Source: Ectobacillus panaciterrae DSM 19096 (GTDB lineage Bacteria; Bacillota; Bacilli; Bacillales; Bacillaceae_G). From it: a stretch of 64,000 nucleotides of DNA. Location of the stretch: assembly GCF_000430785.1 (NCBI RefSeq), contig NZ_AUMR01000003.1, forward strand, positions 124,001 through 188,000, written 5' to 3'. The first letter of the stretch is position 1. Each line of letters begins with the position of its first letter. The notes below the pieces were generated by a model, which saw only the letters and a list, made by a program, of their open reading frames with translations, searched no databases and was not told where the DNA came from. Both the position numbers and the translations under genes were made by a program. Below are positions 1 to 64,000 of the stretch, in pieces.

Positions 1-395
1 TTAAAACGGCAGCTGTGGCGGATTATCGTCCAAAAAATGCGCATGAGGAAAAGATGAAGAAGCAAGACGGTGATCTTGTCATTGAATTAGAGCGTACAAT
101 TGATATTTTGCGGACGCTTGGCGCACAAAAAGATAAACAGCTGCTCATTGGATTTGCAGCGGAAACGGCAAATGTAGAAGAATATGCGAGGCGAAAGCTG
201 GAAACGAAAAACCTGGATATGATTGTCGCAAATGACGTCAAAGCGGAAGGTGCCGGTTTTGGAACGGATACAAATATTGTAACAATCTATAAAAGAAGCG
301 GTGAAACGATCCCCCTCCCGATTCTCTCTAAAACAGAAGTGGCACAACATATTTTAGCAGAGGTACAAGATATGCTAGAAGAGGTTATAGCATGA
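1..395 (+). CDS. coaBC: CoaBC bifunctional flavoprotein, C-terminal part (5' end outside window)
   Basis: Coenzyme A biosynthesis: phosphopantothenoylcysteine decarboxylase/phosphopantothenate-cysteine ligase, cytoplasmic. The window opens inside the gene; the reading frame is open from base 3 and ends at the TAA-less TGA at 393-395. Only about 130 residues of the C-terminal CoaB (ligase) domain are present, with AAVADYRP, GFAAET, a NDV turn and GFGTDTN, all typical of the CoaB nucleotide-binding fold. There is no start codon here. Its stop overlaps the priA ATG by 4 nt (ATGA), so the two are translationally coupled, as in other Bacillus genomes. Family assignment is secure; the N-terminal CoaC half cannot be seen. 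Confidence 0.9.
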   Translation, partial: KTAAVADYRPKNAHEEKMKKQDGDLVIELERTIDILRTLGAQKDKQLLIGFAAETANVEEYARRKLETKNLDMIVANDVKAEGAGFGTDTNIVTIYKRSGETIPLPILSKTEVAQHILAEVQDMLEEVIA

Positions 396-2794
396 AGGTG
401 GCCAGCGTCATTGTTGACGTGCCGGCGAGACAAACAGACCGCCCGTTTGACTATCTGATTCCGAAACGCTGGGAGGATCTCGTGCAGGCCGGGATGCGTG
501 TCGTTGTTCCATTTGGTCCGCGTAAGCTGCAGGGCTTTATCATTGCCGTAAAAGATACAATGGATGTAGAAAGAGAAAAGCTAAAGGAATTGAATGAGCT
601 GCTGGATGTTACGCCTGTTTTAACCGAAGAGCTGCTCGGACTCGGTTTTTGGTTAACGGACGAAACACTTTGTTTCACCATTTCAGCATTCCAAGCAATG
701 CTTCCGACAGCTGTGAAAGCCACTTATAACAAACAGCTTGTACTGCGCAATCCGGAAGAGATTGAGGAGAATGTTCGCGCTTTGTTCGGCAGCCGCGACA
801 CGATAGATTGGAAAGACATTGACGAGAAGTGGTATCGATCCGTTCGAAACAGCATCGCTGCAGGGGCCATTGAGGTTGTATACGAGGTAAAGGATCGTGT
901 TCAAAAGAAAAAACAGCGCGTCATTTATCCGGTGCTGCTTCAAGAAGAAATCGAGCAGATAGCTGCTGGGTTAAAGAGTCAAAAGCAACAGGATCTTTTA
1001 TACTATTTTCTTGAAAACTACGAGCCGATTCCGTTAAAAACTTTGAAGGAAGAGCTTCAAATTACCGACGCGCCGATAAAGACTTTAGTTAAAAAGGGTC
1101 TGCTCTACGAAAAGTATGTGGAAGTATATCGTGATCCGTACGAAGATACCCGCTTCAAGCGGACAAAGCCGTTTCCGCTGACAGAGGAGCAGAAAACATC
1201 TATTGCACCTATCCTCTCTGATATTGAGCAGGAACAGCACCGTACATTTCTGATGTACGGCGTAACAGGAAGCGGAAAGACAGAAATATATTTACAATCA
1301 ATTGAAGCGGTTCTGCAAAAAGGAAAAGAAGCGATTATGCTTGTACCGGAGATTTCGCTCACACCGCAAATGGTAGAGCGCTTTAAAGGCCGCTTCGGTT
1401 CGCAGGTTGCTGTGTTGCACAGCGCTCTTTCTGCAGGCGAGAAATACGACGAGTGGCGGAAGATTCAGCGTAAAGAAGTAAAAGTGGTTGTCGGAGCGCG
1501 TTCGGCTGTATTTGCTCCATTTGAAAATCTCGGCATCATCATTATTGACGAGGAGCATGAATCAAGCTACAAGCAGGAGGATAATCCCCGCTATCATGCA
1601 CGCGATGTGGCTATTCATCGCGGTGAATATCATGGCTGTCCCGTTATTTTAGGCAGCGCGACACCTACCCTGGAGTCGTTTGCCCGGGCATCTAAACATG
1701 TATATCATCTTTTGACTATGTCAAAGCGCATGAACGACCAAGCGCTTCCGACTGTAGAAATTGTAGATATGCGCGAGGAGCTTCGTGAGGGCAATCGCTC
1801 TATGTTCTCGAAGCTTCTGCATGAAAAAATTCAAGATCGGCTTGATAAAAATGAACAAACCGTGCTCTTCTTAAATCGGCGCGGTCATTCCTCGTTTGTG
1901 ATGTGCCGTGATTGCGGATATGTCATGCAATGTCCGCATTGCGATATTTCTTTAACATATCACCGTATGAATCAACGCTTAAAGTGCCATTACTGTAATC
2001 ATGAGGAGCCGCTTCCAAGTGCATGTCCAGCTTGCAGCAGCTCGTATATCCGTTTTTTCGGCACAGGCACGCAAAAGGTCGAGGAGGAATTGGCAAGGCT
2101 GTTTCCGGAGGCACGCGTGATTCGGATGGATGTAGATACGACAAGCAGGAAAGGCGCACATGAAAAGCTACTGACCAAATTCGGAGAAGGGAAAGCGGAT
2201 ATTTTGCTCGGTACGCAAATGATAGCAAAGGGGCTTGACTTCCCGAATGTGACGCTGGTCGGTGTTCTGACCGCAGATACGATGCTGCACCTGCCAGACT
2301 TCAGGGCGAGTGAAAAAACCTATCAGCTTCTGACCCAGGTAAGCGGACGGGCAGGGCGCCATAAGCTGCCCGGCGAGGTTGTGATTCAAACGTACACGCC
2401 GGAGCATTACAGCGTGCAGCTTGCGAGAGAACAGCAGTATGCTGCGTTTTTTGAACATGAAATGCATATACGCAAGCTCCATCAATATCCTCCGTACTAC
2501 TATTTAACGTTAGTGACGGTTTCTCATCCTGAGCTTCTGCAGACTGTACATATTACAGAAAAAATTGTTTCAATGCTCAGACAAAAATGTTCGCCGCAAA
2601 CGATTATTCTCGGTCCGGTTGCATCGCCGATTGCAAGGGTAAAAGATAGATATCGATATCAATGCATGATAAAATACAAACGGGAACCAAACTTAAAGCA
2701 CGTCTTGCGGTTTATCAATGAACATTATCAGGCAGCCATGACAAAAGAACAGCTGCAAATATCTATTGATTTTAACCCAACTATGTTAATGTAG
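392..2794 (+). CDS. priA: Primosomal protein N', replication-restart helicase PriA
   Basis: Superfamily 2 3'-5' DNA helicase that recognises forked DNA and reloads the replisome after fork arrest. The 800-residue length is normal for Bacillus. The N-terminal third is the DNA-binding region; Walker A GVTGSGKTE lies near residue 290 and the Walker B box DEEH near residue 384. A zinc module around residues 504-550 carries paired cysteines (CRDCG, CPHC, CHYC, CPAC), the hallmark of PriA. The helicase C-domain motifs QMIAKGLDFP and QVSGRAGR follow. The ATG overlaps the coaBC stop by 4 nt. It is followed after 11 nt by def, with SD CGGAGG between them. Nothing unusual. Confidence 0.96.
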   Translation: MKVASVIVDVPARQTDRPFDYLIPKRWEDLVQAGMRVVVPFGPRKLQGFIIAVKDTMDVEREKLKELNELLDVTPVLTEELLGLGFWLTDETLCFTISAFQAMLPTAVKATYNKQLVLRNPEEIEENVRALFGSRDTIDWKDIDEKWYRSVRNSIAAGAIEVVYEVKDRVQKKKQRVIYPVLLQEEIEQIAAGLKSQKQQDLLYYFLENYEPIPLKTLKEELQITDAPIKTLVKKGLLYEKYVEVYRDPYEDTRFKRTKPFPLTEEQKTSIAPILSDIEQEQHRTFLMYGVTGSGKTEIYLQSIEAVLQKGKEAIMLVPEISLTPQMVERFKGRFGSQVAVLHSALSAGEKYDEWRKIQRKEVKVVVGARSAVFAPFENLGIIIIDEEHESSYKQEDNPRYHARDVAIHRGEYHGCPVILGSATPTLESFARASKHVYHLLTMSKRMNDQALPTVEIVDMREELREGNRSMFSKLLHEKIQDRLDKNEQTVLFLNRRGHSSFVMCRDCGYVMQCPHCDISLTYHRMNQRLKCHYCNHEEPLPSACPACSSSYIRFFGTGTQKVEEELARLFPEARVIRMDVDTTSRKGAHEKLLTKFGEGKADILLGTQMIAKGLDFPNVTLVGVLTADTMLHLPDFRASEKTYQLLTQVSGRAGRHKLPGEVVIQTYTPEHYSVQLAREQQYAAFFEHEMHIRKLHQYPPYYYLTLVTVSHPELLQTVHITEKIVSMLRQKCSPQTIILGPVASPIARVKDRYRYQCMIKYKREPNLKHVLRFINEHYQAAMTKEQLQISIDFNPTMLM

Positions 2795-2805
2795 CGGAGG
2801 AAACT

Positions 2806-3276
2806 ATGGCATTTTTAGAAATTGTGAAACATCCGAACGAGGTACTGGAGACTCCTTGTGACCGCGTGTTGGATTTTGATAAGAAGCTGACAAAGCTTTT
2901 GAATGATATGTACGAAACAATGCTCACGGCTGACGGAGTAGGGCTTGCAGCGCCGCAAGTCGGCGTATCCAAGCAAATTGCTGTTGTCGATGCAGACGAT
3001 AAGCATGGTCGCATTGATCTAATTAATCCTGTTATTTTAGAAGCGCGCGGAGAACAGATAGGTCCTGAAGGCTGCCTAAGTTTTCCCGACCTTTTTGGCG
3101 AAGTGAAGCGTGCCGATTACGTGAAGGTTCGTGCGCAAAACCGGCGGGGGAAAGTATTTGTAATGGAAGCAAGAGGCTTTCTTGCCCGGGCAATCCAGCA
3201 TGAAATTGATCACTTGCACGGTGTGTTATTTACTTCTAAGGTAACAAGATATTATGAGCCGGATGAACTGGAGTAG
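2806..3276 (+). CDS. def: Peptide deformylase
   Basis: Removes the N-formyl group from nascent proteins, a metal-dependent step. All three family motifs are visible: [10 protein letters not shown] near residues 45-54, EGCLSFP near residues 87-93 (metal-binding Cys), and HEIDHLHG near residues 130-137 (two metal-binding His and the catalytic Glu). At 156 residues it is a type 1 (short, E. coli-like) deformylase rather than the longer type 2 enzyme many Firmicutes carry as a second copy. SD GGAGG precedes the ATG at 2806. It sits directly before fmt, which makes the formyl group that this enzyme removes. Confidence 0.95.
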
Positions 3277-3290
3277 AAGGAGAGTTTAAT

Positions 3291-4235
3291 ATGGTGAAAG
3301 TTGTATTTATGGGAACACCGGATTTTTCCGTACCGGTGCTTCGTCAAATTATAGAAGATGGACATGAAGTAATCGGTGTTGTTACACAGCCGGACCGGCC
3401 GGTCGGGCGCAAAAAAGTGCTGACACCGCCTCCGGTTAAAGTGGAAGCACAAAAGCACGGCATTCCAGTGCTGCAGCCGTTAAAGATTCGTGAGCAAGCG
3501 GAATATGAAAAGGTGCTTTCCCTGCAGCCCGATTTAATTGTGACGGCAGCGTTCGGACAAATATTGCCAAACGAAATTTTGGAAGCGCCGAAATACGGAT
3601 GTATTAATGTACATGCCTCGCTGCTTCCGGAACTGCGCGGAGGTGCGCCGATTCATTATTCCATTATTCAAGGAAAAGAAAAGACAGGCATCACGATTAT
3701 GTATATGGTTGAAAAATTGGATGCCGGCGATATTTTAACGCAGGTCGAGGTTCCGATTACCGAACGCGAAACGGTAGGCACGCTTCATGATAAGCTGAGC
3801 GAAGCGGGAGCAAAGCTTTTATCGCAAACAATGCCGTTATTGCTTGAAGGAAAATTAACGCCTATTTCGCAGGAAGATGAAAAAGCAACATTTGCATACA
3901 ATATTAAACGGGAGCAGGAAAAGATTGATTGGACAAAAACCGGTGAAGAAATTTACAATCACATTCGCGGTCTGCACCCTTGGCCTGTTGCTTACACTAC
4001 ATTAAACGGACAAGTTGTAAAAGTATGGTGGGGCGAGAAAGTGAAGGTTCTTACTGAACAAGAGCCAGGCACAATACTGGCGCTTGAAGCAGACGGATTT
4101 GTAGTTGCGACAGGCAATAAAACTGCCATTAAAATTACAGATTTGCAGCCCGCTGGCAAAAAGCGTATGGACGGCGGACAATTTTTGCGCGGAACTCAAG
4201 TAAAGACTGGCATAAAGGCAGGAGTCGAAGAATGA
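3291..4235 (+). CDS. fmt: Methionyl-tRNA formyltransferase
   Basis: Transfers formyl from 10-formyl-tetrahydrofolate to initiator Met-tRNA. It begins with the FMT core signature [13 protein letters not shown]. The catalytic and folate-binding block [16 protein letters not shown] lies near residues 106-121 (His and Arg of the family HxSLLPxxRG motif). The C-terminal OB-like tRNA-binding domain covers roughly residues 205-314. The length of 314 is normal. SD AAGGAGAG lies 8 nt before the ATG. The stop overlaps the rsmB ATG (ATGA), indicating coupling. Confidence 0.96.
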
Positions 4236-5566
4236 AAAAAAACGTGCGCGAGCTTGCGCTGGAAGGTTTGCTGCAGGTCGAAAAAAACGGCGCCTACAGC
4301 AACCTTCTGTTAAACAGCCTCATTGAAAAGAACAAGCTGGAAGGAAAAGATACGGGTTTGTTGACTGAAATCGTATATGGCACAATCCAAAGACGGGATA
4401 TACTCGATTTTTATTTGCAGCCATTTTTACGCAAAAAGGTTGAACCGTGGGTAAGAGTCCTGCTCCGGCTGTCCTTGTACCAAATGGTATTTTTAGACCG
4501 TGTGCCGGCGCATGCCGCTATTTATGAAGCGGTGGAGATTGCAAAAAAGCGGGGGCATAAAGGCATCAGCTCTCTTGTCAATGGAGTGCTTCGTTCTATT
4601 CAGCGCCAAGGCGTGCCGTCACTCGATGAAATCAAAAATCCGGCGAAACGTCTTGCCATTGAAACAAGCCATCCCGAGTGGCTTGTAGAAGAATGGATCC
4701 GGGCATATGATCTTGAAACGGCGAGAAAGATGTGTGAAGTCAACTTGCTTCCTCCTGTTCCGACAGCGCGGGTCAATGCTGATAAAACAACAGTAGAAGA
4801 TGTTTTGGACATGCTAAACCATGAAGGAATTGAGGCCAAAAAAGGCGATCTTTCAGAGGATGCGGTACAAATTAAACAAGGCAATGCTGCACATACGCGA
4901 GCATTTCGGGAAGGTTTTTTATCTATTCAGGATGAAAGCTCTATGCTTGTAGCGCGCGCCCTCGGTCCTGAAGAAGGAGATACCGTTCTTGACAGCTGTG
5001 CTGCCCCGGGTGGAAAAACATCTCATATCGCAGAGCGTCTGCATGGGAGCGGCAAAGTTATTTCTCTTGATCTGCACCAGCACAAGGTACGCTTAATTCA
5101 AGAACAGGTAAAGCGCCTGGATCTCCATAATGTAGAAGCAAAAGCGCTCGATGCGAGAAAAGCGAGAGAGCATTTCGAAGACGAAACGTTTGATAAAATT
5201 TTAGTGGATGCTCCGTGCTCAGGCTTTGGCGTTATTCGTAGAAAGCCGGACATCAAGCTTGGGAAAAGTGCGGCTGACAGTGAAAAGCTGTCTCATATTC
5301 AGCTTGCAATTTTAGAGGAAACCGCTCCTCTTTTGAAAAAGGGTGGGCGTCTCGTATACAGTACGTGTACGATTGAACAAGCGGAAAACGAAAAGGTTGT
5401 TCATGCCTTTTTACAGTCTCATCCCGAGTTCGAATGGGATCTGTCTGTAAAGGACCGGCTGCCGAAAGTACTCGAACCGTATGTGGAAAAAGGAGAGGTG
5501 CAAATTTTGCCGCACTACTTTTTAACAGACGGATTTTATATTGCGTGTTTACGAAAGAAGGTATAA
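4232..5566 (+). CDS. rsmB: 16S rRNA (cytosine-967-C5)-methyltransferase RsmB
   Basis: SAM-dependent m5C methyltransferase of the small-subunit rRNA. The N-terminal NusB-like RNA-binding domain (about residues 1-140) precedes a Rossmann methyltransferase domain. The SAM motif I is [17 protein letters not shown] near residue 250; motif [20 protein letters not shown] and motif [15 protein letters not shown] carry the two catalytic cysteines of RNA m5C methyltransferases. The length of 444 is normal. The ATG overlaps the fmt stop by 4 nt. The last bases of the gene contain the Shine-Dalgarno for rlmN. Confidence 0.95.
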
Positions 5567-5570
5567 CATC

Positions 5571-6659
5571 ATGGAAACAACGATTAAACAAGAACAGTCT
5601 AAGGCTGAAACGAGAAAGCCATCCATTTATTCACTTGAACTTCATGATTTGCAAGCGTGGGTGAAGGAACAAGGAGAGCCGGCGTTTCGCGCAGGCCAAA
5701 TTTATGATTGGCTCTATAAAAAACGCGTCGCTTCTTTTGAAGAAATGACGAACCTTTCTAAAGGATTGCGGGAAAAATTGTCGAATTCCTTTGACATTAC
5801 CACGTTAAAAACACTTGTAAAGCAAGTTTCTTCCGATGGTACAATCAAATTTTTATTCGAATTGTATGACGGATACTCTATTGAAACAGTTTTGATGCGC
5901 CATGAATACGGAAACTCTGTCTGTGTTACAACACAAGTTGGCTGCCGGATCGGTTGTACATTCTGCGCTTCTACGCTTGGCGGATTAAAGCGTAATCTTG
6001 AAGCCGGAGAAATTGTGGCCCAAGTTGTAGAAGTACAGCGCGCTATTGATGAGGCAGAAGATCGTGTCAGCTCTGTTGTTGTAATGGGAATCGGCGAGCC
6101 GTTTGACAATTACGACAATCTTATGGCCTTTTTGCGCATTATAAACCACGATAAGGGCATTCATATCGGCGCACGCCACATTACTGTATCTACGAGCGGC
6201 ATCATTCCGAAAATTTATAAGTTTGCAGATGAAAATATCCAGATTAATTTTGCAATTTCCCTGCACGCGCCAAATACGGAATTGCGTTCAAAGCTTATGC
6301 CGATTAACCGTGCGTATAAGCTGCCGGATTTAATTGAATCTGTAAAATATTACACTGAAAAAACAGGGCGCCGTGTAACGTTCGAATACGGATTGTTTGG
6401 CGGGGAGAATGACCAAGTTGAGCATGCTGAGGAATTGGCGCAGCTTCTCAAAGGGTTAAAGTGTCATGTGAATTTGATTCCGGTTAACTATGTGCCGGAA
6501 CGCAATTATGTCAGAACACCGCGCGAGCAAATTTTCAGCTTCGAAAAAATTTTAAAGAACCACGGCATCAACGTAACGATTCGTCGCGAACAAGGTCATG
6601 ATATCGACGCGGCCTGCGGTCAATTACGTGCAAAGGAGCGCAAAGAAGAGACGAGGTGA
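5571..6659 (+). CDS. rlmN: Dual-specificity RNA methyltransferase RlmN (radical SAM)
   Basis: Radical-SAM enzyme making m2A at 23S rRNA A2503 and in some tRNAs. The [4Fe-4S] motif C-x3-C-x2-C is visible as CRIGCTFC near residues 124-131. [11 protein letters not shown] is the SAM-binding GGEP-type loop, and the C-terminal [22 protein letters not shown] carries the conserved catalytic cysteine. I chose the ATG at 5571 (362 residues), which has SD AAGAAGG inside the end of rsmB; an upstream in-frame start would overlap rsmB without an SD. Four bases separate it from the rsmB stop and prpC follows after 4 nt. Confidence 0.94.
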
Positions 6660-6663
6660 AACT

Positions 6664-7428
6664 ATGAAAACTGTTTTTCTGTCTGACAGGGGAAAAGTTC
6701 GTCAGCATAACGAAGACAGCGCCGGCGTATTTCAGAATTTAGACGGAGCTATTTTGGCAATTGTGGCAGATGGAATGGGAGGTCACCGGGCCGGCGATGT
6801 TGCCAGCTCGATGACCATCCAATTGTTTCATGATTATTGGAAGCAAACCTATAACATGGATACACCGAAAAAAGCGGAGCAATGGCTTCGCGGTCACGTT
6901 GAGATCATTAATGAACGTGTATACAAGTATGCGTTGGAAAACAAAGAGTGCCAAGGAATGGGTACAACAATTGTCGTTGCAATTTGCACAAAGCAATTTG
7001 CGACGATCGGTCATATCGGAGACAGCCGCTGTTATATGATATCAGAAGGTAATATGTCTCTTGTGACAGAGGATCATTCGCTTGTCAACGAGCTTGTGCG
7101 TCACGGAGAAATCTCAAAAGAAGACGCCGAATATCACCCTCGTAAGCATGTGCTGCTTCGCGCTCTTGGAACGGAACAGCAAGTAACGCTTGATGTGAAA
7201 ACTTTGGTTATAGAGCAAGGGGACCAATTGCTTTTATGCTCTGACGGATTGTCTAATAAAGTTTCTGTTGAGGAAATGGAAAGTATGTTGCAAACGGACG
7301 CAACGCTTGAAAAAAAGGGCGAACAGCTCATTGAGAGGGCAAACGACATGGGCGGAGAAGATAATATTACGCTTGTTCTAGTTGATTATATCGATTCAGC
7401 CAATGAAAGTGGGTGCGCACAGACGTGA
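6664..7428 (+). CDS. prpC: PP2C-family Ser/Thr protein phosphatase (PrpC/Stp)
   Basis: Mn-dependent cytosolic phosphatase that reverses phosphorylation by the neighbouring kinase PrkC. All PP2C metal-binding motifs are visible: [13 protein letters not shown] near the N-terminus, VADGMGGH near residue 36, GHIGDSR near residue 118, SDGLSN near residue 193, and GGEDNITLV at the C-terminus. At 254 residues it is a bare catalytic domain, as in B. subtilis. The ATG at 6664 follows SD GAGGTGA; a longer upstream frame overlaps rlmN and lacks support. Its TGA overlaps the prkC ATG (TGATG), so kinase and phosphatase are translated as a coupled pair. Confidence 0.95.
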
Positions 7429-9410
7429 TGATTGGAAAGCGCCTGAATGACCGCTATAAGCTGTTAAAGATGATTGGCGGCGGCGGAATGGCCAATGTTT
7501 ACTTAGCTCACGATGGTATTTTGGATCGGGATGTGGCCGTGAAAATACTCCGGCTGGATTATGCAAATAATGAAGAGTTTATTAAGCGTTTTCACCGTGA
7601 AGCACAATCTGTCACTACGCTGTCTCATTCGAATATAGTCAATATTTATGATGTCGGGGAAGAGGACGGAATTTACTATCTTGTCATGGAATATGTACCC
7701 GGACAAACATTAAAGCAATACATACAGCAAAAGGGGATGCTCCCTGTTTCCGAAGCGCTTGATATTATGGAACAGCTCACCTCCGCGATGGCGCACGCGC
7801 ATCATTTTGAAATTGTGCACAGGGATATTAAGCCGCAAAACATCTTGGTTCGCGATGACGACCATGTGGTGAAGGTTACAGACTTCGGCATTGCTACAGC
7901 AACAACCGCTACAACCATTACGCATACAAATTCTGTGCTTGGATCTGTTCATTATTTGTCTCCTGAACAAGCGCGCGGCGGCGTAGCCAATAAGCAATCA
8001 GATATATATTCTCTCGGCATTGTGATGTTTGAGCTGCTGACGGGAAGACCTCCGTTTTCTGGAGAGTCTGCTGTTTCTATCGCTTTAAAGCATTTGCAGA
8101 ATGAAACACCGTCTCCGAAGCGCTGGAATCCGGATATTCCGCAAAGTGTGGAAAACATCATTTTAAAGGCAACTGCAAAGGATCCGTTCCATCGCTATCA
8201 ATCAGTCGATGAAATGAAGATGGATCTTATGACCGCGCTATATCCCGAGCGGGCAAACGAGCAGCGCTTCATTATTCCTGAGGATGAGGACGCGACAAAA
8301 GTGATACCGGTTATTCGCGAAGATGCTTTTCAGGAAAGCGGGATTGAAGAAACCATTATTAATACAGGAAAAATAGAATTAGAGACAGAACAGCCGATTA
8401 AACAGGAAAAGAAACAAGAGAAGACACAAGAGAAGAAACCGAAAAGCAAGTTTATGAGAAGCATGTTCATTGTCTTATTTCTTCTCATTCTTGGCGGAAT
8501 CGCTGCTGTAACCGTTGTGCCGGGCTTTTTCATTCCAAAGGATGTAAAAATACCGGACGTATCGGGCAAAACATACGCAGATGCCGTCAGTGTTTTAATT
8601 AATAAAGGATTCGAAGTCGCCTCTTCTCCTGAAATAGTGTATACGGATAAGACGGAAGAAGGCAAAGTAATTAAAACAAACCCGGAAGCGGGAAGAGTTG
8701 TTAAAGAAAATACAAAGATTACTATTTTCCAATCCGGCGGCAAAAAGAAGACAAAAATGAAGAATTATGTAGGTGAATCGTACGACAGTGTAGAAGCGGA
8801 GCTTAAGGAGCGCTACAAAGATGTCGTTAATTACTCGAGTGAAAGTGACAAACCCAAAGGGGAAATCATCGATCAATTGCCGAAAGCTGGGGAATCCGTT
8901 GTGGAGGATGAAACCGATGTACGCGTGTGGGTAAGCTCCGGTCCGAAGCGCTTTTCTTTAAACGATATGACAGGATGGACGGAAAACGACGTAAGAAGTT
9001 ATGCGGAGGAGAGAAAATTCGGAGTGGACGTGAATCAGGATTATTCTGATACGGTGGAAAAAGGTAAAGTCATATATCATGTACCTAAACCCGGAGCTCT
9101 TTTGAAAGAGGGGGATAAAGTCACGGTTGTCATATCGAAGGGATCGAAGGAGAAGCCGCCTAAAACAGTATCGGCTGACAATATCCAGGTTCCTTATGAG
9201 CCGGCGACACCAGGTCAGCCGCAAACGATAGAAATTTATAAGGAAGATATGGAGAATACTATGGCAAAGCCGGTTGAAACGAGAACAATCACGGCACCGG
9301 CCACCCTTTCCATCAAGCTTATCATCCCATACGGAAAAACGGCGCGCTATAAGATTGTGCGCGACGGCAAAACCTTCATAGAAAAAGAAGTGCCGTATCC
9401 GTACGATTGA
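7428..9410 (+). CDS. prkC: Ser/Thr protein kinase PrkC with PASTA repeats
   Basis: Membrane kinase that senses muropeptides or peptidoglycan and phosphorylates targets in germination and cell-wall control. Visible parts, in order: glycine-rich loop GGGGMANVY near residue 18, VAVKIL Lys, catalytic loop HRDIKPQN near residues 130-137, DFGIA, activation segment with Thr-rich TATTATTIT, and SPEQARG. An acidic/Lys-rich linker leads to a single membrane helix near residues 345-368 ([15 protein letters not shown]). Outside are three PASTA repeats (roughly 370-580) and an Ig-like tail. The start is taken at the ATG at 7428 by homology to MxIGKR starts; GTG codons at 7413 and 7425 are alternatives. 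The 660-residue length fits Bacillus PrkC. Confidence 0.94.
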
Positions 9411-9430
9411 GATTAACAAGGAGTGAGTAT

Positions 9431-10312
9431 ATGCCAGAAGGCAAAATCATTAAAGCGTTGAGCGGCTTTTATTATGTAGCGCACGAAGGAGGCGTAACGC
9501 AATGCCGTGGACGCGGTGTGTTTCGCAAAAATAAAATTACGCCTCTCGTGGGCGACTACGCTGTGTTTCAAGCGGATAATGAAAGCGAAGGCTATATTTT
9601 AGAGATAGGGGAGAGAAAGAATGAGCTTGTTCGTCCTCCTATCGCAAATGTGGATCAGGCCATTCTTGTTTTTTCGGCGGTAGAGCCGGATTTCAGCACG
9701 CTTTTGCTGGATCGCTTTTTAGTGCTGATCGAGTTTAATCATATTGAACCGATTATTTGTATCAGCAAAATTGACTTAGCAGATGAACGAACGCTGCAAG
9801 AAATTAAGCAATATGCTGCCGACTATCGAAACATGGGGTATGAGGTTTTATTTACTTCTACAGCGATTGAGGACAGCATCGACCGATTGCGTCCGCTCCT
9901 GCAGAATAAAGTATCTGTAGTAGCAGGCCAATCAGGAGTCGGCAAGTCTTCTCTTTTAAATATTCTTCGTCCGGAGCTGGAGCTGAAAACGAGCGGTATT
10001 TCCTCTCATTTGGGACGCGGCAAGCATACAACGCGGCACGTGGAACTGATTGAAGTGGGAACAGGTCTTGTTGCCGATACACCGGGTTTTAGCTCTTTAG
10101 ATTTCATCGATATTGAAGTAGAAGATTTGACCGATTGCTTCCCGGAGTTTAAATCGCGTAAGCAGTCCTGTAAATTCAGGGGATGTACGCATCTCTCCGA
10201 ACCGAAGTGCGCTGTTAAGGAAGCGGTTGAGGATGGAACTATTCCTCGTTACCGGTACGAGCATTATGTACAATTTGTTCAGGAAATAAGAGATAGAAAG
10301 CCGAGGTATTAA
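9431..10312 (+). CDS. rsgA: Ribosome small subunit-dependent GTPase RsgA
   Basis: Circularly permuted GTPase (YloQ/RsgA, CpgA) that checks late assembly of the 30S subunit. An N-terminal OB fold is followed by the G4 motif SKIDL near residue 117, which comes before G1 [12 protein letters not shown] near residue 169 and G3 DTPGFS near residue 217; this order shows the permutation. The C-terminal zinc module has [17 protein letters not shown]. The ATG at 9431 follows SD AAGGAGTGAG; starting at the in-frame ATG 24 nt upstream would bypass that SD. Length 293. It follows prkC, a kinase reported to phosphorylate this GTPase in B. subtilis, and precedes rpe by 2 nt. Confidence 0.95.
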
Positions 10313-10314
10313 AC

Positions 10315-10959
10315 ATGGTTAAAATTGCACCATCGATTTTGTCAGCTGATTTCGCCAGACTTGGCGAAGAGATTAAAGATGTAGAAAAAGGCGGGGCAGA
10401 TTACATACACGTCGATGTGATGGACGGTCATTTTGTGCCTAATATTACGATTGGCCCCCTTATTGTGGAAGCGATTCGTCCTATTACGTCTTTGCCGCTT
10501 GATGTTCATCTTATGATAGAACAGCCGGATGCATACATTCCGGAATTTGTAAAGGCAGGGGCAGATATCATTACTGTACATGCGGAAGCGTGTCCGCACC
10601 TGCATCGCACGATTCAGCTGATTAAATCATTTGGCATTAAAGCAGGAGTTGTTTTAAATCCGCATACGTCTGTATCTGTAATTGAGCATGTTCTTGGCGA
10701 TATAGATATGGTGCTTTTGATGACGGTCAATCCAGGTTTTGGCGGTCAAAAGTTTATTCACTCTGTATTGCCTAAAATCAAACAAGTATCCGAAATGGTA
10801 CGCGAACGAAACTTGCAGGTCGAAATTGAGGTAGATGGCGGAGTAAATGCCGAGACAGCAAGACTGTGCATAGAAGCAGGCGCAAATGTGCTGGTAGCCG
10901 GTTCAGCGGTGTACAATCAAAAAGACCGCGCGCAAGCTATCCGCGAAATTCGTGGATAA
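10315..10959 (+). CDS. rpe: Ribulose-phosphate 3-epimerase
   Basis: Pentose phosphate pathway TIM-barrel enzyme interconverting ribulose 5-phosphate and xylulose 5-phosphate. Visible signatures: APSILSADF at the N-terminus, [12 protein letters not shown] near residues 33-44 (metal-binding His and catalytic Asp), DVHLMIE near residue 63, [12 protein letters not shown] near residues 137-148 and the catalytic VDGGV near residue 175. The length of 214 is typical. It follows rsgA by 2 nt and ends just before a strong intrinsic terminator, so it closes the long coaBC-rpe operon. Confidence 0.96.
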
Positions 10960-10964
10960 CAGGG

Positions 10965-10992
10965 GGCAATCCGATTATCGGATTGCCTTTTT
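10965..10992 (+). terminator. Intrinsic terminator after rpe
   Basis: GGCAATCCGA at 10965-10974 pairs with TCGGATTGCC at 10978-10987 across a 3-nt loop and is followed by TTTTT. It is a perfect 10-bp GC-rich stem ending the upstream operon. thiN starts 22 nt later, so thiN needs read-through or a promoter that I cannot place. Confidence 0.88.
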
Positions 10993-11013
10993 ATATAGAA
11001 GGGAGATGCCGAA

Positions 11014-11652
11014 GTGATTATTCATATTTTAGCGGGGGGGCCGACGGATCATCATCCGGACTTAGCGCTCTATGAAAAGGAAGAGGTTGTTTGGGCGGCA
11101 GTAGATCGAGGGGTATATCATTTGCTTCAAAAAGGGATCGGCCCTTATGCTGCTTTTGGCGACTATGATTCCGTAACAGATGATGAACTTCAGTGGATGA
11201 AGCAGCAAACGAATTTGCAGATCGTTCCGAAAGAAAAAAACGAAACGGATTTAGAACTCGCCATTAACTGGGCGGTTTCGCAAAATCCGAAGTGTATTCG
11301 CATTTTTGGCGCGACTGGCGGGAGGCTGGATCATGCGCTTGCTAATGTGCAAATGCTCGTGAAGGGATTGCAAAAACCGATTGACATGCAATTGATAGAT
11401 CATAAAAATGAAATTACGTTGAAACGCGCAGGAACGTATTCTATTGCAAAAAGTGATGCATTTCCTTATGTTTCGTTTCTGCCCCTGACAGAAACGGTTA
11501 CAGGCATTACTCTCAACGGCTTTAAGTATCCGCTCTTAAAAAAAACAATTGAATGGGGCTCCACTCTTTGCATCAGCAATGAACTCGTCGAGGAAAAAGG
11601 TACTTTTTCATTTGCGACCGGCATATTAATGGTGATAAGAAGTACTGATTAA
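11014..11652 (+). CDS. thiN: Thiamine pyrophosphokinase
   Basis: Makes thiamine pyrophosphate from thiamine with ATP (YloS/ThiN family). Visible conserved segments are LAGGPTDHHPDL at the N-terminus, FGDYDSV near residue 48, EKNETDLELAINWA near residue 74 and GATGGRLDHALANV near residues 100-113 (active-site Asp and Arg/His). The start is a GTG at 11014 with SD GGGAG about 9 nt upstream; no ATG is closer. The length of 212 residues is normal. It lies between the rpe terminator and spoVM, as in B. subtilis. Confidence 0.93.
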   Translation: MIIHILAGGPTDHHPDLALYEKEEVVWAAVDRGVYHLLQKGIGPYAAFGDYDSVTDDELQWMKQQTNLQIVPKEKNETDLELAINWAVSQNPKCIRIFGATGGRLDHALANVQMLVKGLQKPIDMQLIDHKNEITLKRAGTYSIAKSDAFPYVSFLPLTETVTGITLNGFKYPLLKKTIEWGSTLCISNELVEEKGTFSFATGILMVIRSTD

Positions 11653-11706
11653 TCAAACTCTTTTCGACTATACATTATGACAGCAACGGGGAGTGGGAGG
11701 GAAACC

Positions 11707-11787
11707 ATGAGATTTTATACAATTAAATTGCCTAAGTTTCTTGGGGGACTTGTACGCGCTATGCTGAATACCTTTAAAAAGGGTTGA
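11707..11787 (+). CDS. spoVM: Stage V sporulation protein M (SpoVM), 26 residues
   Basis: Tiny amphipathic helix that binds the convex forespore membrane and anchors SpoIVA for coat and cortex assembly. The peptide is 26 residues, starts MRFYTIKLPKFLGG and ends RAMLNTFKKG; it differs from the B. subtilis peptide mainly near the C-terminus and keeps the helix-breaking Pro at position 9. A strong SD (GGGAGG) lies about 7 nt before the ATG. A sigma-E-like -10 (CTATACATT at 11668-11676) lies just upstream, in line with mother-cell expression, but I could not place a clear -35. A terminator follows immediately. Its presence says the organism sporulates. Confidence 0.95.
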   Translation: MRFYTIKLPKFLGGLVRAMLNTFKKG

Positions 11788-11818
11788 AAAAAGCACCATC
11801 TGCGGTGCTTTTTTCGTT
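11788..11818 (+). terminator. Intrinsic terminator after spoVM
   Basis: AGCACC at 11792-11797 pairs with GGTGCT at 11804-11809; the flanking A-run and T-run extend the stem, and T6 follows. A classical rho-independent terminator directly after the spoVM stop. Confidence 0.88.
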
Positions 11819-11825
11819 TTGATAT

Positions 11826-11990
11826 AGAAAAGCGGAGCCGGCTCGTTCAGCTCCCTCGTCAAAATGTTCTTCACCATTAAAGCCGCTTTTTGGCTTTATA
11901 TGGGGAAGGTTATTTTGGCGTTGGGAGCTAGCCGGAGGAGCTAGACATCAAGAAAAGCGGAACCTTCGAGGTGCAGAGCTGGCACGCCTC
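11826..11990 (+). repeat. Dispersed intergenic repeat cluster (copy A)
   Basis: Non-coding stretch between spoVM and rpmB built from degenerate units of the form AGAAAAGCGGAGCCGG...GAGCT(A/G)GACATCA. Units start near 11826 and 11951, and a unit tail GAGGAGCTAGACATCA lies at about 11936-11951. In between, AAAGCC at 11879-11884 can pair with GGCTTT at 11892-11897. The same words recur after fabG and, inverted, after ftsY. No reading frame crosses it. I take it as a member of a REP/BOX-like family of Bacillaceae; the exact borders are uncertain. Confidence 0.6.
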
Positions 11991-12002
11991 CAAATCTTCA
12001 AA

Positions 12003-12034
12003 TAAAAAAAGAGCCGTTGTTCGGCTCTTTTCTT
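12003..12034 (-). terminator. Intrinsic terminator after rpmB (bidirectional)
   Basis: AAAAAAAGAGCCG pairs with CGGCTCTTTT across a short TTGTT loop. Read on the - strand it lies 5 nt after the rpmB stop and ends in a U-run; it would also stop + strand transcripts from spoVM. Confidence 0.85.
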
Positions 12035-12038
12035 ATAA

Positions 12039-12227
12039 TTAAACGCGTTCTACTTTGCCGGATTTCAATGCTCTAGCAGAAACGTAAACACGTTTCACTT
12101 TACCGTTAATGACGATGCGAACTTTTTGAAGGTTAGCACCCCACTTACGCTTGTTCGCGTTCATAGCGTGAGAACGTGAGTTACCAGTGCGAGCTTTTCT
12201 ACCTGTGATTGCACATACACGAGCCAT
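12039..12227 (-). CDS. rpmB: 50S ribosomal protein L28
   Basis: Large-subunit ribosomal protein, 62 residues, starting [16 protein letters not shown] and rich in Lys and Arg. Only the first cysteine of the zinc-type L28 is present (CAITG without a partner Cys), so this is a zinc-independent form. SD AGGAGGGA lies 7 nt before the ATG. It is the only ribosomal protein gene on the - strand here and is divergent from asp23/yloU, the standard Bacillus arrangement. Confidence 0.95.
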
Positions 12228-12306
12228 CTATATTTCCCTCCTAACTCTACGAAACATACCAATTTTTACATATCAGTCTCTAAAAAGATGCTGAAAACAC
12301 TACTAT

Positions 12307-12335
12307 AATTTAACACAAGTAGTAGGAGAATGCAA
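12307..12335 (-). promoter_or_regulatory. Probable sigma-A promoter of rpmB
   Basis: On the - strand, -35 TTGCAT (12330-12335) and -10 TAAATT (12307-12312) are 17 nt apart, about 80 nt upstream of the rpmB ATG. Both boxes match 4 of 6 consensus bases, so this is a reasonable but unproven assignment. Confidence 0.4.
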
Positions 12336-12367
12336 CAGCCTTGAAAAAAGAAATCAAGAAAAATTAC

Positions 12368-12399
12368 TTGACATAGCATAATGTGCTATGTTGTATAAT
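12368..12399 (+). promoter_or_regulatory. Promoter of asp23/yloU with 20-bp spacer and internal inverted repeat
   Basis: Perfect consensus hexamers TTGACA (12368-12373) and TATAAT (12394-12399) are separated by 20 bp instead of 17. An 8-bp inverted repeat ACATAGCA-N5-TGCTATGT (12371-12391) fills the spacer. A perfect -35/-10 pair at 19-20 bp with dyad symmetry between them is the layout of MerR-family-controlled promoters. The rest of the 319-nt gap (12228-12546) is the rpmB leader on the left and, on the right, an untranslated leader with a hairpin AGGGAAA/TTTCCCT (12459-12478). Confidence 0.6.
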
Positions 12400-12546
12400 A
12401 ACAATGGATTATTTTGTTCATCATAGGGATAAAGTGTTACCGGGATTGATTTTATTTAAGGGAAATGGAATTTTCCCTGCAAACAGTATATGATAGTGAT
12501 ATAAGTAGTCTAGCTCACTTTGACTATAACCAAAGGGGGAACATAT

Positions 12547-12909
12547 ATGTCAATCGAAATTAAAACGCAGTACGGTCAAATTGATATTAGTACAGATGTC
12601 ATCGCGACGATTGCAGGCGGCGCTGCGGTAGACTGCTACGGTATCGTAGGGATGGCTTCAAAAAATCAGTTGAAAGACGGAATAACGGAAATCCTCAGAA
12701 AAGAAAACTTCACACGCGGAGTAATTGTTCGTAATGAAAACGATGAAGTACATATTGACATGTATATTATTGTGAGCTATGGTACAAAAATCTCGGAAGT
12801 GGCGCACAACGTCCAAACAAAGGTGAAGTATACATTAGACCAAACTGTAGGACTTGCAGTGGATTCTGTAAACATTTATGTACAAGGCGTTAAAGTAACG
12901 AACTTGTGA
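12547..12909 (+). CDS. yloU: Asp23/Gls24-family envelope stress protein (YloU)
   Basis: Small DUF322/Asp23 protein, 120 residues, starting MSIEIKTQYGQIDISTDV. Family members in Staphylococcus and Bacillus attach to the membrane via partners and respond to envelope or alkaline stress; the exact role is not known. Conserved IAGGAAVDCYGIVGM and the C-terminal VNIYVQGVKV are visible. The ATG at 12547 is preceded by AAAGGGGGA; the in-frame ATG 27 nt earlier sits before that SD and is unlikely. It is followed after 23 nt by the DhaL-DegV gene, an arrangement conserved in Firmicutes. Confidence 0.9.
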   Translation: MSIEIKTQYGQIDISTDVIATIAGGAAVDCYGIVGMASKNQLKDGITEILRKENFTRGVIVRNENDEVHIDMYIIVSYGTKISEVAHNVQTKVKYTLDQTVGLAVDSVNIYVQGVKVTNL

Positions 12910-12932
12910 TGTGCGAGTAAGGAGGAAGGTCA

Positions 12933-14612
12933 GTGTCAATCAAGCAAATTGATGGAAAGCGTTTAGCGCAAATGATTATTCAAGGAGCGAATAATCTCAC
13001 AAACAACGTAAAGCTAGTTGATGCTCTAAACGTTTTTCCTGTTCCAGACGGCGATACCGGTACAAACATGAATTTGTCTATGACTTCAGGAGCACGGGAG
13101 GTAAAAAATAATATTTCCGACCATGCTGGGAAAGTGGGCGCCAGTCTTGCAAAAGGACTGCTAATGGGGGCACGTGGAAATTCAGGCGTTATTTTATCCC
13201 AATTGTTCCGCGGGCTTTCAAAATCCATTGAACAAAAGGCAGTGCTGACAACAGCGGATTTTGCACAAGGATTAGAAGCGGGTGTAGAAACAGCGTATAA
13301 AGCCGTTATGAAACCGATTGAAGGAACGATTTTAACTGTTGCAAAAGATACAGCAAAAAGAGCGGCGGTCATTGCAAAAAAGCAGGATGACTTTGTACTG
13401 TTTATGGAAGAAGTCGTAAAGGAAGCAAATGCTTCGTTAAACCGTACGCCGGATTTGCTTCCTGTATTAAAGCAAGTAGGTGTCGTAGACAGCGGCGGTA
13501 AAGGACTTTGTGTCGTATATGAAGGATTTTTGGCTGATCTAAAAGGCGAAACCATTGCATCTAACGTTCCTCAACCTGCAATGGAGCAATTGGTGAAAAT
13601 GGAGCACCGCAACGTGCAAAGCCAGCTTAGCACAGAAGATATCCAGTACGGCTATTGTACGGAGTTTATGGTGAAATTTGATGAAGATAAGCTGAAAAAC
13701 AATCCGTTCTCAGAAGAGAAATTTCGTAATGACATTAGTGCGTATGGAGATTCCTTGCTGGTTGTTGCTGACGACGAAATCGTAAAGGTTCATATTCACG
13801 CCGAGCATCCTGGCGACGCGATGAACTACGGACAGCGCTACGGAAGTCTAATCAACATTAAAGTAGAAAACATGCGTGAACAGCACACGCATCTTTTATA
13901 TGACGAAGAAGAAGTGATGCAGGCTGAGCAAGCAACGCGCGCGCCAAAAGAAAAACAGCCGTATGGAATCGTTACGGTAGCAATGGGTTCCGGCATTAAG
14001 ACATTGTTTGAAAGCATCGGCGCTACAGAAGTAATTGAAGGCGGCCAAACAATGAATCCGAGCACGGAGGACATTGTAAAAGCGATTGAAGATGCGAATG
14101 CAGAGAAAGTCATTATTTTGCCGAACAACAGCAATATCGTGATGGCAGCGCAGCAAGCGGCATCTGTTGTAAATGGAGATGTAGTTGTCGTTCCATCGAA
14201 AACGGTTCCTCAAGGTATGGCAGCAATCTTAGCATTTAATCCGTCTGCTGGGCTTGAAGAAAATGCTGAAGCTATGAAGGAAGCTTTATCCCATGTGAAA
14301 ACGGGACAAATCACGTACGCTGTGCGTGATACGCAAATGGATGGCATTGAAATTAAAAAGGACGACTTCATGGGTATTTCCGAAAGTAAAATCGTTGCGA
14401 CAGATGCAAATAAGCTGGAAGCATCGAAAAAACTATTGCGTCAAATGATTGATGAAGATTCTGAAATTTTAACGATTTTACAAGGCGAAGATGTTGCAAA
14501 TGAGGAAATAGACGAACTGCAAGCCTTTGTAGAAGAAATGTTTGAGGATGTAGAAGTAGAGGTTTACAAAGGAAATCAGCCGTTGTATTCCTTTATTTTC
14601 TCCGTTGAATAA
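12933..14612 (+). CDS. fakA: DhaL/DegV-like fatty acid kinase subunit FakA (YloV)
   Basis: Kinase subunit that phosphorylates exogenous fatty acids delivered by a DegV-type FakB binding protein, feeding PlsX/PlsY phospholipid synthesis. The N-terminal DhaL (dihydroxyacetone kinase L-like) domain shows VPDGDTGTNM near residue 37 (Mg/ATP Asp ligands) and GARGNSGVILSQLFRG. The C-terminal half is a FakA-type middle and DegV-like region. Start is a GTG at 12933 with SD AAGGAGGAAGG. 559 residues, normal for YloV. The function rests on characterised S. aureus FakA; FakB is not in this window. Confidence 0.88.
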   Translation: MSIKQIDGKRLAQMIIQGANNLTNNVKLVDALNVFPVPDGDTGTNMNLSMTSGAREVKNNISDHAGKVGASLAKGLLMGARGNSGVILSQLFRGLSKSIEQKAVLTTADFAQGLEAGVETAYKAVMKPIEGTILTVAKDTAKRAAVIAKKQDDFVLFMEEVVKEANASLNRTPDLLPVLKQVGVVDSGGKGLCVVYEGFLADLKGETIASNVPQPAMEQLVKMEHRNVQSQLSTEDIQYGYCTEFMVKFDEDKLKNNPFSEEKFRNDISAYGDSLLVVADDEIVKVHIHAEHPGDAMNYGQRYGSLINIKVENMREQHTHLLYDEEEVMQAEQATRAPKEKQPYGIVTVAMGSGIKTLFESIGATEVIEGGQTMNPSTEDIVKAIEDANAEKVIILPNNSNIVMAAQQAASVVNGDVVVVPSKTVPQGMAAILAFNPSAGLEENAEAMKEALSHVKTGQITYAVRDTQMDGIEIKKDDFMGISESKIVATDANKLEASKKLLRQMIDEDSEILTILQGEDVANEEIDELQAFVEEMFEDVEVEVYKGNQPLYSFIFSVE

Positions 14613-14621
14613 TGACAGAAG

Positions 14622-14653
14622 GTCTTTCCCTATAACGGGAAAGACTTTTTTTA
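14622..14653 (+). terminator. Intrinsic terminator after fakA
   Basis: GTCTTTCCC (14622-14630) pairs with GGGAAAGAC (14637-14645), 6-nt loop, then T7. Ends the asp23-fakA unit. Confidence 0.88.
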
Positions 14654-14721
14654 TGTTTTACAGTTAACAAAGTAAAGGTTTAGCTATATACTTATATACG
14701 AACTCAGAGTATGTTTTGTGG

Positions 14722-14735
14722 AGAAAGCGTTTTCA
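14722..14735 (+). promoter_or_regulatory. cre-like site (CcpA) upstream of sdaAB
   Basis: AGAAAGCGTTTTCA at 14722-14735 matches the catabolite-responsive element core GAAARCGYTTTC, with only the first T of TGAAA changed. It lies about 50 nt before the sdaAB ATG, where a promoter would be. This suggests glucose control of serine deamination. Seen by eye only. Confidence 0.55.
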
Positions 14736-14785
14736 AAGGCGTATAAATTTTCTAAACATTCATTCACAGCAGGGGAGGAAAAACA

Positions 14786-15448
14786 ATGAAATATAAATCT
14801 GTATTTGATATAATCGGTCCCGTTATGATTGGACCTTCAAGTTCCCATACAGCTGGTGCGGCCCGTATCGGCCGAGTAGCACGTACATTGTTCGAGAAGC
14901 AGCCTGAAAAAGTGAACGTATCTTTCTATGGTTCCTTTGCCCAAACATATAAAGGCCATGGAACTGATGTTGCGATTATCGGAGGAATTTTGGACTTTGA
15001 CACATACGACCCGCGTATTCCAAATTCTATTAAATTAGCAGAACAAGCGGGCATAGATATTACATTTATTGAAGAAGATGCTGTTACAGACCACCCGAAT
15101 ACGGCGCGTATTTGGATGACAGACGGAACAAAACAATTAGAAGTAGTAGGTATTTCTATCGGAGGCGGGAAAATTGAAATTACAGAGCTAAATGGTTTTG
15201 AACTAAAGCTGAGCGGTGCACATCCTGCCATTTTAGTCGTTCATGATGACAAATACGGGGCAATCTCTTCTGTAACGAACATTTTAGCGAAATACCGCAT
15301 TAATATCGGGCATATGGAAGTGGCGCGTAAAGAGGTGGGAAAAACGGCACTTATGGTAATAGAAGTAGACCAGAATATTGAAGAGGGCGTTATTCGTGAA
15401 ATTCAATCATCGCCCAATATTATCCAAGTCACTCGTATGGTAGAATAA
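14786..15448 (+). CDS. sdaAB: L-serine dehydratase, iron-sulfur-dependent, beta subunit
   Basis: Beta subunit of the two-protein [4Fe-4S] L-serine deaminase, converting serine to pyruvate and ammonia. It starts MKYKSVFDIIGPVMIGPSSS; GPSSSHTAGAARIG near residues 11-24 is the family signature. A C-terminal ACT domain (about residues 148-220) probably senses an amino acid. 220 residues, normal. SD GGGGAGG precedes the ATG. sdaAA follows after 14 nt. Confidence 0.94.
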   Translation: MKYKSVFDIIGPVMIGPSSSHTAGAARIGRVARTLFEKQPEKVNVSFYGSFAQTYKGHGTDVAIIGGILDFDTYDPRIPNSIKLAEQAGIDITFIEEDAVTDHPNTARIWMTDGTKQLEVVGISIGGGKIEITELNGFELKLSGAHPAILVVHDDKYGAISSVTNILAKYRINIGHMEVARKEVGKTALMVIEVDQNIEEGVIREIQSSPNIIQVTRMVE

Positions 15449-15462
15449 AAGGAGGCGCAGCA

Positions 15463-16344
15463 ATGTTTCGAAATGTAGCAGAACTTGTAGAATTGGCGGA
15501 AAGTAAAAGAGTTAAAATTGCTGAGATTATGATTCAGCAAGAAATGCGAGTAACCGGCCTGTCCCGTGAAGCAGTCATCGGCAAAATGGGTCAAAATTTA
15601 ACAGTCATGGAGCAAGCGGTAGAGCGCGGTCTTCAAGGCGTTCATTCTGTATCCGGATTGACAGGTGGAGATGCGGTATTGTTACAAAATTACATCCAGA
15701 GCGGCAAGGCGCTGTGCGGCGATTTGATTTTAGATGCGGTAAGCAAAGCTGTGGCAACAAATGAAGTGAACGCAGCAATGGGGACCATCTGTGCCACTCC
15801 GACAGCCGGCTCGGCCGGTGTCGTGCCGGGAACGTTATTTGCCGTAAGAAACAAACTGAATCCGACGCGCGAGCAGATGATCGAATTTTTATTTACAGCA
15901 GGGGCATTTGGATTTGTCGTAGCAAACAATGCCTCCATCTCCGGCGCTGCCGGAGGATGTCAAGCAGAAGTAGGATCTGCAAGCGGTATGGCGGCGGCGG
16001 CTATTGCAGAGATGGCTGGAGGCACGCCGAGTCAGGCGGCGGAAGCGATGGCGATTACGTTGAAAAATATGCTTGGTCTTGTATGTGACCCGGTTGCCGG
16101 ACTTGTTGAAGTGCCATGCGTAAAACGAAACGCGATGGGAGCCGCAAACGCGATGGTGGCAGCCGATATGGCGCTTGCAGGAATTACAAGCCGAATTCCA
16201 TGCGACGAGGTGATTGATGCAATGTATAAAATTGGACAAACTATGCCTGTAGCATTGCGAGAAACAGCACAAGGGGGATTGGCGGCTACACCGACAGGGC
16301 GTGAACTTGAAGCGAAAATATTTGGTGTGTCGCTGAATAAGTGA
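15463..16344 (+). CDS. sdaAA: L-serine dehydratase, iron-sulfur-dependent, alpha subunit
   Basis: Catalytic alpha subunit that carries the [4Fe-4S] cluster. Candidate cluster cysteines are in AAGGCQAEVGSA near residue 166 and CDPVAGLVEVPC near residues 207-218, as in other family members. ATPTAGSAG near residue 108 is conserved. 293 residues. SD AAGGAGG lies before the ATG at 15463. The TGA at 16342-16344 overlaps the GTG start of recG, so transcription and translation continue into recG. Confidence 0.94.
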   Translation: MFRNVAELVELAESKRVKIAEIMIQQEMRVTGLSREAVIGKMGQNLTVMEQAVERGLQGVHSVSGLTGGDAVLLQNYIQSGKALCGDLILDAVSKAVATNEVNAAMGTICATPTAGSAGVVPGTLFAVRNKLNPTREQMIEFLFTAGAFGFVVANNASISGAAGGCQAEVGSASGMAAAAIAEMAGGTPSQAAEAMAITLKNMLGLVCDPVAGLVEVPCVKRNAMGAANAMVAADMALAGITSRIPCDEVIDAMYKIGQTMPVALRETAQGGLAATPTGRELEAKIFGVSLNK

Positions 16345-18383
16345 GCTGGCAAGAAGCTGTAACAAATGTTAAGGGGATTGGGGAAGAGACAGCGTTGCTG
16401 CTTAATGATATGGGAATTTTCACTGTGCAGGATTTGCTTGAGCATTTTCCGTACCGCTATGAAGACTATTCCATGAAAGATTTAGCTGAAGTCAAGCATG
16501 AGGAGCGCGTAACGGTAGAGGGGAAGGTTCATAGCTTTCCTGTTTTGCAATATTACGGCAAGAAGAAATCGCGCCTTACGTTTCGTGTATTAGTTGGACG
16601 GTATTTAATTAACGCTGTTTGCTTTAACCGGCCGTACTACAAAGAGAAAGTGAAAATGGATGAAACAGTGACCGTTACAGGAAAATGGGATCAGCATAGG
16701 CAAACGATTTCTGTTTCCGATGTGCACTTTGGACCGTTCGTCAGACAGCAGGAAATAGAGCCTGTTTATTCCGTTAAAGGAAAATTGACGGTCAAGCAGC
16801 TGCGCCGGTATATTTCACAGGCTTTGCAGCAATACGGGACGCAAATGGAGGACCCTTTGCCGGAAGGGTTGCTGCAGCGATATAAGTTGCAGCAGCGCTT
16901 TAAAGCCTTACGCGCGCTTCATTTGCCGCTTGGACAAGAGGATGTGAAGCAAGCAAGACGGCGTTTTGTTTATGAAGAGTTTTTCTTGTTTCAGCTGAAA
17001 ATGCAGGCGCTCCGCAAAGTGCAGCGGGAGCATTCCATCGGTACAGTCAAAAGCTTTATAAAGCAGGATTTAGATACGTTTACAAGATCTCTGCCGTTTC
17101 CGCTGACAGGAGCACAGCAGCGGGTCGTTTCAGAGATTGTAAAAGATCTTACATCCCCCTATCGAATGAATCGTTTATTACAGGGAGATGTAGGGTCGGG
17201 AAAAACAGTCGTAGCAGCAATTGGCTTATATGCTGCCAAGCTTTCCGGTTATCAGGGCGCTCTTATGGTTCCGACTGAAATTTTGGCAGAGCAGCATTAT
17301 CAGTCGCTTCAAGCCATATTTGAAGCATTCGATGTAAAGATAGAGCTTCTGACAAGCTCGGTAAAGGGAGTACGGCGCCGGGACATTTTAGAGCGTCTTG
17401 CAGTGGGAGATGTCGATATTCTTGTTGGAACGCACGCGCTCATTCAAGATGAAGTAAACTTCCATCGGCTCGGTCTCGTAATCACAGACGAACAGCATCG
17501 GTTTGGGGTTGCACAGCGTCGCGTTCTAAGAGAGAAGGGCGAAAATCCTGACGTACTCTTTATGACAGCTACACCGATTCCTCGTACCCTTGCTATAACG
17601 GCCTTTGGAGAAATGGATGTATCGGTAATTGATGAGATGCCTGCCGGGCGGAAGGTTATTGAAACATATTGGGCAAAGCATGATATGTTTGAACGCGTGC
17701 TTTCATTTGCGGAAAAAGAAATGAAAAAAGGGCGTCAGGCATACGTCATTTGTCCGCTTATTGAAGAGTCTGAAAAGCTCGATGTGCAAAATGCAATTGA
17801 TTTGCACAGCATGCTGACATACCACTTTAAGGATAAGTTTCAAGTCGGTCTCATGCATGGGCGGCTGTCCTCGCAAGAAAAAGAAGAGGTGATGAGACAG
17901 TTTGGCGACAATGAAGTGCAAGTTCTTGTTTCTACAACTGTTGTGGAGGTTGGCGTGAACGTACCGAATGCGACTGTTATGATCATATACGATGCAGAAC
18001 GCTTTGGGCTTTCGCAGCTCCATCAGCTGCGCGGCCGCGTCGGGCGGGGGAGCGAGCAATCTTACTGCATTTTAATTGCTGACCCGAAGTCAGAGGTTGG
18101 AAAAGAACGCATGCGTATTATGACGGAAACAAACGACGGATTTGTACTTTCAGAAAAAGACTTAGAGCTGCGTGGGCCGGGTGATTTTTTCGGCAGCAAA
18201 CAAAGCGGTTTGCCGGAATTTAAAGTGGCTGACATGGTTCATGACTATCGAGCGTTGGAAACTGCAAGAAGCGACGCCGCGCTGCTTGTTGAATCGCGTG
18301 CTTTCTGGGAGGAACCACAATACGCGCACTTGCGCCGCTATTTAGATGATACAGGTGTGTTTCAAGGAGAGAAGCTGGATTAA
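16341..18383 (+). CDS. recG: ATP-dependent DNA helicase RecG
   Basis: Branched-DNA helicase for fork reversal and recombination. An N-terminal wedge/OB domain (about 60-150) is followed by helicase motifs: Walker A LLQGDVGSGKTVVA near residue 280, Walker B DEQH near residue 383 (the RecG DEQH variant), TATPIPRT near residue 412, and motif VI QLRGRVGRG near residue 560. 680 residues, normal. I take the GTG at 16341 as start, overlapping the sdaAA stop; the early KGIGEETALLLNDMGI aligns with other RecG N-termini. A terminator follows. Confidence 0.94.
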   Translation: MSWQEAVTNVKGIGEETALLLNDMGIFTVQDLLEHFPYRYEDYSMKDLAEVKHEERVTVEGKVHSFPVLQYYGKKKSRLTFRVLVGRYLINAVCFNRPYYKEKVKMDETVTVTGKWDQHRQTISVSDVHFGPFVRQQEIEPVYSVKGKLTVKQLRRYISQALQQYGTQMEDPLPEGLLQRYKLQQRFKALRALHLPLGQEDVKQARRRFVYEEFFLFQLKMQALRKVQREHSIGTVKSFIKQDLDTFTRSLPFPLTGAQQRVVSEIVKDLTSPYRMNRLLQGDVGSGKTVVAAIGLYAAKLSGYQGALMVPTEILAEQHYQSLQAIFEAFDVKIELLTSSVKGVRRRDILERLAVGDVDILVGTHALIQDEVNFHRLGLVITDEQHRFGVAQRRVLREKGENPDVLFMTATPIPRTLAITAFGEMDVSVIDEMPAGRKVIETYWAKHDMFERVLSFAEKEMKKGRQAYVICPLIEESEKLDVQNAIDLHSMLTYHFKDKFQVGLMHGRLSSQEKEEVMRQFGDNEVQVLVSTTVVEVGVNVPNATVMIIYDAERFGLSQLHQLRGRVGRGSEQSYCILIADPKSEVGKERMRIMTETNDGFVLSEKDLELRGPGDFFGSKQSGLPEFKVADMVHDYRALETARSDAALLVESRAFWEEPQYAHLRRYLDDTGVFQGEKLD

Positions 18384-18424
18384 TAAAGCAGAGGCAGCAA
18401 ATTTTTTGTTGCATTCTGCTTTTA
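18384..18424 (+). terminator. Intrinsic terminator after recG
   Basis: AAAGCAGA pairs with TCTGCTTT, with an inner GCAGCAA/TTGTTGC pairing. The descending arm overlaps the -35 of the fapR promoter. Confidence 0.7.
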
Positions 18425-18458
18425 TTGCTTATATACTACTGTTAGTACCTAGTCATAA
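18409..18458 (+). promoter_or_regulatory. fapR promoter with FapR operator
   Basis: -35 TTGCAT (18409-18414) and -10 TATACT (18432-18437) are 17 nt apart. Directly downstream, TTAGTACCTAGTCATAA (18442-18458) matches the known FapR box (ATTAGTACCTAGTCTTAATT in B. subtilis) in all core positions. It would place fapR-plsX-fabD-fabG under malonyl-CoA-relieved repression by FapR itself. Confidence 0.88.
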
Positions 18459-18478
18459 ATCGGAAGGTGCACGAAAGA

Positions 18479-19060
18479 ATGAGAAGAAATAAAAAAGAGA
18501 GGCAACGCCTACTACAAGAAACAATTCAGGGAAACCCATTTATTACAGATGAAGAGCTGGCAGAAAAATTTCAAGTCAGCATTCAAACGGTTCGCTTAGA
18601 TCGATTAGAGCTATCCATTCCTGAATTAAGAGAACGCATAAAAAACGTTGCTGCAAAGCAATTTGAAGAAGATGTGAAATCATTACCCCTTGAAGAGGTT
18701 GTTGGGGAAATTATTGATATAGAGCTTGACAGTCATGCAATCTCCATCTTCTATGTGAAAGAGGAGCATGTGTTCACGCGAAACGGCATTGCCCGCGGAC
18801 ATCATTTGTTTGCACAAGCGAACTCGCTGGCGGTAGCGGTCATTGATGAAGAAATAGTCCTGACAGCTAAAGCGAACATTCAATATGTTCGTCCTGTTCA
18901 TTTACATGAACGCGTTGTCGCTAAAGCGAAAGTAACAGACGTTGACAATAACGAAGGCAGAACGGTTGTGAAAGTAACGAGTTTTGTCGGAAGCGAAATC
19001 GTATTTACCGGAACGTTCAAAATGCATAGATCCAAAAGTGAGGAAGGTAACAGCTTATGA
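18479..19060 (+). CDS. fapR: Transcription factor FapR, fatty acid and phospholipid regulator
   Basis: Repressor of fatty acid and phospholipid genes, released by malonyl-CoA. The N-terminal DeoR-like helix-turn-helix (about residues 18-43, [20 protein letters not shown]) is joined by an amphipathic helix to a hot-dog thioesterase-like effector domain with [19 protein letters not shown]. 193 residues from the ATG at 18479, which has SD GGAAGGTG 9 nt upstream and matches the MRRNKxERQ start of homologues; the GTG at 18467 lies inside the SD and is rejected. It overlaps plsX by 4 nt and has its own operator upstream. Confidence 0.95.
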
Positions 19061-20061
19061 GAATCGCAATCGATGCCATGGGCGGCGATTACGCTCCAAA
19101 AACAGTTGTGCTTGGTGCCATGAGGGCAGCAGAGACATATACGGACTTACATATTACATTAGTGGGAAAAGAAAACGAAATCCGTAAGTACTTGACGAAC
19201 GAAGAGCGTATTTCTATTGTGCATACAGATGAAATGATTGAAGGAACAGATGAGCCGGTACGTGCGGTTCGCCGCAAGAAGAATGCTTCTTTAGTGCTAA
19301 TGGCGCAGCAAGTAAAAGACGGGCAAGCAGATGCTTGTATCTCCGCGGGAAATACAGGCGCATTGATGGCGGCAGGACTATTCGTAGTAGGGCGCATTGC
19401 GGGTATTGAGCGTCCGGCGCTGTCACCGACATTGCCTACAATTGACGGAAAAGGCTTTGTTATGCTCGATGTAGGGGCAAACGTAGACGCCAAGCCTATA
19501 CATTTATATCAATACGCGGTTATGGGATCTATTTACGCTGAAAAGGTAAGAGGAATTTCCAGCCCTCGTGTCGGATTATTAAATGTAGGAACAGAAGATG
19601 GAAAAGGCAATGAGCTGACAAAGCAAGCTTTTGATCTGCTTAAAAATTCGAATTTGAATTTTATTGGCAACGTGGAGGCTCGCGATTTACTGCAAGGTGC
19701 TGCTGATGTGGTGGTATGCGACGGTTTTACAGGAAACGTAGCGCTTAAATCCATTGAAGGAACTGCACTCTCCTTATTTTCAATGCTCAAAGCGCAACTT
19801 ACAAGCTCTTTTACAAGTAAACTGGCGGCAGCTGTCTTAAAGCCGAAGCTGAGGGGGCTGAAGCAGCAAATGGACTATTCTGAATACGGCGGCGCCGCTC
19901 TTTTCGGATTGAAAGCTCCTGTCATTAAGGCGCACGGATCTTCTGATGAAAATTCTATTTTCAACGCGATCCGTCAGACGAGAGAAATGGTAGATAAGCA
20001 AGTTACGCCTACGATTACTTCTATGACTGAGGAAGCGTCACTGAATAAAGAGGAGGTATAA
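19057..20061 (+). CDS. plsX: Phosphate acyltransferase PlsX
   Basis: Makes acyl-phosphate from acyl-ACP for PlsY, the first committed step of phosphatidic acid synthesis; a peripheral membrane protein. Starts [26 protein letters not shown] near residue 96 and [10 protein letters not shown] near residue 144 are typical. 334 residues. The ATG overlaps the fapR stop (ATGA); fabD follows after 2 nt. Confidence 0.95.
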
Positions 20062-20063
20062 GG

Positions 20064-21014
20064 ATGGGAAAATTGGCATTTTTATTTCCAGGTCAAGGCT
20101 CGCAGGCGGTCGGCATGGGGAAACAATTAGCGGAACAATATGAGGATGTGGCGAAAATGTTTGCGCAAGCAGATGAGATTTTGCAAGCTCCGTTGTCTCG
20201 CATTATGTTTGAAGGACCGCAAGAAGAGCTGACTTTAACTACAAATGCACAGCCAGCGCTTTTAACGGCGAGCGCAGCTGTCTTAAAAGCTATGGAGCAA
20301 TACGGCATTACGCCCGATTATACGGCTGGACATAGCTTAGGAGAATACAGTGCACTCGTAGCGGCCGGTTCGTTATCTTTTGAAAACGGCGTGTATACTG
20401 TGCGCAAGCGCGGGGAATACATGGAAGAGGCTGTGCCAAACGGCGAAGGCGCAATGGCTGCGATTCTTGGAATGGACGCTGCATTGCTTCGCGATTTGAC
20501 AGAAGAAGTTTCAAGAGAAGGGCATGCTGTGCAAGTGGCGAACATGAACAGCCGTCAGCAAATCGTAATTTCAGGTACGAAGCTTGGTGTGGAACTGGCA
20601 TCAAAAAAAGCGAAGGAAAACGGAGCGAAGCGCGCCATTACGCTTCGCGTAAGCGGTCCTTTCCATTCTTCACTCATGAAGCCGGCTGCGGAAAAGTTCC
20701 GTACAGTTCTAAACGAGATTGCGGTTGAAGATGCGAACATTCCGGTTATCGCCAACGTTACAGCAGATTGCGTAACGAAGAAAGAAGAGATCAAAGAAAG
20801 ACTCATCGAGCAGCTGTATTCGCCTGTGCTTTGGTATCCTTCCATCGAGCGCATGATTGAGCTTGGTGTAGACACGTTTGTAGAAATTGGTCCCGGAAAG
20901 GTGCTTGCCGGTTTGATGAAATCCATTAACCCTTCTGTAAAAGCGTACGCGGTATATGATGAAGAAACAATGAAGGATACCATTTCTAAATTGAGAGGAG
21001 AAGGTATATGCTGA
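20064..21014 (+). CDS. fabD: Malonyl-CoA-ACP transacylase
   Basis: Loads malonyl onto acyl carrier protein. [12 protein letters not shown] at the N-terminus, the nucleophile elbow [14 protein letters not shown] near residues 90-103 (catalytic Ser), and the catalytic His in SGPFHSSLM near residue 199 are all visible. 316 residues. SD GGAGG. It overlaps fabG by 7 nt. Confidence 0.95.
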
Positions 21015-21748
21015 CAGACAAAGTAGCATTGATAACAGGTGCGTCTCGCGGAATCGGACGGGCGGTCGCTCTCGATTTAGCGAAAAACGGTGCCAAAATA
21101 GTAGTAAACTATGCAGGAAATGAAGCGAAAGCCAACGAAGTAGTTGATGAAATTAAAGCGCTTGGCTCCGAAGCAATTGCCGTAAAAGCGGATGTTGCAA
21201 ACGGTGAAGAAGTAGCAGAAATGATAAAAAAAGCAACAGATGCTTTTGGCAAGATTGATATTCTTGTAAACAACGCAGGCATCACAAAGGATAATCTATT
21301 AATGCGCATGAAGGAAGATGAGTGGGATGCGGTTATCAATACGAATCTAAAAGGTGTTTTCCTTTGCACAAAAGCAGTATCACGTCTGATGATGAGACAG
21401 CGTTCCGGCCGAATCATCAACATCGCATCCGTAGTCGGTGTGACAGGAAACCCGGGACAAGCGAATTATGTGGCGGCAAAAGCAGGGGTCATCGGCTTTA
21501 CGAAAACCGCTGCTAAGGAGCTGGCATCCCGCAATATTACTGTCAACGCAATTGCTCCCGGCTTTATCGTAACGGATATGACGGACGTACTTGCAGATAG
21601 CGTGAAAGAAGAGTTACTTAAGCTCATCCCGCTTGCTAAGCTAGGCGAAGGAGCGGATATCGCACATGCGGTAACATTCCTCGCATCTGACAAAAGCGCC
21701 TATATCACAGGACAAACCCTCCACGTAGACGGCGGAATGGCGATGTAA
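21008..21748 (+). CDS. fabG: 3-oxoacyl-ACP reductase FabG
   Basis: NADPH-dependent reductase of the fatty acid elongation cycle, a short-chain dehydrogenase. [12 protein letters not shown] near residue 11 binds cofactor, NNAG lies near residue 88, IASVVG holds the catalytic Ser, and YVAAK near residues 153-157 the Tyr/Lys pair. It ends [13 protein letters not shown], the standard SDR tail. 246 residues. SD AGAGGAGAAGG lies in the fabD end. A repeat cluster follows directly after the stop. Confidence 0.95.
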
Positions 21749-21750
21749 TA

Positions 21751-21837
21751 AGAAAAGTGGAGCTAGGAGGCGTAGCTGGACATAAAGAAAAGCAGCCTCG
21801 CATCTATTTAAAAACGGGCTCTTCCAGAGAAAAGCAG
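21751..21837 (+). repeat. Dispersed intergenic repeat cluster (copy B)
   Basis: Begins 2 nt after the fabG stop. Units AGAAAAGTGGAGCTAGG (from 21751), GTAGCTGGACATAAAGAAAA and two shorter AGAAAAGCAGC words (21786 and 21828) repeat the vocabulary of copy A. It lies between fabG and acpP, where transcripts of the lipid operon would pass or end. No coding potential seen. Confidence 0.55.
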
Positions 21838-21900
21838 CATGCAAAAACGCGGAAAATATATAAAAAAACACCAAAGTCAATAGTGTTCTTGCATTTCTCA

Positions 21901-21928
21901 TTGATTTCATCTGGTTTTTTTGTACAAT
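21901..21928 (+). promoter_or_regulatory. Probable promoter of acpP
   Basis: -35 TTGATT (21901-21906) and -10 TACAAT (21923-21928), 16 nt apart, about 35 nt before the acpP start. A TATAAT at 21935-21940 lies too close for this -35. No FapR box is seen, so acpP may be expressed separately from fapR-plsX-fabDG. Confidence 0.5.
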
Positions 21929-21963
21929 ATTTAATATAATGGCTTGAGGGGAGGTGAACGAGC

Positions 21964-22197
21964 ATGGCAGACGTTTTAGAGCGCGTAACGAAAATCGTCG
22001 TGGACCGTCTTGGAGTAGACGAGACAGAAGTAGTACCTTCTGCAAGCTTCAAAGAAGATTTAGGTGCAGATTCCCTAGATGTAGTAGAGCTTGTAATGCA
22101 ATTAGAAGATGAGTTCGAAATGGAAATTTCTGATGAAGATGCAGAAAAAATCGCTACTGTTGGTGATGCTGTTTCTTACATAGAGAGCCACGTATAA
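21964..22197 (+). CDS. acpP: Acyl carrier protein
   Basis: Carrier of growing acyl chains by a phosphopantetheine arm. 77 acidic residues; the attachment Ser is in [12 protein letters not shown] near residue 37. SD GGGGAGGTGA precedes the ATG. It follows the FapR-controlled genes at a 215-nt distance that holds repeat copy B and a probable own promoter. Confidence 0.97.
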
Positions 22198-22204
22198 GAA
22201 TTTG

Positions 22205-22232
22205 AGCAAGTCCCGTTTTTTGACGGGGCTTT
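22205..22232 (+). terminator. Terminator-like hairpin after acpP
   Basis: AGTCCCGT pairs with ACGGGGCT around a TTTTTTG loop and is followed by TTTCTC. The U-tract is short, so partial read-through into rncS is likely. Confidence 0.6.
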
Positions 22233-22271
22233 CTCAGCATATATATGCGGACGGATGTTCAGGAGGGACCT

Positions 22272-23009
22272 ATGCCGTACAGAAGACATAGAGACAAAAG
22301 AAATGAAGCCAAGTATCGTGAAGCTTTCAGAAAGTTTCAGAAGCAGGTTGGCATAGTATTTAAAAATGAAAAATTATTGATTCAGGCTTTCACGCATTCA
22401 TCGTATGTGAATGAGCATCGCAAAAAAACTCATGAAGATAATGAGCGCTTGGAATTTTTAGGGGATGCAGTACTGGAGCTTACTGTCTCGCAATATTTGT
22501 TTCAAAAATATCCGACGATGAGCGAAGGAGAGCTGACGAAGCTGCGTGCTGCTATTGTATGTGAGCCTTCTCTTGTGCAATTTGCAAATGAATTATCCTT
22601 CGGTGAACTCGTGCTTCTCGGAAAAGGAGAAGAAATGACGGGGGGACGCGAACGTCCAGCCCTTTTAGCGGATGTGTTTGAAGCATTTATTGGCGCCCTG
22701 TACCTTGATCAGGGACTTGAAACAGTTTGGAATTTTTTAAAGAGTATTGTGTATCCAAAAATAAACGAAGGTGCTTTTTCTCATGTGATGGATTTCAAGA
22801 GTCAGCTGCAGGAGTTGATTCAACGGGATGGAAGCGGGAATATTGAGTATCAAATTTTGCAGGAAAAAGGTCCTGCTCATAACCGTGAATTCGTATCTCG
22901 TGTGACGTTAAACGGATCAGCATTAGGGCTTGGAAGCGGAAAATCGAAGAAGGAAGCAGAGCAGCATGCTGCTGAAGAAGCATTAAAAAAATTAAGAGAA
23001 CATCAATAA
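22272..23009 (+). CDS. rncS: Ribonuclease III
   Basis: Double-strand RNA endonuclease that processes rRNA precursors and toxin or antisense duplexes. The signature [17 protein letters not shown] near residues 57-73 contains the catalytic acidic residues, with the second acidic cluster in [13 protein letters not shown]-terminal dsRNA-binding domain covers about 170-245. 245 residues from the ATG at 22272, which follows SD CAGGAGGGAC; an upstream in-frame start lies before this SD. Sequence is very near what I recall for B. cereus RNase III. Confidence 0.95.
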
Positions 23010-23010
23010 T

Positions 23011-23038
23011 GGAATCCCCCTTGTGAGAGGGGGATTCC
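23011..23038 (+). other. Strong hairpin without U-tract between rncS and smc
   Basis: GGAATCCCCCT (23011-23021) is perfectly complementary to AGGGGGATTCC (23028-23038), loop of 6 nt. No U-run follows, so it is more likely an mRNA processing or stability hairpin than a terminator. It could also be an RNase III substrate, given that rncS is just upstream; that is speculation. Confidence 0.6.
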
Positions 23039-23062
23039 TTGTGATAGGGGGGAAAGTATAGG

Positions 23063-26000
23063 ATGTTCCTCAAAAGATTAGAAATTGTCGGCTTTAAATC
23101 CTTTGCCGAAAGAGTTTCCATAGATTTCGTGCCGGGTGTAACAGCGGTTGTCGGTCCAAACGGAAGCGGCAAAAGCAATATTACCGATGCTGTTCGCTGG
23201 GTGCTTGGCGAGCAGTCTGTGAAATCGCTTCGGGGCGCAAAAATGGAAGATATTATTTTTGCGGGAAGCGATTCCCGCAAATCCTTAAATGTGGCGGAGG
23301 TCACATTGACGCTTGATAATGAAGACCAGCGTTTGCCGGTCGAGTATAGCGAGGTCAGTGTCACAAGAAGAGTGTACCGTTCCGGCGACAGCGACTTTTT
23401 TATCAACAAGCAATCATGCCGCTTAAAGGATATTGTAGACTTATTTATGGATTCGGGAATGGGACGTGAAGCATTCTCCATTATCAGTCAAGGAAAAGTG
23501 GAACAAATTTTAAGCAGTAAAGCAGAGGATCGCCGCGGGATTTTTGAAGAGGCAGCAGGCGTTTTAAAATATAAAACACGCAAGAAAAAAGCAGAAGCAA
23601 AGCTTGAAGAAACGCAAGAAAACCTAAATCGCGTGGAAGATATTATCCATGAGCTGAGCAGTCAAATTGAGCCGCTTCGCATGCAGGCGTCTGCAGCGAA
23701 AGACTATCTCGAAAAAAAGGAAGAGCTGGAGCAGGTTGAAGCCGCGCTTATCGTATACGAAATTGAAGAGCTTCATGAAAAGTGGGAGCAACTGCTTGCT
23801 ATGCTGGAGCAAAATAAAGATAAAGAGCTTAATCTCTCTGCAAAGCTGCAAAAAGACGAAGCGAAAGTAGAAGAGCTTCGAGTGCAAATGCAAGCGATTG
23901 ACGAATCCATCGAATCCTTGCAGGAAGTACTTCTTCTGTCGAGCAAAGAGCTGGAGAAGCTGGAAGGTCAGCGTGAGCTGCTGAAAGAACGGAAAAAGAA
24001 TGCAAGCGTCAATTCCGCACAGCTGGAGCAAAATATTGAGAGTTTTACCGTAAAGCTTTCTCAATACGACAGAGATATAGAAGAAGAAACAAAGCTTCTT
24101 AAGGAAATCGCTCAGCATGTGAAGGGAATTGAGAAGCTTTTAAAGGAGAAACAGCAAGCTGTATCCACATTCGAACAAAATATAGAAGAACAAATTGAAA
24201 CGCTAAAAGGCGATTATATTGAGCTTCTAAACGAACAAGCAAGCTATCGCAACGAGCTTGCCATTTTAGAAGAACAAGCAAAGCAATATGATTTTAAAAA
24301 TAAGCGTCTTGATGAAGAAAACGAAAAATATATACATATGCGCGCCCAAGTGCAAGAAAATAAGTATAGCTTATCGGTGCGATATGAAGAGTTAAAGGCA
24401 AATATTGCTGTTCATCTCGAACGCTTGCGAGCGACAGAAGCAGCACTGGCAGAGTCAAAAAAGCAATATAGTGAGAACGAAAGCAAGCTATATCAAGCGT
24501 ACCAGTTTTTGCAGAAGATGCGTTCCCGCAAAGAAATGCTGGAGGAGATGCAGGACGATTACGCAGGTTTTTACCAAGGCGTGCGTGAAGTATTAAAGGC
24601 TCGCACGAGCAAATTGCAAGGAATTGAAGGAGCGGTGGCCGAAATTATTTCCGCACCAGAGCAATATGAGGTGGCTGTTGAAACAACTCTTGGAGCTGCG
24701 ATGCAGCACGTTGTTGTACAAGCGGAGGAGCACGGGCGAGCAGCTATTGCATTTTTGAAACAAAACCAATACGGGCGAGCGACATTTCTGCCTCTTACAG
24801 TCATTAAAAGCAAATCTATTGCAGCTGAATCGCTGTATGCGGCAAAACAGCATCCTTCTTTTATTGGAGTGGCAGCGGACCTTGTCCAATATGAGCCGAA
24901 ATATAAAAATATTGTATACAGTTTGCTTGGCACTGTCCTTGTTACACGTGATTTAAAGGGTGCAAACGAGTTAGCACGAATGCTTCAATACCGCTATCGT
25001 ATAGTGACCCTTGAAGGGGATATTGTAAACCCAGGCGGCGCGATGACAGGAGGAGCTGTGAAACAAGCCCGTACCTCTCTGTTAGGACGTCAGCGCGAGC
25101 TGGAAACCGTAACAGAAAAGCTGCAGGAGATGGAAGAGAAAACAAGCAAGCTGGAGAGCTATGTTCAGAATATGAAGCAGCAAATTGCTCAGCAGGAAGC
25201 GTCAATCGGCGCGCTTCGCCATAAACTGGACAAGCTGCGTTTGGATGAACAGAAGCTGACGACTGAAATTACCCAAATTGAAGCAGAAGAGCATCGTGTA
25301 AATGATCGCTTATCCATGTATGATTTAGAAATGGAGGGCTTCTTGCAGGATCGGACGAAAACGAAAGAACGTCAGCAAACGCTCGAAGAAATGCTGCAAT
25401 CCATTCGAACTTCTTTATCGCAGCTTGATGAAACGATTGCTGTGCTTACAAAACAAAAGAGTGAGCAATCTGACTCAAAAGAGAAGCTTCAGGCTGAGAT
25501 TACGGATTTAAAAGTGCAAGCTGCCGAGCAGCAGCAGCGCTTGTATAATCAAAGAGAAAAGGCAGACCGATTACAAGCGGAGCGGGATGCGGCAAAAGAA
25601 ACGCTTATTAAAACGAAAGAAGATTTTGCGTTTTTGAAGCAGGAAATGACATCAAATTCCAGTGGAGAAGAGAAAATTTCTTCTATGATTCAAAAGAAAG
25701 CGCATGACAGCAGCCAAACGACAGAATTAATCAGCGCACGCCGTGAACAGCGCTTTGGGCTGCAGGGAACGCTTGAGGCATTGGAGCTTGAGACAAAAGA
25801 AGAAAAGCGGAACCATAAATATTTGCTCGAGGTCATCAAGGATCAAGAGGTTCAAACGAATCGTTTGGATGTGGAGCTTGAAAACCGTTTGCAGCACTTG
25901 CGAGAGGTGTATACGATTTCTTTTGAAGCCGCTAAGGAAAAATATCCGATGCTAATGGCAGCGGATGAAGCGCGTAAAAAAGTAAGGCTTATCAAAGTAT

Positions 26001-26629
26001 CCATAGAAGAGCTTGGTACTGTGAACCTTGGAGCAATCGACGAGTACGAAAGAGTATCAGAGCGATATACGTTCTTGCTCGAACAGCGGGATGATTTGCA
26101 AGAGGCGAAAGAGACGCTTTATCAAGTTATCGGCGAAATGGACGAAGAGATGAAGAAACGGTTCTCTTACACATTTGAAGCTATCCGTACAGAATTTCAG
26201 TTCGTGTTTCAAGAGCTGTTCGGCGGCGGCCGGGCAGATCTTGTTATGACTGATGATAAGGATTTGCTGAACACAGGTGTAGATATCGTGGCACAGCCGC
26301 CGGGGAAAAAGCTGCAAAATCTCGGGCTCCTGTCAGGCGGAGAACGAGCTTTAACTGCAATTGCCTTGCTGTTTGCTATTTTAAAAGTGCGACCTGTTCC
26401 GTTTTGTATACTGGACGAAGTAGAAGCAGCATTGGATGAAGCGAATGTTTCGAGATTTGCCCAGTATTTAAGGCGGTTCAGTGATGAAACGCAATTTATT
26501 GTAATCACGCATCGAAAGGGTACGATGGAGGAGTGCGACGTTCTGTACGGCGTAACGATGCAGGAATCTGGGGTCTCAAGGCTCGTATCCGTCAGATTGG
26601 ATGATAAACAACCGGTAGGAAACGAATAG
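23063..26629 (+). CDS. smc: Chromosome condensation and segregation ATPase SMC
   Basis: Dimeric ATPase that, with ScpA/ScpB, compacts and separates replicated chromosomes. Walker A GPNGSGKSN near residue 32; long coiled coils about 170-500 and 670-1000; a hinge about 500-670 with GGAMTGG; ABC signature LLSGGERALTAIALLFAIL and Walker B FCILDEVEAALD in the C-terminal head. 1188 residues, normal. SD GGGGGGAAAG lies before the ATG. ftsY follows, as in B. subtilis. Confidence 0.96.
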   Translation: MFLKRLEIVGFKSFAERVSIDFVPGVTAVVGPNGSGKSNITDAVRWVLGEQSVKSLRGAKMEDIIFAGSDSRKSLNVAEVTLTLDNEDQRLPVEYSEVSVTRRVYRSGDSDFFINKQSCRLKDIVDLFMDSGMGREAFSIISQGKVEQILSSKAEDRRGIFEEAAGVLKYKTRKKKAEAKLEETQENLNRVEDIIHELSSQIEPLRMQASAAKDYLEKKEELEQVEAALIVYEIEELHEKWEQLLAMLEQNKDKELNLSAKLQKDEAKVEELRVQMQAIDESIESLQEVLLLSSKELEKLEGQRELLKERKKNASVNSAQLEQNIESFTVKLSQYDRDIEEETKLLKEIAQHVKGIEKLLKEKQQAVSTFEQNIEEQIETLKGDYIELLNEQASYRNELAILEEQAKQYDFKNKRLDEENEKYIHMRAQVQENKYSLSVRYEELKANIAVHLERLRATEAALAESKKQYSENESKLYQAYQFLQKMRSRKEMLEEMQDDYAGFYQGVREVLKARTSKLQGIEGAVAEIISAPEQYEVAVETTLGAAMQHVVVQAEEHGRAAIAFLKQNQYGRATFLPLTVIKSKSIAAESLYAAKQHPSFIGVAADLVQYEPKYKNIVYSLLGTVLVTRDLKGANELARMLQYRYRIVTLEGDIVNPGGAMTGGAVKQARTSLLGRQRELETVTEKLQEMEEKTSKLESYVQNMKQQIAQQEASIGALRHKLDKLRLDEQKLTTEITQIEAEEHRVNDRLSMYDLEMEGFLQDRTKTKERQQTLEEMLQSIRTSLSQLDETIAVLTKQKSEQSDSKEKLQAEITDLKVQAAEQQQRLYNQREKADRLQAERDAAKETLIKTKEDFAFLKQEMTSNSSGEEKISSMIQKKAHDSSQTTELISARREQRFGLQGTLEALELETKEEKRNHKYLLEVIKDQEVQTNRLDVELENRLQHLREVYTISFEAAKEKYPMLMAADEARKKVRLIKVSIEELGTVNLGAIDEYERVSERYTFLLEQRDDLQEAKETLYQVIGEMDEEMKKRFSYTFEAIRTEFQFVFQELFGGGRADLVMTDDKDLLNTGVDIVAQPPGKKLQNLGLLSGGERALTAIALLFAILKVRPVPFCILDEVEAALDEANVSRFAQYLRRFSDETQFIVITHRKGTMEECDVLYGVTMQESGVSRLVSVRLDDKQPVGNE

Positions 26630-26644
26630 AAAGGATAGGTGTAC

Positions 26645-27634
26645 ATGAGTTTTTTCAAAAAGTTAAAAGAAACGATTTCACGCCAAACTGATGCAGTAAC
26701 AGAAAAGTTTAAAAGCGGATTGGAAAAGACGAGAAACTCGTTTTCGGAAAAGGTAAACGATCTTGTCTACCGTTACCGAAAAGTAGATGAAGATTTTTTT
26801 GAAGAGCTGGAAGAAATTTTAATAGGCGCCGATGTCGGTGTTGCAACAGTTATGGAATTGATTGACCAGCTGAAGGAAGAGGTTCAGCGCCGCAACATTC
26901 AAGATCCTCGCGAATTACAGGCTGTTATTTCCGAAAAGCTGATTGGCATTTACCAAGGCGATGAAGATTTCGAAAATGAGTTAAATATGCAGGATACAGG
27001 CTTAACGGTCATCTTGTTTGTTGGCGTCAACGGCGTAGGAAAAACAACAACAATTGGAAAGCTTGCACATACGCTGAAATCAGAAGGGAAATCTGTGCTT
27101 ATGGCTGCAGGCGATACGTTCCGTGCAGGTGCTATTGAACAGCTTGAAGTATGGGGCGAGCGTGTCGGCGTAGACGTAATCAAGCAGGCTTCCGGTTCTG
27201 ATCCGGCTGCTGTTATGTATGACGCTATTCAAGCGGCTAAGGCACGTAATGCTGATGTTTTGCTGTGCGATACAGCAGGTCGATTGCAAAATAAAGTCAA
27301 CTTGATGAAGGAGTTGGAAAAAGTAAAACGCGTGATTGAGCGTGAAATTCCAGGAGCTCCTCATGAAGTGCTGCTTGTAATTGACGCAACAACAGGACAA
27401 AACGGATTAAGCCAGGCAAAAACGTTCCGCGAAGCGACAGACGTAACAGGCATTGTGCTAACGAAGCTTGACGGCACTGCAAAAGGCGGTATTGTACTCG
27501 CAATCCGCAATGAACTGAATGTACCGGTTAAATTTGTAGGTTTAGGCGAAAAAATGGATGACTTGCAAAAATTCGATCCGGAGCAATATGTATATGGTTT
27601 ATTCGCAGATGTAGTAGAAGCGCAGCCGGAGTAA
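26645..27634 (+). CDS. ftsY: Signal recognition particle receptor FtsY
   Basis: SRP GTPase at the membrane that docks the Ffh-ribosome complex. A short charged N-terminal region leads into the four-helix N domain and the G domain with G1 GVNGVGKTTTIGKLA near residue 121, AAGDTFRAGAIEQL, DTAGR and TKLDGTAKGG. 329 residues from ATG 26645, which follows SD AAAGGATAGG; a GTG 6 nt upstream is also in frame but has poorer spacing. A terminator overlaps the stop. Confidence 0.95.
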   Translation: MSFFKKLKETISRQTDAVTEKFKSGLEKTRNSFSEKVNDLVYRYRKVDEDFFEELEEILIGADVGVATVMELIDQLKEEVQRRNIQDPRELQAVISEKLIGIYQGDEDFENELNMQDTGLTVILFVGVNGVGKTTTIGKLAHTLKSEGKSVLMAAGDTFRAGAIEQLEVWGERVGVDVIKQASGSDPAAVMYDAIQAAKARNADVLLCDTAGRLQNKVNLMKELEKVKRVIEREIPGAPHEVLLVIDATTGQNGLSQAKTFREATDVTGIVLTKLDGTAKGGIVLAIRNELNVPVKFVGLGEKMDDLQKFDPEQYVYGLFADVVEAQPE

Positions 27635-27660
27635 AAGGAGCGGCTGTGCCGCTCCTTTTC
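27633..27660 (+). terminator. Intrinsic terminator after ftsY
   Basis: AAAAGGAGCGGC (27633-27644) and GCCGCTCCTTTT (27648-27659) form a 12-bp perfect stem with a TGT loop; the U-run is the end of the stem. Confidence 0.88.
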
Positions 27661-27756
27661 TTGATGCCCAGCTAAGTCTCTAGATTCGTTTATGTCTAGC
27701 TCCCGTCTCCGCTTTTCGTGGTGTCCAGCTCTGCCGGCTGCGCTTTTCTTTGTGGA
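27657..27756 (-). repeat. Dispersed intergenic repeat cluster (copy C, inverted)
   Basis: Read on the - strand this holds three head-to-tail units of about 30 nt: AAAGAAAAGCGCAGCCGG + AGAGCTGGACACC, then ACGAAAAGCGGAGACGGG + AGCTAGACATAA, then a diverged unit ending TTAGCTGGGCATCA. These match copies A and B but in the opposite orientation. It sits between the ftsY terminator and the ylxM promoter. Confidence 0.62.
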
Positions 27757-27768
27757 AAGGAAAAAAGC

Positions 27769-27797
27769 TTGACAGTGGATAGTATAGCTTGTAAACT
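27769..27797 (+). promoter_or_regulatory. Sigma-A promoter of ylxM-ffh
   Basis: Consensus -35 TTGACA (27769-27774), 17-nt spacer, -10 TAAACT (27792-27797), about 40 nt before the ylxM ATG. Confidence 0.7.
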
Positions 27798-27838
27798 AGT
27801 TTTGTAAAGGTAATCCACTTAACAAAGGATGATTAACC

Positions 27839-28168
27839 ATGCTCGAGAAAACAACGAGAATGAATTATTTGTATGATTTTTATCAATCGTTGTTAACGCC
27901 GAAGCAACGAAGCTATATGTCGCTTTATTATTTAGACGATTATTCCTTGGGCGAGATTGCTGAGGAATTTAATGTCAGCCGCCAAGCAGTATACGACAAT
28001 ATAAAGCGGACAGAAGCGATGCTTGAGGAGTATGAAAAAAAGCTGTTACTGTTAGAGAAGTTTCAAGAACGGCAGCGACTTGTTGCGAAACTGAAAGACT
28101 TAATCAGCAAAGAGCATGTAATTGAAGAAGTGAAACAAGTTGTTGAAGCTATCGAAAAATTAGAGTAG
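27839..28168 (+). CDS. ylxM: YlxM, UPF0122 putative helix-turn-helix protein
   Basis: 109-residue protein of the UPF0122/YlxM family, always next to ffh; in streptococci it modulates SRP GTPase activity. It has a sigma-70 region-4-like helix-turn-helix ([23 protein letters not shown], about residues 36-58) and a C-terminal coiled-coil helix rich in Glu and Lys. 12 nt before ffh. The exact role in Bacillus is not established. Confidence 0.9.
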
Positions 28169-28180
28169 GAGGGCGGCACT

Positions 28181-29524
28181 ATGGCATTTGAAGGGTTAGC
28201 CGACCGACTTCAACAGACGTTGCAAAAGATTCGCGGCAAAGGGAAAGTAACCGAAGCTGACGTAAAAGAAATGATGCGCGAAGTTCGCCTTGCTTTGTTG
28301 GAAGCCGACGTTAACTTTAAAGTAGTAAAAGATTTTGTCAAGCGCGTATCAGAACGCGCAATCGGGCAAGATGTCATGAAAAGCCTTACACCTGGACAGC
28401 AGGTTATTAAAGTTGTACAGGAAGAACTGACACAGCTGATGGGCGGAGAGCAAAGCAAAATTGCAGTGGCAAACCGTCCGCCGACCGTTATCATGATGGT
28501 AGGTCTACAAGGTGCCGGTAAAACGACGACAACAGGAAAGCTTGCAAACTTGCTTCGTAAAAAGTATAATCGTAAGCCGCTTCTTGTTGCAGCCGATATT
28601 TATCGACCGGCAGCAATCAAACAGCTGGAAACGCTCGGCAAGCAATTGAGTATGCCTGTATTTTCTCTCGGCGACAAAGTAAGTCCGGTAGAAATTGCAA
28701 AGCAGGCTATTCAAAAAGCGAAAGAAGAGCACCATGACTATGTTCTCATTGATACAGCAGGCCGTCTCCACATTGATGAAGAATTGATGGACGAGCTGCA
28801 GCAAGTAAAAGAAATTGCAAAACCGGATGAAATCTTCCTCGTTGTAGACGCTATGACAGGACAAGACGCGGTCAATGTCGCACAAAGCTTCCACGATCAG
28901 CTTGGTTTAACAGGCGTTGTTTTAACGAAGCTTGACGGAGACACGCGCGGCGGTGCGGCACTTTCTATTAAAGCTGTAACGAATACACCAATTAAATTTG
29001 TCGGTATGGGCGAGAAGCTTGATGCGTTAGAAGCGTTCCATCCGGAGCGTATGGCATCCCGTATTTTAGGCATGGGCGACGTTCTGACGCTTATTGAAAA
29101 AGCGCAATCTGCCGTTGATGAAGAAAAAGCGAAAGAGCTTGAGCAAAAAATGCGTTCCTTATCCTTTACGCTGGATGATTTTCTTGACCAGCTAGGGCAA
29201 GTTCGCAAACTTGGACCATTAGATGAGATTTTAGGCATGCTTCCGGGCGCAAACAAAATTAAAGGCTTGAAAAATGCACAAGTTGATGAAAAGCAGCTTG
29301 GCCATGTAGAAGCGATTATTCGCTCTATGACGAAAGCTGAGCGCGAGCAGCCGGAAGTGATTAACGCAAGCCGCAAAAAACGCATCGCAAAAGGAAGCGG
29401 AACGACCGTACAGGAAGTGAACCGCTTGCTTAAGCAGTTTGAAGAAATGAAGAAGATGATGAAAGCGATGACGAATATGCAAAAAGGCAAGAAAAAGGGC
29501 GGATTTAAGTTTCCATTTATGTAA
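28181..29524 (+). CDS. ffh: Signal recognition particle protein Ffh
   Basis: SRP54 homologue that binds signal peptides on ribosomes and the SRP RNA. N domain, then G domain with GLQGAGKTTTTGKLA near residue 107, DTAGRLHIDEE near 190, and TKLDGDTRGG near 246; the C-terminal M domain has the Met-rich MKKMMKAMTNMQ. 447 residues, normal. SD AGGAGGG. It shares the operon with ylxM. Confidence 0.97.
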   Translation: MAFEGLADRLQQTLQKIRGKGKVTEADVKEMMREVRLALLEADVNFKVVKDFVKRVSERAIGQDVMKSLTPGQQVIKVVQEELTQLMGGEQSKIAVANRPPTVIMMVGLQGAGKTTTTGKLANLLRKKYNRKPLLVAADIYRPAAIKQLETLGKQLSMPVFSLGDKVSPVEIAKQAIQKAKEEHHDYVLIDTAGRLHIDEELMDELQQVKEIAKPDEIFLVVDAMTGQDAVNVAQSFHDQLGLTGVVLTKLDGDTRGGAALSIKAVTNTPIKFVGMGEKLDALEAFHPERMASRILGMGDVLTLIEKAQSAVDEEKAKELEQKMRSLSFTLDDFLDQLGQVRKLGPLDEILGMLPGANKIKGLKNAQVDEKQLGHVEAIIRSMTKAEREQPEVINASRKKRIAKGSGTTVQEVNRLLKQFEEMKKMMKAMTNMQKGKKKGGFKFPFM

Positions 29525-29548
29525 AGAAAAGTGGACCAGCAATACCGC
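29522..29548 (+). repeat. Short repeat remnant (copy D)
   Basis: AAAGAAAAGTGGACCAGC directly after the ffh stop resembles the unit start of copies A to C (AGAAAAGTGGAGC in copy B). It is too short to be sure. Confidence 0.3.
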
Positions 29549-29597
29549 TTAAAACTAAACTTTGTGAAAAAGATGATGCCCTGTTAAGAATTTATAC

Positions 29598-29627
29598 TTT
29601 ACAAAGGGTTATCACTTTTGCTAATAT
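29598..29627 (+). promoter_or_regulatory. Probable promoter of rpsP
   Basis: -35 TTTACA (29598-29603) and -10 TAATAT (29622-29627) with 18-nt spacing, about 40 nt before the rpsP ATG. Confidence 0.5.
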
Positions 29628-29665
29628 TATTATCTGTGTGAAACAAATTCGGAGGTGCTTTATAA

Positions 29666-29938
29666 ATGGCAGTTAAAATTCGTTTAAAACGTATGGGAGC
29701 TAAAAAATCTCCTTTCTATCGTGTAGTTGTTGCAGATTCTCGTTCTCCTCGTGACGGACGTTTCATTGAAGAGATTGGTTTCTACAATCCAGTAGCTCAA
29801 CCAGCTGAAGTGAAAATCGACGAAGAGCTTGCATTAAAATGGTTACAAAACGGCGCGAAGCCATCTGACACAGTTCGTAACCTGTTCTCTAAGCAAGGTA
29901 TCTTAGAGAAGTTCCACTTATCTAAACAAGGTAAGTAA
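29666..29938 (+). CDS. rpsP: 30S ribosomal protein S16
   Basis: Small-subunit ribosomal protein, 90 residues, starting [19 protein letters not shown], the S16 signature. SD GGAGGTG. It heads the rpsP-khpA-rimM-trmD-rplS group typical of Firmicutes, though terminator-like hairpins separate some members here. Confidence 0.97.
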
Positions 29939-29945
29939 GCTCGCT

Positions 29946-30173
29946 ATGACAGGGTTAATCGAAACGATTGTAAAAGCCCTTGTGGATCATCCTGAAGATG
30001 TACTGGTTACACAGGATTCCGGTAACGGAGACATCACGTATCGATTGACCGTACATCCTGAGGATGTGGGAAAAGTCATTGGAAAGCAGGGTCGTATCGC
30101 AAAAGCGATTCGGACCGTTGTGTATGCAGCGGGGCATCAGCAAAACGAAAAAGTAACGCTTGAGATTATGTGA
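29946..30173 (+). CDS. khpA: KhpA, KH-domain RNA-binding protein (YlqC)
   Basis: 75-residue single KH domain; VIGKQGRIAKAIRTVV carries the GxxG loop (GKQG). Partners KhpB/Jag in streptococci and binds many RNAs. 7 nt after rpsP; no strong SD, so coupling to rpsP translation is likely. A terminator hairpin overlaps its stop. Confidence 0.93.
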   Translation: MTGLIETIVKALVDHPEDVLVTQDSGNGDITYRLTVHPEDVGKVIGKQGRIAKAIRTVVYAAGHQQNEKVTLEIM

Positions 30174-30212
30174 AAAAAGGGCGAGGACATACAGTTCCTC
30201 TCCCTTTTTTGT
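30173..30212 (+). terminator. Intrinsic terminator after khpA
   Basis: AAAAAAGGGCGAGGA pairs with TCCTCTCCCTTTTTT around an ACATACAG loop, with one bulge. Downstream, CTTCTCTC/GAGAGAAG (30257-30278) forms a second hairpin in the rimM leader. Confidence 0.82.
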
Positions 30213-30317
30213 TAATGAAATAAGGAATGGGAAACCTAAGTTTATAACATTTGTTTTCTTCTCTCAAAAGGGAGAGAAGAGGGTGATGTACATAATAAGT
30301 AACAGGAGTGAGAGTGG

Positions 30318-30833
30318 ATGACAAAATGGTTTAACGTCGGGAAGATTGTCAACACGCATGGAATTAAAGGAGAAATTCGTGTCATTTCCCGTACTGATTT
30401 TCCTGAGAAACGTTATAAGACCGGCAACACATTATATATTTGGAAGGAAAACAGCAAACAGCCGATTGAAGTGAAAATAACGTCTCATCGCACACATAAA
30501 AACTTTGATTTGCTGACATTTGAAGGGTACGGAAACGTGAACGAGGTCGAGCAGTTTAAAGGCTCTTTATTAAAAGTTCCCCAGGAGCAGCTTGACGAGC
30601 TTGAAGAGAATGAGTACTATTACCATGAGATTATCGGGTGTACGGTTGTGTCAGAAGAAGGAGAAGAAATTGGAAAAGTTAAAGAAGTTTTGTCTCCTGG
30701 CGCAAATGATGTGTGGGTTGTGAAGCTTTCAAATGGAAAAGAAGCATATATCCCATATATTGAGCAGGTGGTACTGAAAGTTGATGCGAAAGAACAGCTT
30801 GTAACCATCCATGTAATGGAAGGACTGCTATGA
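30318..30833 (+). CDS. rimM: Ribosome maturation factor RimM
   Basis: 16S rRNA processing factor that binds S19 in 30S assembly. [20 protein letters not shown] at the N-terminus is the RimM signature; a C-terminal PRC-barrel (about 95-171) contains [10 protein letters not shown] and DVWVV. 171 residues. The stop overlaps the trmD start region (ATGATGA). Confidence 0.95.
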
Positions 30834-31561
30834 TGAAAATTGATATTTTAACGTTGTTTCCAGAAATGTTTACAGGAGTGATTGGTTCTTCCATCCTAAA
30901 AAAAGCACAGGAAAAGGAAGCGGTATCTATCGAGGTAGTAAACTTTCGCGATTATTCCGCCAGCAAACATAGCAGCGTGGACGATTATCCATACGGAGGA
31001 GGGGCTGGTATGGTGCTGGCACCGCAGCCGATTTTTGATGCGGTGGAGCAGCTGAACGAAGGTGTAAAGCCTCGTGTTATTTTAATGTGTCCGCAGGGAG
31101 AGCAGTTTACACAGCGCAAAGCTGAGGAACTTGCAAAAGAAGAGCATCTCATTTTTGTATGCGGACATTATGAGGGATACGACGAACGCATTCGCGAACA
31201 TCTTGTAACGGATGAAATTTCAATCGGAGATTATGTACTGACGGGCGGAGAGTTGGCGGCAATGGTCGTAACCGACAGTGTAGTCCGCTTATTGCCTGAA
31301 GTGCTCGGAAACGAGGAATCTCATATGAAAGACTCATTCAGCACAGGTCTTTTGGAGCATCCTCATTATACGCGTCCTGCAGAATTTCGCGGCATGAAGG
31401 TTCCCGATGTTCTAATGTCTGGAAATCATCAAAAAATAGATGAATGGCGTCATAAAGAATCGTTGCGTCGTACCTATTTGCGCCGTCCTGATTTATTGAC
31501 GGAACGCTCCATGACCAAGCAGGAGCAGAAATGGATAGACGAGTTTAAGGCAGACAAGTAA
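30833..31561 (+). CDS. trmD: tRNA (guanine-37-N1)-methyltransferase TrmD
   Basis: SPOUT methyltransferase making m1G37 to prevent frameshifting. [13 protein letters not shown] near residue 51 and [15 protein letters not shown] near residue 132 form the trefoil-knot SAM site. Two tandem ATGs (30830, 30833) precede [12 protein letters not shown]; the second gives 8-nt spacing from SD GGAAGGA and matches homologues, so I use it (242 residues). Confidence 0.94.
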
Positions 31562-31639
31562 AAAACCTTAACACTTTTTAATAATCTTGTATGATAGCTA
31601 TTGCAAGCCGTTTTTATATATGCTATTATAACACTTGTG

Positions 31640-31715
31640 ACTTATATAGTCCGTTTAACCACGATGTTCCGCTGCAGCGTAAGACTGGTAAGAGCATCCG
31701 TTTGGAAGGAGAGAA
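31640..31715 (+). ncRNA. Probable L19 leader (ribosomal protein autoregulatory RNA)
   Basis: The 160-nt gap before rplS holds a GC-rich conserved-looking segment: ACGATGTTCCGCTGCAGCG, then AAGACTGGTAAGAGCATCCGT, in which GATG can pair with CATC to close a stem just before the SD. Firmicutes carry an L19 leader family at this position. I recognise the position and the GATGTTCCGCTG / AGAGCATCCG words from memory only; borders are approximate. Confidence 0.55.
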
Positions 31716-31721
31716 TTGCAC

Positions 31722-32066
31722 ATGCAAAACTTAATCGCAGAAATCACGAAAGAACAATTAAGAGCGGATCTTCCTGCTTTCCGTCCTGGTGACACTGTAC
31801 GTGTACACGTTAAGGTAGTAGAGGGAACACGCGAAAGAATCCAGCTATTTGAAGGTGTTGTAATTAAGCGTCGCGGAGGCGGAATCAGCGAAACATTTAT
31901 CGTTCGTAAGATTTCTTACGGTGTAGGCGTTGAGCGTACATTCCCAATCCACACACCGAAAATTGCGAAGCTTGAAGTATTGCGCCGCGGTAAAGTACGT
32001 CGTGCTAAGTTGTACTACTTGCGTAACCTTCGCGGTAAAGCAGCACGTATCAAAGAGATTCGATAA
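31722..32066 (+). CDS. rplS: 50S ribosomal protein L19
   Basis: Large-subunit protein at the 30S-50S interface; 114 residues. [20 protein letters not shown] and [20 protein letters not shown] are family signatures. Start ATG 31722 after SD GGAAGGAGAG; an in-frame upstream codon is inside the SD region. Its transcript ends at a strong terminator. Confidence 0.97.
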
Positions 32067-32075
32067 GATAAGTAC

Positions 32076-32105
32076 GGGAGCTTGTAGTCACAAGCTCCCT
32101 TTTTC
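32076..32105 (+). terminator. Intrinsic terminator after rplS
   Basis: GGGAGCTTGT (32076-32085) pairs perfectly with ACAAGCTCCC (32090-32099), loop AGTC, then T6. Confidence 0.92.
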
Positions 32106-32134
32106 CAATCATACATATGGTGGAGGGAACGTGC

Positions 32135-32689
32135 ATGGCCAAGAAAAGCCAGACATGGGAATGGATAAAAGCAATTGTAATAGCAGTCGGACTTGCAGCG
32201 GTAATTCGTTACTTTTTCTTTGCGCCTATTTTAGTAGACGGTGTATCTATGATGCCGACTCTGCAAGATCGTGACCGTATGATTGTCAGCAAAATCGGAT
32301 ACAGAATCGGCGAACCTCAGAGATTCGACATTATTGTATTCAAGGCAACAGAAGATAAAGATTACATAAAAAGAGTAATCGGTTTGCCCGGAGACCGTAT
32401 TGAATATAAAAATGACGTTCTCTATGTAAATGGAAAGGCATATGAGGAGCCATACTTAAATGACTATAAAAAACAAACAACAGACGGTCCTCTTACATAT
32501 GATTTTAAACTTGAAGAAGTAACAGGGCAGCAGACGGTGCCGAAGGGGCAGCTGTTCGTTTTGGGAGACAATCGCCGATTCAGTAAAGACAGCCGCACCA
32601 TCGGTACAATTTCCATGGGTCAAGTGATTGGAAAAACAAACATAGTGTATTGGCCTCTCTCAGACGCACGTATTATTAAAAAACCGTAA
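32135..32689 (+). CDS. lepB: Type I signal peptidase
   Basis: Membrane serine protease that cleaves secretory signal peptides. One N-terminal membrane helix (AIVIAVGLAAVIRYFFFAPI, about residues 13-32), then the catalytic Ser in DGVSMMPTL near residue 39 and catalytic Lys in YIKRVIGLPGDRI near residue 79; GDNRRFSKDSR is box E. 184 residues, the short Gram-positive Sip type. I take ATG 32135, 5-9 nt after SD GGAGGG, over an upstream GTG that overlaps the SD. Confidence 0.94.
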   Translation: MAKKSQTWEWIKAIVIAVGLAAVIRYFFFAPILVDGVSMMPTLQDRDRMIVSKIGYRIGEPQRFDIIVFKATEDKDYIKRVIGLPGDRIEYKNDVLYVNGKAYEEPYLNDYKKQTTDGPLTYDFKLEEVTGQQTVPKGQLFVLGDNRRFSKDSRTIGTISMGQVIGKTNIVYWPLSDARIIKKP

Positions 32690-32701
32690 GAAGGTGACAG
32701 C

Positions 32702-33559
32702 ATGACTATTCAATGGTTTCCGGGGCATATGGCGAAGGCGAGACGGCAGATTACAGAGAAGCTCAAGTTTATTGATGTTGTAATTGAGCTTGTAGATGCC
32801 CGTCTTCCAGCGTCTTCACGAAACCCGATGATTGATGAAATTGTTGCTCATAAGCCGCGTCTCATTGTTTTAAATAAAGCGGACATGGCAGATGAAGCGA
32901 TGACGAGAAAATGGATTCAGCATTTTGAACAATTAGGCTATAAAGCGATTTCCATCAATGCGCAAGCCGGACAAGGCATGAAGGAAATTGCAGCGGCTGC
33001 AAAAGAGCTTGTAAAGGAAAAGTTCGATAAGCTGGCGGCGAAGGGCGTAAACCCTCGTGCTGTGCGTGCGCTTATCGTCGGCATACCGAATGTAGGAAAA
33101 TCTACGCTCATTAACAAGCTTGCGAAAAAGAACATTGCCAAAACGGGAGACCGTCCAGGTGTCACAACTGCGCAGCAATGGATTAAAGTCGGCAAAGAGC
33201 TCGAATTATTGGACACGCCGGGCGTACTGTGGCCAAAGTTCGAAGACCAGCTTGTCGGACAGCGTCTCGCCGCAACGGGAGCCATTAAAGACGCAATTCT
33301 GAACTTGCAGGATGTTGCAGTATACGCTCTACGCTTTTTATCCGAATATTATCCGGAGCAATTAAAAGAACGGTTTAATCTATCAGATATACCTGAGGAC
33401 ATTGTCGAGCTGTTCGATGCAATTGGAAAACGAAGAGGCTGCTTAATGGGCGGCGGAATGATCGATTATGATAAAACGGCAGAACTTGTATTGAGAGAAC
33501 TGCGCGCCGGCAAAATCGGCCGTTTTACATTTGAAAAACCGGAGCAAAAAGAAGAATAA
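32702..33559 (+). CDS. rbgA: Ribosome biogenesis GTPase RbgA (YlqF)
   Basis: Circularly permuted GTPase needed for a late step of 50S assembly (L6 region). [11 protein letters not shown] at the N-terminus, G4 LNKADM near residue 58, then G1 [12 protein letters not shown] near residue 127 and G3 DTPGV near residue 170; the order shows permutation. A C-terminal ANTAR-like helical domain follows. 285 residues. SD AAGGTGA before ATG. Confidence 0.95.
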
Positions 33560-33584
33560 AGGTACGCATTCGCGTGCCTTTTTT
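33558..33584 (+). terminator. Terminator between rbgA and rnhB
   Basis: GGTACGC (33561-33567) pairs with GCGTGCC (33572-33578) with one wobble, loop ATTC, followed by T6. rnhB starts 19 nt later. Confidence 0.8.
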
Positions 33585-33602
33585 ATATGAGGGGGAGACG
33601 GT

Positions 33603-34370
33603 GTGGAAAAACGTACGATACAAGACATTCAGCTTCTGCTTCAGGAAATCGTTTCAGAGCAGGACGAACGGTTTGTCGCGCTGCTGAAGGATGAACGAAA
33701 GGGCGCGCAAAAGGTGATTGGACAATGGCGAAAGAAACGAGAGCAAGAAGCCAAGGAGCGAGCGCAATTTGTGCAAATGTCGCAGTTTGAAGCTGCGCTG
33801 CGTTCACAAGGTGTCCGTTTAATTGCAGGTGTGGATGAGGTGGGAAGAGGACCGCTTGCCGGACCTGTTGTAGCAGCAGCGGTTATATTGCCGGAGGATT
33901 TCTATCTTCCGGGCTTAAACGATTCGAAAAAGCTGAGCGAGGCAAAGCGCGAGCAATTTTATGATTATATCTGTGAACATGCGCTGGCTGTCGGAGTAGG
34001 TGTTGTAAATGCTGAAACCATTGACGAAATTAATATATACCAGGCGACAAAACAAGCGATGCAAACAGCCGTTTCAGGACTTGGTCTCTTGCCTGAACAT
34101 CTGCTGATTGATGCGATGGAGCTGCCTCTTTCTATTGCGCAGACTTCTATCATTAAAGGAGATGCAAAAAGCGTCTCTATTTCAGCTGCTTCTGTTGTAG
34201 CGAAGGTAACGCGTGACCGCATGATGAAGGAACTCGGGGTAAGGCACCCGGCTTATGGATTTGAAAAGCATATGGGATATGGAACAAAAGAGCATTTAGC
34301 TGCTTTGGACAAGTACGGTGTGCTGCCGGAGCATCGAAAATCATTTGCGCCGATTAAAGACATGAAATAA
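33603..34370 (+). CDS. rnhB: Ribonuclease HII
   Basis: Removes ribonucleotides from DNA and RNA of hybrids. [20 protein letters not shown] near residues 75-94 carries the first catalytic Asp-Glu pair of DEDD; DAMELP and SVVAKVTRD contain others. An N-terminal substrate-binding extension of about 70 residues is normal for Bacillus RNase HII. 255 residues with a GTG start at 33603 behind SD GGGGGAGAC. Confidence 0.94.
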
Positions 34371-34393
34371 GGGCTGCGTTTGCAGCTCTTTTT
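34371..34393 (+). terminator. Terminator between convergent rnhB and DUF1906 gene
   Basis: GGGCTGC (34371-34377) and GCAGCTC (34382-34388) with loop GTTT, then T5. It lies between two convergent stops and would serve both strands, better on the + strand. Confidence 0.8.
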
Positions 34394-34396
34394 CAC

Positions 34397-35047
34397 TTAC
34401 CATAAAAACGGCAGCAGCTTTGTATTTGCTAAGCACGTATTGACAGAGCACCTTTCTGTATCCTTTCCGTACCGCCATACCCACATATTGCATGGGTGAG
34501 GAGGAGAGGAGGCTTTAAAAGGAGGAACTGTTTTACTGTCAGTCGGTCCGTGAGCAGGCTCGGTCCCCCATAATATACAGTGCTTTTCGACTCTGTCGTT
34601 TTCACGTGCTGCCTGGCAGAATGCATCAGAAAAGCTCCCATATACAGGATTGCTGTATATGCCGCTGCGATAGCCACTTTTATAGAGCGTTTCCACCCAA
34701 GCTTCAACCCAGCGCGCGTCAACAGGATGTGTTTTATCTATGCCTGCAAATAACAAAGTGCCTCTTGGAATCTCAAGCTGTCTCGCCTGAAATATCGCAT
34801 TTGTTGCAGCAATACGGCCTTCGTGATATCCGTTGGCATTGCGAACTACTCCATGAATGGGCAGCAGCCGGATTTTTCTTCTGCGAATCCAGGCAATCTC
34901 TGTTTTGGATAATCCTTCTGCGTGGTTTGCAGAAGCCTTCAAGTATCTGCCCCAAAACTTCGGGTAACCGAAGTGTTTGATGACACACGCAAAAAACTCC
35001 TCCGAGACCGCTTTTTGGGAATGTACACCCCATATGTAATTTGTCAT
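34397..35047 (-). CDS. DUF1906 glycoside hydrolase-like domain protein
   Basis: 216-residue protein resembling the DUF1906 (Rv2525c-like, glycoside hydrolase-like TIM barrel) family. It starts MTNYIWGVHSQKAV; FWGRYLKA, LSKTEIAWIRRRKIRLLPIH, and LFAGIDKTHPVDARWVEAW are the strand-helix blocks of this fold, and GYRSGIYSNP follows. No signal peptide or membrane segment. A near-perfect SD (AAAGGAGGAAC) precedes the ATG. It is reverse to all neighbours and sits in an accessory pocket between rnhB and sucC. Family members often act on or bind cell-wall glycans, but the substrate here is unknown; the assignment is from motif memory. Confidence 0.72.
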   Translation of the reverse strand: MTNYIWGVHSQKAVSEEFFACVIKHFGYPKFWGRYLKASANHAEGLSKTEIAWIRRRKIRLLPIHGVVRNANGYHEGRIAATNAIFQARQLEIPRGTLLFAGIDKTHPVDARWVEAWVETLYKSGYRSGIYSNPVYGSFSDAFCQAARENDRVEKHCILWGTEPAHGPTDSKTVPPFKASSPPHPCNMWVWRYGKDTERCSVNTCLANTKLLPFLW

Positions 35048-35058
35048 GACGTTCCTCC

Positions 35059-35204
35059 TTTATCCCGCATTAATGAGTGCCCCCACTTCGAAACGTAGTG
35101 TATTCAAAGAAGTGTAAGAGGGGGAAGCCGTAAAAGCTCGATTGGTTCAACTAACCATCAGTGAGGGATGAAAGAACCCCCTACTGATGGAAGTTTTACT
35201 TTAT
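35059..35204. mobile_element. bcr1-like non-coding element with TTTAT target duplication
   Basis: A 136-nt structured segment (35064-35199) is flanked by direct TTTAT repeats (35059-35063 and 35200-35204). Inside are two hairpins: CCCCCACTTC (35080-35089) with GAAGT (35109-35113) and GGGGG (35120-35124), and CCATCAGT (35155-35162) with ACTGATGG (35183-35190) plus an inner GGG/CCC pairing. The B. cereus group repeat bcr1 is reported as about 155 bp, strongly folded and flanked by TTTAT duplications, which fits; I cannot confirm by alignment. It lies in the 5' UTR of the DUF1906 gene, whose SD abuts the left TTTAT. Confidence 0.55.
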
Positions 35205-35333
35205 ATCCACTCTATGAATCCACAGCTTGTATGTATGAGTTAAAAAAATACCAGAAGAATTATCTTGATTTTCAGAATTAAAGAAGAGGAAATGCTATTT
35301 TTCTCGAAATATAAAATTATTGTGTCGACAACA

Positions 35334-35410
35334 TACCGACCGGTTAGTAAAGAGGCGGTGTTTAGATGAACTTTTCCTATAGAGAAAAGATTCAAAAGCT
35401 CATCTCATGA
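35334..35410 (+). pseudogene. Remnant of a regulator gene: TetR-type operator plus 14-codon start
   Basis: TACCGACCGGTTAGTA (35334-35349) is an imperfect palindrome of the kind bound by TetR-family repressors. It is followed by an SD-like AGAGGCGG and the ATG at 35366, giving only MNFSYREKIQKLIS before a TGA at 35408. The peptide looks like the first residues of a TetR N-terminus (REKI at the start of helix 1) cut short. Downstream, about 35440-35493, a second frame reads ...QTIAVLNGIAFGGVTAM then stop, reminiscent of an SDR tail. Together these suggest an erased regulator-enzyme pair; this is a low-confidence reading. The remainder of the 650-nt gap is AT-rich with nothing else I can name. 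Confidence 0.35.
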
Positions 35411-35525
35411 TGGGCTGAATGCGATAGACTTTTGTCCAAAGCAGACAATCGCTGTTTTAAACGGCATCGCGTTCGGCGGCGTAACTGCGATGTAAAAAAT
35501 AATATTTAAAAAATGTTTTGACCGC

Positions 35526-35550
35526 CCTTGCGTGATGCAAGGTTTTTGTT
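35526..35550 (+). terminator. Intrinsic terminator before sucC
   Basis: CCTTGC (35526-35531) and GCAAGG (35537-35542), loop GTGAT, followed by TTTTTGTTTT. It would end whatever was transcribed through the remnant region. Confidence 0.85.
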
Positions 35551-35580
35551 TTGAGAGAAAAAGAAAGTTTTTCTAAATTG

Positions 35581-35651
35581 TGAAATATTATCGGAATATT
35601 TTCATTTTTATTACTTTTTTTCTAGACAGGCCATATCGAATTTTATACAAT
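35581..35651 (+). promoter_or_regulatory. sucCD promoter with upstream inverted repeat
   Basis: -35 TAGACA (35623-35628), 17-nt spacer, -10 TACAAT (35646-35651), each 5 of 6 to consensus. About 19 nt upstream, TGAAATATT-ATCGG-AATATTTTCA (35581-35604) is a near-perfect inverted repeat and a candidate operator. Confidence 0.7.
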
Positions 35652-35697
35652 GAAAACGAAAAGTTTTTATTTTTCTTACAACGGGGAGGATGGGACC

Positions 35698-36858
35698 ATG
35701 AATATCCATGAGTATCAAGGAAAAGAAATCCTTAGAAACTATGGTGTAAGCGTTCCGAATGGAAAAGTTGCTTTTACAGTAGAAGAAGCTGTAGAAGCTG
35801 CGAAGGAACTAGGAACAGACGTATGTGTTGTTAAAGCGCAGATTCACGCAGGCGGACGGGGGAAAGCCGGCGGTGTAAAAGTGGCTAAGAACTTAGAAGA
35901 AGTTCGTACATATGCCAAGGAAATTCTAGGGAAAACACTTGTGACTCATCAAACAGGGCCGGAAGGTAAGGAAGTAAAGCGCTTACTTATCGAAGAAGGC
36001 TGCGATATTAAAAAAGAATACTACATCGGTTTAGTATTGGACCGCGCTACCTCTCAAGTTGTACTGATGGCGTCTGAAGAAGGCGGAACAGAAATTGAGG
36101 AAGTAGCAGAAAAAACGCCGGAAAAAATCTTTAAAGAATACATAGATCCTGCAGTAGGTTTGCAAGGCTTCCAAGCGCGTCGCGTGGCATTCAATATCAA
36201 TATCCCGAATGAGCTTGTAAACCAAGCTGTGAAATTCATGATAGGCTTATATCGCGCATTTGTGGAGAAGGATTGCTCCATTGCGGAAATCAACCCGCTT
36301 GTTACAACGGGAGACGGAAAAGTAATGGCATTGGACGCGAAGCTGAACTTCGATTCCAACGCATTATATCGTCATAAAGATATCGTGGCGTACCGCGACC
36401 TTGATGAAGAGGATGTAAAAGAAATCGAAGCATCCAAGTATGACTTGAACTATATTTCTTTAGACGGAAATATCGGCTGCATGGTTAACGGAGCCGGCTT
36501 GGCGATGGCTACAATGGATATCATCAAGCATTACGGCGGCGACCCTGCAAACTTCCTGGATGTTGGGGGCGGCGCCACAGCTGAGAAAGTAACAGAAGCG
36601 TTTAAAATTATTCTTTCCGACCAAAACGTAAAAGGCATTTTTGTTAACATCTTTGGCGGCATCATGAAATGTGACGTAATTGCAAGCGGTGTTGTGGAAG
36701 CAACGAAGCAAGTAGGTCTTGAGCTGCCTCTTGTTGTACGCTTGGAAGGTACGAATGTAGAGCTTGGCAAGAAAATCTTGAACGAATCCGGTTTAAACAT
36801 CACAGCTGCTGAATCTATGGCAGACGGTGCACAAAAAATCGTTTCGCTTGTAGGCTAG
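35698..36858 (+). CDS. sucC: Succinyl-CoA synthetase (ADP-forming), beta subunit
   Basis: TCA cycle enzyme, substrate-level phosphorylation from succinyl-CoA. ATP-grasp domain first ([29 protein letters not shown] near residue 43), then the CoA-ligase domain with [14 protein letters not shown] near residue 320. 386 residues from the ATG at 35698, which has SD GGGGAGG at 35683-35689; an earlier in-frame ATG at 35650 would start within the promoter -10 region and is rejected. sucD follows after 11 nt. Confidence 0.96.
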
Positions 36859-36869
36859 GAGGGAAAAAG

Positions 36870-37772
36870 ATGAGCGTATTTATCAATAAAGATACGAAGG
36901 TAATTGTACAGGGGATTACAGGTTCACAAGGACTTTTCCATACAACACAAATGATTGAGTACGGAACGAACATCGTAGGCGGCACAACTCCTGGCAAAGG
37001 CGGCACAGAAGTCGCAGGTGTTCCTGTATTCAATACAGTGGAGCAAGCGGTAAGAGCAACTGGTGCAAATGCATCCGTTATTTACGTTCCGCCTGCATTT
37101 GCAGCTGACGCGATTATGGAAGCTGTAGACGCTGAGTTAGACTTAGTAGTATGTATTACAGAGGGCATTCCTATACTTGATATGGTAAATGTGAAAAAGT
37201 ACATGACTGGCAAAAAAACACGCCTAGTGGGACCGAACTGTCCAGGCGTAATTACGCCGGATGAGTGCAAAATCGGTATCATGCCTGGCTATATTCACAT
37301 GAAAGGCCATGTAGGAATCGTATCCCGCTCTGGTACGTTAACATACGAAGCGGTTCACCAATTAACACAAGCCGGCATTGGACAATCTACAGCTGTAGGA
37401 ATCGGCGGCGACCCTGTAAACGGCACGAACTTCATCGATGTATTGAAAGCATTCAACGAAGATGAAGACACGCATGCGGTTATCATGATCGGCGAAATCG
37501 GCGGAACTGCTGAAGAAGAAGCGGCTGAATGGGTGCGTGCAAACATGAAGAAGCCTGTAGTAGGCTTTATCGGCGGACAAACAGCACCTCCAGGAAAGCG
37601 TATGGGTCATGCCGGCGCGATTATTTCCGGCGGCAAAGGAACTGCTGCGGAAAAAATCAAAACAATGGAAGAATGCGGCATCAAGGTAGCGGAAACTCCT
37701 TCTGTAATGGGAGAAACGTTAATCTCTGTGCTGAAAGAAAAAGGTTTATTCGAAACTTGCAAAGCAAACTAA
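36870..37772 (+). CDS. sucD: Succinyl-CoA synthetase (ADP-forming), alpha subunit
   Basis: CoA-binding and phosphohistidine subunit. [11 protein letters not shown] near residue 13 binds Co[10 protein letters not shown] near residue 124, and the phospho-His is in [16 protein letters not shown] near residue 246. 300 residues. SD AGGAGGG. Ends at a terminator. Confidence 0.96.
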
Positions 37773-37778
37773 TTTTAT

Positions 37779-37820
37779 ATAGAAGGGAGGCTTCCTGTAT
37801 AGGAAGTCCCCTTCTATTTT
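37779..37820 (+). terminator. Intrinsic terminator after sucD
   Basis: ATAGAAGGG (37779-37787) pairs with CCCTTCTAT (37809-37817) and inner CTTCC with GGAAG; T-run follows. Confidence 0.85.
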
Positions 37821-37848
37821 GTTTGTTAACACAGGAGGTTAAAAGTTT

Positions 37849-38715
37849 ATGAAGAAGCAAAGACTGCTCCACTTGCATACTTGTTTGGCGGATCATTGGC
37901 GTCTGATGGCAAGGCTGCTGCAATATGATCCGGAATTACAAAAGCTGTATACACTTTCTCCTGCCGAGTTTTCCGCTCTCCTTTCTTTACCCTCAAATAA
38001 AGCTCTCCAGCTCTTTACGCATCTTCACTCTTCTTCTATTTCTGAAATTCTTACGAAATTACAAGAATGCGGTGTTTTCTTTTTAACGGTATGGGACGAG
38101 GATTATCCTCGCTTGCTACTTGAGATTCCTGACCCGCCATTTGTCTTATATGGCAAAGGAAATAGAGGACTTTTGCAGCACCCGCGAAAAATAGCGGTAG
38201 TCGGAACGAGAAATCCGTCATCTTATGGCGTGCGCAGCATACAATCTATTCTAGTAAACCTTTTAAAAGACGATTGGCTCGTCGTGAGCGGTTTGGCATA
38301 TGGCATTGATACAATTGCCCATACTGCTGCACTGGAGCAAAATAGAGGGACAATTGCGGTGCTGGGAGGAGGATTTTCGCATATATACCCGAAAGAGAAT
38401 TATAGAAAGTTGCAAAAGTGGAATAATAATGTACTACTATTGTCTGAATATCCGCCGTTTTGGAAACCGCAGAAGTGGTATTTCCCGAGGCGAAACAGAA
38501 TCGTAAGCGGTTTATCGCTTGGTGTTGTCGTTGCAGAGGCGAAATTGAGAAGCGGTTCTCTTATTACAGCGGATTGCGCTCTTGAACAAAACAGGGAAGT
38601 GTTTGCTGTACCGGGGCCTGTGCATCTTGAAACAGCCATGGGGACAAATCGGCTTATTCAGCAGGGAGCAAAGCTGGTTACAGGGGCAGCTGACATTTTG
38701 GAAGAGCTGCAATAA
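37849..38715 (+). CDS. dprA: DNA-processing protein DprA (Smf)
   Basis: Binds incoming single-stranded DNA during transformation and loads RecA. The extended Rossmann fold is visible: VVGTRNPSSYG near residue 119, VVSGLAYGIDTIAHTAAL near residue 145, GGGFSHIYPKEN near residue 172, and PRRNRIVSGLSLGVVVAEA near residue 212. 288 residues, the short Bacillus form without a clear C-terminal winged helix. SD AGGAGG. Its presence is compatible with competence but does not prove it. Confidence 0.94.
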   Translation: MKKQRLLHLHTCLADHWRLMARLLQYDPELQKLYTLSPAEFSALLSLPSNKALQLFTHLHSSSISEILTKLQECGVFFLTVWDEDYPRLLLEIPDPPFVLYGKGNRGLLQHPRKIAVVGTRNPSSYGVRSIQSILVNLLKDDWLVVSGLAYGIDTIAHTAALEQNRGTIAVLGGGFSHIYPKENYRKLQKWNNNVLLLSEYPPFWKPQKWYFPRRNRIVSGLSLGVVVAEAKLRSGSLITADCALEQNREVFAVPGPVHLETAMGTNRLIQQGAKLVTGAADILEELQ

Positions 38716-38756
38716 TTACATATTATGGTCATTTTTCTTTTTTTATGAAAGAATGG

Positions 38757-38830
38757 TTGACAAGTGTAGCATCTCCTGTGTTATTTTATATTCATTCTTA
38801 ATTGACAAAAAGAAGGCGAATCCATAATAT
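38757..38830 (+). promoter_or_regulatory. Promoter region of topA
   Basis: Two candidate sigma-A promoters: TTGACA (38757-38762) with TGTTAT (38779-38784), 16-nt spacer; and TTGACA (38802-38807) with TAATAT (38825-38830), 17-nt spacer. The second is closer to the topA ATG at 38870 and better spaced. Confidence 0.7.
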
Positions 38831-38869
38831 TAATGAAGACTTGAATTCACCTCTTAAGGAGGAACTAGG

Positions 38870-40945
38870 ATGTCAGATTACTTAGTAATTGTAGAGTCGC
38901 CCGCCAAGGCGAAAACAATAGAGAAGTACTTAGGCAAGAAATATAAAGTCATAGCGTCCATGGGGCATGTGCGAGATTTGCCGAAAAGTCAAATGGGCAT
39001 TGAAATAGAAAACAACTTTACGCCGAAATATATTACAATTCGCGGAAAAGGTCCGGTTTTAAAGGATTTAAAAACTGCTGCAAAAAAAGCGAAAAAAATT
39101 TATCTGGCAGCTGACCCTGACCGCGAAGGAGAAGCCATTGCATGGCATTTGGCTCATACGCTGAACGTGGATACATCATCGGATTGTCGCGTTGTATTCA
39201 ATGAGATTACAAAAGACGCCATTAAAGAATCGTTTAAAAAACCAAGATCCATTAATATGGATCTTGTTGATGCACAGCAGGCGCGCCGTGTGCTGGATCG
39301 TCTAGTTGGTTATAACATCAGTCCTTTATTATGGAAGAAAGTGAAAAAAGGACTTAGCGCCGGTCGTGTTCAATCAGTAGCCGTTCGTTTAATTATTGAG
39401 CGTGAGAAGGAAATTCAAGCGTTTGTGCCGGAAGAATTTTGGACGCTGAAAACAGAATTTGTAAAAGGGAAAGACGTGTTCGAAGCTTCCTTTTATGGCA
39501 TGAACGGTCAAAAAAAGGAGCTTGAAAACGAAGAGCAAGTAAAAGAGGTGCTGGAGAAGCTTGCAGCGAATGCGTTCTCGGTGGAAAATGTCAGCCGCAA
39601 AGAGCGAAAGCGCAATCCGGCCTTGCCTTTTACGACATCCTCTCTTCAGCAAGAAGCAGCTCGCAAGCTGAACATGCGCGCAAAAAAGACCATGATGCTT
39701 GCGCAACAGCTCTATGAAGGTATTGAAATCGGGAAGGAAGGAACAGTTGGTCTGATTACATATATGAGAACGGACTCGACACGAATTTCCGAAACGGCTC
39801 AAACAGAAGTACGCAGCTACATTGAAGGAAAATATGGAAGCAGCTTCGTTTCAGGAGAAAAGCGAAAAGAAGCGAAAAATAATGCACAAGATGCGCATGA
39901 AGCAATCCGTCCTTCTTCTGCGCTTCGCAAGCCGGATGATTTAAAAGAATATTTGAGCCGCGATCAATATCGGCTGTATAAGCTGATTTGGGAAAGATTT
40001 GTTGCCAGCCAAATGGCTCCTGCTATCATGGATACAGTGACGGCGACGCTTACAAACAATGATGTGCAGTTTCGGGCTCACGGCTCGGTTGTAAAGTTTC
40101 CAGGCTTCATGAAAGTATACGTAGAGTCGAATGATGACGGAGTGGAAGAAAAAGATCGCATGCTGCCTCCTATGGAAGAAGGAGAAACCGTTTACTCAAA
40201 GGATTTAGAACCGAAGCAGCATTTTACGCAGCCGCCTCCCCGCTATACGGAAGCACGGCTTGTGAAAACGCTGGAAGAGCTTGGAATCGGTAGACCGTCT
40301 ACTTATGTCCCGACGCTTGAAACGATTCAAAAACGCGGCTATGTATCTTTAGACAATAAACGGTTCGTGCCTACAGAGCTTGGGGGAATCGTCATTGAGC
40401 TTATTCTTGAATTTTTCCCTGAAGTCATCAATATTGAATTCACTGCGAATATGGAAAGCAGTTTAGATGAAGTTGAAGACGGAAAAGCTGAATGGGTCAA
40501 GGTAGTGGATAATTTCTATCAAGGCTTTGAAAAACACTTGGAAAAAGCCGAAAAAGAAATGCGCGAAGTGGAAATCAAAGATGAGCCCGCGGGCGAAGAC
40601 TGTGAAGAATGCGGAAGTCCCATGGTATTTAAAATGGGTCGCTACGGAAAGTTTATGGCATGCTCGAATTTTCCGGATTGCCGTAACACGAAGCCGATCG
40701 TGAAAGAAATTGGTGTAGATTGTCCCAAGTGCGGGGAAGGTCAGATTATTGAGCGCCGCAGCAATAAGAAAAAGCGAATTTTTTATGGATGCAGCGAGTA
40801 TCCAGGTTGTGATTTCGTATCTTGGGATAAGCCGATCGGCCGTAAATGTCCAAAGTGCGAAGGGATGCTTGTAGAAAAAAAGCTGAAAAAAGGTGTTCAA
40901 GTGCAATGCGTATCCTGTGATTACGAGGAAGAACAACAAGTGTGA
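38870..40945 (+). CDS. topA: DNA topoisomerase I
   Basis: Relaxes negative supercoils. Toprim domain starts [15 protein letters not shown] and includes [13 protein letters not shown] near residue 83; the active-site Tyr is in [10 protein letters not shown] near residue 299. The C-terminus has three four-cysteine zinc modules (from [16 protein letters not shown] and CPKCEGML). 691 residues. SD AAGGAGGAAC. A terminator overlaps its end. Confidence 0.96.
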
Positions 40946-40966
40946 GCATAAAGCTCACATTTTTTT
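40941..40966 (+). terminator. Intrinsic terminator after topA
   Basis: TGTGAGC (40941-40947) pairs with GCTCACA (40953-40959), loop ATAAA, then T7. trmFO starts 30 nt later. Confidence 0.88.
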
Positions 40967-40995
40967 CGGAAATGACAATAGAAAAGGTGAGATAT

Positions 40996-42297
40996 ATGGA
41001 ACAAGTAGTAAACGTAATTGGCGCCGGCCTTGCCGGAAGTGAAGCAGCTTATCAAATCGCAAAGCGCGGCGTAAAGGTAAACCTGTATGAAATGAGACCG
41101 GTTAAACAAACGCCTGCTCATCATACTGATAAATTTGCAGAGCTTGTATGCAGTAACTCGCTTCGTGCAAACACTTTGACGAATGCAGTGGGAGTTATTA
41201 AGGAAGAAATGCGCCGTCTGGATTCGGTCATTATCCGAGCGGCAGATGAATGCTCTGTGCCTGCAGGAGGAGCGCTTGCGGTAGACCGCCATGAATTTGC
41301 GGCAAAGGTAACGGAATATGTAAAGAGCCATCCGAACGTGACTGTTATCAATGAAGAACTGACAGAAATCCCGGAAGGTCCGACAGTTATCGCTACAGGA
41401 CCGCTTACATCAAAAGCGCTGTCTGAGCAACTGAAGGAACTGACAGGAGAGGAATATTTCTATTTTTACGATGCCGCAGCTCCAATCATAGAAAAAGACA
41501 GCATCGATATGAATAAGGTATACTTAAAGTCCCGATATGATAAGGGAGAGGCAGCGTACTTGAACTGTCCGATGACAGAGGAAGAATTCGACCGTTTTTA
41601 CGAAGCGCTTATTACAGCAGAGGTTGTGCCTTTAAAGGAGTTTGAAAAAGAGATTTTCTTTGAAGGGTGTATGCCGGTTGAAGTGATGGCAAAGCGCGGA
41701 AAACAGACGCTTCTTTTCGGTCCGATGAAGCCGGTCGGTTTAGAGGATCCTCATACAGGGAAAACGCCGCATGCAGTTGTGCAGCTGCGCCAAGACGATG
41801 CAGCAGGAACGTTATATAATATTGTTGGCTTTCAAACGCATTTGAAATGGGGGCCGCAAAAAGAAGTGCTGCAATTGATCCCGGGACTCGAAAACGCAGA
41901 GATTGTCCGCTACGGCGTTATGCACCGCAACACATTTATCAATTCGCCAAAGCTGCTTCGTCCGACGTATCAGTATAAGGGGCGCGATGATTTATTCTTT
42001 GCTGGCCAAATGACCGGGGTAGAGGGGTATGTAGAATCTGCTGCTTCCGGCTTGCTTGCAGGCATAAATGCCGCTAGACTTGTGCGGGGAGAGGAATTAG
42101 TGACGCTGCCGCCTGTTACAGCAATGGGAAGCATGGTGCATTATATTACGTCAACAAACGCAAAAACATTCCAGCCGATGAACGCAAACTTCGGTTTGTT
42201 CGCACCGCTTGAAGTGAAGGTGAAAAAGAAGCTGGAGCGCTATGAGGCATATGCAGCACGTGCTTTGGATACGATTCGAAATTTTGTAAATATTTAG
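40996..42297 (+). CDS. trmFO: Folate/FAD-dependent tRNA m5U54 methyltransferase TrmFO
   Basis: Methylates U54 in tRNA T-loops using methylene-tetrahydrofolate. [19 protein letters not shown] at the N-terminus is the FAD-binding GxGxxG; the catalytic-type Cys residues in [17 protein letters not shown] near residue 49 and GCMPVE near residue 222 are visible. 433 residues from the ATG at 40996 with SD AAAAGGTGAG; longer in-frame starts would overlap the topA terminator. Confidence 0.95.
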
Positions 42298-42310
42298 TCA
42301 AATTTCTTGC

Positions 42311-42348
42311 AAAGGCTACTAAATTGTGCTACGATTTAGTAGCCTTTG
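42311..42348 (+). other. 14-bp hairpin between trmFO and xerC
   Basis: AAAGGCTACTAAAT pairs with ATTTAGTAGCCTTT around TGTGCTACG. The following U-run is short (TGTTG), so termination may be weak and xerC could be cotranscribed. Confidence 0.65.
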
Positions 42349-42363
42349 TTGAGGTGGAGAGAA

Positions 42364-43257
42364 ATGAATGTGAATAAAATGTTACAAATATTCTTTGAAT
42401 ATTTACAAATAGAGCGAAACTATTCAAAATATACAATTGCAAGTTATCGTGACGATATAGCTCATTTTATTGCTTTCATGGGAACAGAAGGCATTCCTTC
42501 CTTTGAAGACGTTGCATATACAGACGTTCGCTTATATTTAACGACGCTCCACGAGAAAAAAATGGCGCGAAGGTCAGTTGCAAGAAAAATATCAAGTCTG
42601 CGCAGCTTATATCGTCTTTTCATGAGAGAAGGATATTGTAAGGAAAATCCATTTGTACTCGCATCGCTTCCGAAAAAAGAAGGGGCCATTCCGAAGTTTC
42701 TGTACGAAGAGGAGCTTGCGAAGCTGTTTGAGCTGTCTGATCTTTCAACGCCTATTGGACAGCGGAATCAAGCCTTGCTTGAGCTTTTATACGCGACAGG
42801 AATACGCGTGAGCGAATGCTGCGCACTTACCTTAGAGGATATTGATTTTCATATGGAAACGATTCTTGTAACGGGGAAAGGTAATAAGCAGCGCTACATT
42901 CCTTTCGGAAGTTACGCGCAGGAAATTCTCGAAACGTACATACACGACGGAAGAAGCAAACTTTTAAAACAAGAAACAAACGCTGCGGTATTTTTAAATG
43001 CAAAAGGAGGTCCTTTGACTGACAGGGGAGTTCGCTACATTTTAAGTGACATGATTAAAAAAACTTCCCTTACGATGCATATGAGCCCGCATATGCTGCG
43101 GCATACGTTTGCTACTCATATGCTGGACGAAGGCGCTGATTTACGCACCGTGCAAGAGCTGCTCGGGCATGCTCACTTATCCGCCACCCAAATTTATACA
43201 CACGTTTCAAAAGAAAGATTGCGCTCTGTTTATATACAGCATCATCCAAGAGCATAA
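42364..43257 (+). CDS. xerC: Tyrosine recombinase XerC (CodV)
   Basis: Resolves chromosome dimers at dif with XerD. N-terminal SAM-like core-binding domain, then the catalytic domain with Arg in ATGIRVSECCALT near residue 144, HMLRHTFATHML (HxxR) near residue 240, LGHAHLSATQIYTH with the second His and the Tyr nucleophile. 297 residues from ATG 42364 behind SD GAGGTGGAGAG. First gene of the xerC-hslV-hslU-codY cluster conserved in Bacillus. Confidence 0.93.
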   Translation: MNVNKMLQIFFEYLQIERNYSKYTIASYRDDIAHFIAFMGTEGIPSFEDVAYTDVRLYLTTLHEKKMARRSVARKISSLRSLYRLFMREGYCKENPFVLASLPKKEGAIPKFLYEEELAKLFELSDLSTPIGQRNQALLELLYATGIRVSECCALTLEDIDFHMETILVTGKGNKQRYIPFGSYAQEILETYIHDGRSKLLKQETNAAVFLNAKGGPLTDRGVRYILSDMIKKTSLTMHMSPHMLRHTFATHMLDEGADLRTVQELLGHAHLSATQIYTHVSKERLRSVYIQHHPRA

Positions 43258-43327
43258 TAATGCTAGAATGCAGGGCGCAGCCATATAATGAAGAGTATAG
43301 GCGAATAAAGGATAAAGGAGTTTTTCT

Positions 43328-43870
43328 ATGGGAACCTTTCATGCTACAACGATTTTTGCCATTAACCACAATGGCCGATGCGCCATGGCGGGTGATGGTC
43401 AAGTAACGATGGGAAACGCAGTTGTAATGAAGCATACTGCTCGCAAAGTCCGCAGACTGTTTCGGGGCAAAGTGCTTGCCGGTTTTGCTGGTTCTGTAGC
43501 AGATGCGTTCACATTATTTGAAATGTTTGAAGGAAAGCTTGAAGAATACAATGGGAATTTGCAGCGGGCTGCAGTAGAGATGGCAAAAAAATGGCGGGGC
43601 GATAAAATGCTTCGTCAGCTCGAAGCGCTGTTAATCGTAATGGATGAAAACAGCATGCTTCTTATATCCGGCACGGGAGAAGTGATTGAACCGGACGACG
43701 GCATTTTGGCAATTGGGTCCGGGGGCAATTATGCGCTGTCGGCAGGACGTGCGCTTAAGCAATATGCCGGGGAGCATCTGACGGCAAAGGAAATTGCAAA
43801 AGCAAGCCTTGAAATTGCAAGCGACATTTGTGTATATACAAATGCAAATATCATCGTTGAGGAATTGTAA
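43328..43870 (+). CDS. hslV: ATP-dependent protease subunit HslV (ClpQ)
   Basis: Peptidase ring of the HslUV (CodWX) complex. N-terminus [12 protein letters not shown] is a short propeptide before [13 protein letters not shown] and [14 protein letters not shown] are the family blocks, and [19 protein letters not shown] lies near residue 122. 180 residues. Whether the nucleophile is Thr, as in most bacteria, or an N-terminal residue as debated for B. subtilis CodW cannot be settled from sequence. SD AAGGAG. hslU begins 16 nt later. Confidence 0.94.
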
Positions 43871-43886
43871 AGGGAGGCATACAGAA

Positions 43887-45278
43887 ATGCATTTACATTT
43901 TACTCCGCGTCAAATTGTAGAGAAACTCGATCAGTATATTATCGGACAAAAGAATGCAAAAAAAGCAGTTGCAGTTGCCTTGCGCAATCGGTACCGCCGC
44001 AGTTTGCTTGAAGAAGGAATCCGAGATGAAATCGCACCGAAAAACATCTTAATGATCGGACCTACAGGTGTGGGCAAGACAGAGGTGGCGCGCCGTCTTG
44101 CAAAGCTTGTGGGCGCGCCGTTCATTAAGGTTGAGGCCACAAAATTTACGGAAGTGGGCTATGTAGGGCGTGATGTAGAATCCATGGTTCGCGATCTTGC
44201 GGAAACATCGGTTCGCATCGTTAAAGAAGAGAAAATGGCGAGCGTGCAGGATAAAGCGAAGGAACATGCAAATCAGCGTATTGTTGAAATCCTCGTGCCG
44301 GGAAATCAAAAGCAGCCATCCTTCAAAAATCCATTGGAAATGCTGTTTGGCGGTCAAGGTGCAAATTCACAAACGGAATCTCACCAAGACGAGGCAGGTC
44401 TTGAACAAAAGCGAAAAGAAATAGAAAGAAAGCTGGCGGCAGGACTTCTTGAAGATGATATCATTACTGTAGAAGTAGAGGAACAACAAGGCTCAATGTT
44501 TGATATGCTGCAAGGAACAGGCATGGAGCAGATGGGCATGAATTTTCAAGATGCACTCGGCAGCTTTATGCCAAAGCGGACGAAAAAACGAAAACTTTCT
44601 GTAAAAGAAGCGAGAAAAGTATTGACAAATGAAGAAGCACAGCGCTTAATTGATATGGACGAAGTTACACAAGAAGCTGTTTACCGTACAGAACAGCTTG
44701 GCATTATTTTTATAGACGAAATTGACAAGATTGCCGGCAAGCAGTCTGGCGGGGTGGATGTATCGCGTGAGGGGGTTCAGCGAGACATTCTTCCGATTGT
44801 AGAAGGATCTACAGTGGCAACGAAATACGGTCCTATTAAGACGGATCATATTTTATTCATTGCAGCCGGTGCTTTTCATATGTCCAAACCGTCGGACTTA
44901 ATTCCGGAGCTTCAAGGAAGATTTCCGATTCGAGTGGAATTAACGAAGCTGTCGGTAGAAGATTTTGTGAAAATTTTGATTGAGCCGGACAATGCTTTGC
45001 TGAAACAATATACGGCATTGTTGGCAACTGAAGGTATAGAAATTGAATTTTCTGACGATGCTATTCGTAAGATTGCTGAGATTGCCTATCAAGTAAACCA
45101 AGATACGGACAATATCGGAGCCCGAAGACTTCATACAATCATGGAAAAGCTTCTGGAAGATTTATCGTTTGAAGCATCTGAAATTACACTAGACAAAATA
45201 ACGATTACACCTCAGTATGTTGAGGAGAAGCTGGCAACTATAGCAAGAAACAAAGATGTAAGTCAATTTATTTTGTAA
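43887..45278 (+). CDS. hslU: ATP-dependent protease ATPase subunit HslU (ClpY)
   Basis: AAA+ unfoldase that feeds HslV. Walker [12 protein letters not shown] near residue 58, the variable I domain with low complexity about 130-230, Walker [12 protein letters not shown] near residue 272, and sensor 2 [15 protein letters not shown] near the C-terminus. 463 residues from ATG 43887 behind SD AAGGGAGG; the longer in-frame version would overlap hslV. Confidence 0.95.
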
Positions 45279-45351
45279 TGCAAGAATCAGGTGATTCGTC
45301 CCGGTTTCCAAGTAACAGAAATCATTTGAATTGTAGGAGGAAAAAGGTACA

Positions 45352-46131
45352 ATGGCTTTATTAGACAGAACAAGAAAAATTAATGCCTTGCTTCAGCAGG
45401 CTGCGGGAAGACCAGTTAATTTCCGAGAAATGGCGGATACATTATGTGAAGTAATTGAAGCAAACGTGTTTATCGTAAGCCGTCGCGGAAAATTACTAGG
45501 TTATCAAGTTCATGAACAAATCGAAAGCGATCGCATGAAAAAAATGTTTGCAGAGCGACAATTTCCGGAAGAGTACACAAAGAGCTTATTCAACGTTACG
45601 GAAACTTCTCCTAACCTTGATATTAACAGTGACTACACAGCGTTTCCTGTGGAAAACAAAGAGCTGTTCCAAACAGGCTTAACAACGGTTGTTCCGATTG
45701 TCGGCGGCGGGGAGCGTCTGGGCACATTGGTATTGTCCCGTTTAACTGACTCGTTCTCTAACGATGACTTAATTTTAGCGGAATACGGCGCTACTGTAGT
45801 AGGCATGGAAATTCTGCGTGAAAAAGCGGAAGAGATCGAAGAAGAAGCAAGAAGCAAGGCTGTTGTGCAAATGGCCATCAGCTCTTTATCTTACAGCGAG
45901 CTAGAAGCCATTGAGCACATTTTTGATGAACTGAACGGAACAGAAGGCCTTCTTGTTGCAAGTAAAATTGCGGATCGTGTAGGCATTACACGTTCTGTAA
46001 TTGTAAACGCACTGCGCAAATTGGAAAGTGCCGGCGTAATTGAGTCACGCTCTTTAGGCATGAAAGGCACATATATCAAAGTGCTGAACGATAAGTTCTT
46101 GCTGGAACTTGCTAAGCTAAAAGCAAACTAA
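45352..46131 (+). CDS. codY: GTP-sensing global transcriptional regulator CodY
   Basis: Senses branched-chain amino acids and GTP and represses stationary-phase and nutrient genes. The N-terminal GAF domain (about 1-150) begins [15 protein letters not shown]; a C-terminal winged helix-turn-helix (about 200-259) includes [19 protein letters not shown]. 259 residues, exactly the family length. SD AGGAGG. Follows hslU by 73 nt and ends at a terminator. Confidence 0.97.
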
Positions 46132-46137
46132 TCTATG

Positions 46138-46162
46138 CCTCTCCTCTTTGGAGAGGTTTTTT
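46138..46162 (+). terminator. Intrinsic terminator after codY
   Basis: CCTCTCC (46138-46144) and GGAGAGG (46150-46156), loop TCTTT, then T6. Confidence 0.9.
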
Positions 46163-46266
46163 GTTTGAAAATAAAAAGAATGGCAATACTTTTAGAGGGT
46201 ATTTCTTTTCATTTTTTCACAGTGTCAGAAAAATAAAGGAAGCTGAAAAAAGCGTAGAGTTTCGAC

Positions 46267-46368
46267 TTGATTGTCACATAGTGTTATGATATAGTAGTCA
46301 ATGGTGTGAATACACAACACACGTTTACCGATTTAAATGCTGGTGCTGCAGACGCAGTTGCGTTTAAA
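46267..46368 (+). promoter_or_regulatory. rpsB promoter and structured leader
   Basis: -35 TTGATT (46267-46272) and -10 TATAGT (46290-46295), 17-nt spacer. The roughly 115-nt leader has a long hairpin: TTTAAATGC (46332-46340) with GCGTTTAAA (46360-46368), and inside it CTGC/GCAG. Ribosomal protein operons often carry such autoregulatory structures; whether S2 binds this one is untested. Confidence 0.6.
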
Positions 46369-46373
46369 GATGA

Positions 46374-47117
<744 letters not shown>

Positions 47118-47125
47118 GAAAGCGG

Positions 47126-47164
47126 AAAGGTGATAAGAGGTAAAGCCTTTTATCACCTTTTTTA
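47126..47164 (+). terminator. Terminator between rpsB and tsf
   Basis: AAAGGTGATAA (47126-47136) pairs with TTATCACCTTT (47150-47160), then T3 more; probably partial, adjusting tsf relative to rpsB. The following 200 nt before tsf are AT-rich with no clear promoter. Confidence 0.8.
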
Positions 47165-47370
47165 AGAGATAAACAAGTATAAGACTCAAGAAGCTGTCCG
47201 GCTCATTGCACCTTTTAACAGAAAATATCCTTTTGCGCATAAAGTCAAAAAAGCCTTTAACAGTAAAGAATACAAAGGATGTTTTGTTTGTAGGCGCGGG
47301 CTTTTCAGAGAAAGCTGGATGAGGTATGTGAATTTTTCTTGAGCATACATAAAACAGGAGGATGAAAACT

Positions 47371-48258
47371 ATGGCAATTACTGCACAAATGGTAAAAGAA
47401 CTTCGCGAAAAAACTGGCGCGGGTATGATGGATTGCAAAAAAGCGTTGACTGAAACGAACGGCGATATGGAAAAAGCGATTGATTTCCTTCGTGAAAAAG
47501 GAATTGCAAAAGCTGCGAAAAAAGCTGACCGCATTGCTGCTGAAGGCTTAACTTATATCGAAGTTATCGGCAACGACGCAGTAATCTTAGAAGTAAACTC
47601 TGAAACAGATTTCGTTGCAAAAAACGAAGGTTTCCAAGCGTTAACAAAAGAATTAGCTGCTCACTTGCTAGCTAAGAAACCGGCTACTGTTGAAGAAGCT
47701 CTTGCGCAAACTATGGAAAACGGTACTGTAGTAGAAGAGCACATCAATACTGCAATTGCAAAAATCGGTGAAAAGCTTACACTTCGCCGTTACGAAATCA
47801 TTTCTAAAGAAGATGGAGATGCATTCGGTGCTTACCTTCATATGGGCGGACGCATTGGCGTATTAACAGTTCTTGGCGGAACGACTGACGCAGCTGCTGC
47901 GAAAGATGTATCTATGCACATCGCAGCTGTTAACCCTAAATACATCGACCGCGATGCAGTAACTGAAGAAGAAATCGCTCGCGAGCGCGAAGTACTAACA
48001 CAACAAGCGTTAAACGAAGGCAAGCCTGAAAATATCGTTGCGAAAATGGTAGAAGGCCGCCTTGGCAAATACTTCGAAGAAATTTGCTTGCTTGACCAAG
48101 CTTTCGTTAAAGACCCGGACATGAAAGTTCGCAAGTTCGTACAATCTAAAGGCGCGACTGTAAAATCTTTCGTACGCTACGCTGTAGGCGAGGGCATTGA
48201 AAAGCGTCAAGACAACTTTGCTGAAGAAGTAATGAACCAAGTAAAAGGCAACAACTAA
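47371..48258 (+). CDS. tsf: Translation elongation factor Ts
   Basis: Nucleotide exchange factor for EF-Tu. [19 protein letters not shown] at the N-terminus and [12 protein letters not shown] near residue 74 are EF-Ts signatures. 295 residues from ATG 47371; the in-frame ATG at 47362 lies inside the SD AGGAGGAT and is rejected. Confidence 0.96.
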
Positions 48259-48266
48259 TACAAGCG

Positions 48267-48293
48267 AGGGGACACATGGTGTTCCCTTTTTTA
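48267..48293 (+). terminator. Intrinsic terminator after tsf
   Basis: AGGGGACAC (48267-48275) pairs with GTGTTCCCT (48279-48287) with one wobble, loop ATG, followed by T-rich sequence. Confidence 0.82.
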
Positions 48294-48323
48294 AAATAAA
48301 GACGTGGTAAATGGAGGTTCATT

Positions 48324-49043
48324 ATGCAAGAAAAATATAATCGTGTAGTGCTCAAGCTGAGCGGAGAGGCATTAGCTGGCAATCACGGCTTCGGGATCAA
48401 CCCTTCTGTTATCAAGTCTGTCGCGCAGCAGGTGAAAGAAATTGCCGAGCTTGGTGTAGAAGTGGCGGTAGTTGTTGGCGGCGGCAACATTTGGCGGGGG
48501 AAAACAGGAAGCGAGATGGGCATGGATCGCGCAACAGCTGACTATATGGGAATGTTGGCAACGGTCATGAACTCTCTTGCCCTTCAAGACAGCCTTGAAA
48601 ATTTAGGCATCCAAACGCGCGTGCAAACATCTATCGAAATGAGACAGGTTGCTGAGCCTTACATACGCCGAAAAGCAATTCGTCATTTAGAGAAAAAGCG
48701 CGTTGTCATCTTTGCTGCAGGAACAGGGAATCCTTACTTCTCTACGGATACAACAGCAGCGCTGCGTGCTGCGGAAATTGAAGCTGACGTGATTTTAATG
48801 GCTAAAAATAATGTAGACGGCGTGTACAGCGCAGATCCGACTGTAGATGAAACAGCAACAAAGTATGAAACATTAACGTATTTAGATGTGTTAAAAGAGG
48901 GGCTTGGGGTAATGGATTCGACAGCTTCTTCTTTATGCATGGACAATGATATCCCATTGATCGTCTTCTCTATTATGGAAGAAGGCAACATTAAACGAGC
49001 GGTTCTTGGTGAAAATATCGGAACAATAGTAAGGGGGAAATAA
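48324..49043 (+). CDS. pyrH: UMP kinase
   Basis: Phosphorylates UMP; amino acid kinase fold. [13 protein letters not shown] at the N-terminus, [11 protein letters not shown] near residue 48, and [16 protein letters not shown] near residue 134 bind nucleotide. 239 residues. SD TGGAGG. frr follows after 2 nt, the usual pair. Confidence 0.96.
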
Positions 49044-49045
49044 TA

Positions 49046-49603
49046 ATGGCACAACAAGTATTAAATGCTGCGAAGGATAAGATGGACAAAGCAGTTTCTG
49101 CATACACTCGTGAGCTTGGCACTGTGCGTGCGGGCAGAGCAAGCGCTTCTGTATTGGAAAAAGTTACAGTGGATTATTACGGTGCGCCAACGCCAGTTAT
49201 TCAGCTGGCGAACATTACTGTACCTGAGGCTCGTCTGCTTGTTATCCAGCCATATGATAAATCTTCCATCAGCGACATTGAGAAAGCGATTTTAAAGTCT
49301 GACTTAGGCATTAATCCTTCTAACGATGGGACAGTAATTCGCATTGCGTTCCCTGCTTTAACGGAAGAGCGCCGTCGCGAGCTTGTTAAGGTTGTGAAGA
49401 AATACTCTGAAGATGCAAAGGTGGCAGTGCGAAACGTTCGCCGTGATGCAAATGATGAGCTGAAAAAGCTTGAGAAAAACGGTGACATTACGGAAGATGA
49501 GTTACGCGGTCACACTGAAACAATTCAAAAAGAAACTGACAAACATATTGTAAAAATCGACGAAATTACGAAAACAAAAGAAAAAGAAATCTTGGAAGTT
49601 TAA
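49046..49603 (+). CDS. frr: Ribosome recycling factor
   Basis: Splits post-termination ribosomes with [25 protein letters not shown] near residue 25 and the Arg-rich helix [17 protein letters not shown] near residue 130 are signatures. 185 residues, exact family length. SD AGGGGG in the pyrH end. Confidence 0.97.
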
Positions 49604-49618
49604 TGCTGACCTATGCAT

Positions 49619-49644
49619 GACCCTCTGCTAAAGGGGGTCTTTTT
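49619..49644 (+). terminator. Intrinsic terminator after frr
   Basis: GACCCTC (49619-49625) pairs with GGGGGTC (49633-49639) with a wobble, loop TGCTAAA, then T5. Confidence 0.82.
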
Positions 49645-49684
49645 ACACTTTTAAGGAATACCTGTGCTCGTGGAGGGTTTCAAA

Positions 49685-50455
49685 ATGTTCAAGAAATTTA
49701 CCTTTCGAAAACAAAAGGCTTCATCGTTTAATGAGCTTGTAGAAGAAGCGAAAAAAGGGTACATACCGAATCACATTGCGATTATCATGGATGGAAACGG
49801 CCGGTGGGCGAAGCGCAGAGCGATGCCTCGCATAGCGGGACATCATGAAGGGATGAAGGTTGTACGCAAAATTACGAAATTTGCTAATAAAATGGGTGTA
49901 AAGGTTTTAACGCTGTATGCATTTTCCACAGAGAACTGGAAACGCCCTCAGCAAGAAGTCGACTTTTTAATGAAGCTCCCGCAAGAATTTTTAGGTACGT
50001 TTTTACCTGAGCTTGTCGAAGAAAATGTACAGGTACGCTTAATTGGGCAAAGGGACGGACTTCCTGCTCATACCCGCGAATCTGTGGAAAAAGCAATAAA
50101 AGCTACACAGCATAATACAGGGCTTATTTTAAATTTCGCCTTAAACTATGGAAGTCGCGATGAAATGGTTTATGCCATTCAAAATTTGGTTACAGATAGT
50201 AATAGCGGCAAAATTCAGCCGCATGAAATTACGGAAGATGTATTCTCCTCTTATCTCATGACAAGCAGTTTGCCGGATCCCGATCTTTTAATTCGCACAA
50301 GCGGCGAAATTCGAATCAGCAACTTTATGCTTTGGCAAATTGCTTATACGGAATTATGGTTTACAGATGTTTTTTGGCCGGACTTTACCGAAGAACACCT
50401 ACTCGAAGCCATCGTCAACTTTCAGAGGAGAGGCCGCAGATTCGGGGGCGTATAG
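49685..50455 (+). CDS. uppS: Undecaprenyl pyrophosphate synthase
   Basis: cis-Prenyltransferase making the lipid carrier for peptidoglycan and teichoic acids. IAIIMDGNGRWAKRRAMPR near residue 35 contains the catalytic Asp; FSTENWKRP and RTSGEIRISNFMLWQ near residue 200 are typical. 256 residues from ATG 49685 behind SD GGAGGG; an upstream GTG in the same frame overlaps that SD. Confidence 0.95.
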   Translation: MFKKFTFRKQKASSFNELVEEAKKGYIPNHIAIIMDGNGRWAKRRAMPRIAGHHEGMKVVRKITKFANKMGVKVLTLYAFSTENWKRPQQEVDFLMKLPQEFLGTFLPELVEENVQVRLIGQRDGLPAHTRESVEKAIKATQHNTGLILNFALNYGSRDEMVYAIQNLVTDSNSGKIQPHEITEDVFSSYLMTSSLPDPDLLIRTSGEIRISNFMLWQIAYTELWFTDVFWPDFTEEHLLEAIVNFQRRGRRFGGV

Positions 50456-50473
50456 AAAAGTGAGGTGTTGTTC

Positions 50474-51292
50474 GTGAAACAGCGAATTATTACAGCAGTA
50501 ATTGCAATTGCTTTGTTCATTCCGATTGTGTTATACGGAGGAGCTCCTTTTACCATTGCGATATACGTGCTGGCATCGGTAGGGCTGTATGAGCTTGTAC
50601 GGATGAAAAAGCTTCCTGTATTATCAGTGCCGACAGTTTTGACGGCCGTTTTACTATGGTTCATATTAGTGCCGAGCGATGCAACAAATATTTTTGACGC
50701 TATTCGGTTAACAAAAGTGGAAGTTACTTTTGTAATTGTGTTGTTACTATTATCATATACGGTGCTCTCTAAGAATACATTTACTTTTGACGATGCGTCC
50801 TTTTTGCTGATGTCAACGATTTATGTCGCGATGGGCTTCTTTTACTTGAATGAAACAAGAATCGGGCGTCCTGAGCTAAATGGAGTAGAAGTGGATGGAT
50901 TAAGAATCCTATTTTATGCGCTGTTTGTTATTTGGGCTACTGATAGCGGTGCGTATTTCATCGGCAAAGCAATCGGCAAGCACAAGCTTTGGCCGGAAAT
51001 CAGCCCTAATAAGACAGTGGAAGGATCAATCGGAGGCATTATTTGTGCAATTGCAGTAGCTTTTGTATATAATGCGTTTGAACCGGTAAGCGGAAGTATT
51101 GCTGTATTAATTGGTGTAACGATTGCAGTGTCAATTTTTGGACAAATTGGCGACTTAGTGGAATCTGCTTTCAAGCGTCATTATGGCGTAAAGGATTCCG
51201 GGAAAATTCTTCCGGGACATGGAGGCATTTTAGATCGATTTGACAGCCTTTTATTCGTATTGCCTCTTTTACACTTTTTGCACTTTATTTAA
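50474..51292 (+). CDS. cdsA: Phosphatidate cytidylyltransferase
   Basis: Integral membrane enzyme making CDP-diacylglycerol. About eight hydrophobic helices are visible; the family signature SxxKRxxGxKDSGxxxPGHGGxxDRxDS appears as AFKRHYGVKDSGKILPGHGG then DRFDS near the C-terminus. 272 residues with a GTG start at 50474, 8 nt after SD AGTGAGG; a GTG at 50465 is in frame but overlaps the SD. Confidence 0.93.
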   Translation: MKQRIITAVIAIALFIPIVLYGGAPFTIAIYVLASVGLYELVRMKKLPVLSVPTVLTAVLLWFILVPSDATNIFDAIRLTKVEVTFVIVLLLLSYTVLSKNTFTFDDASFLLMSTIYVAMGFFYLNETRIGRPELNGVEVDGLRILFYALFVIWATDSGAYFIGKAIGKHKLWPEISPNKTVEGSIGGIICAIAVAFVYNAFEPVSGSIAVLIGVTIAVSIFGQIGDLVESAFKRHYGVKDSGKILPGHGGILDRFDSLLFVLPLLHFLHFI

Positions 51293-51307
51293 AGAGGAGC
51301 TGGAGTT

Positions 51308-52447
51308 ATGAAGAAGATTAGTTTACTAGGGGCGAGCGGATCTATTGGTACGCAGACAATAGATGTAATACGAATGCATCCTGAGCAATTTCAGTTAGTT
51401 GCATTTTCAGTCGGCAAAAACATTGATTTTGCCGAACAGATGATAAAGGAATTTAAACCGCAGCTCGTGTCTGTCCAACAGCGGGAAGATGCAGAACGTT
51501 TGCGGTCTGTTGCAGGCAATACAAAGATAGTTTACGGAGATGAAGGGCTGTTAGAAACCGCTTTACAGGATGCGGAAGTAGTGGTTAATGCCGTAGTGGG
51601 AAGCGTAGGTTTGCTCCCGACATTGAGCGCGATTGAAGCGAAGAAAACCATTGCCATTGCAAATAAAGAAACGCTTGTAACAGCAGGGCATCTTGTGACG
51701 GAAGCCGCGAAAAAATTTGGTGTTTCTCTGCTTCCGGTAGACAGCGAGCACTCTGCCATTTTTCAAAGCTTGAACGGTGAAAATCAAGAGCGTATTTCAC
51801 GCCTCGTATTGACAGCTTCAGGCGGAAGTTTTCGTGATAAAACACGTGAAGAGTTAGCGACTGTTACGGTTGAGGATGCATTAAAGCACCCGAACTGGTC
51901 GATGGGTTCAAAAATTACAATTGATTCTGCCACAATGATGAACAAGGGACTTGAAGTAATCGAAGCATACTGGCTGTTTGACATTCCTTATGACAGAATT
52001 GATGTTCTATTACATAAAGAAAGTATTATTCATTCTATGGTTGAGTTCGAGGACCGCAGTGTAATTGCGCAGCTCGGTACACCTGATATGCGCGTGCCGA
52101 TTCAATACGCATTAACGCATCCCGATCGTTTGCCGCTTTCAACAACGAAGCAGCTGCATTTATGGGAAATGGGGACTTTACATTTTCAAAAAATGGATTT
52201 ACAGCGCTTCCGCTGCCTGCATTTTGCGTATGAAGCCGGAAAAACGGGCGGAAGCTTACCGACGGTTATGAATGCTGCCAATGAAGCAGCAGTTGCTGCC
52301 TTTTTAGAGAAAAAAATCAGCTTTTTAGCGATTGAACAGCTCATTGAAAAAGCGATGCAGCAGCATACCGTTGTGCCAAATCCGAGTTTAGAAGAAATTC
52401 GCGAAATTGATGAAGCAGCGAGACGATTTGTGATGGAACAAATTTAG
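51308..52447 (+). CDS. dxr: 1-deoxy-D-xylulose 5-phosphate reductoisomerase
   Basis: Second step of the MEP isoprenoid pathway, upstream of UppS substrate. NADPH-binding [18 protein letters not shown] at the N-terminus, [13 protein letters not shown] near residue 146 (metal and substrate residues) and [17 protein letters not shown] near residue 203. 379 residues. SD AGAGGAG. Placed between cdsA and rseP as in B. subtilis. Confidence 0.95.
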
Positions 52448-52464
52448 CAAAGGTGGTTATGGTA

Positions 52465-53721
52465 TTGAACACAGCGATTGCCTTTATTGTAGTGTTTGGT
52501 GTACTTGTATTCTTCCATGAACTCGGTCACTTGTATTTTGCAAAGCGTGCTGGCATTCTTTGCCGCGAGTTTGCAATTGGATTCGGGCCAAAGCTTTTTT
52601 CTTTTACGAAAAATGAGACTGTCTACACGATTCGTCTTCTTCCGCTTGGTGGCTATGTCCGCATGGCTGGGGAAGATCCTGAGACAATTGAGTTAAAGCC
52701 GGGAACGAAAGTGGCGTTAGTCTTAAACGAGAAGGATGAAGCGGAGAAAATCGTACTGGACAATATGGATAAGTATCCGCACGCAAGAGTATTGGAAGTT
52801 GAGAATGCTGATTTGGAACGTGCTCTGACAATCACCGGATATGAAGAGTATGAGGATGCGATTCGTACGTTCCGCATTTGCGATAAAGCATACTACGTAA
52901 CGGGCGGAGAAGAGATTCAAATTGCGCCATATCATCGCCAGTTCGCTTCTAAGTCTCTTGGACAGCGTGCTCTTACAATTTTTGCAGGTCCTGCGATGAA
53001 CTTTATACTGGCTTTCTTGCTCTTTATGGTAATTGGACTTGTGCAAGGTATTCCGGTTAATAAGCCGATTATCGGGCAGCTCGTATCAGAAGGTGCAGCC
53101 CAAAAGGCTGGATTGCAGGAAGGAGATGTAATTCAGTCTATCAATGGTGCTGAAACGGCAACATGGACAGATGTGACAACCATCATCCGTAAAAATCCGG
53201 GAAGCGAAATTACGATGAAGCTGGAACGGGGCAATAAGGACCTTACTATAAAAGTGACTCCTGCTGCCGAAAAAGAAGGAAATGAAGAAGTGGGAAGGCT
53301 GGGTGTTTATCCGCCGGTTGAGAAGTCGCTGCTCGGTTCGGTCAAATTAGGTTTTGAACAAACAGTAAAGATGACAAAACTTGTAGTGGTTTCGTTGGTG
53401 CAGCTTGTGACAGGGCAGTTTTCTATTAATGCATTATCGGGTCCTGTAGGCATTTATAACTTAACGGGAGAAGTAGCTAAGTCGGGGCTGGTGAACTTAC
53501 TCGGATTAACGGCAGCGCTCAGCGTAAACCTCGGACTTTTCAATCTGCTGCCAATTCCGGCGCTGGACGGCGGAAGGCTGATGTTTTTCCTTGTCGAGGC
53601 GCTGCGAGGCAAGCCGATTGATCGTCAAAAAGAAGGCATGGTACACTTTATCGGGTTTGCTTTGCTTATGCTGCTTATGCTTGTTGTTACTTGGAATGAC
53701 ATTAAGAAATTTTTCTTATAA
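52465..53721 (+). CDS. rseP: Site-2 intramembrane zinc metalloprotease RseP/RasP
   Basis: Cleaves anti-sigma factors (RsiW) and remnant signal peptides in the membrane. First helix has the zinc motif HELGH (VVFGVLVFFHELGHLYFA); a PDZ domain lies about 190-270 (KAGLQEGDVIQSINGAE); the last conserved block is LLPIPALDGGRLMFFLVEALRG with the third zinc ligand. I favour the TTG at 52465 (418 residues) because SD AAAGGTGG ends 8 nt before it and homologues start MxTAIAF; an ATG at 52459 is the alternative. Confidence 0.92.
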   Translation: MNTAIAFIVVFGVLVFFHELGHLYFAKRAGILCREFAIGFGPKLFSFTKNETVYTIRLLPLGGYVRMAGEDPETIELKPGTKVALVLNEKDEAEKIVLDNMDKYPHARVLEVENADLERALTITGYEEYEDAIRTFRICDKAYYVTGGEEIQIAPYHRQFASKSLGQRALTIFAGPAMNFILAFLLFMVIGLVQGIPVNKPIIGQLVSEGAAQKAGLQEGDVIQSINGAETATWTDVTTIIRKNPGSEITMKLERGNKDLTIKVTPAAEKEGNEEVGRLGVYPPVEKSLLGSVKLGFEQTVKMTKLVVVSLVQLVTGQFSINALSGPVGIYNLTGEVAKSGLVNLLGLTAALSVNLGLFNLLPIPALDGGRLMFFLVEALRGKPIDRQKEGMVHFIGFALLMLLMLVVTWNDIKKFFL

Positions 53722-53759
53722 AATGCTACAAAATAGTTTTTGTAAAGAGGTGCGAATGA

Positions 53760-55460
53760 ATGAGACAAAGTATGATGTTCAGTCCTACACTGCGTGAAGT
53801 GCCTGCTGATGCGGAAGTCAAAAGCCATCAGCTTTTGCTTCGCGCAGGCTTTATGCGCCAGAATGCATCTGGCATATATAGCTTTTTGCCTTTAGGACTA
53901 AAGGTGTTGCATAACGTTGAAACAATTATTCGAGAGGAAATGGAACGTGCCGGTGCAATGGAACTTTTAATGCCGGCCTTACAGCCTTCTGAACTATGGC
54001 AGGAATCCGGGCGCTGGTATTCTTATGGACCGGAGCTTATGCGAATGAAAGACCGTCATAATCGTGAATTTGCGCTGGGAGCAACACACGAGGAAGTAAT
54101 TACGACGCTTGTTCGCGATGAGGTGAAATCTTATAAGAAGCTTCCTCTTACTTTATATCAAATTCAAACGAAATTCCGCGATGAGAAGCGCCCTCGCTTC
54201 GGTTTGCTTCGCGGAAGAGAGTTTTTAATGAAAGATGCCTATTCATTCCATGCGTCTCAAGAGAGTCTGGATGAAATATATGACCGTTTATTTCAGGCAT
54301 ACTCTAATATATTTACCCGCTGCGGTTTAAACTTCCGTGCGGTAATTGCGGATTCCGGTGCAATGGGCGGAAAAGACACGCATGAATTTATGGTGTTATC
54401 TGATATTGGAGAAGATACTATCGCATACTCCGATACTTCTTCCTATGCGGCAAACATCGAGATGGCGCCTGTTGCAGTAAACTATGAAAAGAGCGATGAG
54501 GCAGCAAAAGAAATAGAGAAGGTTTCAACACCTGATCAAAAGTCTATTGAAGACGTATCGCGATTCTTGAACCTTGAGGCAGCAAAATGCTTCAAATCCA
54601 TGGTATTTAAAGTAGACGATAAGCTCGTGATGGTTCTTGTGCGGGGCGATCATGAAGTGAATGATATTAAAGTGAAAAATCTGTACGGCGCTGCTGTTGT
54701 GGAACTTGCTTCTCCAGAAGAAGTGAAGGAGCTGATGAACTGCACGGTCGGCTCGCTTGGACCGATCGGAGCACCGAAAGATTTGGAAATCATTGCGGAT
54801 TATGCTGTAGAAGCAATCGTGAACGGCTGCTGCGGTGCAAACGAAGAAGGCTATCATTATATAAACGTAAATGCCGGCCGCGATTATACAGTGAGTCAAT
54901 TTGCTGATTTGCGCTTTATCCAAGAAGGAGACCCGTCTCCTGACGGTGAAGGTGCAATCCGTTTTGCGCAAGGCATTGAAGTCGGACATGTATTTAAGCT
55001 GGGCACGCGCTATAGTGAAGCAATGGGCGCGGCATACTTGGACGAGAACGGAAAAACGCAGCCGATGATTATGGGCTGCTACGGTATCGGTGTGTCACGT
55101 ACAGTTGCAGCTATTGCAGAGCAGTATAACGACGAAGGCGGGTTAAAGTGGCCGGCGACTGTAGCTCCGTTTGCCGTTCATGTCATTCCAGTGAATGTGA
55201 AAACGGATGTACAGCGTGAAAAGGCGGAAGACATTTACGCTGCGCTCAAAAAACAAGGCTATGATGTTTTGCTCGATGACCGTCAGGAGCGCGCAGGTGT
55301 TAAGTTTGCTGATGCAGATCTTTTCGGCATCCCAGTGCGCATCACTGTCGGCAAGAAGGCAGAAGAAGGCATTGTAGAAGTGAAAAATCGCCAAACAAAC
55401 GAATCTCAAGAAATGAGAGTCGAAGAACTTTCCAATTACATTGCTGATATTTTAAAATAA
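53760..55460 (+). CDS. proS: Prolyl-tRNA synthetase
   Basis: Class II aminoacyl-tRNA synthetase of the bacterial type with an editing insertion. Motif 1 region [17 protein letters not shown], motif 2 [27 protein letters not shown] (residues about 135-160), the INS editing domain about 230-390, motif 3 [13 protein letters not shown], and the anticodon-binding domain at the C-terminus. 566 residues. SD AGAGGTG. Ends at a terminator before polC. Confidence 0.96.
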
Positions 55461-55465
55461 AGAGG

Positions 55466-55505
55466 TAAGGTACCTAGATATTGGGTACCTTCTCTTACTT
55501 TTTTA
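55466..55505 (+). terminator. Intrinsic terminator after proS
   Basis: AAGGTACC (55467-55474) pairs with GGTACCTT (55484-55491), loop of 9, then TCTCTTACTTTTTT. polC starts 16 nt further, so polC is probably partly fed by read-through. Confidence 0.72.
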
Positions 55506-55520
55506 GGAGGGAGGGTTATC

Positions 55521-58500
55521 ATGGCGCCGTTAACACAGGAACAAAAAGAGCGATTCGGCATTTTGCTTGAGCAGCTTGCGCTTCCGGAAGCTTTCATAAA
55601 CAGCTATCTCCAAAACGGAGGGATTCAAAAGCTGCTTGTAGATAAGCGGAATAAAGGCTGGTGTTTTCATTTTGCTTTGCCGCGCTTGCTGCCGGCAAAT
55701 GTGTACGAGCTGCTGGAGAGCCAGCTGGATAAAACATTTTCGCATATTGCCAATGTTTCCTTTGTTCTCGATATAGATGATAAACAATTTACAGAACAAG
55801 ACGTCCAAACATACTGGCCTCTTTGTACAAAAAAGCTTTCTTTTTCTCCTATGTTTTCTTATTTAAAGGAACAAGCTCCTCAAGTAAATGGGGTAAAGCT
55901 TCTTCTTACCGTCAAAAATGAGCTGGAGTCTGTAACAGTGAAGAAAAACATGACAAAGCCGATCAGCGATCAATATGAAATATTTGGCTTTCCGCGTTTT
56001 CACGTAGACACCAAAGTTACGAATAACGATGAGGAAATTCAAAAGTTCAGAGAGCAAACGGAACAAGAGGATCGTGAAAAGGTGCTGCAAGCCATGGAGG
56101 AAATGGCGAAGAAGGAGCAGGAGGAAGCAATTCCTGACGATCAGCCGCTTGTAATCGGGTATCTCATTAAAGCTGATGAGGAAATTACACCGCTTCGCGA
56201 AATTCAAGAAGAAGAAAAACGGAAAACAATACAAGGATATGTATTTGATGTTGAAACGAAAGAGCTTCGCAGCGGACGTACTCTTTTAACATTTAAGGTT
56301 ACAGACTACACGGACTCCATTATGGTCAAAATGTTTTCACGGGATAAAGAAGATATTCCTGCATTTAATAAAATCAAAAAAGGAATGTGGGTCAAAGCGC
56401 GCGGCTCCTTCCAAAACGACACATTTGTGCGCGATTTGATTATGATGGCAAACGACGTGAATGAATTGAAAGCACCGTCCCGCTCGGATAAGGCTTCCGA
56501 AGGAGAAAAGCGCGTAGAGCTCCATCTTCATACGCCGATGAGCCAAATGGATGCCGTTACGCCCGTATCTAAACTTGTGGCACAAGCGAAAAAGTGGGGG
56601 CATGAAGCGATTGCGGTAACAGACCACGCAGTAGCGCAATCTTTCCCTGAGGCATATTCCGCTGGCAAAAAAAATGGAATTAAAATCATTTACGGCGTAG
56701 AGGCAAATCTTGTAAACGATGGCGTTCCAATTGCCTATAATGAATCGCATCGTTTGCTTGCAGAGGAAACGTACGTTGTTTTTGACGTGGAGACGACAGG
56801 CTTATCTGCTGTATACGATACCATTATTGAGCTTGCAGCGGTAAAAATTCATAACGGTGAGATTATAGACCGCTTTGAACGCTTTGCAAATCCGCATCAT
56901 CCGCTTTCAGCCACGACCATCGAGCTGACGGGCATCACAGATGATATGGTGAAGAACGCACCTGATGTGGATGTCGTGTTAAAAGAGTTTGCCGAGTGGA
57001 TGGGCGATTGCACATTGGTTGCTCACAATGCATCGTTTGATATGGGATTCCTTAACGTAGGATTCAAGAAATACGGATTGCCAAAGACGACAAATCCAGT
57101 CATTGATACACTGGAGCTCGCGCGTTTCTTGCTTCCTGATATGAAAAATCACCGGTTGAACACGCTTTGTAAGAAGTTTGATATTGAGCTTGTCCAGCAT
57201 CACCGAGCCATTTACGATGCAGAAGCGACAGGATATTTGCTTGCCAAAATGCTGAAGGACGTCATCGCAAAAGGCATGGAGTATCACGATCAGTTGAATG
57301 ACAGCATGGGACAAGGGGATTCTTACAAACGCGGGCGTCCAAGTCACGTGACTTTGCTTGCAACTTCTGAAGAAGGTTTGAAAAACCTGTATAAGCTCGT
57401 TTCGCTGTCACATCTGCAGTATTATTATCGCGTACCGCGTATTCCGCGATCTGTTTTGAAAAAGTACCGTGCAGGATTACTAATCGGAACAGCTTGTGAT
57501 AAAGGTGAAGTATTTGAGGCCATGATGCAGAAAGCACCGGAAGAGGTAGAGGAACTCGCACAGTTCTACGATTATATCGAGGTCATGCCGCCGGCTGTAT
57601 TAAAGCATTTAATTGAACTTGAGCTTGTGCAAAACGAAGGACAGCTCAAAACTATTATTACAAACCTTGTAAATCTCGGAAAAACACTGGATAAACCGGT
57701 TGTGGCAACAGGAAATGTTCATTATTTGGATCCGGAAGATGCCATTTACCGAAAAATTTTAATTAGCTCGCAGGGCGGAGCGAATCCGCTGAACCGTCAC
57801 AAGCTGCCCCCCGTATATTTCCGTACGACTGATGAAATGCTGGAGGAGTTTGCGTTTTTAGGGGAAGAAACGGCAAAAGAAATCGTCGTGATGAATACGC
57901 AGAAAGTGGCAGCCATGATTGGCGAGGTAAAGCCGGTCAAGGACGATTTGTATACACCTCGCATTGAAGGCGCGGACGAGGAAACGCGTGAAATGAGCTA
58001 CGCACGTGCGCGCAGCATATACGGCGATGCTCTTCCGGAGATTGTAGAGGCTCGTCTTGAAAAAGAATTGAAAAGCATTATCGGACATGGGTTTGCAGTT
58101 ATTTATCTGATTTCGCATAAGCTCGTGAAAAAATCGCTGGATGATGGGTATCTGGTCGGCTCGCGCGGTTCCGTAGGATCTTCATTTGTAGCGACCATGA
58201 TGGAAATTACGGAAGTAAATCCGCTGCCGCCGCATTATATTTGTCCGAACTGTAAGCATTCGCAATTCTTTAATGACGGTTCCGTAGGATCAGGATTTGA
58301 CTTGCCGGATAAGGACTGTCCAAATTGCGGCATGAGATATAAAAAAGACGGGCACGATATTCCGTTTGAAACGTTCCTTGGATTTAAAGGGGACAAGGTA
58401 CCGGATATTGATTTGAATTTCTCCGGTGAATATCAGCCGCGCGCCCATAATTATACGAAGGTGCTGTTTGGCGAAGATAATGTGTATCGTGCCGGAACAA

Positions 58501-59307
58501 TCGGCACTGTTGCGGACAAAACAGCTTTTGGATATGTAAAAGGATATACATCCGATCATAACTTAACAGTACGCGGCGCTGAAATCGAGCGCTTGGCAAT
58601 GGGATGTACGGGTGTAAAACGGACAACCGGTCAGCATCCGGGCGGCATTATAGTAGTACCTGATTATATGGACGTGTTTGACTTTACGCCGATTCAGTTC
58701 CCTGCAGACGATACGTCTGCGGAATGGAAAACAACACACTTTGATTTCCACTCCATTCACGATAATTTACTGAAGCTTGATATACTAGGGCACGATGATC
58801 CGACGGTTATTCGTATGCTGCAAGATTTAAGCGGCATTGATCCGAAAACTATTCCAACGGACGATCCTGAGGTTATGAAGATTTTCTCTGGTACGGAATC
58901 ACTAGGTGTTACATCTGAACAAATCAATTGTAAAACAGGCACGCTTGGAATTCCTGAATTCGGTACGAAATTCGTGCGTCAGATGCTTGAAGAAACAAAG
59001 CCGACAACCTTCTCAGAGCTCGTACAAATCTCCGGTCTGTCACACGGAACGGATGTATGGCTCGGCAATGCCAATGAGCTAATCTACAGCGGTACATGTA
59101 CGCTGAGCGATGTAATCGGCTGTCGCGATGACATTATGGTGTACTTGATTTATCAAGGGCTGGAGCCTTCTTTAGCCTTTAAAATCATGGAATCCGTTCG
59201 TAAAGGAAAAGGTGTGCCGCCGGAATGGGAAGAGGAAATGAGAAATAACAATGTGCCAAACTGGTATATTGATTCTTGCAAGAAAATCAAATATATGTTC
59301 CCGAAAG
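55521..59307 (+). CDS. polC: DNA polymerase III alpha subunit PolC, exon 1 (residues 1-1262)
   Basis: Essential replicative polymerase of Firmicutes. This exon carries the N-terminal domain, the OB fold (about 240-320), PHP domain ([12 protein letters not shown] near 335), the DEDD proofreading exonuclease ([21 protein letters not shown] near 420), a zinc module (CPNCKHSQ ... CPNCGMRY near 910-935) and the palm with PDIDLNFSG near 960 and HPGGIIVVP. The frame would continue 14 codons into the intron and stop at 59351. True exon 1 ends at G 59307, after the first base of the Ala codon in FPKA. Joined to 62112-62626 the product is 1433 residues, normal for PolC. Confidence 0.95.
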
Positions 59308-59657
59308 GTGCGACACGTTGCTGGTTTAACCCCAACAGAAATGTTGGATAAAGACTAGCCTGTGTGGATACTAAGACAGTAAATCTACATGAGAACTATA
59401 TGGAATGAGTCGGAGGCGTGAAATCCCCTCCTACCGTAACAGGATACGGTGAACCCCCCTGAGCACCGCGACTTGCAGGAAGTGTCTCCTAACATGAACT
59501 GTAAGAGAGCTCGCTAAGGTTCGTCTTAAAAGCGTGACACGTAGACGTGAGTAAAGGCGGGGGTCCCGAAAAGTGACTATGGTGAGGCAACGAATCCTCG
59601 TATGGAAAGGCTCGTTAGGACAACCCAGTTGAGAGACTGGGGCTATCGCTTGCGATG

Positions 59658-59685
59658 GAACATTTGCGGATTACCTATCTTTTGG
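59658..59685 (+). other. Intron exon-binding sites EBS2 and EBS1
   Basis: EBS1 CTTTTGG (59679-59685) lies in the loop of a hairpin closed by GCGGATT and AATATCTGC, and pairs over 7 nt with IBS1 CCGAAAG (59301-59307, one G-U). EBS2 GAACAT (59658-59663) pairs perfectly with IBS2 ATGTTC (59295-59300). IBS2 and IBS1 are the final 13 nt of exon 1. EBS2 lies only 15 nt before EBS1, closer than I would expect, so it is the less certain of the two. Confidence 0.75.
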
Positions 59686-60054
59686 GGGAATATCTGCGCT
59701 CAACCATAAAAGGTTGTTCAGCTTAATCAATAAATTCCTGTTAGATTAAGCTAAATGTCGGGTCAGAGAGGACACCTAAGGTCACCACTAAAGAAGGGAT
59801 AATTTCATGTGGAACGTGTGAAGGGTGTAGGATGGATGGTAGGAGCCAAGTGAAATCCCTGAGAGTAGGAAATGACTCTCTTAATACACCTGGCGGCAGC
59901 CCGTAGTAGTGTTGAAGCTTCTGTAATGGAAGTGGAGCGAAGGGGCATAGTCGGACTTACGAAAAGGAGCAACCAACATTCACTAACTGCTAAGAGATTC
60001 CGTTGAGAGTAAAGTACCGAGATGCAAGTATCCTTGTGAAAGGGGCGAGCATCT

Positions 60055-61995
60055 ATAAAACTTAGCATACCGAAATCGGAAGAGGATTTTCAAACTCTCA
60101 GAGATACAATCTACGCGGTAACGAAAGCCGCAATCGCTGAGAAAAAGCAACCTAAGTTCCAAGGAATTATTGAAGTAGCCAGAAGTGAAGTTGTAGTTTT
60201 AACTGCGATTCATAAACTCAAAGGTAATAAAGGCAGTGAAACATCTGGTGTTGATGGACAAACGATGAGAATCAACATTCTCCAAAAGGATTTCAAAGAA
60301 GTCCTTGAACGAGTCCAAAAGAGTTTTGATAACTATCAACCTGAAATGGTAAGGCGTGTGCATATTCCAAAAGACAATGGTGAAACAAGACCACTTGGCA
60401 TTCCCGCAATTGTAGATAGAATTGTTCAGGAATGTGTTCGCTTGAGTATCGAACCCATATGCGAGGCTCATTTCTTTGAGCATTCATATGGATTCAGACC
60501 TTGGAGAAGCACTGAAAATGCCTTAGCCAGACTCGGTTTCCTTGCCCATAAAACAGGTCATCACTGGGTAATTGAAGGTGATATATCAAAATTCTTCGAC
60601 AACGTAAATCACAACAAACTGCTGAAAATACTTTGGGGTTTCGGTGTTACCGATAAACGAGTTCTAATGATGATACAAGCAATGTTAAAAGCGGGAATAA
60701 TGGAAGAGATTACGAAGAACGAATTGGGTACTCCCCAAGGAGGAATTATTTCGCCTCTTTTGGCAAATGTCTATCTCACCCCTTTTGACAACTTTGTTAC
60801 TAGAGAATATGAGAAGAAAGTTCTCAGGAAAAATTACAGCTCTGGTCAAAGAAGCTTAGTATTAAGAGGATTATCTGGAAAGCCGCGCCTAAAGCTAAAG
60901 GCTGCATATCTTGTAAGATATGCAGATGACTGGGTTGTGCTGACTAACACTAAGGAAAATGCAGAAAACCTCGTTTACAGGTATGAAAAATACTTGCGGG
61001 AAGAGTTGAAACTAACATTATCCTTAGAAAAGACAAAGATAACCGACATTAGGACGACACCAGTCAGTTTTCTTGGTTACAAATATAAACTTGTGAGAGG
61101 AAATGCAGAAAAAGGATACATTACTAGGTCGAAGCCGAATGAGGAAAAGCTGACTAAGAAGGTTGCGCAGCTTCTTAGGGACATCAAGCTCCTCAAAAAG
61201 TGTAAAGACATAGAAACCTTAATCAGTGACATCAATTTCATTAACTCTAAAATAAGAGGACTGGTTAACTACTACCAAGTTACCACATGGGGCTCGGAAG
61301 TTTTTAAACAGTACAATTATCGAGTTAGATGGGCGGCATATCGAGCAATAAGACGGAGGTTAGGTGCTAAAAGTGCAAAAGGCAAGAATAAAGTCGTTGA
61401 CTGGGTTCCTGCTAACAAATGCACGAATCTAACAGAACTTCATTCAAAGTACAATACTGCCTTACCTGCCGTTAAGTATAAAGACCACATTATTGGTGTC
61501 ACAGACCTTGCATTCATCAAACGAGTAGACCCTTCATTGTTCAATCAAGAGGAAACTCCTTTTACCAAAAAGGGGAGAGAGTTACATCTCAAAAGAACAA
61601 GGAAAAAACCAAGATTGTATAGACTTGATTGGATATTCGGAGCAGACGCGATGGCTACGAAAAGACTCCTTGGGAATAGAAACAAAAGTAAGCGTAGTAG
61701 GAAACTTTACAACTTTGAATTTTTCCTTAACAGGGCTTACGCATTTAATCGTGATAAAGGTAAGTGCAGGATATACGGGGAAGATATAGCCCCTCATGAG
61801 ATTGAGACACACCACGAAAATCCTGAATTGCCTTCTGAACAGGTTAACAGGGTAAGTAATCTTGTGTCACTACATGATAAATGCCATAACGACCTGCACA
61901 ATTTCACATTAGATGAAATAAAGCTTCTTAACTTAGGTTATAAACAAAAACAAATCAAAAAGATACTTTCATTTCGGGAAAAATTAGTGAATTAA
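60055..61995 (+). CDS. Group II intron-encoded reverse transcriptase/maturase with HNH domain
   Basis: Splices the intron and mobilises it. The frame is open from just after a TGA at 60037. The RT0 segment HKLKGNKGSETSGVDGQT is encoded before the first ATG (60265), so a start at that ATG would lose 70 conserved residues. The natural N-terminus is [M]KLSIPKSEED at ATA 60055, 9 nt after SD AAGGGG; no ATG, GTG or TTG exists between. RT motifs follow: GIPAIVDRIVQ, GTPQGGIISPLLANVYL, catalytic YADD at about 289-292, then maturase X and a C-terminal HNH (C571, H586-H587, C610-H611). The second Cys of the first CxxC is Tyr574. 646 residues. Confidence 0.93.
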   Translation: MKLSIPKSEEDFQTLRDTIYAVTKAAIAEKKQPKFQGIIEVARSEVVVLTAIHKLKGNKGSETSGVDGQTMRINILQKDFKEVLERVQKSFDNYQPEMVRRVHIPKDNGETRPLGIPAIVDRIVQECVRLSIEPICEAHFFEHSYGFRPWRSTENALARLGFLAHKTGHHWVIEGDISKFFDNVNHNKLLKILWGFGVTDKRVLMMIQAMLKAGIMEEITKNELGTPQGGIISPLLANVYLTPFDNFVTREYEKKVLRKNYSSGQRSLVLRGLSGKPRLKLKAAYLVRYADDWVVLTNTKENAENLVYRYEKYLREELKLTLSLEKTKITDIRTTPVSFLGYKYKLVRGNAEKGYITRSKPNEEKLTKKVAQLLRDIKLLKKCKDIETLISDINFINSKIRGLVNYYQVTTWGSEVFKQYNYRVRWAAYRAIRRRLGAKSAKGKNKVVDWVPANKCTNLTELHSKYNTALPAVKYKDHIIGVTDLAFIKRVDPSLFNQEETPFTKKGRELHLKRTRKKPRLYRLDWIFGADAMATKRLLGNRNKSKRSRKLYNFEFFLNRAYAFNRDKGKCRIYGEDIAPHEIETHHENPELPSEQVNRVSNLVSLHDKCHNDLHNFTLDEIKLLNLGYKQKQIKKILSFREKLVN

Positions 61996-62017
61996 TCTAT
62001 GGTTGTTGTTCGATGGA

Positions 62018-62111
62018 ACGCCGTATGAATCGAAAGGTTCACGTACGGTGTGAAGCGGGGGAAAATTGAACCCAAACAGGTAAGGCTGAGGGGAATATTA
62101 CCTATCGCTAC
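62018..62111 (+). other. Group II intron domains V and VI
   Basis: Domain V is 62018-62051: 34 nt, lower stem with the catalytic CGC triad (62019-62021), two-nt bulge CG (62042-62043), upper stem TGAATC/GGTTCA and GAAA tetraloop. Domain VI follows: AGCG (62054-62057) pairs with CGCT (62106-62109), and GGGG with T, TCC leaving A62104 bulged 8 nt from the 3' end, the expected branch-point. The 3' splice site is after C62111. Confidence 0.9.
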
Positions 62112-62626
62112 CCCATGCCGCTGCTTATGTATTAATGGCGGTGCGGATTGCTTATTTCAAAGTGCATTTCTCCCTCCTTTATTATGCAGCGTATTTTACA
62201 GTGCGCGCAGACGATTTCGATGTAGATGCGATGACGAAAGGCTCAACGGCCATTCGCGCCAAAATTGATGAAATTGTCCAAAAGGGACTTGATGCGTCGC
62301 CGAAGGAGAAGAACTTGCTGACGGTGCTGGAAATGGCGCTGGAGATGTGCGAACGCGGCTTCTCCTTTAAGAAAGTGGATTTGTACCGCTCGAGCGCCAC
62401 AGATTTCATCATTGACGGCGATACGCTCATTCCGCCGTTTAATGCAATTGACGGACTTGGCACTAACGCTGCCTTAAACATAGTAAAAGCAAGAGAAGAC
62501 GGCGAGTTCCTTTCAAAAGAGGATTTGCAGCAGCGGGCAAAAATTTCTAAATCTGTCGTGGCATACTTGGACAGCCAAGGCTGTTTAGAATCTCTGCCAG
62601 ACCAAAACCAGCTCTCCTTGTTTTAG
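62112..62626 (+). CDS. polC: DNA polymerase III alpha subunit PolC, exon 2 (residues 1263-1433)
   Basis: Begins with the last two bases of the Ala codon, then [19 protein letters not shown], the region shared by all C-family polymerases, and continues through DDFDVDAM and [17 protein letters not shown] (a helix-hairpin-helix-like segment) to the stop at 62626. 171 residues. Without splicing this part could only be made by internal initiation, and PolC would lose conserved structure needed for DNA binding. No frameshift or stop is seen within it. Confidence 0.95.
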
Positions 62627-62637
62627 GTGAAAACTCT

Positions 62638-62666
62638 TTGCAAAATATAGTACTATATGCTATAGT
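62638..62666 (+). promoter_or_regulatory. Probable promoter of rimP-nusA with palindromic spacer
   Basis: -35 TTGCAA (62638-62643), 17-nt spacer, -10 TATAGT (62661-62666), directly after the polC stop. The spacer contains a perfect 14-bp palindrome ATATAGTACTATAT (62645-62658). Confidence 0.6.
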
Positions 62667-62670
62667 AGTA

Positions 62671-62727
62671 AGCGGGTTAATCATGTCATGTATATTTTGA
62701 AAAAAGAGTGGGGAAACCCGCTCTTTC
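62671..62727 (+). promoter_or_regulatory. Terminator 1 with possible antiterminator in rimP leader
   Basis: AAAGAGTGGG (62704-62713) pairs with CCCGCTCTTT (62718-62727) around a GAAA loop, a terminator-like hairpin with a weak U-tract. AGCGGGTT (62671-62678) is exactly complementary to AACCCGCT (62716-62723), the descending arm, and so could act as an antiterminator. It may simply be the polC terminator; the complementarity makes attenuation a fair hypothesis. Confidence 0.5.
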
Positions 62728-62832
62728 GTGTTATTATCCCTCAATTTGGGTATAAGAGCCGAACGCTCGCTTGATATACATAATTTACTACAAGTGTTAC
62801 TGCTTGAAATCGGTAATACTAAAACAAACTTT

Positions 62833-62857
62833 CCCTGCTTTTAAGCAGGGGCTTTTG
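62833..62857 (+). terminator. Terminator 2 in rimP-nusA leader
   Basis: CCCTGC (62833-62838) pairs with GCAGGG (62845-62850), loop TTTTAA, followed by GCTTTTGTT. It lies about 20 nt before the rimP SD, so rimP-nusA transcripts must read through it. In B. subtilis NusA limits its own operon through a NusA-stimulated terminator at this location, as I recall; this hairpin is the natural counterpart. Confidence 0.7.
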
Positions 62858-62889
62858 TTATCGTACATGTAGTAGGAAGGAGGCCGCTC

Positions 62890-63357
62890 ATGAGTAAAGT
62901 AACGGAAATTGTCGAAGAGCTGGCAAAGCCGATTGTTGCAGAATTGAACTTAGAGCTTGTGGACGTGGAATATGTAAAAGAGGGAAAAGATTGGTTCCTG
63001 CGCGTCTTCATCGATTCTGATGCAGGAGTTGACATTGAAGAGTGCGCCGCGGTGAGCGAACGTTTAAGCGAAGCGCTGGACAAAGAGGATCCGATTCCTG
63101 ACCTTTACTTTTTAGATGTTTCTTCTCCCGGAGCGGAACGTCCCCTCAAAAAAGAGCAGGATTTTCAAAAGGCTGTAGGGAAACAAGTAGCTATCAAAAC
63201 ATATGAGCCGTTTGAAGGCGAAAAAAAGTTTGAAGGCAAGCTGCTTTCATATGACGGCACAACCGTCACTTTAGCAATGATTATAAAAACACGTAAAAAA
63301 GAAATTCAAATTCCAATGGAAAAAGTTGCAAGCGCTCGTCTTGCAGTTACGTTTTAG
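62890..63357 (+). CDS. rimP: Ribosome maturation factor RimP
   Basis: Assembly factor for the 30S subunit. N-terminal alpha-beta domain with [15 protein letters not shown] and [26 protein letters not shown] near residue 78, and a C-terminal SH3-like domain. 155 residues. SD AAGGAGG. nusA follows after 15 nt; the operon normally goes on to infB outside the window. Confidence 0.95.
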
Positions 63358-63372
63358 AAGAGGGGGATCTTC

Positions 63373-64000
63373 ATGAGCACTGAACTGTTAGATGCTTTGC
63401 TCGTATTAGAAAAAGAAAAGGGCATTAGCAAAGATGTTATTATTGAAGCTATCGAAGCAGCTTTAATCTCTGCTTATAAGCGCAATTTCAACCAAGCACA
63501 AAATGTACGCGTAAGCTTCAATCCAGAAGTGGGCTCCATTAAAGTATTTGCGCGTAAAGATGTGGTAGAAAGCGTATTTGATCCTCGTTTGGAAATTTCC
63601 GAAGAAGAAGCAAGACGTATTCATCCTAACTATCAAGTAGGTGACGTGGTTGAGCTTGAAGTAACGCCGAAGGATTTCGGCCGCATCGCTGCGCAGACAG
63701 CGAAGCAGGTTGTAACGCAACGTGTGCGCGAAGCAGAACGAGGCGTGATTTACTCTGAATTTATCGATCGTGAAGAAGATATTATGGTCGGCATTGTACA
63801 GCGTCAGGATGCACGCTTTATTTATGTGAGTCTTGGGAAAGTTGAAGCGCTTCTGCCTGTAAGCGAGCAAATGCCGAACGAGCAATATAAGCCGCACGAC
63901 CGCATTCGCGTGTTCTTGACAAAGGTAGAGAAGACGACAAAGGGACCGCAAATTTTCGTATCCCGCACGCATCCAGGACTTTTAAAGCGTTTGTTTGAAT
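63373..64000 (+). CDS. nusA: Transcription termination/antitermination factor NusA (partial, runs off the window)
   Basis: RNA polymerase-binding factor controlling pausing and termination. It starts MSTELLDALLVLEKEKG at ATG 63373 behind SD AGAGGGGG and remains open to the window end, about 209 residues: the N-terminal RNAP-binding domain and the S1 domain (GIVQRQDARFIYVSLG). The KH domains lie beyond. Confidence 0.95.
   Translation, partial: MSTELLDALLVLEKEKGISKDVIIEAIEAALISAYKRNFNQAQNVRVSFNPEVGSIKVFARKDVVESVFDPRLEISEEEARRIHPNYQVGDVVELEVTPKDFGRIAAQTAKQVVTQRVREAERGVIYSEFIDREEDIMVGIVQRQDARFIYVSLGKVEALLPVSEQMPNEQYKPHDRIRVFLTKVEKTTKGPQIFVSRTHPGLLKRLFE

Follow-up and report, generated by a model that had tools for sequence, protein, structure and literature searches.

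Adamidi reportedly described in 2003 a group II intron located in the heat-shock operon of a bacterium (cited in PMC4424553). A group II intron is also said to lie in groEL of Azotobacter. The heat-shock operon intron resembles the one analysed here as a group II intron tied to a housekeeping operon, and differs in organism and gene. Housekeeping genes are stated to contain bacterial group II introns "virtually never" (PMC3522654) or "seldom" (PMC6003770). The second source suggests an explanation, namely that spliced mRNA is reopened by introns that have been excised. An exception named as active is the recA intron of Geobacillus kaustophilus (Chee and Takami 2005, named in PMC3522654 and also cited in PMC4424553), and some group II introns are described as settled in bacterial housekeeping genes, particularly in cyanobacteria, with ORF loss being common in organelles (PMC4424553). 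A 2009 survey of cox1 and a few further host proteins reported that group II introns show no preference for conserved sites (p = 0.49), whereas inteins and group I introns do; intein loss, according to the same source, must be exact (PMC2814812).

The intron described here interrupts polC in a 64,000-nucleotide stretch (the window) of Ectobacillus panaciterrae DSM 19096. Among the titles and abstract openings listed from the open-licence literature, none describes a group II intron in polC. The available part of PMC3919608 records that fragmented C-family sequences were mended before analysis, and the word "intron" appears 0 times in its main text, as also in PMC12926913. Like the recA intron, which is described as active (PMC3522654), the polC intron lies in an essential gene of the Bacillota, but the gene is another one, and in polC a site-specific lineage is found in four species alongside a second lineage. 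With organellar group II introns it shares residence in housekeeping genes and ORF loss with retention of the ribozyme (PMC4424553), but the polC introns are on a bacterial chromosome. Inteins such as the cyanobacterial split DnaE intein likewise occupy a conserved replication-protein motif and must be lost exactly; since the C-extein of the Ssp DnaE split intein starts CFNK (PMC2664965), which aligns with MFPK, the polC intron site is placed by this alignment 13 nt downstream of the intein site. The DnaE intein, however, acts by protein splicing in DnaE and the polC case concerns RNA splicing in PolC; the likeness is one of life history only. The intron element itself is ordinary; what surprises is the gene that hosts it, the constancy with which it occupies a single conserved site, and a second lineage that behaves alike. 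These introns directly test both literature statements, as residents of an essential gene that would need ribozyme splicing, and intact, maturase-less and empty polC alleles are available in different species, including the culture-collection strain Priestia flexa NBRC 15715.

The sequences are best read as showing a group II intron that splices and whose homing target is a conserved motif of the polymerase, a strategy resembling that of inteins and one which the 2009 survey (PMC2814812) did not find among group II introns. With a probability of roughly 0.9, a group II intron belonging to an RT/maturase/HNH lineage inserted into polC by retrohoming, directly behind the codons MFPK plus G, entering an empty allele on arrival from another species, is spliced in vivo, and now persists while decaying. 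The pre-mRNA would be spliced with the aid of the intron's own maturase to yield full-length PolC, and the intron would persist, because only a precise loss keeps the polymerase functional, as it decays toward a splicing-only form; P. flexa, with the reading frame gone and the ribozyme left, may represent that decayed state. The features of the locus are as follows.

55521..59307, plus strand: polC exon 1, residues 1-1262 and the first base of codon 1263; Pfam PolC domains; frame joins exon 2
59295..59307, plus strand: IBS2/IBS1, 13 nt ATGTTCCCGAAAG, covering codons MFPK plus G; predicted pairing partner of the intron guides
59308..62111, plus strand: group II intron, 2804 nt; RF00029; boundaries common to three other species
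59657..59663, plus strand: predicted EBS2 (GGAACAT), the same in three of four same-site introns, altered in Anoxybacillus
59679..59685, plus strand: predicted EBS1 (CTTTTGG), the same in four of four same-site introns
60040..61995, plus strand: intron-encoded protein (IEP), 651-codon open frame with RT, maturase and weak HNH endonuclease
61774..61776, plus strand: Tyr codon at the second position of the HNH-domain CxxC motif
62018..62051, plus strand: domain V, 34-nt hairpin (RF00029, fold)
62054..62109, plus strand: domain VI with bulged branch-point A at 62104 (RF00029, fold)
62112..62626, plus strand: polC exon 2, last 171 residues, ending QLSLF; Pfam HHH_6; constrained

The intron begins GTGCGAC and ends CTAC, in agreement with the group II 5' GUGYG and 3' AY termini, and positions 62016-62111 score 54.7 bits against RF00029, the Rfam model of group II domains V-VI, for which the gathering score is 40. 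The first-pass annotation had proposed a 34-nt domain V and a domain VI with a bulged A; the covariance match agrees, with the hairpin at 62018-62051 and the A at 62104, placed by the fold 8 nt from the intron 3' end. Its splice boundaries, 59307/59308 and 62111/62112, proved exact to the base, and the same junctions are seen in three other assemblies. Removal of the 2804 nt on paper joins the exons into the 1433-residue PolC that had been predicted, with FPKAHAAAY (in full, MFPKAHAAAY) intact. Left unspliced, the frame meets a stop 14 codons past the junction, giving a 1276-aa product, so that the last 171 residues would be lost, as had also been claimed; with this stop 14 codons into the intron, the insertion is not an in-frame protein insertion of the intein kind.

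The source genome (G000) is a 5.41-Mb assembly in 189 contigs, rated 100% complete. Its estimated contamination of 4.03% is compatible with an assembly or contamination artefact, to which we give a negligible chance: the contig that contains the intron is at least 188 kb long and extends beyond it on both sides, no other full-length copy of it is present in the assembly (two short, distant matches lie on contig C32), and the junctions recur in three independently assembled species, which disfavours the artefact that the first-pass annotation had listed as a possible refutation. A search of the same 189 contigs with the DNA_pol3_alpha profile, following the suggestion that a second intact polC be sought, found no second PolC; the sole other match is a separate 1134-codon frame with motifs read as DnaE, and the homologous segment of the host DnaE reads YGFNRSHAAAY.

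The case had been handled as isolated, but it is one of four found at the same polC nucleotide, and a second polC site carries another lineage. Six exact IEP peptides scanned against genome_contigs (84,980 species), a search that reaches close relatives only, gave three confirmed loci, all in polC. Full introns at the same nucleotide are present in Bacillus sp. FJAT-42315 and an Anoxybacillus MAG, and P. flexa NBRC 15715 has there a 1080-nt ORF-deleted intron, as well as a distantly related group II intron earlier in polC. At this locus (L017) the earlier intron occupies 5168-7835 at PDIDL/N (the slash marking the junction) with an open IEP frame, and the ORF-less intron occupies 8727-9806 at MFPK/A, the FPK site. 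The 5' 780 nt of the host intron are 95.6% identical to those of P. flexa, 93.0% to FJAT-42315 and 84.3% to Anoxybacillus, and the corresponding values for the last 1500 nt of exon 1 are 76.4 and 75.6% (two pieces), 77.4% and 77.7%; between host and FJAT, dS is 0.47 for the RT and 3.15, near saturation, for exon 1. Because intron 5' identity is far above exon 1 identity, the intron would have moved horizontally into empty alleles, and the same-site spread that defines a mobile intron is in this way indicated indirectly. Within the host genus, genomes G001-G003 are without the insertion pattern, and polC of G001 and G003 lies in one frame.

The closest other RTs are distant. At least 5000 plasmid records match, all below 60% identity, and the 15 of them listed reach 46.5%; identity reaches 50% among the matches listed in the order sample, a search (E limit 1e-150, at most three candidates scored per genome) that could miss nearer RTs. 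Candidate vehicles were rejected in each case: plasmids at this 46.5%, phages with at most 39.4% identity among the 15 listed of 49 records, and viral contigs with 0 of 8 candidate stretches confirmed in viral_contigs. As a separate observation, a related intron on the Metabacillus plasmid pB218 (L094) is flanked by two CDS that carry the same annotation, DUF6094, which gives the impression that it splits that gene.

A PolC match was found in 396 of the 397 genomes of the order, and 16 genomes were re-examined, comprising all 13 with a best E-value above 1e-288 and three others. polC is split at PDIDL/N in 8/397 (G014, G047, G197, G230, G310, G348, G357 and G388; six families, seven genera) and at MFPK/A in 2/397 (G000 and G230), which are also the only two of the 397 with the junction pattern; in the other seven re-examined genomes polC is uninterrupted, and splits near the query ends would escape this screen. 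Nine genomes of the order carry 10 polC introns, G230 (P. flexa) carrying both. The PDIDL introns are 1291-2674 nt long, start GTGCG and end AT. By sequence they also cross families, and the 5' parts of the P. flexa and G197 introns are 97% identical. In an RT tree of 19 rows, the RTs of the PDIDL introns (four rows) and those of the FPK introns (three rows) group apart, in clades both supported at 100/100; this tree includes three of the 15 listed plasmid matches and one of the other introns of the genome, and is without the broken or absent IEPs L024, L025, L026, L027 and L017_FPK and without L097 (no frame >300 aa).

For PolC residues 201-900, best E-values among the matches listed give no interruption in 297 of 299 genomes, in a screen where an interruption within about 80 residues of the segment ends would not show; of the other two, G219 (80% complete) yields hardly any match and the match of G222 (62% complete) is weaker. 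As a control, a 566-residue part of DnaE with both homologous motifs matched 298 of the 299 genomes, and no kilobase-scale DnaE interruption was found as far as scored, 11 low or missing scorers having been re-examined and others such as G246, G256, G277 and G297 left out. In the same draw PolC is interrupted in five genomes (G000, G014, G047, G197 and G230), four of the nine polC-interrupted genomes falling outside it, and with just five such genomes the contrast between PolC and DnaE is suggestive, not strong. Among individual DnaE results, G191 (98% complete) gave no match even at 1e-5, the matches of G137 and G163 are broken in two inside one open frame, and that of G050 is in three overlapping pieces, as from frameshifts.

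The putative guides of the host intron, EBS2 and EBS1, are predicted to pair along the whole 13-nt stretch that precedes the insertion, including one G-U, with base 59301, which can pair with only one guide, counted with both. When the guides are fixed, full pairing is found at a single position on both strands of the 64-kb window, 59307, the insertion site. If any 7+7 pairing at a spacing of 10-40 nt is allowed, the spliced coding sequence has 89 qualifying positions out of 4284, and the real pairing score is reached at two of the 4284, the real site included. EBS2 pairing is incomplete in the Anoxybacillus same-site intron. For the PDIDL introns, EBS1 could not be fixed, the candidates lying at different places in different introns. 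Among 51 empty FPK sites, hand-picked from listed, mostly better-scoring matches, 42 pair fully with the real guides and 36 show full IBS1 pairing with the strict complement, which lends modest support to FPK guides tuned to synonymous codons; the target sequences named for the question of synonymous-codon tolerance at this site are ATGTTYCCNAARG.

Conservation was compared across the final 533 codons of 52 sequences, namely 51 intact ones and that of the host after splicing on paper. No 14-nt window (-13/+1) is as conserved as the FPK site (1 of 1549, itself), and the PDIDL site ranks within the top 3.4% (52 of 1549); when the nucleotide windows are widened, the two sites fall in the top 0.4% and 8.4%, respectively. 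The PDIDL motif is one that we take to hold catalytic aspartates of PolC. Protein conservation at both sites is high but not unique, 40 (FPK) and 58 (PDIDL) of 521 windows of ±6 residues scoring as high or higher. We consider it somewhat probable that two distantly related intron lineages took up an intein-like life in polC, each locked to one motif and spreading across families via empty alleles, the FPK lineage tolerating some synonymous codons by G-U pairing, and that both were then trapped as splicing-only introns since only exact loss is viable. If so, chromosome replication in these bacteria would depend on a ribozyme.

The IEP frame of the host scores 324.4 bits with TIGR04416 (cut-off 300), as an RT/maturase, with the GIIM maturase domain at 20.4 (below the Pfam cut-off of 23) and HNH at 14.4, compared with 17.8 in L015 and 21.2 in L016 (cut-off 21.4). 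Its first ATG is at 60265, and no ATG, GTG or TTG precedes it (window 60040-60264). An ATA or ATC is found near the expected N-terminus in the host, L015, L016 and L017; farther upstream, L016 also contains a TTG in frame, and the related IEPs L098, L100 and L101 are also without an early ATG. The position of the host Tyr in the HNH CxxC motif is Cys in 8 of the 12 other rows shown (L015, L016, three plasmid RTs, L096, L103 and L081) and Thr or Ser in the remaining four, rows without the domain not being counted. Since these four are the PDIDL RTs shown, the Tyr may not be disabling, and reduced mobility of the host copy is only possible. The missing early start codon, the GIIM score below cut-off, the Tyr and the incomplete EBS2 pairing of the Anoxybacillus copy nevertheless count against the favoured reading. 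The RT/maturase stays constrained by the measure of dN/dS, 0.08 between host and FJAT. The IEP is broken in 5/12 polC introns, being wholly or mostly deleted in L017_FPK and L026, frameshifted in L024 and L027 and interrupted by a stop in L025; sequencing errors could explain some of the frameshifts.

Removal on paper of any of the 12 polC introns examined (4 FPK, 8 PDIDL; 11 genomes) leaves PolC in an open frame, with partial flank only for L024, L025 and L027 and a contig-cut gene for L016, and all 12 score above gathering with RF00029. The ribozyme is kept where the ORF is lost, in P. flexa and G047, and this combination is the pattern expected of trapped splicing-only introns in an essential gene. 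It bears on a split polymerase made without splicing, in which the 1276-aa product would cooperate with a C-terminal piece made by translation of its own (62135-62626, 163 aa counted from the ATG). Such an ATG-started ORF is present in exon 2, but it would be without AHAAAYVL, the cut falling inside a near-invariant motif, and cooperation of two pieces leaves unexplained both the retained ribozymes of P. flexa and G047 and the frame preserved in 12/12 introns at two sites; we regard it as very unlikely.

The distance of exon 2 to 47 outgroups is 0.210 in the host, 0.211 and 0.211 in two intact genus-mates, and 0.192 and 0.187 in two more distant intact family members, the lower values of which indicate that exon 2 is somewhat faster in the host genus with or without the intron. 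The host constraint alone is weak evidence, because the insertion may be too recent for decay. It nevertheless counts against a dead insertion, with polC inactive and replication carried out by DnaE or an unassembled polC, as do the single PolC of a genome rated 100% complete, the frame kept by 12 introns in 11 genomes, and the essentiality of PolC in B. subtilis as stated in the available part of PMC12926913. The 189-contig state of the assembly speaks for it, and we hold it to be extremely unlikely. The intron very probably splices, by these sequence measures, in an essential replicative polymerase gene for which no second copy was found in the assembly, and the cell probably must cut it from RNA to copy its DNA. 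The dependence of replication on ribozyme splicing, as we infer it, is supported by exon 2 constraint, by domains V-VI and frame in 12/12 introns, and by maturase-less introns that keep the ribozyme. We know of no host splicing factor for the polC introns.

Several minor elements were also observed. Seven further group II domain V-VI matches above cut-off lie on contigs C24, C6, C32, C150, C113 and C39 (two) of the source genome, with one below cut-off on C1, and some of these matches sit near contig ends. Between polC and the next gene are two terminator-like hairpins (window 62703-62726 and 62832-62851), a type no commoner in the scanned stretch than in shuffled sequence. A ribosomal protein L19 leader (RF00556, 42.2 bits) lies at window 31661-31700.
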